Positions 1 through 36,319 of a stretch of DNA of 36,319 nt are shown here, in pieces. The DNA is from Methylococcaceae bacterium (GTDB taxonomy: Bacteria > Pseudomonadota > Gammaproteobacteria > Methylococcales > Methylomonadaceae): assembly GCA_947505105.1 (NCBI GenBank), contig CANNKG010000033.1, positions 1 through 36,319 of the forward strand, given 5' to 3'. The position numbers were made by a program, and so were the translations under genes. How positions within the stretch are numbered: the first letter of the stretch is position 1; every line of letters begins with the position of its first letter. The notes beneath the pieces are model-generated. The model made no database searches. It was not told where the DNA came from and saw nothing but the letters and a program-made list of their open reading frames with translations.

Positions 1-2
1 AG

Positions 3-110
3 GATGTCGAGGAGGTGATGAAAAAACTTAACCATCGACCACGGAAAAGCCTTAACTATAAAACACCTCATTCAGTCTTTTTTGCAGAATCTTTGCCGAA
101 GGCCGCATGA
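3..110 (+). CDS. IS30-family transposase, C-terminal fragment
   Basis: The reading frame is open from the window edge and ends at TGA 108-110, giving 35 codons. The segment KLNHRPRKSLNYKTPHSVFF is the typical end of IS30-family DDE transposases, whose C-terminus normally carries a 'NxRPRKxLxxxTPxExF'-like stretch. The catalytic DDE core lies upstream of the window, so activity cannot be judged. The stop codon lies seven bases before the terminal inverted repeat, a compact layout usual for these elements. Only the 3' end is visible; the gene is truncated by the window edge, not necessarily in the genome. Confidence 0.85.
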   Translation, partial: DVEEVMKKLNHRPRKSLNYKTPHSVFFAESLPKAA

Positions 111-117
111 CAACTAG

Positions 118-143
118 GATTGCACTTCGGAGTTGAATCCGCC
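118..143 (+). repeat. IS30 right terminal inverted repeat (26 bp)
   Basis: These 26 bases are the exact reverse complement of 36175-36200 and mark the outer end of the element. The host sequence begins at 144. A TTG at 133-135 inside this repeat can act as a start codon for the downstream truncated hsdS frame. Confidence 0.85.
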
Positions 144-561
144 AATCAATATAAAAAGAAAATCGATTAAAGAAGCTGATTTTATATCTTTTATTGGGAT
201 GCAGGATGTCACCGAAAGAGCCCAATTATCCAAGAGCAGCCTACTGAAATACAACGAGATCAAAAGTGGTTTTACTTATTTTGAAAATGGCGATGTCTTA
301 CTAGCCAAAATAACGCCGTGCTTTGAGAATGGAAAAGGCTGTATTACCAAAGATTTACCAACTGAAGTTGGTTTTGGTAGTACTGAATTTCATGTGTTAC
401 GTGCAAAAGACAATTCTGATTCAGGCTTTATTTATTTTTGGACTACAAGAAGGAATTTTAGATTAGCGCTTGAGTCTGAAATGGTTGGCAGCGCTGGCCA
501 CAGACGGGTTCCATTAAACGCTATTCGTGCTTACCAAATGCCCTGTCCGAAGAGAAAGAAT

Positions 562-580
562 GAACAAACCGCCATCGCCA
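562..580 (+). repeat. 19-bp in-frame direct repeat in hsdS (copy 1)
   Basis: The 19 bases starting GAACAAACCGCC are repeated exactly at 1210-1228. The copies encode the conserved EQTAIA segment at the start of each HsdS spacer helix. They lie 648 bp apart, which is a multiple of three. Confidence 0.85.
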
Positions 581-1209
581 ATGCCCTGTCCGATGTCGAT
601 GCGCTGATTAACGAGCTGGAAAAACTGATTGCCAAAAAACAGGCCATCAAAACCGCCACCCTGCAGCAACTCCTCACCGGCCGCACTCGCTTGCCACCCT
701 TCGCCCTGCGCGAAGACGGTACGCTTAAGGGCTATAAGCAGAGTGAGTTGGGGGAAATTCCGGAGGATTGGGAGGTAGCCAGACTTGGAGAAATTGGTCA
801 GTGTGTAATCGGCCTAACCTATTCGCCAAACGATGTGGCTGATTTCGGAACTTTAGTACTTCGATCATCAAATGTGCAGGGAAATCGCTTAGCCTACGAA
901 GATAACGTTTATGTACAAATGGACTTGCCGGAGCGAGTTATAGTTAAAAGAGGCGATATTCTTGTTTGTGTTAGAAATGGTAGTCGCCATCTTATTGGGA
1001 AGTGCGCGTTAATCGACGCTTCAGCTGAAGGCTCGGCTTTTGGTGCTTTCATGTCTGTCTTTCGCACCCAATCATATGGTTTTGTTTTTTATCAATTTCA
1101 GTCGGATATTATCCAAAATCAAATCAATGAAATAATGGGAGCAACCATCAACCAAATTACGAATAAGGATATGGATGGTTTCAAAATTCCTTTACCTAAA
1201 CTGGAAGAA

Positions 1210-1228
1210 GAACAAACCGCCATCGCCA
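1210..1228 (+). repeat. 19-bp in-frame direct repeat in hsdS (copy 2)
   Basis: This is an exact copy of 562-580. A crossover between the two would remove 648 bp (216 codons) and leave an in-frame half-size HsdS with one hybrid spacer. Confidence 0.85.
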
Positions 1229-1435
1229 CCCTCCTGTCCGACATGGATGCCGAAATCCAAACCCTGCAACAACGCCTAAGCAAAACCCGCCAAATCAAAC
1301 AAGGCATGATGCAGGAGTTGCTGACTGGCCGTATTCGCTTAGTGAGTTGAACAAAATAATGACAAAGCGAACTCCGTCAATCTGTATAGCTCTGCAATTA
1401 AACACGCAGGCTATGCTGCCGGGCTTTTTTGTCGT

Positions 1436-2047
1436 ATGAAATATGCAATCGGCAGCGAGCAAGATCAATTCGAGCCGGGTTCTGACAACAAGGTGCTCAA
1501 AAACATGCTTGGCATTGCATCCGAACAGGATATGCACGAAGCCGAGAACAGTTTATTGCTGAAGTTGTACGAATATCTTTACGAACCCGAGTTTGCGGTG
1601 CATTCGCTCAGCTTTGCAGACATCCAGGTCTGGCATCGTAAATGGTTGGGAAATGTTTATCGCTGGGCAGGTACTACCCGTTCGGTGAATATGGGCAAAG
1701 GCGGCTTTGAGTTTGCGGCGGCGCAACGTATTCCAGCCTTGATGGCTAAGTTTGAATCTGAGTATTTACAGCACTATGCCGAGTTGGCAAATTGGGAGAG
1801 CGAATACTTAATCGGCAATTTGGCGCGCAGCCATGTGGAGTTTATTTTGATTCACCCCTTTCGCGAGGGCAATGGCCGCATATCTCGATTGCTGATGGAT
1901 GTAATGGCTACGCAAGCGGGCTATGGGCCGCTGGATTATTCCTTATGGGATCAGCATAAAGACTTTTACTTTAAAGCGATTCAAGCAGGGCATGCTGGGA
2001 ATTACCAGCCTATGGAGCGATTGGTCAGGGATGTGCTGGAAAACTAG
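1436..2047 (+). CDS. Fic-domain protein (putative AMP/NMP transferase)
   Basis: Fic proteins usually transfer AMP or another nucleotide moiety from a nucleotide donor to a hydroxyl group on a target protein. The 203-residue product carries an intact active-site motif, HPFREGNGRISR, at residues 140-151, with the catalytic His140 and the anion-binding GNGR loop. It also has a flap-like segment, YRWAGTTRSVNMGKGG, at about 75-90. I see no clear inhibitory helix motif ([S/T]xxxE[G/N]), so any control would have to come from a separate partner. The gene lies 85 bp after hsdS and before hsdR, a position in which Fic genes are often found in type I restriction loci. A 52-codon ORF on the other strand ends 4 bp past its stop. 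Target and biological role are unknown. Confidence 0.85.
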   Translation: MKYAIGSEQDQFEPGSDNKVLKNMLGIASEQDMHEAENSLLLKLYEYLYEPEFAVHSLSFADIQVWHRKWLGNVYRWAGTTRSVNMGKGGFEFAAAQRIPALMAKFESEYLQHYAELANWESEYLIGNLARSHVEFILIHPFREGNGRISRLLMDVMATQAGYGPLDYSLWDQHKDFYFKAIQAGHAGNYQPMERLVRDVLEN

Positions 2048-2050
2048 CGA

Positions 2051-2209
2051 TCAATCAGCCAATGCTAAATGGCGGAATTTGTTAGTGCTGGATTTGAGTT
2101 TTACTTCGATTAAATGCACTGACTCACCCGTTTCTATAGCGCTTGAGCTGGCAACGGCTCTGATAATACGGGCTTTAGTAATTTTTTTAACGGTTTTTTG
2201 CGTGGTCAT
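2051..2209 (-). CDS. Small basic hypothetical protein, 52 aa, convergent with the Fic gene
   Basis: This short frame reads on the minus strand from ATG 2207-2209 to TGA 2051-2053. It has a good ribosome binding site, AGGAGA, six bases before the ATG. The product starts MTTQKTVKKITKARIIRAVA and ends FRHLALAD. It is rich in Lys and Arg at the N-terminus and has a helix-like KARIIRAVASSSAIETGE segment. It converges on the Fic gene, with only three bases between the two stop codons, and its start faces hsdR. I do not recognise the family. A small protein paired with a Fic enzyme could be an antitoxin, but this is a guess from position. The clear ribosome site, the intact frame and its filling of an otherwise empty gap support it being a gene. 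Confidence 0.6.
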   Translation of the reverse strand: MTTQKTVKKITKARIIRAVASSSAIETGESVHLIEVKLKSSTNKFRHLALAD

Positions 2210-2283
2210 AGCAAATCTCCTAATATTTGCTATTCATTATAGCAGTTTAGAGATGCAACGACATTGGGATTATGGAGTATGAA

Positions 2284-5200
2284 ATGAGCATAGTTGGTCA
2301 ACGGGAACGTGCCACGCAAAGCCGTATCGTTGCATTCTTTCAAAACGAATTGGGCTATCGTTATCTGGGCGATTGGCAGGACCGCGACGGTAATAAGAAT
2401 ATCGAGACCGGTTTACTGACCACTTGGTTACAAAAGCGCGGCATTAATGATGCATTGATTAGCCGAGTCATTCGCCAACTGGATATTGCGGCGGCACTGG
2501 GCGAAGGGAAAAAACTGTATTACGCCAACAAAGAGGTGTATCGCTTGTTGCGCTATGGTGTAAAAGACAAGGAAGGCGCGGGCGAGCAAAATCAAACGGT
2601 GTGGTTAATCGACTGGCACAACCCGCAAGCCAACGATTTTGCGATTGCCGAGGAAGTCTCCATCAAGGGCGAACACAAAAAACGCCCCGATCTGGTCTTG
2701 TACGTCAACGGCATTGCTTTAGGCATCCTGGAACTAAAGCGTTCGTCGGTATCGGTGGCCGAAGGGATTCGCCAGAATCTGGATAATCAGAAAAAAGATT
2801 TCATCCGTAACTTCTTCACCACGATCCAACTGATCATGGCCGGTAACGATACCCAAGGTTTGCGTTACGGCGCCATTGAAACTCCGGAAAAGTATTATTT
2901 AGAATGGAAGGAGAATGTGGCTCATTCTTTTGAGCATAAACTGGACTTCCATTTAAGCCGCATCTGCAACAAACAGCGTTTCTTGCAAATCATTCATGAT
3001 TTTATGGTGTTTGATGCAGGCGTCAAGAAAACCTGCCGCCATAACCAGTTTTTTGGTATCGAAGCGGCCAAGCAGCATATCGCCCGTCGTGAAGGCGGTA
3101 TTATTTGGCACACCCAGGGTTCGGGTAAAAGTTTAACTATGGTGTGGTTAGCCAAGTGGATTCGAGAACATGTTAAAGATAGTCGGGTATTAATTGTAAC
3201 CGACCGGACCGAGTTGGATGAGCAGATTGAAAAGGTCTTTTCCGGCGTCGAAGAAGCCATTTATCGCAGCAAAAGCGGCGCTGATCTAACTGCCACGTTA
3301 AACCAAGCCAATCCTTGGTTAGTTTGTTCCCTGGTACATAAATTCGGGCGGCAATCCGATAGTGAGGATAACACTGCCACCGATACTTTTATTGAGGAGC
3401 TCATAAAGTCCTTACCCAAGGATTTCAAGGTCAAAGGTGATTTGTTGGTGTTTGTCGATGAATGTCATCGCACCCAATCCGGCAAGCTGCATGAAGCAAT
3501 GAAGTCAATTCTGCCAACAGCGATGTTTATCGGTTTTACCGGTACGCCGCTGATGAAAAAGGACAAGAAAAAATCCGTGGAGATATTTGGCCCCTATATC
3601 CATACCTACAAATTCGATGAAGCGGTGGCCGATGGCGTGGTGCTGGATTTGCGCTACGAAGCGCGAGACATCGATCAACACATCACTTCGCAAAAGAAAG
3701 TAGATGAGTGGTTTGAGGCCAAGACCCGTGGCTTATCCAACATCGCTAAAACCCAGCTCAAGCAAAAATGGGGCACCATGCAAAAGGTGTTATCCAGCAA
3801 ATCGCGCTTGCAGCAGATCGTTAACGATATTCTGCTCGATATGGACACCAAGCCTCGACTGATGGACGGCTACGGTAATGCGATGTTGGTGTGTGCGAGC
3901 GTTTATCAGGCCTGCAAGGCGTATGAAATGTTTAGCCAGTCGGATTTGGCCGGCAAGGTGGCGATTGTGACAAGTTTCCAGCCCACCGCCACCAGTATTA
4001 AGGGCGAGGAAAGCGGCGAAGGTCTGACCGAGAAGTTATTCAAATACGACATTTATCGCAAGATGCTGGCCGATTATTTTGAGCAGCCGGAAGATGAAGC
4101 AGCCAGTCGGGTTGAGGAATTTGAAAAAGCCGTTAAAAAACGCTTTATCGATGAGCCGGGGCAAATGCGTTTGCTAATCGTGGTAGATAAATTGCTGACC
4201 GGCTTTGATGCCCCTTCCGCGACGTATTTGTACATCGACAAGCAAATGGCGGATCACAGTTTGTTCCAGGCCATTTGTCGGGTTAATCGCTTGGATGGTG
4301 ACGATAAAGAATACGGCTATATCGTTGACTACAAGGATTTGTTTCGTTCCTTGGACAAAGCTATTAGCGATTATACCCAAGGTGCGTTTGAAAACTTTGA
4401 CAAAGAAGATGTTGCAGGACTTGTGAAAGACCGTCTAGAACAGGCGCGGCTGGATTTGGAAGATAGCTTAGAAGTGGTGCGAGCCTTGTGTGAGCCGGTT
4501 AAAGCACCGCGTCTTACCCAAGACTATATTCATTACTTTTGTGGCGAGTCTGGCGTTAATGAGGATGAACTCGGCGAAAAGGAACCGTTACGCCTAACAC
4601 TCTATCAGAACGTTGCCAAACTAATACGGGCTTTTGCCAATATCGCGAATGAAATGCCTGAGGCAGGATTTTCTGTAGCAGATTCAGAAAAAATTAGAAT
4701 AGAAGTTGCCCATTATGAACAAGTGCGTGACGAGGTGAAACTGGCCAGTGGCGATTTACTGGAGATGAAACGCTTTGAGCCGGCCATGCGCCATCTGTTG
4801 GATATGTATATTAGAGCGGACAGTAGCGAACAGTTGATGGATTTTGAAGAGCTTGGACTCATCGAACTGATTGTTGAAAAAGGTCTTGATGCGATTGAAG
4901 CGCTACCTGAGGGGATTCGTAACAATCAAGAAGCGATGGCGGAAACCATTGAAAATAATGTGCGCCGAACCATCGTCGATGAAAATCCGGTCAACCCTAA
5001 ATATTACGAACAGATGTCGATGTTGCTGGATGAGTTGATCGAATTACGTCGGCAAAAGGCCATTGAATACCAGGCGTATCTGGAGCGTATTCGCGAGCTA
5101 TCCCGCAAGGTCATTCGTCCCGAGCAAGTCGGCTCAAGCTATCCGTATTCGATGGATACTCAAGCCAAACGGGCGTTCTATGATAACTTTGGCAAAGATG

Positions 5201-5376
5201 AGGTGTTAGCCACCAAAATCGATAGCGCTATCCGTTATACCAAGAAAGCCGATTGGGTTGGCGACCGCTTTAAAGAACGAGAAATCGCCAATGCTTTACG
5301 AGAAGAAACAGCAGGCTATGATGTGGATATTCAAACGGTGATGGAATTGGCTAAAGCGCAGAAGGATTATCACTAA
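2284..5376 (+). CDS. hsdR: Type I restriction enzyme HsdR, endonuclease/ATP-dependent translocase subunit
   Basis: HsdR is the motor and nuclease subunit of a type I restriction complex (R2M2S). It translocates DNA with ATP and cleaves away from the recognition site. The 1030-residue product has a PD-(D/E)xK nuclease domain near residues 135-152 (RPDLVLYVNG, then ELK), a Walker A motif HTQGSGKS at about 276-283, a DECH box at about 392-395 and a helicase lobe 2 with LLTGFDAP and QAICRVNRLDG. The length is normal for the family. I chose ATG 2284 because GGAG lies six bases upstream; ATG 2272 in the same frame has no clear ribosome site. The gene follows hsdS and fic and overlaps the next gene by one base. 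It looks intact even though hsdS is broken. Confidence 0.93.
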   Translation: MSIVGQRERATQSRIVAFFQNELGYRYLGDWQDRDGNKNIETGLLTTWLQKRGINDALISRVIRQLDIAAALGEGKKLYYANKEVYRLLRYGVKDKEGAGEQNQTVWLIDWHNPQANDFAIAEEVSIKGEHKKRPDLVLYVNGIALGILELKRSSVSVAEGIRQNLDNQKKDFIRNFFTTIQLIMAGNDTQGLRYGAIETPEKYYLEWKENVAHSFEHKLDFHLSRICNKQRFLQIIHDFMVFDAGVKKTCRHNQFFGIEAAKQHIARREGGIIWHTQGSGKSLTMVWLAKWIREHVKDSRVLIVTDRTELDEQIEKVFSGVEEAIYRSKSGADLTATLNQANPWLVCSLVHKFGRQSDSEDNTATDTFIEELIKSLPKDFKVKGDLLVFVDECHRTQSGKLHEAMKSILPTAMFIGFTGTPLMKKDKKKSVEIFGPYIHTYKFDEAVADGVVLDLRYEARDIDQHITSQKKVDEWFEAKTRGLSNIAKTQLKQKWGTMQKVLSSKSRLQQIVNDILLDMDTKPRLMDGYGNAMLVCASVYQACKAYEMFSQSDLAGKVAIVTSFQPTATSIKGEESGEGLTEKLFKYDIYRKMLADYFEQPEDEAASRVEEFEKAVKKRFIDEPGQMRLLIVVDKLLTGFDAPSATYLYIDKQMADHSLFQAICRVNRLDGDDKEYGYIVDYKDLFRSLDKAISDYTQGAFENFDKEDVAGLVKDRLEQARLDLEDSLEVVRALCEPVKAPRLTQDYIHYFCGESGVNEDELGEKEPLRLTLYQNVAKLIRAFANIANEMPEAGFSVADSEKIRIEVAHYEQVRDEVKLASGDLLEMKRFEPAMRHLLDMYIRADSSEQLMDFEELGLIELIVEKGLDAIEALPEGIRNNQEAMAETIENNVRRTIVDENPVNPKYYEQMSMLLDELIELRRQKAIEYQAYLERIRELSRKVIRPEQVGSSYPYSMDTQAKRAFYDNFGKDEVLATKIDSAIRYTKKADWVGDRFKEREIANALREETAGYDVDIQTVMELAKAQKDYH

Positions 5377-6089
5377 TGCCTCAAGTGCAAATTGGTTCGT
5401 TGTCACTGCAACTGAATCGCAAAGCCATTAAAAACCTACATATCAGTGTCTTGCCGCCCGATGGTCGTATTCGCGTGTCGGCTCCCGAACACATGACCGA
5501 TACCGCGATTCGCATGGCGGTGGTCAGCCGCATCCCGTGGATTAAACAGCAGCAACGTGACTTTGCAGCCCAACCTAGACAATCTAATCGGGCTTTGGTC
5601 AGCGGTGAATGCCACTACTTATGGGGTAAACGTTATCGATTAAACGTGATGGAACAACATGGTCGGCATGAGGTAAAAGTCTCAGGGGGCAAAATTCATC
5701 TGTTTGTGAACCCTGGTACTTCGGTTGAAAATAGAGCGTTGGTACTCAACGAATTTTATCGAACTCAGCTTAAAACCGATATTAAAAAGCTTATCAATCA
5801 ATGGCAAAAACACATTGACGTTGAAATTGTTGATTGGAACGTTAAGAAGATGAAAACCAAATGGGGTAGCTGTAATATCGAGGCTAAACGCATCTGGTTG
5901 AATCTTGAATTGGCGAAAAAACCACCTGAATGCCTAGAATATATTTTAGTTCATGAACTTGTCCATTTACTAGAACGTCATCACAATGAGCAGTTTAGAG
6001 CGTACATGGACAAATTCATACCAAATTGGCGCGAACGACGAGATTTACTGAAAAGTATGCCGCTTGCTTTTGAAACTTGGTCTTACTAG
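5376..6089 (+). CDS. YgjP-like (DUF45/M48-type) zinc metallopeptidase
   Basis: The 237-residue product belongs to the YgjP/WLM group of putative metal-dependent hydrolases. The zinc-site motif HELVH is at residues 193-197, with a probable third ligand at His203 (HELVHLLERHHNEQF). The segment MKTKWGSCN at about 159-167 is also typical of the family. There is no signal peptide, so it should act in the cytoplasm. Its ATG overlaps the hsdR stop by one base (TAATG), which implies translational coupling. Genes of this family often sit next to type I hsdR. The substrate is unknown; one plausible idea is proteolytic control of HsdR, but the sequence does not show that. Confidence 0.88.
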   Translation: MPQVQIGSLSLQLNRKAIKNLHISVLPPDGRIRVSAPEHMTDTAIRMAVVSRIPWIKQQQRDFAAQPRQSNRALVSGECHYLWGKRYRLNVMEQHGRHEVKVSGGKIHLFVNPGTSVENRALVLNEFYRTQLKTDIKKLINQWQKHIDVEIVDWNVKKMKTKWGSCNIEAKRIWLNLELAKKPPECLEYILVHELVHLLERHHNEQFRAYMDKFIPNWRERRDLLKSMPLAFETWSY

Positions 6090-6276
6090 CGGACGTCATT
6101 TTTAGTCACAATAATAATATTTTATTTAACTTTGAAATCGACTATAATTATAATTAATTGAAAATATAAGACTAATTTATATTACAACCCACTTATAATT
6201 TCTCAAATTCTGCGTAAGTGATCCTATAACGTTAAAATATTCCTAATCTCGCAGGTCATCGACCAAGGGGCTTAAG

Positions 6277-6720
6277 ATGATTCGATATCTAGCCAATTCT
6301 GCATTTCTGATTAGTATTTGTTTTACTCCGGCCTGGAGCGGTGAAACTATTGTCGGCTATGTCAAAACAACCACCCCCGAAGCCGTGCTTTTGACTGCTC
6401 AAAGCCCACACATTGCAAAAGTCGGTGATCCTGTAGTGCTCGGTACTACCATAAAGACCAATGCTAACGGCAGTATCGGCATTAGTTTGAAGGATGATAC
6501 TCTACTCTCTTTTGGTCCAGATACCGATTTTGAAATTACCGAATTTGTGTATCAACCCGAAGCTGATCAGTTGAAATTGTCGATGAAGCTTCTGAAAGGA
6601 ACTCTCCAATACATTTCCGGCATTATCGCAAAACTTAAACCGGAAGCCGTCAGCTTAAATACCCCTACCGGCATCATTGGCGTACGGGGAACGCGTTTCG
6701 TCGTAAAAGTCGCTGATTAA
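6277..6720 (+). CDS. Secreted FecR-domain protein
   Basis: The 147-residue product opens with a signal peptide (residues 1-21, hydrophobic core AFLISICF, likely cut near PAWSG). A FecR-type domain follows: VGDPVVLGTTIKTNANGSIGISLKDDTLLSFGPDTDFEI, quoted here only by its ends VGDPVVLG and FGPDTDFEI, and a C-terminal GIIGVRGTRFVV. The FecR fold in stand-alone exported proteins is thought to bind ligands or cell-wall material; the function here is unknown. A ribosome site, AAGGGG (6265-6270), precedes the ATG. The gene lies 17 bp before an OmpA-domain lipoprotein and probably forms an operon with it. The 187-bp upstream gap is very AT-rich and should hold the promoter, but I cannot fix one. Confidence 0.8.
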   Translation: MIRYLANSAFLISICFTPAWSGETIVGYVKTTTPEAVLLTAQSPHIAKVGDPVVLGTTIKTNANGSIGISLKDDTLLSFGPDTDFEITEFVYQPEADQLKLSMKLLKGTLQYISGIIAKLKPEAVSLNTPTGIIGVRGTRFVVKVAD

Positions 6721-6737
6721 TCTGAGGGATTACGATT

Positions 6738-7337
6738 ATGTTTACTCAACAATTCTTTAAAATCATCGGCGTAACCATCCTTAGCACACTCATCAATGCC
6801 TGTACTCCACAATCATACGTGACCTTACTTAAAAATCCTGATGGCTCTACCGGAAAAGTGATCGTGACGAGTGAAAAAGGACAAACAGAATTATCGCAAG
6901 ATCATGCTGCTGCGACACTTGATAGCTCGAGCACCGAAGTATTTGAGGTATCAGAGCAGAAACTCAACGAAGATTTTAGTGAAGCCTTTAGCGCGCAACC
7001 ACTATCACCGAGTCATTTTCGGCTTTATTTTATTCAGGGAGGAACACAGTTAACTCAAGAATCTGAGGCCTTAATTCCTGAAATCATTAAAGTCATTGCA
7101 TCAAGGCCGGGTGTAGATATATCAATTATTGGCCATACTGATAGCGCCGGCCCCGCAAATATGAATACCCAGCTCGGCCTTAAGCGTGCCAAAGAAGTCA
7201 GTCAATTACTGGAACAGGCAGCACTTGAAATGAATAAAATCACCATCACATCGCACGGCGAAAAAAACCAATTGATCAAAACTCCGGATGAAACTCCGGA
7301 GCCACTGAATCGCAGAGTAGAAGTGACAATTCGCTAG
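6738..7337 (+). CDS. OmpA-domain outer-membrane lipoprotein
   Basis: The 199-residue product begins with a lipoprotein signal peptide ending LINAC, so Cys22 would be lipidated. A linker of about 80 residues follows, then a C-terminal OmpA/MotB peptidoglycan-binding domain (about 92-199). Visible marks of that domain are LTQESEALIPEI, IIGHTDSAGP, LGLKRAKEV and the closing NRRVEVTIR. It should anchor the outer membrane to peptidoglycan. The ribosome site GAGGGA lies before the ATG. It follows the FecR-domain gene directly, and the pair may act together at the cell envelope. In many proteobacteria such pairs sit beside a CHASE2 adenylate cyclase gene, but none is present here. Confidence 0.85.
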   Translation: MFTQQFFKIIGVTILSTLINACTPQSYVTLLKNPDGSTGKVIVTSEKGQTELSQDHAAATLDSSSTEVFEVSEQKLNEDFSEAFSAQPLSPSHFRLYFIQGGTQLTQESEALIPEIIKVIASRPGVDISIIGHTDSAGPANMNTQLGLKRAKEVSQLLEQAALEMNKITITSHGEKNQLIKTPDETPEPLNRRVEVTIR

Positions 7338-7419
7338 TCATTTACAAATTTTGTTTAACAAACAGCGTAACGCTTTTGACCCAATACAGAATTCCAATTA
7401 TCCTCACATGTATTTTGGC

Positions 7420-7638
7420 TTATTGAGGGAGCGGAATTTTCGATATTGCAATTTTAGCCAAACTACTTAATTCCGAACCATCACTTTCGAGATAAGCAAT
7501 GATTTCACGTCGCATTCTAGGATCCCAGGATCTTATGATGTGATTTCTCACACCTTCAGCAGCGGCTTCTTTATCGCTCTCAGCATTAAAGAAATCACTA
7601 ATATCATTGGCCATTTTGATCAATCGTTCAATTTTCAT
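7420..7638 (-). CDS. fdsD: NAD-dependent formate dehydrogenase, delta subunit
   Basis: FdsD is a small accessory subunit needed for assembly or activity of the soluble Mo-containing formate dehydrogenase FdsABG. The 72-residue product has the family's features: an N-terminal KMANDISDFF, a central RNHIIRSWDPRMRREIIAY and a C-terminal LSSLAKIAISKI helix. It is the last gene of the fds operon, 13 bp after fdhD. No strong ribosome site is seen before ATG 7638; the internal Met8 is a possible alternative start. No clear terminator with a U-tract is visible downstream. Confidence 0.87.
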   Translation of the reverse strand: MKIERLIKMANDISDFFNAESDKEAAAEGVRNHIIRSWDPRMRREIIAYLESDGSELSSLAKIAISKIPLPQ

Positions 7639-7651
7639 GGTGGATGGTTGT

Positions 7652-8509
7652 TTAGATTAAAAATGTGCTGTGGGTTAAACGGTCTGAATGTGTATAGACA
7701 ACATACTGATCTTTTCGAGCAAAACCAATCAAAGTTAAACCGGTTTCATCGGCAAGACGAATCGCCAGACCGGTTGGCGCCGAAACGGCTGCAAGTAAAC
7801 TGATGCCAACAAAGGCGGCTTTTTGAATCATTTCGAAACTGGCACGACTGGTAATAATGACAAAGCCTTCCGCAAAATTTCGTCCGGTTTTTAACAGTAA
7901 TCCAATCAGTTTATCCAGAGCATTATGCCGTCCAACATCTTCACGCAACTCAACGATACCTTGACCTGGAATCGCCCAAGCAGCAGCATGCACTGAACCG
8001 GTCAGTTGATTAAGTTGCTGATGGCGATTCAGTTCGGCTAAAGAACTTAATAGCTCGGTAGCGGAAAGCGTCAACGAAGCCTTGACCGGCCCCGGTTTTC
8101 TGACAGCTTGTTGCAAGGTACTGGCACCGCATAAACCGCAACCAGTTCGCCCGGATAGATTACGCCCCTTTTCGGCCAAGCAGCTAAAGCGTTCAGCCGG
8201 AATTTGACAATGAACTTCAATACCATTGGATCGATTATAAACCCGCGTCGCCAGTAACTCTTTTGGGCTATCAATAATCCCCTCGGTGATACTGAAACCT
8301 AAAGCGAACTCTTCAAGATTTGTAGGCGTTACCAACATCACCACATGCGGAGTCCCGTTGTAAACCAACGATACTGGAACTTCCTCAGCAATAAAGTCGA
8401 GCTGCAAGGTGTGTTGATTACCTTGCCAACGCTCAACCATATTTTCTTGATAGCTCGGCCAACCTAAGTCCAGGTTTAATGCTTCCATAACGGAAACAGT
8501 CTCAGCCAT
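7652..8509 (-). CDS. fdhD: Formate dehydrogenase accessory sulfurtransferase FdhD (FdsC)
   Basis: FdhD transfers sulfur from IscS to the bis-MGD molybdenum cofactor, which formate dehydrogenase needs for activity. The 285-residue product is full length. It has the redox-active CxxC in GRTGCGLCGAS (about residue 120) and the segments ALGFSITEGII, REDVGRHNALDKLIG and GISLLAAVSAPTGLAI. Its ATG overlaps the 3' end of fdsA by eight bases, so the two are translationally coupled. In fdsGBACD operons this gene is called fdsC. Confidence 0.93.
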   Translation of the reverse strand: MAETVSVMEALNLDLGWPSYQENMVERWQGNQHTLQLDFIAEEVPVSLVYNGTPHVVMLVTPTNLEEFALGFSITEGIIDSPKELLATRVYNRSNGIEVHCQIPAERFSCLAEKGRNLSGRTGCGLCGASTLQQAVRKPGPVKASLTLSATELLSSLAELNRHQQLNQLTGSVHAAAWAIPGQGIVELREDVGRHNALDKLIGLLLKTGRNFAEGFVIITSRASFEMIQKAAFVGISLLAAVSAPTGLAIRLADETGLTLIGFARKDQYVVYTHSDRLTHSTFLI

Positions 8510-11354
8510 TCGTCACGCCTTGAGCAAGCAGTTCCAATTGATTGTCGGAAAAAGCTTGATATTTGGATTGCCAATCGGAAGTTTGACTCACTTTAGTGAC
8601 TTGAACTGCGGTTACCTTGTATTCTGGGCAATTAGTCGCCCAATCGGAATTATCAGTCGTAATCACATTAGCGCCGGATTCAGGGAAATGGAAGGTCGTA
8701 TAAACCACCCCCGGTTGAACCCGATTACTGACCAAACATCTTAATACAGTTTCTCCAGCTCGACTCTTGATACCGACCCAATCATTATCGGTCAATCCAC
8801 GTTCTTCAGCGTCATGCGGATGTATTTCAAGCCGATCTTCAGCATGCCAGGCAACGTTTTCAGTTCTACGCGTTTGGGCTCCGACATTGTATTGCGATAA
8901 AATCCGTCCGGTCGTCAGAATGAGTGGGTACTTACTGTTTACCCGCTCCTTAGTCGCCACGAATTCAGTCAGCATGAACAAACCTTTTCCATTATCACGC
9001 ATAAACGTTTGTTCATGCATGATTGGCGTTCCTTCAGGAGTTTGCTCGTTACACGGCCACTGAATACTTCCCAATTCATCTATTTTTGCATAACTGACGC
9101 CAGCAAAGCTTGGGGTCAAACGAGCAATTTCATCCATGATTTCCGATGGATCGTTATAATTCATCGAATAGCCCATCGCATTTGACAGAAGCTGGGTTAC
9201 TTCCCAGTCCTGATAACCAGCTAAAGGCCGCATCACTTTTCGAACTGGCGAAATACGCCGCTCGGCATTAGTAAATGTACCATTTTTTTCTAAAAATGAA
9301 GCTCCAGGCAAAAATACGTGGGCAAATTTAGCGGTCTCATTCAAGAAAATATCCTGAACGATAACACACTCCATGGCTCGGAGTGCCGCATGCACATGCT
9401 GAATATCTGGATCGGATTGGGCGATATCTTCACCTTCGACGTAAAGTCCCATAAAGCTGCCATCTAACGCAGCGTCGAACATGTTCGGAATTCGTAAACC
9501 TGGCTCACCACTCAAGTCAACGTTCCACGCATCAGCAAATAATTCCAGAGTCACAGAATCTGAAACATGACGATAGCCAGGGAATTCATGCGGGAAAGAC
9601 CCCATATCGCAAGAGCCCTGAACATTGTTTTGACCACGCAAAGGATTTACACCGACACCGTCTCGGCCTAAATTTCCAGTCGCCATCGCTAAATTGGCAA
9701 TAGATATTACCGTGGTCGAACCTTGACTATGCTCAGTAACACCTAAACCATAATAGATAGCGCCATTACCTGCAGTTGCATACAATCTAGCAGCCGCTCT
9801 GATTTCTGCTGCCGACACTCCCGTGATTGCTTCAAGGGCTTCCGGTGCATGTTGTGGCCCTGAAATGAAGGCTTTCCACTTGGCAAATGAAGCAACATCA
9901 CAACGTTCATGTGCAAAAGCATCATCCTGTAAGTTTTCAGTAACTACGACATGAGCCAAGGCATTCATTACAGCAACATTGGTGCCAGGACGCAATTTCA
10001 GATGATGGCTTGCCTGGACATGCGGAGATTTGACCAAATCAATTTCACGCGGGTCGATTACAATCAATTTAGCGCCCTGACGTAAACGTTTTTTCATCAT
10101 CGAACCGAAAACCGGATGACCGTCGGTTGGATTAGCGCCGATCACCATGATTACATCGGAATGCATGACTGAGTCAAAATCCTGGGTGCCTGATGATTCC
10201 CCGAAGGTTTGCTTGAGACCATAACCGGTCGGTGAATGACAAACGCGCGCACAGGTATCGACATTATTATTGCCGAAACCGGCACGAATTAACTTTTGCA
10301 CCAAATAGGTTTCTTCGTTAGTGCATCGTGAGGAAGTAATTCCACCGATCGAATCTCTACCGTATTTGGTTTGAATGCGTTTTAATTCGGAAGCCGCATA
10401 ATTTATTGCTTCTTCCCAACTGACTTCACGCCAAGCATCCTTAATGTTGGCGCGAATCATCGGTTTGGTAATTCGGTCTTTATGCGTTGCGTATCCGAAT
10501 GCAAAACGTCCTTTGACACAGGAATGTCCGTGATTGGCTTTACCATCTTTATGGGGAACCATACGAATGACTTGCTCACCTTTCATCTCGGCTCTAAATG
10601 AACAGCCGACACCGCAATACGCGCAAGTCGTCACGATGGAGTGTTCAGGCTGACCCTGAGCAATCACCGATTTTTCGATCAAGGTTGCGGTTGGACAGGC
10701 TTGGACACACGCGCCACAAGATACGCACTCAGATTCCATAAAGGCCTGATTTTGACCCGGAGAGACTTTCGAATCAAAGCCGCGACCATCTAAAGTCAAG
10801 GCAAATGTGCCCTGGGTTTCTTCACAAGCTCTGACACAACGCGAACAGACAATACATTTACTTGGATCAAAGCTGAAATAGGGATTGCTTTCATCTTTAA
10901 CCGCTTTCAAATGATTTTTGCCTTGCGGATTGTAGCGCACTTCACGAAGACCCACGGCTCCAGCCATGTCCTGTAGTTCGCAATCACCGTTAGCAGAACA
11001 GGTCAAACAGTCTAACGGGTGATCCGAAATGTACAATTCCATAACCCCACGACGCACATCGGCTAATTTCTGATTTTGGGTAACTACCTTTAAGCCTTCA
11101 GCGACAGGCGTCGTGCAAGACGCTGGCATTCCTCGTCCGCCTTCAATTTGTACTACGCACAAACGACAGGAGCCAAAGGGCTCAATACTATCAGTCGCAC
11201 ATAATTTGGGAATCTCGATGCCAATACTCGACGCTGCTCGCATAATCGAAGTCCCAGTCGGAACCGTGACTGAAAACCCATCGATCTCAAGCGTAACATT
11301 GTCGGTTGCGGTGCTTGCAGGTGTACCAAAATCTTTTTCTTTATCGATGCTCAT
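8502..11354 (-). CDS. fdsA: NAD-dependent formate dehydrogenase, catalytic alpha subunit
   Basis: FdsA oxidises formate to CO2 at a bis-MGD molybdenum centre and passes electrons down iron-sulfur clusters to FdsB. The 950-residue product starts with a [2Fe-2S] ferredoxin domain (Cys52, 63, 66, 80). A His-Cys cluster site (His112, Cys116, 119, 125) and two [4Fe-4S] sites (Cys167, 170, 173, 177 and Cys210, 213, 216, 220) follow. The molybdopterin domain has its own cluster (Cys244, 247, 251, 279) and the Mo ligand Cys372 followed by His373 in ARVCHSPT. It is the cysteine, not selenocysteine, form. A C-terminal MoCo-binding domain ends the chain. The ribosome site GAGGA precedes ATG 11354, 21 bp after fdsB. 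Confidence 0.96.
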   Translation of the reverse strand: MSIDKEKDFGTPASTATDNVTLEIDGFSVTVPTGTSIMRAASSIGIEIPKLCATDSIEPFGSCRLCVVQIEGGRGMPASCTTPVAEGLKVVTQNQKLADVRRGVMELYISDHPLDCLTCSANGDCELQDMAGAVGLREVRYNPQGKNHLKAVKDESNPYFSFDPSKCIVCSRCVRACEETQGTFALTLDGRGFDSKVSPGQNQAFMESECVSCGACVQACPTATLIEKSVIAQGQPEHSIVTTCAYCGVGCSFRAEMKGEQVIRMVPHKDGKANHGHSCVKGRFAFGYATHKDRITKPMIRANIKDAWREVSWEEAINYAASELKRIQTKYGRDSIGGITSSRCTNEETYLVQKLIRAGFGNNNVDTCARVCHSPTGYGLKQTFGESSGTQDFDSVMHSDVIMVIGANPTDGHPVFGSMMKKRLRQGAKLIVIDPREIDLVKSPHVQASHHLKLRPGTNVAVMNALAHVVVTENLQDDAFAHERCDVASFAKWKAFISGPQHAPEALEAITGVSAAEIRAAARLYATAGNGAIYYGLGVTEHSQGSTTVISIANLAMATGNLGRDGVGVNPLRGQNNVQGSCDMGSFPHEFPGYRHVSDSVTLELFADAWNVDLSGEPGLRIPNMFDAALDGSFMGLYVEGEDIAQSDPDIQHVHAALRAMECVIVQDIFLNETAKFAHVFLPGASFLEKNGTFTNAERRISPVRKVMRPLAGYQDWEVTQLLSNAMGYSMNYNDPSEIMDEIARLTPSFAGVSYAKIDELGSIQWPCNEQTPEGTPIMHEQTFMRDNGKGLFMLTEFVATKERVNSKYPLILTTGRILSQYNVGAQTRRTENVAWHAEDRLEIHPHDAEERGLTDNDWVGIKSRAGETVLRCLVSNRVQPGVVYTTFHFPESGANVITTDNSDWATNCPEYKVTAVQVTKVSQTSDWQSKYQAFSDNQLELLAQGVTNG

Positions 11355-11375
11355 CGGTTTGTCCTCAATTCAAAA

Positions 11376-12929
11376 TCAAGCGGCTTCAGCGTTTTCATCA
11401 ATTCCAAAATCTTCAGAAAAGTGATTCAAAGCGCTTAGCACAGGATAAGGTGTCATGCCACCTAACGCACAAAGCGAGCCATTTAACAGGGTATTACATA
11501 AATCTCGGAGTAAAGCGACATTCTTAACCAGCTCGCGACCATTAATAATGTCTTCAATTACCTCTACCCCCCGCGTTGAACCAATACGGCAAGGGGTACA
11601 TTTGCCGCATGATTCAACCGCACAAAATTCCATACTGTAGCGCGCCATCTCCGCCATATTGACGGTATCGTCGAAAACCACAACGCCACCATGACCCAAC
11701 ACCGTCCAAATAGCCGCAAACGCTTCATAATCAAGCGGGGTATCAAATTGCGATTCAGGCATATAAGCGCCCAGTGGTCCCCCAACTTGGACTGCACGAA
11801 TCGGCCTGCCCGTTGCAGAACCACCACCGAAATCATACAAAAGTTCGCGCAGCGTCATACCGAAGGCAACCTCAACCAGACCTGGATGCTTGATATTACC
11901 GGCCAGTTGTAAAGGGAGAGTACCGCGTGAACGCCCAAGTCCGAAATCTCGATAGTAATCGCCGCCCTTGTCGAGAATAATCGGCACAGATGCCAACGAA
12001 ATAACATTGTTTACGACGGTCGGCTTACCGAATAATCCTTTGATCGCAGGTAATGGTGGCTTAAAGCGAACCAAACCACGCTTACCTTCAAGACTTTCCA
12101 TCAACGAAGTTTCTTCACCGCATACATAGGCACCCGCGCCTAAGCGTACTTCGAGATCAAAATGCTTACCACTACCTTGAATGTCGGCACCTAAATAGCC
12201 AGCCTGATAAGCTTTTTCAATTGCGGCATTAAGTGTTTTATGCGCATGAGGATATTCAACTCTAAGATAAATGTACCCTTGAGTTGCGCCAACGGCTATA
12301 CCCGCAATGGTCATACCTTCAATTAAAACGAATGGATCACCTTCCATGATCATCCGATCAGAAAAAGTACCCGAATCCCCTTCATCAGCATTGCAAATAA
12401 TATATTTTTGATCAGAAGGCGTATTCAGGACGGTATTCCATTTGATGCCAGTCGGGAATGCAGCACCACCGCGACCACGAAGCCCTGAATCGGTTACGGC
12501 TTTTACAATATTAGCCTGATCCATTCTTAGGGCATTCATGAGGCCTTTGTAACCCTCATTATCCAAATAATCCTGCAAACTGATTGGATCGGTAATACCT
12601 ACGCGGGCAAAGGTCAAACGGGTTTGTCTTTTAAAATAAGGCAATTCTTCGGTTAAACCGAGTGATAACGGATGCGTCCCACCTTCAGTAAAATTAGAAT
12701 CAAATAAACTTTTCACCACATTGGCCTGGACGGGACCATAGGCCACACGACCTGCCGGAGTACCGACCTCTACCAACGGTTCTAGCCAGTACATACCACG
12801 GGAACCGTTACGGATAATTTCGATCTCCACGCCGCGCTGTTGAGCTTCCTTGGCAATAGCGACGGCAACCCGTTCAGCACCTAACGATAGGGCGCTCGAA
12901 TCGGCAGACACATAAATTTTCTGACTCAT
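11376..12929 (-). CDS. fdsB: NAD-dependent formate dehydrogenase, beta subunit (FMN, NADH site)
   Basis: FdsB is the NuoF-like diaphorase subunit that passes electrons from formate to NAD+ through FMN and a [4Fe-4S] cluster. The 517-residue product has an N-terminal thioredoxin-like region (about 1-115), which in complex I is a separate NuoE-type domain. The flavin/NADH-binding region follows, with GLRGRGGAAFPTGIKWN and GAGAYVCGEETSLMESLEG. The cluster motif ESCGKCTPCRIGSTRG lies near the C-terminus, with a fourth Cys in NGSLCALGG. The start overlaps the fdsG stop (ATGA) and has a strong AGGAGA ribosome site, so the subunits are co-translated. Confidence 0.95.
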   Translation of the reverse strand: MSQKIYVSADSSALSLGAERVAVAIAKEAQQRGVEIEIIRNGSRGMYWLEPLVEVGTPAGRVAYGPVQANVVKSLFDSNFTEGGTHPLSLGLTEELPYFKRQTRLTFARVGITDPISLQDYLDNEGYKGLMNALRMDQANIVKAVTDSGLRGRGGAAFPTGIKWNTVLNTPSDQKYIICNADEGDSGTFSDRMIMEGDPFVLIEGMTIAGIAVGATQGYIYLRVEYPHAHKTLNAAIEKAYQAGYLGADIQGSGKHFDLEVRLGAGAYVCGEETSLMESLEGKRGLVRFKPPLPAIKGLFGKPTVVNNVISLASVPIILDKGGDYYRDFGLGRSRGTLPLQLAGNIKHPGLVEVAFGMTLRELLYDFGGGSATGRPIRAVQVGGPLGAYMPESQFDTPLDYEAFAAIWTVLGHGGVVVFDDTVNMAEMARYSMEFCAVESCGKCTPCRIGSTRGVEVIEDIINGRELVKNVALLRDLCNTLLNGSLCALGGMTPYPVLSALNHFSEDFGIDENAEAA

Positions 12930-13408
12930 GCGGATTCTCCTAACTCATTGACAATTTCATCGAAGGTCTCAGCAGTAATCCGTCCATAAATATCATGATC
13001 AATTTGCATGGCTGGAGAGCAAGCACAATTACCCAGACAGTAAACGGGTTCCAACGAAAAGCTACCATCAGCGGTCGTTTCATGATAATCAATACCAAGT
13101 CTGGATTTCACATGGACTTCAAGTTGCTTTGCGCCCATAGCCTGGCAGGATTCAGCGCGACAAAGATGAATAGTATGTTTTCCCGGCGGCGTTTCACGAA
13201 AATAATGATAGAAACTAATAACGCCATGCACTTCGGCACGCGATAGATTCAGAGCACTCGCTATGTCAGGAACGCACTCTGCCGGCACAAAGCCTAGGGC
13301 ATCCTGAACGGCATGCAAAACAGGCAGCAGCGGACCGGGTTTAGCTTTAAAGCGCTCGGTTATTTCCTGTACAATCGAATGCATATTATCTCGTTCGGTC
13401 ATATTCAT
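12926..13408 (-). CDS. fdsG: NAD-dependent formate dehydrogenase, gamma subunit (NuoE-like)
   Basis: FdsG carries a [2Fe-2S] cluster and forms the diaphorase module with FdsB. The 160-residue product is a thioredoxin-like NuoE homologue with the cluster motif split as CRAESC and CLGNC (in PVYCLGNCACSPAMQ). It also has VHGVISFYHYF, typical of the family. It is the first gene of fdsGBACD. ATG 13408 and ATG 13402 are both possible starts. A GTGAG sequence abuts the first and lies six bases before the second, so 13402 may be the true one. The 262-bp gap upstream should hold the operon promoter, but no confident -35/-10 pair was found. Confidence 0.93.
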   Translation of the reverse strand: MNMTERDNMHSIVQEITERFKAKPGPLLPVLHAVQDALGFVPAECVPDIASALNLSRAEVHGVISFYHYFRETPPGKHTIHLCRAESCQAMGAKQLEVHVKSRLGIDYHETTADGSFSLEPVYCLGNCACSPAMQIDHDIYGRITAETFDEIVNELGESA

Positions 13409-13649
13409 CTCACTTTGATCATTCCATGCTGATTAAAACAACAGGCCACCCTGTCCGTTGCATCGCCAAAATTCAATGGTGCAGAGCATATCATAAGTAT
13501 CAGACTAAGTAAAAAGCTCAAATGACCCCAAAATATTTGATTTTTTTGAATATCTATGCGTACAAACCTTATTGATTCAGATTGCCACAAAAAAATTAAA
13601 ATTCCAGCATTCGCCAAATGAAAGTTTTTTCAACTAAGCTCAGGCTATT

Positions 13650-13670
13650 AACTTATAAATATTATAAGTT
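13650..13670. terminator. Perfect 9-bp inverted repeat just after the TauE gene
   Basis: AACTTATAA and TTATAAGTT form perfect arms around a three-base ATA spacer. It lies directly after the minus-strand stop of the TauE/SafE gene and upstream of fdsG. The stem has only one G-C pair per arm end and no U-tract, so it is a weak terminator at best. A protein-binding operator for the fds operon is an alternative reading. Confidence 0.35.
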
Positions 13671-14480
13671 TCAACTCACTACAAATTTTATACCTATCAA
13701 TAACAGAATTGATGCCAAAACAGGACGCAAAATTGATTCAGGAATCTTGGCGCTCAAATGGCTACCGATCCAAATACCCGGTAGAGAACCTACCAGTAAA
13801 GTTCCTAATAACGCCAAGTCAACATTGCCGATACTCCAGTGTCCGATCCCTGCAACGGCTGTTAAGGGAATCGCATGTGCAAGATCGGTGCCGACAATTT
13901 TGATCGTAGTCATTTTCGGATATAAAAATAATAAGGCAACTGTCCCCAAAGCGCCTGCCCCTACTGAAGACAGCGTTACCAGGACGCCTAAAACCGCGCC
14001 AGTAAGAATTGTGGCGGGTATTTGTAAATGCGCAAAACGTCCCGCATTCTCCGGAGTACTATGCTCATCATCAATGACTTGCTGCTTAGCTGCGTTTCTT
14101 AGAATAATGCTTCGAATCAATAACGCGCACGCTGTCAAAATCAAGGCAATCCCCAACGTGAAGGTAATTGCTCCGGTCGTTTCCTTACCGACTGAATTTA
14201 AATACTTTAAAACGTAGAGAGTTGCCAGGGCCAAGGGGATACTTCCCAATCCCAACCACCCCACAATCTTCCAATCAACCGAACCGTGTTTACCATGATG
14301 AACCCAAACACCGCCAGTTTTGGTAATTGCAGCAAATAATAAATCAGTCCCTACCGCGACTGCCGGCTTAAAACCAAACAAAAACACCAACAAAGGCGTC
14401 ATAAGGGAACCGCCACCAACGCCGGTAATGCCAACCAATAAACCTACGGCAAAACCAGACAAGGTATACATCAAATTCAT
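13671..14480 (-). CDS. TauE/SafE-family membrane transporter
   Basis: The family includes exporters of sulfite, sulfoacetate and other small organic anions across the inner membrane. The product of about 269 residues (from ATG 14480) shows about eight hydrophobic segments. It has the family's repeated G-rich motif in both halves: GLLVGITGVGGGSLMTPLL at the N-terminus and LSSVGAGALGTVALLFLY in the middle. A hydrophilic loop of about 35 residues (NAAKQQVIDDEHSTPENAG) divides the halves. I prefer ATG 14480 because the 15 residues before it in the longer frame (from 14525) are hydrophilic and unlike the family. It lies upstream of the fds operon on the same strand, but the 262-bp gap argues against one transcript. 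The substrate is unknown. Confidence 0.85.
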   Translation of the reverse strand: MNLMYTLSGFAVGLLVGITGVGGGSLMTPLLVFLFGFKPAVAVGTDLLFAAITKTGGVWVHHGKHGSVDWKIVGWLGLGSIPLALATLYVLKYLNSVGKETTGAITFTLGIALILTACALLIRSIILRNAAKQQVIDDEHSTPENAGRFAHLQIPATILTGAVLGVLVTLSSVGAGALGTVALLFLYPKMTTIKIVGTDLAHAIPLTAVAGIGHWSIGNVDLALLGTLLVGSLPGIWIGSHLSAKIPESILRPVLASILLLIGIKFVVS

Positions 14481-14605
14481 ATCATTACATCCGCTTTCAA
14501 ATTGAATAACAAAGTGGGTACGCACTTATTGCTAACCCTCAGGGTATTTTAACAATATGCATCAGCGGGTAATACTTAATTTAAATATTAGCTATAAATC
14601 TTGTC

Positions 14606-15067
14606 CTATTCTCGTGCCAAGACCAAACCTGCCTGAACTGGATCCGCACCGGAAAGATAGGAGCTTATGCTGAGCTTTTGATTGATCCCCTTTACATCTA
14701 CCCAGTCCACATCAACCGTTACCAAGCGACAGGCAAGTCCCCCTGGACAATCCTTGCTTGACCAAGTGCGTTTTAGCGTAGTATTTAATCCTTGACAAGG
14801 ACTGTCTTTTGCCGCCGGATCGCATTGGTCAGGACTATGGCTTTCAGAAACTAATACCGACTCTGAGGCTTCAGAAGTCCGTAACCACTCAATTTTATCC
14901 TGAACGTAATGGATTGCTGCGATACTAACGCGGGTGTCGGCATTATCTTTGAGGAATTGAGTTTGCAATTTCGCAAGACTTACCATGCCAACACCTACTA
15001 TAAAAAAGGCCAGCATGGCTTCGATCAAACCAACGCCTGATTGTTTAAGAGGTTCAAAATTAATCAT
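14606..15067 (-). CDS. PilV-like type IV prepilin / pilus modification protein
   Basis: The 153-residue product has a class III prepilin leader: a short N-terminus, then SG|VGLIEAMLAFFIVGVGMVSL, with Glu at position 5 of the predicted mature chain and Val rather than the usual Phe or Met at position 1. PilD would cleave after Gly14. The rest (YVQDKIEWLR, four Cys in the soluble part) resembles PilV minor pilins. The gene stands alone, without the pilW-pilX-pilY1-pilE genes that usually accompany pilV. Other type IV pilus genes in the window (pilS, pilR, pilZ) are not adjacent. Assignment to PilV rather than to another pseudopilin is tentative. Confidence 0.75.
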   Translation of the reverse strand: MINFEPLKQSGVGLIEAMLAFFIVGVGMVSLAKLQTQFLKDNADTRVSIAAIHYVQDKIEWLRTSEASESVLVSESHSPDQCDPAAKDSPCQGLNTTLKRTWSSKDCPGGLACRLVTVDVDWVDVKGINQKLSISSYLSGADPVQAGLVLARE

Positions 15068-15134
15068 ACGAATTTAGGAATGTAATAGGAATAATAACTA
15101 AATAATTTGAACAACTTAAATTCCCGCTCCTCAA

Positions 15135-15157
15135 CCCTCTCCCTGAAGGAGAGAGGG
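15135..15157. repeat. CCCTCTCC...GGAGAGGG-type hairpin, dispersed-repeat-like, likely terminator for sucCD
   Basis: The sequence CCCTCTC...GAGAGGG can form a short strong stem, with an alternative register CTCTCC-CTGAA-GGAGAG. It lies about 40 bp after the sucD stop on the minus strand and before the prepilin gene. Near-identical 'ccctctccc...gggagaggg' hairpins occur as dispersed intergenic repeats in many proteobacterial genomes. It may act as a transcript end for sucCD. Confidence 0.5.
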
Positions 15158-15195
15158 TAAGTTGTGCAAGTTATTTCATGCACGTTACTTTAACG

Positions 15196-16065
15196 TCAGA
15201 GTAAACTTTTTATCGCTTGCCCCAACTCAGTAGGGGCATTGACTACCTCAATATTAGCCGAACGTAAGGCAGCCATTTTACCTGCCGCGGTTCCTTTGCC
15301 ACCAGTGACAATCGCTCCAGCATGTCCCATACGCTTTCCGTCGGGTGCCGTTTTGCCAGCGATATAAGCGACCACTGGCTTGGAAACATGCGCCTTGATA
15401 TATTCTGCAGCCTCTTCTTCTTCACCGCCGCCGATTTCACCGACCATAATTATGCCGCGAGTTTGTTCATCAGCCTCAAATCGACTAATCACATCAATAA
15501 AATTCATGCCATGGATCGGATCACCCCCAATACCCACACAGGTACTTTGTCCCAAACCTACTGCTGTTGTTTGATTAACCGCTTCGTAGGTTAGTGTTCC
15601 CGAACGAGAAACCACACCAATACTCCCCGGCAAATGGATATAACCCGGCATAATGCCGATTTTACAGGCACCCGGAGTAATGATACCTGGACAATTCGGC
15701 CCAATGAGTAAGGTATTGGGAGATTGAGCCAACACAGCCTTAACTTTGAGCATCTGTAGTACCGGAATTCCCTCAGTGATACAGACAATCAGCTCAATCC
15801 CTGCATCGATAGCTTCTAAAATAGCATCAGCGGCATAAAACGGCGGAACGTAAATCATGCTGACTGTAGCGCCGGTAGCAGAAACCGCCTCGGCCACGGT
15901 ATTAAAAATCGGCAAGCCTAAATGCCGTTCCCCCCCTCGACCAGGCGTAACCCCTCCAACCAACTGCGTTCCATAAGCAAGTGCTTGTTCCGAATGAAAT
16001 GTACCCTGTTTTCCAGTAAAGCCTTGGCAAATAACTCTGGTTTCCTGATTGATTAAAATACTCAT
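15196..16065 (-). CDS. sucD: Succinyl-CoA synthetase (ADP-forming) alpha subunit
   Basis: SucD carries the phosphorylated active-site histidine and binds CoA in the TCA-cycle conversion of succinyl-CoA to succinate with nucleoside triphosphate formation. The 289-residue product shows the CoA-binding Rossmann start ([19 protein letters not shown]), [27 protein letters not shown] and the active-site GHAGAIV (about residue 246). It overlaps sucC by four bases. Its length and motifs match SucD. The related malate-CoA ligase subunit MtkB of serine-cycle methylotrophs was considered, but no serine-cycle gene is nearby. Confidence 0.93.
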
Positions 16066-17237
16066 GCTACGCCTCCAGACGCCAATGCTACTACCTGTTC
16101 TGCAGCACTTGCCAAATCGCTTGCCGCCACTATTTTTAATTGCGCATTTTCCAATAAGGCGCGCCCAGCCTCGGCATTCGTGCCTTCAAGACGAACCACG
16201 ACCGGTACTTTGACATCCACTTCCTGAACCGCATCCAGAATACCTTGCGCAATCACATCGCACTTTACGATGCCACCAAAAATATTAACCAACACGGCTT
16301 GGACATTATGATCCGACAAAATTAATTTGAAAGCGGCTGCAACACGCGCTTTAGTTGCACCACCACCCACATCCAGAAAATTAGCTGGGGCGCCGCCTTT
16401 TAATTTGACCAGATCCATCGTTGCCATCGCCAGTCCTGCACCATTGACCATACAACCGATATTACCCTGTAAGGTAATGTAATTCAGCTCAAACTGTTTG
16501 GCCTGATTTTCCTTGTCATCTTCCTGATTGGGATCCTGCATCGCTTGAATATCCGGATGCAAGGCCAAGGCATTATCGTCAAAATTAATCTTAGCATCGA
16601 GGGCGATCAAATCGCCGCTTGTAGTCTCCACCAACGGATTAATCTCGATTTGACTTGCATCTTTTTCCAGGAATAATCGGTACATTCCTTGCATCAAGGT
16701 AGTCAACTGGCTCGCTTGTGCCGCAGTTAAACCAAGCGCGAAAGCAATTTTCCGGCATTGGTAGTTTTGCAATCCTGCCACCGGATTAATCTGCAGAGTA
16801 ATAATCTGTTCCGGATGCTGCGCAGCAACTTCCTCAATATCCATGCCGCCAGCCGCGGATGCCATGAAGATCAACCTCGAACAACTACGATCGAGCAATA
16901 AACTTAAATAAAATTCACGTTGAATACTCGTCACATGCTCAACTAATACTTTTTCAATAGGTAAGCCTTCAGCATCGGTTTGATGCGTATGTAAGCGGGT
17001 TCCCAGCAACGCCGAGGTTATCGCCTGAACTTCTGCAAGATTTTCAGCGACTTTGACTCCACCCGCTTTACCGCGTCCACCGGCATGCACCTGAGCCTTA
17101 ACCACCCAGCGCTGCTCGCCTCCTAAACGTTGCAATGCGGATTCCGCTTCAACAACCCCCGAAATAACCTCGCTCAGGGGTGTGGCTATCGCATAATCTC
17201 TGAATAGCTGTTTGGCCTGATACTCGTGAATATTCAT
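16062..17237 (-). CDS. sucC: Succinyl-CoA synthetase (ADP-forming) beta subunit
   Basis: SucC contains the ATP-grasp domain that binds the nucleotide and the succinate end of the active site. The 391-residue product begins [12 protein letters not shown], the standard SucC start. It shows [17 protein letters not shown] (nucleotide site), EINPLV, LDVGGGA and [17 protein letters not shown] near the C-terminus. It is first in the sucCD operon, and a good ribosome site, AAGGAATTAG, precedes its ATG. It is divergent from pilS, so its promoter should lie in 17238-17435. Confidence 0.94.
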
Positions 17238-17486
17238 TACTAATTCCTTAAGTCACATTATGAAAATAAACCAATTCTATACCCGCTACTATACTGCAAG
17301 TTATCTGATCTGTGACGATTTTGACAAAAATCCGGACTTTAAAAAACTTGCCTTGCAAGCAAAATCAAAATAACCAAATGCATAATTTCTTCTAAACTTA
17401 ATCTGAGCAGCGCATAGTGTTAGAAATTTTATGCTGTGGTCTTTGAAGCTAATTCGTCACCCAAACCGCAATCTCATAAATTTAAA

Positions 17487-19145
17487 ATGGCCGTATCCAA
17501 AACCGATGTAATTTATCCCTGCTATTTTTCGAAAGCTTATGGCATTCCGACCGATCAGGCGTGGATCTTACTGAAATTGTTTTTTATTTACCGGATCCTA
17601 CTAACCTCGGTGTTTCTGGCGTTTGTTTTCTTTCCATTGGAACGATTTCCATTCGGTCCTATCGATTACTCCTTCTACAAACTGATCAGCATCAGCTACT
17701 TTACGCTCACCACCATTACCGGAGTGATCCTATTTACCCGTTGGCTGACCTACACATCCCAAGCTCAAGTCATGATCTTTACCGATATTATAGCCATTCC
17801 GCTCATCATGCTTGCATGCGGAGGGGCAACCAGTAACATCGGCATATTGCTAGTGATGTCGATCACGTTCAGCGGCATCCTGATCGGAGGGCGCTGCGCG
17901 ATGTTATTTGCAGCACTTGCAACGCTTGCAATGCTAAGCGAACAGACCTACTTGATTCATACCCAAAAGTATTCGATGGCCTCTTACACTGAAGCAGGCC
18001 TGCTTGGCGCCGCCTGTTTCACCACGGCTTTACTGGCTTACATACTGGCGCAACGTTCCGAACAAAATCAATTAATCGCACAACAACATAAACAAACCAT
18101 CCTAAAGCTTGAGGAATTGAATCAATCCATCATCCAACACTTGCAATCTGGAATCATTATTACCAATCGTCAACATCAAATTCAACTTTCAAATCAAACT
18201 GCATTGCGCATTTTAAATTTTGAAGCCACACCCGCTGAATTAAGCACTATTTCAATCACATTGGCGGAAGCGTTTGAATCTTGGCTGAATAACTCAGGCG
18301 CAAACCTTATTCAGATTGAAACAAATCAACAAAACCAGGTGCATAGTCGTTTTTCCTTTCTCCCCACTGCCCAGGAAATGCTCTACATGATCATGTTTGA
18401 AGACGTCGCCTTGTATAATCAGCGTCTGCAACAAAGTAAATTGGCATCATTGGGTAGACTAACGGCTAGCATTGCCCACGAAATTCGTAATCCCTTGGGC
18501 GCAATCAGTCACGCGGGGCAATTGCTGATTGAATCACCAGAACTTGGAAAATCCGAACAACGTTTATTAGAGATCATTCAGACTCATACGCAACGCATCA
18601 ATAGTATTATCGAAGAAATTTTACAGCTATCTCGCCGAAAGACCTCTGAACGGCATAAAGTGTCGGTCAATAACTGGCTGAACGATTTTCTACAGCAATT
18701 TATGACCTATCGAAATGCAAATCCAGATCAATTCAGCTTAAAACTAAGCATCGACGACCTCCAGGCGTTTATCTATCCTGACCATCTTGAGCAAATTATG
18801 AATAACCTGTGCGAAAATGCCTTTAAACATAATAATTCAACCAATCCACATCTAACCATTCGCTCCGAACGAAACCAGCAAGGTATCTGGATTTATATAA
18901 TTGATAATGGCGAAGGCATCAGTCGAAATAATCTTGAGCACCTATTCGAACCCTTTTTTACTACTTCCGCTTCTGGCACCGGTTTAGGGCTCTATATTTG
19001 TAAAGAACTTGCAGAACTCAATCAGGCTAAACTCAGCTATCATCCGCGAGAGCTTGATGCTGCCAACCTGCCTGATAACGAAGAAAACTTAAACCACTTT
19101 CGCTTATGTTTACCTGATGCTCAACAACCTGGTCTTGAATTATGA
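17487..19145 (+). CDS. pilS: Two-component sensor histidine kinase PilS
   Basis: PilS is a membrane sensor kinase that phosphorylates PilR to control sigma-54 transcription of the major pilin gene. The product has about six N-terminal membrane segments (within residues 30-190), a cytoplasmic PAS-like region with NRQHQIQLSNQTALRIL, a HisKA domain with the phospho-acceptor in ASIAHEIRNPLG, and an HATPase domain with NNLCENAFKHN, DNGEGIS and GTGLGLYI. The start is uncertain: ATG 17487 gives 552 residues, while an in-frame GTG at 17436 adds 17; neither has a clear ribosome site. The four-base overlap with pilR shows coupling. Identity rests on domain order and its partner. Confidence 0.88.
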   Translation: MAVSKTDVIYPCYFSKAYGIPTDQAWILLKLFFIYRILLTSVFLAFVFFPLERFPFGPIDYSFYKLISISYFTLTTITGVILFTRWLTYTSQAQVMIFTDIIAIPLIMLACGGATSNIGILLVMSITFSGILIGGRCAMLFAALATLAMLSEQTYLIHTQKYSMASYTEAGLLGAACFTTALLAYILAQRSEQNQLIAQQHKQTILKLEELNQSIIQHLQSGIIITNRQHQIQLSNQTALRILNFEATPAELSTISITLAEAFESWLNNSGANLIQIETNQQNQVHSRFSFLPTAQEMLYMIMFEDVALYNQRLQQSKLASLGRLTASIAHEIRNPLGAISHAGQLLIESPELGKSEQRLLEIIQTHTQRINSIIEEILQLSRRKTSERHKVSVNNWLNDFLQQFMTYRNANPDQFSLKLSIDDLQAFIYPDHLEQIMNNLCENAFKHNNSTNPHLTIRSERNQQGIWIYIIDNGEGISRNNLEHLFEPFFTTSASGTGLGLYICKELAELNQAKLSYHPRELDAANLPDNEENLNHFRLCLPDAQQPGLEL

Positions 19146-20506
19146 CTTCCCCTTTCACGCTTATCGTAGATGACGAAGCCGATATTAGAGAATTACTGGA
19201 AATCACTATGCAGCGCCTCAATATCAAAACCCGCTGCGCCGCTAATATCTCCGAAGCCAAGGCGCTGCTAAAACATCATAATTTTAATTTATGCCTGACC
19301 GATTTAAAATTGCCCGATGGTGATGGCCTAGAATTACTTGATTTCATTCAGGAAAGTGATCTGAATTTACCCGTCATTGTCATTACCGCCTTTGGCAATA
19401 TGGATATTGCGATTCGCGCCATGAAAAAAGGTGCTTTTGATTTTGTATCGAAACCGATTGATTTAGCGGCTTTGCGCAATCTAATCCAAAATGCGCTAAA
19501 GTCGAGCTCAACCACGGCTATTCCGGAACGGCGAACCCGCGATCACCTCCTAGGTGACTCACAGTTGATTCGGGAGGTTCGGAGTAAAATCGCCAAAGTA
19601 TCCTTGAGTCAAGCACCCGTTTATATTAGCGGCGAGTCCGGCTCTGGCAAGGAGTTGGTTGCCCGCCTAATTCACCAAAACAGCCCCCGAGCAGATCAAC
19701 CATTTATCGCGGTCAATTGCGGCGCAATTCCATTCGAACTAATGGAAAGTGAGTTTTTTGGTCATAAAAAAGGCAGTTTTACCGGCGCCAATGCCGACAA
19801 ACAAGGGTTATTTCAAGCGGCCGATGGCGGAACCTTATTTTTAGATGAAGTGGCCGACCTCCCTCAATTATTACAGGTCAAATTGCTCCGCGCCATTCAA
19901 GAAAAGAAAGTTCGGCCGATTGGAGAACAACAAGAAATTCCGGTCAATATTCGCTTACTGAGCGCCACCCATAAAAATCTCGCAGACATGGTCAGTACCG
20001 GTCAATTTCGCCAGGATCTCTTCTATCGAATTAATGTGATTGAACTCGGCATTCCTCCCCTTCGCGCCCGTCCTGAGGACATACATCAATTAGTCGAGCA
20101 TATTCTGAATACGTTGACGCAACATAACCCAAAAAAACCATCACTCTCGGCCAAAGCCATGCTAGCACTCCAGCATTATGATTTTCCTGGCAATGTGCGT
20201 GAACTGGAGAATATTCTGGAACGTGCATTAGCACTTTATGATGGTGAAATGATCGATATAGATGATTTAGGAATTCAATTAACCCATCAACAAAAGCCGA
20301 CAGAAACCAGTCCTGCTCAAGTTAATTCAGAACCGGAAGCCAATTCCCTGCAACATTTTTTGGAAAATATCGAGCGACAAGCACTGGTAAAAGCGCTACA
20401 AGATGCTTGCTGGAACGAAAATCAAGCCGCCCAACAACTGGGTTTATCATTTCGATCACTACGCTATCGGCTCAAAAAACTGGGTATGGACGATTCCACA
20501 AAATGA
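19142..20506 (+). CDS. pilR: Sigma-54-dependent response regulator PilR
   Basis: PilR is an NtrC-type activator of RpoN-dependent promoters, classically that of pilA. The 454-residue product has a receiver domain (acidic pocket VDDEAD, phospho-acceptor Asp54 in LTDLKLPDG, Lys104 in SKP), an AAA+ domain with Walker A GESGSGKE at about 164-171 and the sigma-54 contact loop GSFTGA at 211-216. That loop is the usual GAFTGA with Ala replaced by Ser. A Fis-type helix-turn-helix (NENQAAQQLGLSFRSLRYRL) ends the protein. Its ATG overlaps the pilS stop by four bases. No pilA is in this window, so the target lies elsewhere. Confidence 0.92.
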   Translation: MTSPFTLIVDDEADIRELLEITMQRLNIKTRCAANISEAKALLKHHNFNLCLTDLKLPDGDGLELLDFIQESDLNLPVIVITAFGNMDIAIRAMKKGAFDFVSKPIDLAALRNLIQNALKSSSTTAIPERRTRDHLLGDSQLIREVRSKIAKVSLSQAPVYISGESGSGKELVARLIHQNSPRADQPFIAVNCGAIPFELMESEFFGHKKGSFTGANADKQGLFQAADGGTLFLDEVADLPQLLQVKLLRAIQEKKVRPIGEQQEIPVNIRLLSATHKNLADMVSTGQFRQDLFYRINVIELGIPPLRARPEDIHQLVEHILNTLTQHNPKKPSLSAKAMLALQHYDFPGNVRELENILERALALYDGEMIDIDDLGIQLTHQQKPTETSPAQVNSEPEANSLQHFLENIERQALVKALQDACWNENQAAQQLGLSFRSLRYRLKKLGMDDSTK

Positions 20507-20645
20507 GCACATTATTAAGTGCCCGAAAAAAATCCCTCAAGGCACATTGACAGACCTGCTTGAAACTTGCATCCGGCATTTAATATCGCTTAATGTCTAT
20601 AGCTGGCGATGCCTAATTTAATTTAATAACTTACTTGTTGAGAAA

Positions 20646-21899
20646 ATGAATATAGATACCGTTGAAGTGATTGCCAAACAAAGTCGCCTCGCTGCTCGTC
20701 AGCTATCTGCAACCTCTGAAACACAGCGTAATCTTGCGCTGGCAAAAATGGCTGATTCCCTTGAATCAGTCAAGCAGCAAATATTGGACATAAATGCTCA
20801 GGAAGTCTTGCAAGCTCGGCAGGATGGACAAACCGAAGCAATGGTCAAACGTTTAACTATTGACGACAAAGTTTTCCAGTACATGCTCTCCAGACTTAGA
20901 AAAGTAGCCCTGCGACCCGATCCATTAAATCGCGTGCTGGCAGGCCATACCAATCCAGCAGGACTGCAGGTCTACAAAAAATCGGTCCCCCTCGGGGTCA
21001 TCGGCATTATTTACGAATCGAGACCCAATGTCACCACTGATGCGGCAGGAGTATGTATAAAAAGCGGTAACGCAGTTATTTTGCGCGGTGGGTCGGAGGC
21101 GCTTCAAACCAATACCCTGCTGGCGGATGCGATGATTCAAGGCGCGGTAAGCGCCGGGCTTCCTCAGCATGCAATTCAGATTATTCGCACACCGGGACAC
21201 GAAGCCGTTAGCGAACTGCTGACCATGGATGAATATGTGGACGTCTTGATCCCACGGGGCGGAAAAGGCTTGATCAAACGCATTGCCGAAGGCACCCGAA
21301 TTCCAGTCATCAAACATTATGATGGTATTTGTCATCTCTATATCGCTGAAGATGCGGATCAGACTCAAGCCGTCGAGTTGGCCATTAATTCGAAATGCCA
21401 AAGTATTCAAGTCTGTAATGCCCTTGAAACGCTATTAGTTGACGAAAAGTGTGCCGGACAGTTGCTGCCATTACTCAAAAGCGCATTTGACGCGAACCAT
21501 ATCGAACTCCGTGGCTGTCAACAAACCCAAACGCACTTGCCGGATATTTCGCCAGCGTCAGAAGAAGACTGGAGTACCGAATATTTGGCACCGATTCTGT
21601 CGATCAAGATCGTCAATGGTATTGATGAAGCTATTGAGCATATCAATCACTATGGCTCAGGACATACCGATGGCATTGTCACTCAAAGTCTGAATCTCGC
21701 GCAACAATTTGAGCGACAGATTGATTCGGCCTCAGTATTAATCAATGCTTCCACCCGATTGTCAGGCGGTGGCGACTATGGCCTGGGTTCGGTAATCGGT
21801 ATCAGTACAGACAAGTTACATGCGCGCGGACCGGTTGGCCCCGATGAATTGACCACTTACAAGTGGGTTGCCTATGGCAATGGCCATTTGAGAAGTTAA
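20646..21899 (+). CDS. proA: Glutamate-5-semialdehyde dehydrogenase (gamma-glutamyl phosphate reductase)
   Basis: ProA reduces gamma-glutamyl phosphate to glutamate semialdehyde with NADPH, the second step of proline synthesis. The 417-residue product is full length. It has the family marks PLGVIGIIYESRPNVT, GNAVILRGGSEA, LIPRGGKGLI, the catalytic cysteine in QSIQVCNALETLLV and GGDYGLGSVIGIST near the end. A GAG sequence a few bases before ATG 20646 is a weak ribosome site. The 139-bp gap after pilR suggests separate transcription. The gene stands alone without proB. Its end converges on ispG across a strong hairpin. Confidence 0.95.
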   Translation: MNIDTVEVIAKQSRLAARQLSATSETQRNLALAKMADSLESVKQQILDINAQEVLQARQDGQTEAMVKRLTIDDKVFQYMLSRLRKVALRPDPLNRVLAGHTNPAGLQVYKKSVPLGVIGIIYESRPNVTTDAAGVCIKSGNAVILRGGSEALQTNTLLADAMIQGAVSAGLPQHAIQIIRTPGHEAVSELLTMDEYVDVLIPRGGKGLIKRIAEGTRIPVIKHYDGICHLYIAEDADQTQAVELAINSKCQSIQVCNALETLLVDEKCAGQLLPLLKSAFDANHIELRGCQQTQTHLPDISPASEEDWSTEYLAPILSIKIVNGIDEAIEHINHYGSGHTDGIVTQSLNLAQQFERQIDSASVLINASTRLSGGGDYGLGSVIGISTDKLHARGPVGPDELTTYKWVAYGNGHLRS

Positions 21900-21964
21900 A
21901 CAAGGCTTGCAGGTGAACAACTTTCGTAGTGTACCTAGCCAATATTAAGAGGGTTAAAATTGGA

Positions 21965-22009
21965 AACCATCAGTTCCGGATAGACTAACGTTATCCGGCA
22001 CTGATGGTT
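21965..22009. terminator. Long imperfect palindrome between convergent proA and ispG
   Basis: The arms AACCATCAGT-T-CCGGATA and TATCCGG-C-ACTGATGGTT pair over 17 of 18 positions, with a single T/C mismatch and a nine-base loop. It sits 66 bp after the proA stop and ends nine bases before the ispG stop. It is well placed as a bidirectional terminator, but there is no clear U-tract on either side. A palindromic mobile repeat is an alternative. Confidence 0.6.
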
Positions 22010-22017
22010 AATGCCCA

Positions 22018-23235
22018 TTAGGGCGCGTAATGTGCTTTGATGTAACGCTCGACGATTTCTTGAAATTCCTCGGCGATGCGGTCACCTTTTAAGGTAACTG
22101 TTTTTTCACCATCTTCAAAAACCGGAGCCACCGGAGATTCGCCGGTACCCGGCAGGCTGATACCTATATTGGCGTTTTTGCTTTCTCCGGGGCCATTCAC
22201 GACGCAACCCATCACTGCGATTTCCATGCTCTCAACGCCAGGATACTGGGTCCGCCAAACCGGCATTTGATCACGCAGGTAGGATTGAATATCCATCGCT
22301 AATTTTTGGAAATAATCGCTGGTGGTTCGACCGCAACCAGGACAGGAGATGACCATCGGCGTGAAGGCCCGAAAGCCCATGGTTTGAAGAATTTCTTGCG
22401 CGACGATAACTTCTTGGGTTCGTGAGGCGCCGGGTTCCGGCGTCAGTGAAATACGGATGGTGTCGCCGATGCCTTGTTGCATTAACACCGACAGCGCCGC
22501 CGCTGATGAAACCATGCCTTTTGAACCCATACCCGCTTCGGTTAGGCCGAGATGTAACGCATAGGTGCAGCGACGGGATAGTTCTTCGTAGATGTTGATT
22601 AATTCCTGGACATTGCTGATTTTACAGGATAAAAGAATTTTATCTTTACCAAGCCCCAATTCTTCAGCTTTTGCAGCACTTTCGAGGGCTGACAAAATAA
22701 TCGCTTCGCGCGTCACCGCCGCCAGTGGTAAGGGCGTAGCAAGTTTTCTGTTTTCATCCAGCAGTCGAGTGAGCACCGCTTGATCTAAGCTGCCGCCATT
22801 GACACCGATCCGCACCGGTTTATTGTATAGGCAGGCAAATTCAATCATTTGTTGAAACTGAGGATCACGACTTTTGCCTCGGCCAACATTGCCCGGATTA
22901 ATCCTAAACTTAGCCAAGGCTTGAGCGCAATCGGGATATTTTTCTAAGAGTTTGTGACCGTTAAAATGGAAATCACCAATAATCGGCGTGTTAAATCCTT
23001 TTTTATCTAGCTGGTTACGGATTTCGGCAACCGCTTGAGCGGCTTCTTCAGTGTTAACGGTAATTCTTACCAATTCTGAGCCAGCATTGGCAAGTTCAAT
23101 AATTTGTTGTACAGTTGCCGCCACATCGGCAGTGTCGGTATTGGTCATAGACTGGACGACAATAGGAGCGCCGCCGCCAACTTTAATGTCGCCGATCATG
23201 ACTTGTTGAGTAATTTTTCTGAGGCTAATGGGCAT
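22018..23235 (-). CDS. ispG: 4-hydroxy-3-methylbut-2-en-1-yl diphosphate synthase (flavodoxin)
   Basis: IspG (GcpE) makes HMBPP from MEcPP in the non-mevalonate isoprenoid pathway, using a [4Fe-4S] cluster. The 405-residue product has the TIM-barrel start [34 protein letters not shown] and the cluster cysteines in ISCPGCGRT and [17 protein letters not shown]. The length matches the short bacterial form without an inserted domain. It lies alone on the minus strand. The familiar neighbours seen in other gammaproteobacteria (hisS, rodZ, pilW/pilF) are absent. Confidence 0.96.
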
Positions 23236-23322
23236 AATTGTAATTTTTTTGAAAAATATGACTGTATTATTGAAGGTTGTTCTGCAATTATATCCGATAT
23301 TAAATTATTGTTGAGTAAAACC

Positions 23323-24051
23323 ATGAGGATTAATTATTTTTCCGATATCCACCTGGAATTTGGCATGTCGGATGTACCAAAGGTTGCTGCAGATATCGTC
23401 GTGGCTGCTGGCGATATTGCCCCTAATCTGGAGGGTATAGCGTGGTTAAGTAGTATCAATAAGCCAGTGATTTATGTCGCCGGTAATCATGAATTTTATG
23501 GGCACGAACACCAACAAATCATTCATAAACTTAGAGCTAAAACCCAGAATACTCAAATTCATTTTTTAGAAAATAATACCTTTGTTTTTGAAGACGTTCG
23601 CTTTATTGGTTGTACGCTATGGGCTGATCTGTTTATTGAAGGCGACGAAAAAGTTGCAATTCTTGCTAAGTCACTGAATGATTTTAAACATATCACTGTA
23701 GGCAACGGGAACTTCAATCCTCAAGCTTTTTCCAGGCTTTTTGCTCATTCAAAAACATGGCTTGAGCAGGAGTTAGCCAAGCCGTTTGAAGGCAAAACCG
23801 TTGTAGTAACGCATCATGCGCCTACCCAGTGGAGTTGGAATCGAGCACCCAACGCCATTAAAAAGTTGGCCTACTGTAATGACCTAAAATATTTGCTACA
23901 TGAGTATCCGGTTGATGCTTGGTTTCATGGTCATGTGCATAACCCGGCTGACTATCGTATCGCAGGGGCAAAGATTTTAAGCAATCCTAGAGGATATTTT
24001 GGCCGTAAGTTGGTTACAGAGTTTGATTTAAACCGAGTAGTCGATATTTAA
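23323..24051 (+). CDS. Metallophosphoesterase
   Basis: The product of about 242 residues is a calcineurin-like phosphoesterase. Metal-binding motifs appear in order: FSDIHLEF (DxH), AAGDIAPN (GD), VAGNHEFYG (GNHE), THHAPT and FHGHVHNP (GHxH). I chose ATG 23323 because the product then begins with the catalytic strand (MRINYFSDIHLE), as is usual; upstream codons in the frame overlap ispG on the other strand. No signal peptide is present. The 3' end overlaps the convergent SprA-related gene by 24 bp. Substrate is unknown. Confidence 0.85.
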   Translation: MRINYFSDIHLEFGMSDVPKVAADIVVAAGDIAPNLEGIAWLSSINKPVIYVAGNHEFYGHEHQQIIHKLRAKTQNTQIHFLENNTFVFEDVRFIGCTLWADLFIEGDEKVAILAKSLNDFKHITVGNGNFNPQAFSRLFAHSKTWLEQELAKPFEGKTVVVTHHAPTQWSWNRAPNAIKKLAYCNDLKYLLHEYPVDAWFHGHVHNPADYRIAGAKILSNPRGYFGRKLVTEFDLNRVVDI

Positions 24052-24588
24052 GCCGAGCTTGGGTTTAATTGTTTTATTTTGGGTAAACTCATTGGCTTTG
24101 CTTTGTTGTAGCTCTATTTGGGCTTTTGCGATCATTGAAGCGGTTGCCGCGGCAACTTGTCGATCCTGACCTGAAGGTTCGGCTGGCGCCAAAGCTGCCC
24201 GCCGAATGGTTTCCGCCTTTCTGATCGTCGCTTCCGGGTCACCTGGGGTGCTTGATGTGTCAATGTTTACTTCCCCGCCGATCGCATAGCGGTTACCGTC
24301 AGGGCCGGATTGATAGGTAAAAGAAGCGCCACCTGTTGCTAAACCTCCGGCTGCGCTTAAATGCGCTTGTTCATGGGCGCGTACTTCCCGATCACGCGCT
24401 TTTAGTTTTTCTAAAGCTTGAAGCTGGTCTGGGGTAAGTTGCTCTTGTTTGTTTGAATTTGTGCTAACGTTGCCACCAGGATTTTGGTCGACAGAATTTT
24501 CAGGGGCGTTCTTTTGAGAAGATGCTCCGATGGCATTTGCGCTGAATTGATATCCATATGACTGATAGCTTGAAACAGGCGATAACAT
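24028..24588 (-). CDS. SprA-related putative metalloprotease
   Basis: The 186-residue product (from ATG 24588) matches the SprA-related / 'putative metalloprotease CJM1_0395' family. It starts with a low-complexity polar region rich in Asn, Ser and Gln (about 1-65). A conserved core follows: LKARDREVRAHEQAHLSAAG with an HExxH-like HEQAH, then GGEVNIDTSSTPGDPEATIRKAETIRRAALAPAEPSGQD, here given by its ends GGEVNIDTS and AEPSGQD. The zinc-peptidase role is a family annotation by motif; the substrate is unknown. A GTG at 24636 would add 16 residues. I prefer the ATG, which has GAGAA upstream. The gene overlaps the convergent metallophosphoesterase by 24 bp. Confidence 0.75.
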   Translation of the reverse strand: MLSPVSSYQSYGYQFSANAIGASSQKNAPENSVDQNPGGNVSTNSNKQEQLTPDQLQALEKLKARDREVRAHEQAHLSAAGGLATGGASFTYQSGPDGNRYAIGGEVNIDTSSTPGDPEATIRKAETIRRAALAPAEPSGQDRQVAAATASMIAKAQIELQQSKANEFTQNKTIKPKLGLNIDYSV

Positions 24589-24736
24589 AAGAATTTCTCG
24601 ATATAGCTTTGACCTTGAGGAAAATTGTGAGAACACAATAACAGTCTGAGTAGATTTAACTGTTCAATGTTATTTCAATTTAATTATAGCAGACTTGGTT
24701 TGACGTGTTAATTGATTAACGTTATCATAATAAGTT

Positions 24737-25267
24737 ATGTTGGATAGATTACCTGAAATCATTGATCCTTTAGTGTTTGCCGAACGGCGAACCGAATTAA
24801 AAGGAAAACTCAAGTTAAGTAGCTTGGCGCGCCTGAGCGGCTCGTTATTGGATAATGCTGGCAATGTTGAAGTAGAGCTGTTTTTTAATAAAAAAGGTCG
24901 CCATTCATTTATCGACGGTCTGGCGAAAACCGTTTTATCGCTTCAATGTCAAAATTGTCTGGAGCTAGTAGAGCTTCCGATCGAAATTGTGATCAAACTA
25001 GGTTTGATTACTCGATTGGAGCAAGCAGATGAATTGCCTAGCGGTTACGAACCCTTGTTGATTGATGATGAGAAGATGTTGTTAAAAGACATCGTCGAGG
25101 ATGAATTGTTGCTGGCTCTCCCTGCTTTTCCAAAGCATTCTGAGCCTTGTGCACAATTCCAGACTCAGACCGGGGAAATGCCAATAAGCATTGAACAACT
25201 CGATCCAATTGAATCTGAAAACCCCTTTGCTGTTTTAGCAAAACTTAAAAAAACTGGAGATAAATAA
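24737..25267 (+). CDS. yceD: YceD/DUF177 family protein (23S rRNA accumulation)
   Basis: YceD proteins are associated with 23S rRNA maturation or accumulation and are almost always encoded directly before rpmF. The 176-residue product shows the family's CxxC segment, [16 protein letters not shown] (about residue 72-86), and an acidic stretch with [25 protein letters not shown]. It is the first gene of the long plus-strand run. Its stop overlaps the rpmF ATG by one base. The start is taken at ATG 24737, with only a weak ribosome site (TAAG). Confidence 0.9.
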
Positions 25268-25446
25268 TGGCTGTACAAAAAAGTAAAGTAACTCGTTCCA
25301 GACGTGGCCAACGTCGTTCTCATGATGCGTTGACAAGCAAAACTCTGTCTCAGGATCCTGTTACTGGAGAAACTCATTTACGTCACCATGTCAGTCCTGA
25401 TGGATTCTATAAAGGACGTCGGATTGTAGCATTGAGCGACGATTAA
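25267..25446 (+). CDS. rpmF: 50S ribosomal protein L32
   Basis: This 59-codon gene encodes L32, a small basic protein of the large ribosomal subunit. The product starts [20 protein letters not shown] and contains [16 protein letters not shown], matching the proteobacterial form. It has no cysteines, so it is the zinc-free version. It overlaps yceD by one base (TAATG) and is followed by an intrinsic terminator before plsX. Confidence 0.97.
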
Positions 25447-25481
25447 GCTTCAAATTAACTTTGGTTAAGCCTTTATTAAAT

Positions 25482-25516
25482 AGCCGAACGCACGTTGAGT
25501 TCGGCTTTTCGTTTTT
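25482..25516 (+). terminator. Intrinsic terminator between rpmF and plsX
   Basis: AGCCGAAC (25482-25489) pairs with GTTCGGCT (25499-25506) around a nine-base loop, followed by TTTCGTTTTT up to base 25516. It is a classic rho-independent terminator for rpmF. The T-run runs directly into the ATG taken for plsX at 25517, so it may also attenuate read-through into the fab genes. Confidence 0.8.
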
Positions 25517-26581
25517 ATGGAGTCATTTCAAAACGTGAGTTTGACACTTTCAATTGATGCGATGGGCGGTGATTTCGGTCCTGTAGTTACAATTCCAGCA
25601 TCTCTGGATTGTCTAAGAAAGAACCCTGCTTTAAAACTAATTCTGGTCGGTGATGAAGCAGTGCTTGCGCCGATGTTAACCCAAGTTATGATCGAATTTA
25701 AAGATCGCTTGAGAATTCAACATGCCTCCCAATGCGTAGCCATGGACGAATCCCCCTCAAAAGCATTGAAAAATAAAAAGGATTCTTCCATGCGTGTCGC
25801 CATTAATTTGGTGCGTGATGGCGAGGCAGACGCTTGTGTAAGCGCTGGTAATACGGGAGCCTTAATGGCCACCGCCCGATTTGTCTTAAAAATGATTCCT
25901 GGCATTGATCGTCCGGCCATTATTTCGACGTTACCGTCGATCTATGGACATACGCATGCGCTGGATTTGGGTGGTAACGTAGATAGTTCAGCAGAACATT
26001 TGTTGCAGTTTGCAATTATGGGTTCTGAAGTAGTGAAGGCTGTGGATGGTATCGAAAATCCCAGTGTTGGCTTACTTAATATTGGTCAGGAAGATGTAAA
26101 AGGCAATGAGCAGGTAAAAGCTGCTGCCAAACTGCTGGAAAACTCTCACTTAAACTATATAGGCTATGTCGAAGGCAATTATTTAAATGCGGGAAGTCAT
26201 CGAGTTGACTTGATCGTGGCAGATGGTTTTGTTGGTAATGTTGCTTTAAAATCCATTGAAGGGGCGGCAAAAATGATTGGTGCATCCTTAAAAGAAGCCT
26301 TCAATAAAAACATTTTTACACGTTTAGCCGGCTTGATTGCTTACCCGGTTTTAAAATCATTCAAAAATCGCATTGACCCACGCTTATATAATGGCGCTAG
26401 TTTCTTAGGTTTACGGGGGCTCGTGATTAAAAGTCATGGCGGCGCGGATGAATTAGCTTTTGCAACGGCTATCCACCTAGCGGAAGTCGAAGTTCAAAAA
26501 AATGTGATCCAGAATATCGGTGAACAAGTCGAAAATATTTTGAAGCAAAGGCATGGAACATGGCAAATTACGCAAGAGTGA
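25517..26581 (+). CDS. plsX: Phosphate acyltransferase PlsX
   Basis: PlsX makes acyl-phosphate from acyl-ACP, feeding glycerophospholipid synthesis. The 354-residue product has [13 protein letters not shown] at its start and [50 protein letters not shown] and [16 protein letters not shown] further on, all typical. The start is uncertain. ATG 25517 directly follows the terminator T-run and has no ribosome site, while GTG 25535 is a shorter in-frame option. Its end overlaps fabH by 22 bp. Its place between rpmF and fabH is the standard gammaproteobacterial order. Confidence 0.94.
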
Positions 26582-27528
26582 TCGGAACCGGCGGTTATTT
26601 GCCGTCAACCCAAAGAACAAATGACGATATTTCGGAATTTGTCGAAACTTCCGATGCCTGGATTTTTGAGCGAACTGGCATAAAAAGCAGACGTATCGCT
26701 GGCGACCAGGAAACAGCTTCCAGCATGGCTGAAATTGCAGCACGTCAGGCGATCGCAATGGCAGGTATCCAGCCCGAAGAAATTGATGCGATAATTGTTG
26801 CAACCGGCACACCTGACCGTGTTTATCCCAGCACGGGTTGTTTATTGCAAAATCGTTTAGGGATCAAAAATTGTGTAGCTTTCGATATTCAAGCAGCCTG
26901 TTCCGGTGCTATCTTCGGCCTCAGCATTGCCGATCAATATATTAAAACCGGCACCTATCAAAAAGTCTTGGTAGTCGGCTCTGAAATTTGCTCACGCATT
27001 GTCGATTGGTCCGATCGAGGTACTTGTATTCTATTTGGCGATGGTGCTGGCGCGGTATTATTGGAAAGATCCGAAGATGCGGGGATTCTATCAACCCACA
27101 TTCATGCGGATGGTCAATATGAAGAACTTTTATATTTGCCGAATCCTCAAGCCGCTTTGCCAGAAAACGTTAATGAAGCTGGCTATATTAATATGCGTGG
27201 CAATGAGGTTTTTAAAGTTGCCGTAAACACCTTGGGGCGAATCGTTGATGAAACCCTAGAAGCTAACAATATGCAGAAATCCGAGATTGATTGGTTGGTT
27301 CCGCATCAGGCCAATATCCGAATTATTGAAGCGACTGCAAAAAAATTAAAAATGTCGATGGAACAGGTTGTTGTAACGCTCGAAAGTCAGGGTAACACTT
27401 CATCGGCGTCAGTCTTGTTGGCGCTCAATGAAGCGGTGCGTGATGGCCGTATTCAGCGAGGACAGATCTTATTATTAGAAGCTTTTGGTGCTGGTTTTAC
27501 CTGGGGATCGGCCTTAATCCGATACTAG
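26560..27528 (+). CDS. fabH: Beta-ketoacyl-ACP synthase III
   Basis: FabH starts fatty acid synthesis by condensing acetyl-CoA with malonyl-ACP. The 322-residue product has the thiolase-fold catalytic triad: Cys114 in [10 protein letters not shown], His in VPHQANIRI and Asn in QGNTSSASV. It ends with the typical [13 protein letters not shown]. It overlaps plsX by 22 bp and is followed 13 bp later by fabD, so it belongs to the same operon. Confidence 0.96.
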
Positions 27529-27541
27529 GGGAGAGATACTG

Positions 27542-28486
27542 ATGAATAAAAAAAATTATAACTTGGCGTTTGTATTCCCTGGACAAGGCTCACAGTCGTT
27601 AGGGATGCTCGCCAAATTGGCGGACCATTATCCAGAAGTTCAGCAAACGTTTGACAGAGCCTCTGAAGTGCTTAATAAAGACCTTTGGCGTATCGTTTCT
27701 GAAGGGCCGGAGGAGCTCCTGTCACAAACCCAAATTACTCAACCGGCCATGCTGTCCGCTGGTTATGCGGTATGGCGGATCTGGTGTAGTAAATCAAATA
27801 TCAGACCCGAATGGATGCTGGGACATAGTCTCGGAGAGTACACTGCACTAGTCTGTGCCGAGGCTATTGATTTCGAAGATGCTATTCGTTTGGTTGCTGA
27901 GCGCGGTCGTTTAATGCAAGAAGCCGTGCCTGAGGGAACCGGGGCGATGGCAGCTATTTTGGGTCTAGAAGATCATGAGGTGGTGAAGGTTTGCTTGGAC
28001 GCTCAAGAGAGCGAAATTGTTTCCCCGGCAAATTATAATGCTCCAGGTCAAGTCGTGATCGCCGGTCATACGACCGCTGTTGATCGTGCAATTATTCTAG
28101 CCAAGCAAGCAGGTGCTAAAAAATCGATTAAGCTTGCGGTAAGTGTACCTTCACATTGTCAATTGATGGAAGGCGCTGCCCATAACTTTGCCGAATTATT
28201 AAGCACTGTTAATGTGCAATCGCCGCAAATGACCTTGATTCATAACTCTGATGTTTGTGCACATGGCGCGCCTGAAGTCATTCGCAATGTTTTAAAAGAG
28301 CAGCTGTATAAACCGGTTAGATGGTCTGATGGCATTCGTTTCGTACGCGATCAGGGCGTCACTAATTTTGTGGAATGCGGTCCTGGTAAAGTATTATTTA
28401 GCTTGAATAAGCGTATTGCTAATGATGTTCAGCATTTAACCGTTTATGATCCAGACACACTGAATCAAGCATTGGAGCAACTATGA
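27542..28486 (+). CDS. fabD: Malonyl-CoA:ACP transacylase
   Basis: FabD moves malonyl groups from CoA to ACP. The 314-residue product shows FPGQGSQSLGML near the N-terminus, the nucleophile serine in GHSLGEYTAL, PANYNAPGQVVIAG, and the catalytic His in VPSHCQLM. A strong purine-rich ribosome site, GGGGAGAG, precedes the ATG. It overlaps fabG by four bases (ATGA). Confidence 0.96.
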   Translation: MNKKNYNLAFVFPGQGSQSLGMLAKLADHYPEVQQTFDRASEVLNKDLWRIVSEGPEELLSQTQITQPAMLSAGYAVWRIWCSKSNIRPEWMLGHSLGEYTALVCAEAIDFEDAIRLVAERGRLMQEAVPEGTGAMAAILGLEDHEVVKVCLDAQESEIVSPANYNAPGQVVIAGHTTAVDRAIILAKQAGAKKSIKLAVSVPSHCQLMEGAAHNFAELLSTVNVQSPQMTLIHNSDVCAHGAPEVIRNVLKEQLYKPVRWSDGIRFVRDQGVTNFVECGPGKVLFSLNKRIANDVQHLTVYDPDTLNQALEQL

Positions 28487-29211
28487 GTAAAAAATTCGCC
28501 TTAGTGACAGGCGCAAGCCGGGGTATTGGGCGCGCTATTGCTGAAAATTTAACGGCAGATGGTTTCTACGTCGTCGGAACGGCAACTTCAGATGAAGGAG
28601 CTGCGGCTATTTCGACCTATTTGGGTGCCAATGGACGTGGCGTGACACTGGACGTAGCCAATGCCGAAAGTATTGAGGAGGTATTAAAAACATTAAATCA
28701 AGAACTAGGTACCCCTCATGTTCTAGTGAATAACGCTGGAATTACCCAGGATAATCTATTAATGCGCATGAAGGATGAGGAATGGGACAGTATCATCAAT
28801 ACTAATCTTACCTCAGTATATCGCATGAGTAAGGCGGTTTTACGCGGCATGATGAAAGCAAAAACCGGTCGGATTATCAATATTTCATCGGTGGTGGGTA
28901 GCACCGGAAATGCTGGACAAACTAATTATGCGGCGGCTAAAGCCGGCATGATTGGTTTTACTAAGTCATTGGCTAAAGAAGTCGGATCGCGTAATATCAC
29001 TGTTAACACGGTGGCACCTGGATTTATTGATACCGATATGACACGCTCTCTATCCGAGGAGCTTAAAAATGGCCTTTTGGCGTCAATTCCTTTAGGTCGT
29101 CTTGGCGATGCTCAAGAGGTGGCTCATGCCGTATCGTTTTTGGCTTCAGACGGAGCCTCTTACATTACCGGTGAAACGATTCATGTCAATGGCGGCATGT
29201 TTATGCCCTGA
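28483..29211 (+). CDS. fabG: 3-oxoacyl-ACP reductase
   Basis: FabG reduces 3-oxoacyl-ACP with NADPH in each elongation cycle. The 242-residue short-chain dehydrogenase has the cofactor motif TGASRGIGRAIAENL, NNAGITQDNLLMRM, the catalytic Ser in NISSVVGSTGN, Tyr and Lys in YAAAKAG, and the C-terminal GGMFMP typical of FabG. It overlaps fabD by four bases. A promoter-like sequence lies just after its stop. Confidence 0.96.
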   Translation: MSKKFALVTGASRGIGRAIAENLTADGFYVVGTATSDEGAAAISTYLGANGRGVTLDVANAESIEEVLKTLNQELGTPHVLVNNAGITQDNLLMRMKDEEWDSIINTNLTSVYRMSKAVLRGMMKAKTGRIINISSVVGSTGNAGQTNYAAAKAGMIGFTKSLAKEVGSRNITVNTVAPGFIDTDMTRSLSEELKNGLLASIPLGRLGDAQEVAHAVSFLASDGASYITGETIHVNGGMFMP

Positions 29212-29213
29212 TA

Positions 29214-29243
29214 TTGTGATATCGTCGCAATTTCAAGTATAAT
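29214..29243 (+). promoter_or_regulatory. Predicted sigma-70 promoter for acpP
   Basis: A -35-like TTGTGA (29214-29219) and a consensus -10 TATAAT (29238-29243) are separated by 18 bases. The start would fall near 29250, leaving a leader of about 100 bases before acpP. It lets acpP be expressed above the level of the upstream fab genes, as is known for E. coli acpP. Confidence 0.65.
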
Positions 29244-29354
29244 TCCCCCCGCCGTCTGGAATAGCGATGACGGGATTTCTAACAAGATTAATAACAATAT
29301 CAATAGTGGCTAAGCTATAAGCTTCAAATCCACTGTTGTTTGAGGATACTAATT

Positions 29355-29585
29355 ATGAGTAATGTTGAAGAACGAGTAAAAAAAATTGTTGCAGAACAGT
29401 TAGGTGTTAAAGAGGATATCGCAACCGATGCTTCATTCGTAGATGATTTGGGCGCTGATTCCCTTGATACAGTTGAACTCGTTATGGCTCTTGAAGAAGA
29501 ATTCGAATGCGAAATTCCAGACGATGAAGCTGAAAAAATTACGACCGTTCAACAAGCGATTGATTACGTTGAAAAGCACGCGTAA
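29355..29585 (+). CDS. acpP: Acyl carrier protein
   Basis: ACP carries growing acyl chains on a phosphopantetheine arm. The 76-residue acidic product has the attachment serine at Ser36 in [13 protein letters not shown]. It starts [18 protein letters not shown], typical of gammaproteobacterial AcpP. I chose ATG 29355 because GAGGA lies nine bases upstream; an in-frame TTG at 29340 would place five extra residues over the ribosome site. It sits between fabG and fabF, with its own probable promoter. Confidence 0.97.
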
Positions 29586-29587
29586 TT

Positions 29588-29634
29588 AATGCATAACTCA
29601 CGGGAGTGGCAACAGCTCATTTCCGTGATGCATT
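29588..29634 (+). terminator. Stem-loop in the acpP-fabF gap, possible attenuator
   Basis: AATGCAT-aact-CACGG (29588-29603) pairs with CCGTGATGCATT (29623-29634), leaving a four-base bulge, and TTTTAAG follows. It starts three bases after the acpP stop. It could partly end acpP transcripts, giving more ACP than FabF, or protect the acpP mRNA 3' end. Confidence 0.45.
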
Positions 29635-29666
29635 TTAAGTCATTAACATTCTTAAGGTAGATTACA

Positions 29667-30914
29667 TTGAGCACACGCCGAGTTGTGATTACGGGATTAG
29701 GTGCTGTCACCCCATTAGCAAATACAGTCGCTGGAACCTGGGATGGTATCGTTAACGGTCGTAGCGGCATTGGTCCCATAGATTCCTTCGATATTTCAAC
29801 TTTTGCGACCACTTTTGGTGGTGTCATTCGAGATTTCGACATCAGTCAGTATATTCCAGAAAAAGATGCAAAGCGCATGGATGGTTTTATTCATTACGGA
29901 ATTGCAGCGGGATGCCAAGCACTGGAAGATTCAGGCATTGAAGTGACCGAAAAAAATGCTGAACGTATTGGTGTAGCTATTGGATCAGGTATTGGTGGAA
30001 TTACCGGTATTGAAGAATGTTATGCGACATATGAAAACAGCGGCCCAAGACGTATTTCACCGTTTTTTGTACCTGGTAATATTATCAATATGATTTCAGG
30101 CAACTTGTCGATCAAGTATGGGCTAAAAGGCCCTAACTTTGCTATTGTCACCGCCTGTTCTTCAGGAACACACAGCATTGGTGACGCCGCACGGTTGATC
30201 AAATACGGCGATGTCGATGTAATGGTCGCAGGTGGTGCAGAACGCTGTACAACCTCACCCACCGCGATGGGCGGGTTTATTTCGGCTAAAGCATTATCTC
30301 GTCGTAATGACAACCCTCAAGCAGCCAGTCGCCCATGGGACCGAGATCGTGATGGCTTTGTGCTCAGTGATGGCTCTGGGGTTGTCGTGCTTGAAGAATT
30401 AGAACATGCGAAAGCACGTGGTGCAAAAATTTATGCTGAATTAGTCGGTTACGGCATGAGCGGCGACGCGTACCACATGACGACCCCCTCCCCTGGCGGC
30501 GAAGGCGCGGCTCGATGCATGCGCAATGCTATCCGCGATGCCGGATTGAACGTCACCGATATCGATTATATTAATGCGCATGGAACTTCAACCCCTGCGG
30601 GTGATTTAGGCGAAACTCAGGCAATGAAAGCCGCACTGGGTGACCATGCTTATAAAGTAGCAGTAAGTTCGACTAAATCGATGATTGGACACTTGCTAGG
30701 CGCTGCCGGTGGAATTGAAGCTGTTTTAACCGCACTCTCTGTCCAACATCAGATTGCACCGCCCACCATTAATCTTGAAAATCCAGATCCTGAATGTGAT
30801 CTTGATTATGTTCCCAATACTGCCAGAGAAATGGCGATCAATATTGCCATCTCGAATTCTTTTGGATTTGGGGGCACCAATGGCTCTTTAGTGTTTAAGC
30901 GGTACCTGGGCTAA
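29667..30914 (+). CDS. fabF: Beta-ketoacyl-ACP synthase II
   Basis: FabF elongates acyl-ACP with malonyl-ACP and is important for unsaturated and temperature-adapted fatty acids. The 415-residue product has the catalytic Cys in [12 protein letters not shown], His in [11 protein letters not shown] and His in [13 protein letters not shown], and ends with [16 protein letters not shown]. The start is TTG 29667, which gives the standard N-terminus [16 protein letters not shown] and has AAGG upstream. No ATG fits. It follows acpP by 81 bp. Confidence 0.95.
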
Positions 30915-30938
30915 TTAGTCTTCCCATAGTGTTTCTTG

Positions 30939-31751
30939 ATGATTTTGATCAATGGGCGTCCGGAACACTCTATTGCAGTAAGTGATCGGGGTTTGCATTA
31001 TGGCGATGGTTTATTTGAAACTATTGCCATAAAAAAAGGCCAGCCAGTTCATTTACAAGCACATTTGCAGCGTTTACAAAACGGTTGTAAACGGCTTATG
31101 CTTCCAGCGCCAGAGCATGGATTGATCGTCGATGAAATCAATTCATTGATTCAGGATGCAGATCTCGCAGTGATTAAAATCATCCTGACGCGCGGAAGTG
31201 GCGGGCGTGGTTATCGTCAGCCGGATTCTATCCAAGCGACGCGCATTGTGGCCCGTTATCCCTTCCCTGATTATCCAGAATCTTATCGACAGCAAGGCGT
31301 TAAAGTCCGTATTTGTAAGACACATTTGGGAATAAATCCGGTCTTAGCCGGGATCAAGCATCTTAATCGGCTCGAACAAGTATTGGCTCGCGCGGAATGG
31401 TCTGACAGCAGTATTCAGGAAGGCCTTATGTTGGATCATTTGGGTCGTGTCATTGAAGGCACTATGAGCAATCTTTTTATGATTAAACAAGCCACTCTGG
31501 TGACTTCTCCCGTGACTCATTCAGGCGTCGCCGGGATTATGCGTTCTGAGGTCATTGCGCAGGCTAATAGCCATGAATTAATCGTTAGAGAAGAGTATCT
31601 TGATCAAACTCAATTAATGGCGGCTGATGAAGTCTTCCTGACCAATTCTATTATCGGGATCTGGCCGATCAAGCAAATAAATGAGCAACACTTCGCAGTA
31701 GGTCCAATCACAAAACAACTCATTCAATACCTGGATTATTCTGATGTCTAA
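30939..31751 (+). CDS. pabC: Aminodeoxychorismate lyase
   Basis: PabC is a PLP enzyme that converts 4-amino-4-deoxychorismate to 4-aminobenzoate and pyruvate in folate synthesis. The product of about 270 residues is a class IV aminotransferase-fold protein. It shows VSDRGLHYGDGLFETI, RGSGGRGYRQP, the PLP-binding lysine in GIKHLNRLEQVLAR and EGTMSNLFMI. ATG 30939 is taken as the start, and TTG 30936 directly before it is possible. No good ribosome site is visible. It overlaps mltG by eight bases, which is the usual E. coli-like fabF-pabC-mltG order. Confidence 0.92.
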   Translation: MILINGRPEHSIAVSDRGLHYGDGLFETIAIKKGQPVHLQAHLQRLQNGCKRLMLPAPEHGLIVDEINSLIQDADLAVIKIILTRGSGGRGYRQPDSIQATRIVARYPFPDYPESYRQQGVKVRICKTHLGINPVLAGIKHLNRLEQVLARAEWSDSSIQEGLMLDHLGRVIEGTMSNLFMIKQATLVTSPVTHSGVAGIMRSEVIAQANSHELIVREEYLDQTQLMAADEVFLTNSIIGIWPIKQINEQHFAVGPITKQLIQYLDYSDV

Positions 31752-32796
31752 TTTGACGCGCATTCTTTCGAGTGCGTTGCTGATCATAATGATATTAGTC
31801 ACTGCCGGTTGGATAAGTTTTCAAAATGCGCTCGAAAAGTCGGTGATCAATAGCGAGACTGTGATTGTTGAAATACCAAAGGGAATGGCGTTCAATGAAA
31901 TTGTAAATCTATTACGCAGTCATAATACTCAAATTGATCCTATCTGGTTTAAAGTGATTGCCTACTGGTATCGTTTAGCCGATAAAATCCAAGCCGGTGA
32001 ATATGAGCTAAAACCGGGAAGTACCTCTCTGGAAGTTTTGCGGCAGTTTGTGGATGGACGGGTGAAGCAATATTCGTTAACATTTCCGGAAGGTTGGCGT
32101 TTTAATGATATGCTGCAACTATTAGCAAATGCTGCCAATTTGCGACATATATTGAATTGCCCTAACGACCTGAACAACCATTTACGAATTCTTCAAGTTG
32201 AAAAAACGCATCCTGAAGGTTGGTTTTTTCCTGATACCTATTCCTTTACCAAGAATACTAGCGATGTCACTTTATTAAGACGCGCCCATCAGAAAATGCT
32301 CGCCGTACTGGAGGCGGAATGGCAAGCCAAGCAGCAAGATTTACCCCTCGAAAATTCTTATCAAGCATTAATTCTGGCTTCGATTATTGAGAAGGAAACC
32401 GCACTAGTCAATGAACGGGCAGATATTGCCGGGGTATTTATTCGCCGCCTGCAAAAGGGAATGCCTCTACAAACAGATCCGACCGTCATCTATGGAATGG
32501 GCGATACTTATCAGGGTGACATTCGGACTAAAGACCTTAAGACCCCCACTCTCTACAACACTTATTTGATCTCAGGTCTGCCGCCGACACCAATTGCCAT
32601 GCCAGGACGCGAGGCTATTCATGCAGCCTTGCACCCCAGTCCGGGAGATAGTTTATACTTTGTCGCTAAAGGCGATGGTAGCCATGTATTTTCATCTACC
32701 TTGGCACAACACAATAAAGCAGTTAAAGAATATCTTCGCCGTCAAGAAAATAAACATCAGGATTCTAAATTAACCAGTGTGATCAACGATGATTAG
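31744..32796 (+). CDS. mltG: Endolytic murein transglycosylase MltG
   Basis: MltG cleaves nascent peptidoglycan strands within the chain, setting glycan length; it is anchored in the inner membrane. The 350-residue product has one N-terminal membrane segment (about 8-26), a LysM-like region (about 40-90) and the YceG catalytic domain with the active Glu in ILASIIEKETALVNERADIAG, here given by ASIIEKETA, followed by LQTDPTVIYG and YNTYLISGLPPTPIAMPG. It overlaps pabC and tmk by eight bases each, so the three are coupled. Confidence 0.94.
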   Translation: MSNLTRILSSALLIIMILVTAGWISFQNALEKSVINSETVIVEIPKGMAFNEIVNLLRSHNTQIDPIWFKVIAYWYRLADKIQAGEYELKPGSTSLEVLRQFVDGRVKQYSLTFPEGWRFNDMLQLLANAANLRHILNCPNDLNNHLRILQVEKTHPEGWFFPDTYSFTKNTSDVTLLRRAHQKMLAVLEAEWQAKQQDLPLENSYQALILASIIEKETALVNERADIAGVFIRRLQKGMPLQTDPTVIYGMGDTYQGDIRTKDLKTPTLYNTYLISGLPPTPIAMPGREAIHAALHPSPGDSLYFVAKGDGSHVFSSTLAQHNKAVKEYLRRQENKHQDSKLTSVINDD

Positions 32797-33412
32797 AGGC
32801 AAATTTATTACCCTTGAAGGCTGCGAAGGTGTTGGTAAATCGACCAATCTGGAATTTATTCGAGATTATCTTCAATCACATAAAATTCCGCTCATTGTGA
32901 CGCGAGAACCGGGTGGAACACCTGTTGCCGAACAAATCCGAACCTTGTTGCTGGATCATACTAATGAAGCCTTTTCAGAACAAGCCGAGTTGTTATTGAT
33001 GTTTGCAGCGCGTTCTCAGCACATTAAGCATGTGATTCGACCAGCATTGAACGCGGGAAAATGGGTATTGTGTGATCGTTTTACCGATGCCACCTATGCC
33101 TACCAAGGTGGCGGGCGACGCATGGACATTCACACTATTGAAAGTCTTGAACAACTGGTGCAAGGGACGCTGAGGCCGGATCTGACCCTATTGCTGGATG
33201 CGCCAGTAGAAATCGGTATGAAAAGAGCCCGACAACGCGGCCAATTGGATCGATTTGAACTGGAAAAAATTTCATTTTTTGAATCGGTTCGGCGTGCTTA
33301 TTTATTACAGGCAGAACTAAATCCTCAACGAATAAAAGTCATCAATGCTAATCAGGCCCTAGCAGATGTCCACTTGATGATTATGGAAATATTACAGCGA
33401 ATTTTGCCGTGA
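32789..33412 (+). CDS. tmk: Thymidylate kinase
   Basis: Tmk phosphorylates dTMP to dTDP. The 207-residue product has the P-loop EGCEGVGKSTN at residues 9-19, the TREPGGTPVAEQIR segment, the DRF motif in CDRFTDATYAYQGGGR and a LID with RARQRGQLDRFE. It overlaps mltG by eight bases and holB by four. Length is normal. Confidence 0.95.
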   Translation: MIRGKFITLEGCEGVGKSTNLEFIRDYLQSHKIPLIVTREPGGTPVAEQIRTLLLDHTNEAFSEQAELLLMFAARSQHIKHVIRPALNAGKWVLCDRFTDATYAYQGGGRRMDIHTIESLEQLVQGTLRPDLTLLLDAPVEIGMKRARQRGQLDRFELEKISFFESVRRAYLLQAELNPQRIKVINANQALADVHLMIMEILQRILP

Positions 33413-34401
33413 ATTTTAATGAAACTATATTACCTTGGCACGCCGTTCAGTGGGCCTATTTGCAGGAAACGATCAAACAGGATCGCATCCCTCAGGCGTT
33501 AATCATTAATGGCATTGTCGGTCTGGGTAAGCGTCAACTGGCAGAACAGTATGCGACCGCCTTGCTGTGTGAAAATCGTGGACCGAACTTGTTGGCCTGT
33601 GGAAATTGTCATAGCTGTTTATTGTTGAAGGCCAATACCCACCCCGATTTTATCAGTATTGAGCCCGAAACCGAGGAAAAGGCCTTAGGAATAGATATTA
33701 TTCGCAATTTACTGCCCAAGCTTGCCTTAAAGCCGCAATTTGAAGGTGTGCGTGTGGTCTTGATTCATTCAGCTGAGCAGATGAGTACCGCCAGCGCGAA
33801 TGCTTTTCTAAAATGCTTGGAAGAGCCAAGTGAACGTACCGTAATTGTGTTGGTGTGTGCCAATTATAGGCGTTTGCCCGCAACGATCCTCAGTCGTTGC
33901 CAGCATTTGGCGATTTCAAAACCTACCCCTTCGCTCGGCGTTGCCTGGTTGAGTAGTCAAGGCGTGCAGGTTGATCAGACGGTGTTGTTACATCTGGCAC
34001 AGGGCGCTCCGCTTTTGGCGTTGAGCTATGCACAAGAAAAATTATTGGCCACCCGCAACCAATGTTTTGGTGACTGGATGAAAATAGCTCAGCGACAAAT
34101 CCATCCGGTGGTAGTCGCTGAACAATGGCAAAAACTACCACTGGCGTCGTTACTACAATGGCTGGCTGGCTGGGTAAGTGATTTGATCAAAAGTCAATAT
34201 ACCCACGTTGAACATTATTTTGACAATCAGGATTTACTTAAGCAATTGCAGATGAGCTCAGCAAGGCTTGAGTCGAAACAATTATTCACTTTATATGATA
34301 AGGTATTAGAAGCGCAAAAGCTGTTACATACCACTTTGAATAAACAGTTACTACTCGAAGTGATCTTATTACACTGGTATGATTTGAATTATAGGAGGTG
34401 A
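33409..34401 (+). CDS. holB: DNA polymerase III delta' subunit
   Basis: Delta' is the stator of the clamp loader that places the beta clamp on DNA. The 330-residue product has a degenerate P-loop, GIVGLGKRQLAEQ, a zinc-binding cysteine set in CGNCHSCLLLKANTHPDF, and the AAA+ sensor region with SANAFLKCLEEPSERT and LSRCQHL. It starts at GTG 33409, overlapping the tmk stop (GTGA), with a weak ribosome site. The 3' end carries the ribosome site of pilZ. Confidence 0.93.
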   Translation: MNFNETILPWHAVQWAYLQETIKQDRIPQALIINGIVGLGKRQLAEQYATALLCENRGPNLLACGNCHSCLLLKANTHPDFISIEPETEEKALGIDIIRNLLPKLALKPQFEGVRVVLIHSAEQMSTASANAFLKCLEEPSERTVIVLVCANYRRLPATILSRCQHLAISKPTPSLGVAWLSSQGVQVDQTVLLHLAQGAPLLALSYAQEKLLATRNQCFGDWMKIAQRQIHPVVVAEQWQKLPLASLLQWLAGWVSDLIKSQYTHVEHYFDNQDLLKQLQMSSARLESKQLFTLYDKVLEAQKLLHTTLNKQLLLEVILLHWYDLNYRR

Positions 34402-34402
34402 T
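34393..34402 (+). promoter_or_regulatory. Full-length Shine-Dalgarno sequence of pilZ
   Basis: AGGAGGTGAT is complementary over all ten bases to the conserved 3' end of 16S rRNA. It overlaps the holB stop codon (TGA 34399-34401) and lies directly before ATG 34406. It predicts strong, possibly coupled initiation of pilZ. Confidence 0.75.
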
Positions 34403-34405
34403 CTT

Positions 34406-34753
34406 ATGGCTGAAGCACCGAGACAAAGTATTCTGTCGTTATCGATTAAGGATAAAAACGCTTTGTATATGGCTTATATGCCCTTTATCGTCAATGGTGG
34501 TTTATTTATTCCGACCGACAAAGATTATAAAGTTGGTCAAGAAGTTTTTATGTTGTTAAGTTTAATGGAAGAAGTTGAACGCTTGCCGATTGCCGGAACC
34601 ATTATCTGGAAAACTCCTGTAGGAGCGGAAGGGTATCGAACACCCGGTATTGGTGTGCAATTCAGTGATCAAGATGGAGGAAACGCCCGTAACAAAATCG
34701 AAACCTATCTGGCGGGCACCCTAAACTCGGACCGCCCGACGCATACCATGTAA
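34406..34753 (+). CDS. pilZ: Type IV pilus assembly protein PilZ
   Basis: PilZ is needed for type IV pilus formation and, in Pseudomonas-type systems, acts with PilB and FimX. The 115-residue product matches that type closely: ILSLSIKDKNALYMAYMPF, then NGGLFIPTDKDYKVGQEVF and PGIGVQF. It lacks the RxxxR motif that c-di-GMP-binding PilZ domains use, as does Pseudomonas PilZ. It sits in the conserved tmk-holB-pilZ-tatD order and has an unusually strong ribosome site. Confidence 0.94.
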   Translation: MAEAPRQSILSLSIKDKNALYMAYMPFIVNGGLFIPTDKDYKVGQEVFMLLSLMEEVERLPIAGTIIWKTPVGAEGYRTPGIGVQFSDQDGGNARNKIETYLAGTLNSDRPTHTM

Positions 34754-34793
34754 TTAAAATTCTGAATAATTAAGCTAAAAAGAGAAGCTCTAA

Positions 34794-35579
34794 ATGTTTA
34801 TTGACTCACACTGTCATCTTGACCGGATTGATCTGGCGCCTTATCAACATGAATTTGCAACATTTATGGTAGAAGCCAGTCAGCGGCGTATCGAGCACAT
34901 GCTTTGCATTTCGATCGATATGGAGTCATATCCCGCCATGGTTAATTTAGTCAACAGTTATCCAACAATTTCTCTAAGTGTGGGAGTTCATCCCAATCAG
35001 CAGGATTGCCATGAGCCCGAGGTTGAGGAACTGGTTAATCTAGCACAGATCGAGAAAGTAGTTGCGATCGGCGAAACCGGGCTCGATTATTTTCGTAGCG
35101 AGGGTGATTTGGATTGGCAGCATCAACGGTTTCGGAAACATATTCAGGCGGCCAAAATTGTCAACAAACCGCTGATTATTCATACCCGTGAGGCAAAGCA
35201 CGACACGCTTCGGATCTTGAAAGAGGAAGGCGCTGAACAGGTCGGCGGCGTCATTCATTGTTTTACGGAAGATTGGGAATTTGCTCAGCAAGCCATGGCG
35301 CTGAATTTTTATATCTCGTTTTCGGGGATTATCACCTTTAATAACGCTAAGGCGATTCAAGAAGTCGCTCAGAAAATTCCTGAGGATTTATTTCTGATTG
35401 AAACTGATTCGCCCTATTTGGCACCCAACCCAAAACGTGGTCGTCCTAATTATCCAACCTATGTGCCTTATGTAGCAGCAAAAATTGCAGAATTGCGTGG
35501 CGTGCCAATAGAGCAAATAGCGGCAACCTCAACTGCAAATTTTTATCGCTTATTTTCGAATGCCTACCGTTGTTCATAA
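34794..35579 (+). CDS. TatD-family metal-dependent deoxyribonuclease (YcfH-like)
   Basis: TatD-family hydrolases are TIM-barrel metal enzymes with DNase activity in several members. The 261-residue product shows the metal ligands in FIDSHCHLD, the Glu in AIGETGLDYF, HTREA, HCFTEDWEFA and ETDSPYLAPNPKRG. It follows pilZ by 40 bp, the order also seen in Pseudomonas and around E. coli ycfH. A 9-bp inverted repeat spans its stop codon. Exact in vivo substrate is not known. Confidence 0.92.
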   Translation: MFIDSHCHLDRIDLAPYQHEFATFMVEASQRRIEHMLCISIDMESYPAMVNLVNSYPTISLSVGVHPNQQDCHEPEVEELVNLAQIEKVVAIGETGLDYFRSEGDLDWQHQRFRKHIQAAKIVNKPLIIHTREAKHDTLRILKEEGAEQVGGVIHCFTEDWEFAQQAMALNFYISFSGIITFNNAKAIQEVAQKIPEDLFLIETDSPYLAPNPKRGRPNYPTYVPYVAAKIAELRGVPIEQIAATSTANFYRLFSNAYRCS

Positions 35580-35590
35580 TTTGAACAACG
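35568..35590. terminator. Hairpin spanning the tatD stop codon
   Basis: CGTTGTTCA and TGAACAACG are perfect 9-bp arms around a five-base TAATT loop that contains the tatD stop codon. It lies between two convergent genes and can serve as a terminator for either, though the U-tract is missing. Confidence 0.55.
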
Positions 35591-35610
35591 ACAGGCGCTA
35601 CTAACTAATA

Positions 35611-36198
35611 TCACGAACCATCGGCTAACTTACTAAAAAAATCATCTACCTTTTTAGCTGGAAAATGAAATATTTTATTAACGCCGTAGGTGCTGCTTTC
35701 GCTAAATAAGCAGAACCCGTTTTCGCGAATAAATTTAACATCCTCATCGGAGAGTTGTAGTTCTATACTAAACCCCGAGAGTAATAAATCTGCATCATGG
35801 TTCATTGCCGCAACGGTGGGGCGAAGAACCGGAGTGTAGGCTCGAATGCTTGAGGATTTAAGATTAGACCAATAACGATGATCGCCACTTTTAGCCCAAC
35901 CATTTAAATAAAGTATTTTATTTGCGCTCTGTACCCACTCCAAATACCCTGCTTGCGTTGCCGAAAATTCGCAATCGGTAAAGTTTAGAGTAACTTTCAG
36001 TTCATTGTGTTTATCAATAAATGGTTTTACCGGAAGCATAATGGCGTCTAACTGAAATACCTTGGGCTCTAAAATATCGTGTAATTCCACATGCGCATAA
36101 CGATTAAATACCTGATTAAACTTTTCAGCATTGAGTTCCGGAAAATAAGGTCTAAAAAAATCCAGTTTAGGTTGGGCGGATTCAACTCCGAAGTGCAA
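35611..36198 (-). pseudogene. Unrecognised protein, 5'-truncated by IS30
   Basis: The frame runs from TTG 36198, inside the IS30 left terminal repeat, to a stop at 35611-35613, giving 195 codons. Only the part from about QPKLDFFRPYFPELNAEKF onward is host-encoded. It is a soluble protein with no signal peptide or membrane segment. Visible features are a basic/aromatic middle (NGWAKSGDHRYWSNLKSSS) and a C-terminal KIFHFPAKKVDDFFSKLADGS, quoted by its ends KIFHFPAKK and KLADGS. I do not recognise the family. Its native start lies beyond the IS. Whether the hybrid frame is expressed is unknown. Confidence 0.6.
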
Positions 36199-36200
36199 TC
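36175..36200 (+). repeat. IS30 left terminal inverted repeat (26 bp)
   Basis: The 26 bases starting GGCGGATTCAACTCC are the exact reverse complement of 118-143. Beyond this point the two ends diverge, as expected for left and right ends of one element family. Confidence 0.85.
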
Positions 36201-36272
36201 GCCAATAATAGGATATTAAGGAAGGCTAACTGATATAGTGCCAAGCTTTTTTCTATCCGACTAAAGACGAGA

Positions 36273-36319
36273 ATGAACTTGAAAGACTACCATCAGTTAA
36301 CCCAAGCACTAAGATACCA
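36273..36319 (+). CDS. IS30-family transposase, N-terminal fragment
   Basis: ATG 36273 opens a frame reading MNLKDYHQLTQALRY up to the window edge. IS30-family transposases usually begin with a short leader and 'Y..LT...RY.I', the start of a helix-turn-helix that binds the inverted repeat. An ACGAG sequence lies just upstream as a weak ribosome site. Only 15 codons are visible, so this rests on the motif and on the adjacent terminal repeat. Confidence 0.75.
   Translation, partial: MNLKDYHQLTQALRY

Follow-up and report, generated by a model that had tools for sequence, protein, structure and literature searches.

The window analysed in this study is a 36,319-nucleotide stretch of a Methylococcaceae bacterium (assembly GCA_947505105.1, contig CANNKG010000033.1, positions 1 to 36,319 of the forward strand), in which the following features were assigned; FicY and AntY are the Yersinia proteins with which the pair is compared at the end.

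133-1350 (+): hsdS, specificity subunit, the N-terminal part of which is absent from the window
1436-2047 (+): putative FicY-like Fic toxin of the class I type, 203 aa long, with the catalytic motif HPFREGNGRISR at residues 140-151
2051-2209 (-): predicted AntY-like antitoxin (52 aa), with the inhibitory-type motif S22-S-A-I-E26-T27-G28
2236-2244 (-): putative extended -10 element TGCTATAAT in the promoter of the antitoxin gene, with TATAAT at 2236-2241
2272-5376 (+): hsdR, restriction subunit (HSDR_N, E 2.9e-41)
5376-6089 (+): YgjP-like (M48/SprT-like) metallopeptidase (E 2.3e-60)

The Fic gene was located between hsdS and hsdR, 85 nt downstream of the former, and the small ORF, with an ATG start and AGGAGA upstream, faced it from the hsdR side. 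This was the unlisted convergent minus-strand frame of 52 aa pointed out in the preliminary description, and its place and ribosome site were confirmed; on the other hand, the 3' ends described there as overlapping did not overlap in the window, 3 nt being found between the two stop codons. The contig begins at window position 1, and the profile alignment of hsdS started at position 75 of 443. A frame at approximately positions 1-108 presumably resembles the C-terminus of an IS30-type transposase, a reading that obtained no support from NCBIfam. Elsewhere in the same genome, four more Fic-domain matches (contigs C186, C106, C274, and C28) and two HsdM_N matches (C219 and C129) were detected, and only one AntY-like ORF in the genome had a good score.

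The Fic protein matched the Pfam Fic family with an E value of 6.4e-17. Its active site, HPFREGNGRISR, was complete and fitted the consensus of class I Fic, HPFx[D/E]GNGRxxR, and a pattern scan of all 203 residues revealed no [S/T]xxxE[G/N] inhibitory motif; the intact catalytic motif and the lack of a visible internal inhibitory helix, both noticed previously, were thus borne out. The nearest PADLOC model was PDLC04839 (PDC-S04), which matched residues 2-202 (E 5.7e-88). When the predicted structure (pLDDT 72) was compared with PDB chains, the six best re-aligned chains were class I Fic-antitoxin complexes (Z 13.1-12.0, level with the rows that follow), while Foldseek placed human FICD first and VbhT second. 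By alignment, the position corresponding to S40/T40 of Fic-1/EcFicT was leucine in the window Fic.

Homologues of the small ORF were found by tblastn in 13 other genomes among 369 gammaproteobacterial genomes (14 including that of the window), with 39-57% identity and the common core R-x-V-A-S-S-[S/T]-A-I-E-T-G. When the same 369 genomes were searched with Fic, 17 Fic loci were obtained at E ≤1e-15 (window included), and a convergent small ORF was present at 15/15 of those with ≥37% identity: eleven by the first profile, three, more distant, with the canonical [S/T]xxxEG, and one by the second profile. No convergent small ORF was seen at the two remotest of the 17 loci, with 35% (L079/L133) and 30% (L080/L134) identity, the latter of which had a YhfG-like ORF upstream of Fic (YhfG E 0.011, short of the cut-off). 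Among seven named contigs found with Fic, five carried an intact Fic, all with the small ORF, and the other two carried a truncated Fic with an intact small ORF and a Fic fragment only. Among the best 30 of 174 Fic-matching plasmid records, 13 from Enterobacterales (H2-H14) also matched an enterobacterial small protein, and the small ORF was confirmed beside Fic at the locus in H1, H15, and H17 (H16 was outside the small-ORF count). A plasmid search with an enterobacterial small protein yielded 22 records, and searches with the window protein and two other members yielded no match. Viral contigs gave no match for Fic; with the small protein they gave 17 loci, ten with an intact convergent Fic, five with Fic remnants, one cut by the contig end, and one without Fic. 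In phage records, neither Fic nor an enterobacterial small protein found a match. Every intact close Fic met in the loci examined was accompanied by the small ORF.

Intact pairs were compared in a set of 37 (29 after the removal of Fics with >90% identity), which excludes L083 and L092 as redundant. Since this set was assembled from loci already known to hold Fic, the Fic-first figures given above are the fair test of co-occurrence. The small gene is conserved and convergent with close Fics, its stop codon lying between 53 nt overlapping and 14 nt apart from that of Fic in 37/37 pairs, and a glutamate and an arginine are invariant across the two proteins: E26 was found in all 37 small proteins, as the only invariant position among residues 14-39, and H140 and R151 were kept in all 37 Fics. 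S22 was found in 36/37. The canonical [S/T]xxxE[G/N] occurred in only three of the 37 small proteins (the window has SSAIET), while ET[G/N/R] occurred in 32, the residue after the glutamate being usually T and not G/N. Position 41 of Fic was L in 37/37. The leucine at the S40/T40 equivalent and the T after the glutamate appear to be differences from a simple copy of the canonical lock. In the model of the small protein (pLDDT 81), a helix at residues 12-27 ends at the motif and is followed by a turn and a second helix (31-46); therefore, the motif is predicted to lie at the end of the first helix, which is also its place in EcFicA. The trees of Fic and the small protein co-varied (Mantel r 0.75, with 0/10,000 permutations as high), as linkage alone would also make them do.

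These results suggested that the two genes constitute a toxin-antitoxin module of type II, akin to FicY-AntY, in which the 52-aa protein shuts a class I Fic AMP-transferase, and we regard this interpretation as highly likely; judging from the sequences, the 52-aa protein is very probably the antidote to the neighboring Fic toxin. The candidate pair of the preliminary description is thus well supported by co-occurrence, the motif, selection and the promoter (see below), and the FicY-AntY precedent.

Searches that started from the small protein gave a more mixed outcome. Three such searches, restricted to strong scores, covered 29 other genomes (13 + 6 + 10); matches with E >1e-9 (3e-4 to 0.009) were left out of one search and those of G874 and G756 out of another, all being weak or in unrelated frames. 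An intact convergent Fic was found in 13 genomes, a Fic remnant in three, a zeta-like gene in two, a DUF4411 gene in one, and none of these in ten. The expectation that homologues keep to the neighborhood of fic was consequently upheld in 16/29 genomes, with Fic or a remnant, and not in the other 13; since these 13 had neither, the small-protein family is not always bound to Fic. At eleven loci (L087, L090, L091, L094, L097, L104, L120, L121, L144, L153, and L154), Fic was broken and the small ORF next to it intact; of the Citrobacter Fic at L153, only residues 93-203 are left, in two pieces. At L023, only a Fic fragment (residues 38-117) was found and the small ORF was not matched, and at L140 both genes were broken. 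Broken Fics thus occurred with an intact small ORF, and no intact close Fic stood alone among the loci examined, an asymmetry that toxin-antitoxin logic predicts.

Several loci of this family differ in the gene facing the small ORF. In the hsdS-hsdR slot of L103, the place of Fic is taken by a gene for a zeta-like kinase (Zeta_toxin, E 2e-8), 2.2 kb before the convergent AntY-like ORF at 5191, in which the key glutamate is alanine; a zeta-like gene, assigned by eye, also replaces Fic in the same slot of L119, with a convergent AntY-like ORF. The AntY-like ORF is convergent with a DUF4411 (PIN-type) gene in L122 (E 5.3e-44) and, by eye, in L139. Two tandem AntY-like ORFs (7579 and 7964, oriented) lie beside one intact Fic in L099, the outer copy being without the glutamate. 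Members with an N-terminal NPYLKD stretch (L104-L107, L116, and L123-L127) are mostly free of Fic and sit in arrays with HEPN-MNT, epsilon-zeta, HipBA, hsdM, or CD-NTase-like genes (by eye).

Orphan members in such toxin-antitoxin or defence arrays, together with the copies facing a zeta-like gene (L103 and L119) in the hsdS-hsdR slot and a DUF4411 gene (L122), are what would be expected if the small protein were a true protein but a general partner or leftover of toxin-defence loci that became fixed beside Fic and does not inhibit it. This explanation appears quite unlikely, because the small ORF was present at all 15 close Fics, E26 was found in each of the 37 paired copies, and AntY inhibits FicY in vitro in the published account (PMC7479194). 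Furthermore, the three copies without the glutamate (L103 and the second copies in L099 and L106) all lacked a directly convergent intact Fic: by eye, the glutamate was lost in 3/25 copies without and 0/35 with a convergent intact Fic, and Fisher's test on 3/24 versus 0/37 gave p 0.056. It is also conceivable, if doubtful, that AntY-like proteins serve as interchangeable antitoxins or as guards of their locus, the small convergent gene being retained while the toxin opposite it changes among Fic, a kinase of the zeta-like type, and a PIN-type DUF4411 protein; a single antitoxin family would in that case act on unrelated toxins, also within the hsdS-hsdR slot.

The surroundings of the pair were variable. 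hsdR was found ≤6 kb from 8/37 intact pairs, hsdS and hsdR together near 5/37, and YgjP ≤6 kb from 4/37, all of which are lower bounds because many loci have short flanks. Other pairs lie behind an integrase, for example in islands of E. coli and Citrobacter that also carry AlpA and YfjI genes. In the E. coli islands (L150, 5103-5872), the pair stands between a tyrosine integrase, which precedes it, and genes of the AlpA, YfjI, and Gp2 types, in a satellite-like arrangement; ≥80% of the E. coli island query was present in 19/5,426 E. coli genomes. Since hsdR was near only eight of the pairs, Fic and the small protein appear to be an independent unit that sometimes lies inside a restriction locus.

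The preliminary description had instead joined Fic, the small protein, HsdR, and YgjP into one four-part defence system. One further locus, L098, shares the window order of hsdS, Fic, small ORF, hsdR, and YgjP, and the published sections on the RptR-RMS-DarTG-M48 island describe the hsdS-hsdR gap as a place where toxin-antitoxin cargo (DarTG2) is embedded and the island, which ends in an M48 peptidase after hsdR, as functional in protection against phages (PMC12255303). Nevertheless, the four genes did not hold together as a fixed unit: besides the low counts of hsdR and YgjP, pairs also occur behind integrases in the E. coli and Citrobacter islands, and the hsdS-hsdR slot holds other cargo as well, which makes a single four-part system highly improbable. 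The Fic-small protein cargo may act in phage defence; one PDC-S04 Fic-type candidate tested in another (native) host reportedly gave no measurable defence.

The small ORF was conserved as a protein-coding frame, with dN/dS of 0.03-0.42 in 28 of the 30 pairs compared, those in which the ratio was defined; these pairs were equal-length genes with >60% identity, mostly related enterobacterial genes, and the synonymous distance between the window ORF and its nearest relative was near saturation. An exact TATAAT ≤60 nt upstream of the small ORF was found in 14/29 non-redundant pairs (500 shuffles gave 1.6 on average and 5 at most), and TG-N ahead of a -10 match of at least five of six bases also in 14/29 (0.9 on average and 4 at most in the shuffles). 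A sigma-70 consensus scan in which a -35 match was required did not report the TGCTATAAT promoter at 2236-2244. The conserved -10 element predicts a promoter of its own for the antitoxin gene, and a convergent transcript is likely on that account.

Such a transcript, driven toward fic by a conserved promoter, might enter the 3' end of fic and lower its expression as antisense RNA, the peptide being secondary. We assign very little probability to this explanation, since the low dN/dS and the one invariant glutamate in an otherwise variable protein indicate selection on the peptide; an antisense effect additional to that of the peptide is possible. The window protein found no match in Pfam, NCBIfam, or PADLOC; 19 members of the family had no match in NCBIfam and none to YhfG or VbhA in Pfam. 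Six Pfam families were each hit by one of the 19 members (best E 0.0077) and were taken as chance, as was the best PDB profile hit of the small protein (E 0.57), and Foldseek found no significant fold for its model (best E 2.6). A spurious frame, open by chance between two genes, would likewise be short and belong to no Pfam or NCBIfam family, but this reading is refuted by the homologues, the selection, the promoter, and the separate annotation of the small protein, under the name "hypothetical protein", in records from Citrobacter, Marinomonas, and E. coli, and has almost no probability left. On these sequence criteria, the 52-aa ORF is a real gene.

Returning to the toxin-antitoxin module, we infer how the two proteins bind, how Fic is inhibited, what it targets, what sets it free, and what part it might have in defence. 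The 52-aa protein, encoded by a gene of its own, would hold the active site of Fic closed; its first helix carries the SxxxE motif, and E26 would pair with R151, the second arginine of the Fic motif, as in VbhA, EcFicA, AntF, and AntY. Fic would be translated from the hsd transcript, while a strong promoter on the opposite strand would drive the antitoxin gene and so maintain the supply of antitoxin. A drop in the antitoxin, through loss of the locus or shut-off by phage or stress, would release Fic, which would AMPylate a subunit of a type II topoisomerase (ParE, should Fic behave like FicY) and arrest growth. The module would be cargo in the hsdS-hsdR gap, where it may help to stabilise the locus or serve as a back-up to restriction.

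If this is correct, an unannotated 52-aa ORF becomes a predicted Fic antitoxin, and the convergent FicY-AntY arrangement, which has one prior description and matched no Pfam or NCBIfam model, is widespread in Gammaproteobacteria. The single-gene listing of PDC-S04-type Fic would overlook the antitoxin, and defence tests in which Fic alone is cloned may therefore mislead. Fic-AntY would also be an added type of cargo for the hsdS-hsdR gap, itself a known kind of slot.

Among known systems, VbhT-VbhA, EcFicT-EcFicA (YhfG), and Fic-1-AntF resemble the window pair in having a separate small antitoxin with an S...E motif and a helix-turn-helix layout, the last predicted here. In the published sections on EcFicT-EcFicA and Fic-1-AntF, the serine and glutamate of the motif bind the second Fic-motif arginine, and E28 of AntF is required for inhibition of Fic-1 (PMC5033356, PMC13327609). 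In these canonical class I modules as described, the antitoxin is upstream in one operon and its motif ends in E-G, whereas the window gene is downstream and convergent. No sequence relation with YhfG was detected (hhalign probability 0.07% against a two-sequence YhfG profile), and the YhfG profile found no match over 114 genomes. PDC-S04 in PADLOC is a single-gene Fic candidate, while the window Fic has a convergent small gene outside that model.

As judged from the motif and layout, and not from full-length alignment, the window pair is of the already published FicY-AntY kind, described from Yersinia pseudotuberculosis YPIII (Lu et al. 2020, PMC7479194; the only paper on FicY among the matches listed in our literature search). 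In the sections of that paper drawn on here, FicY is a class I Fic that arrests E. coli when expressed, and AntY, encoded by the downstream convergent ORF (the orientation is given as "divergently" in one section and as convergent in another and in the discussion), has the motif S22TAIET27 and inhibits AMPylation of ParE by FicY in a dose-dependent manner; the authors classed the two as a type II module with independent promoters. The window pair shares with it the class I Fic, the small downstream convergent gene with adjacent stop codons, and an own (predicted) promoter. The motifs S22-T-A-I-E26-T27 of AntY and S22-S-A-I-E26-T27 of the window protein have equal residue numbers, and the catalytic histidine is residue 141 in FicY and 140 in the window Fic; the pair was assigned to the FicY-AntY kind because this motif numbering and the gene layout match. 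ParE is the target shown for FicY, whereas a similar target of the window Fic is only predicted by analogy, and the same sections do not report FicY-AntY inside a restriction locus, in which the window pair lies. In this last respect the window is closer to the RptR-RMS-DarTG-M48 island of E. coli E2348/69, as described in part in PMC12255303, where a toxin-antitoxin pair likewise separates hsdS from hsdR and an M48-type metallopeptidase comes after; the cargo is DarTG2 in that island and Fic-AntY in the window, which starts inside its locus.
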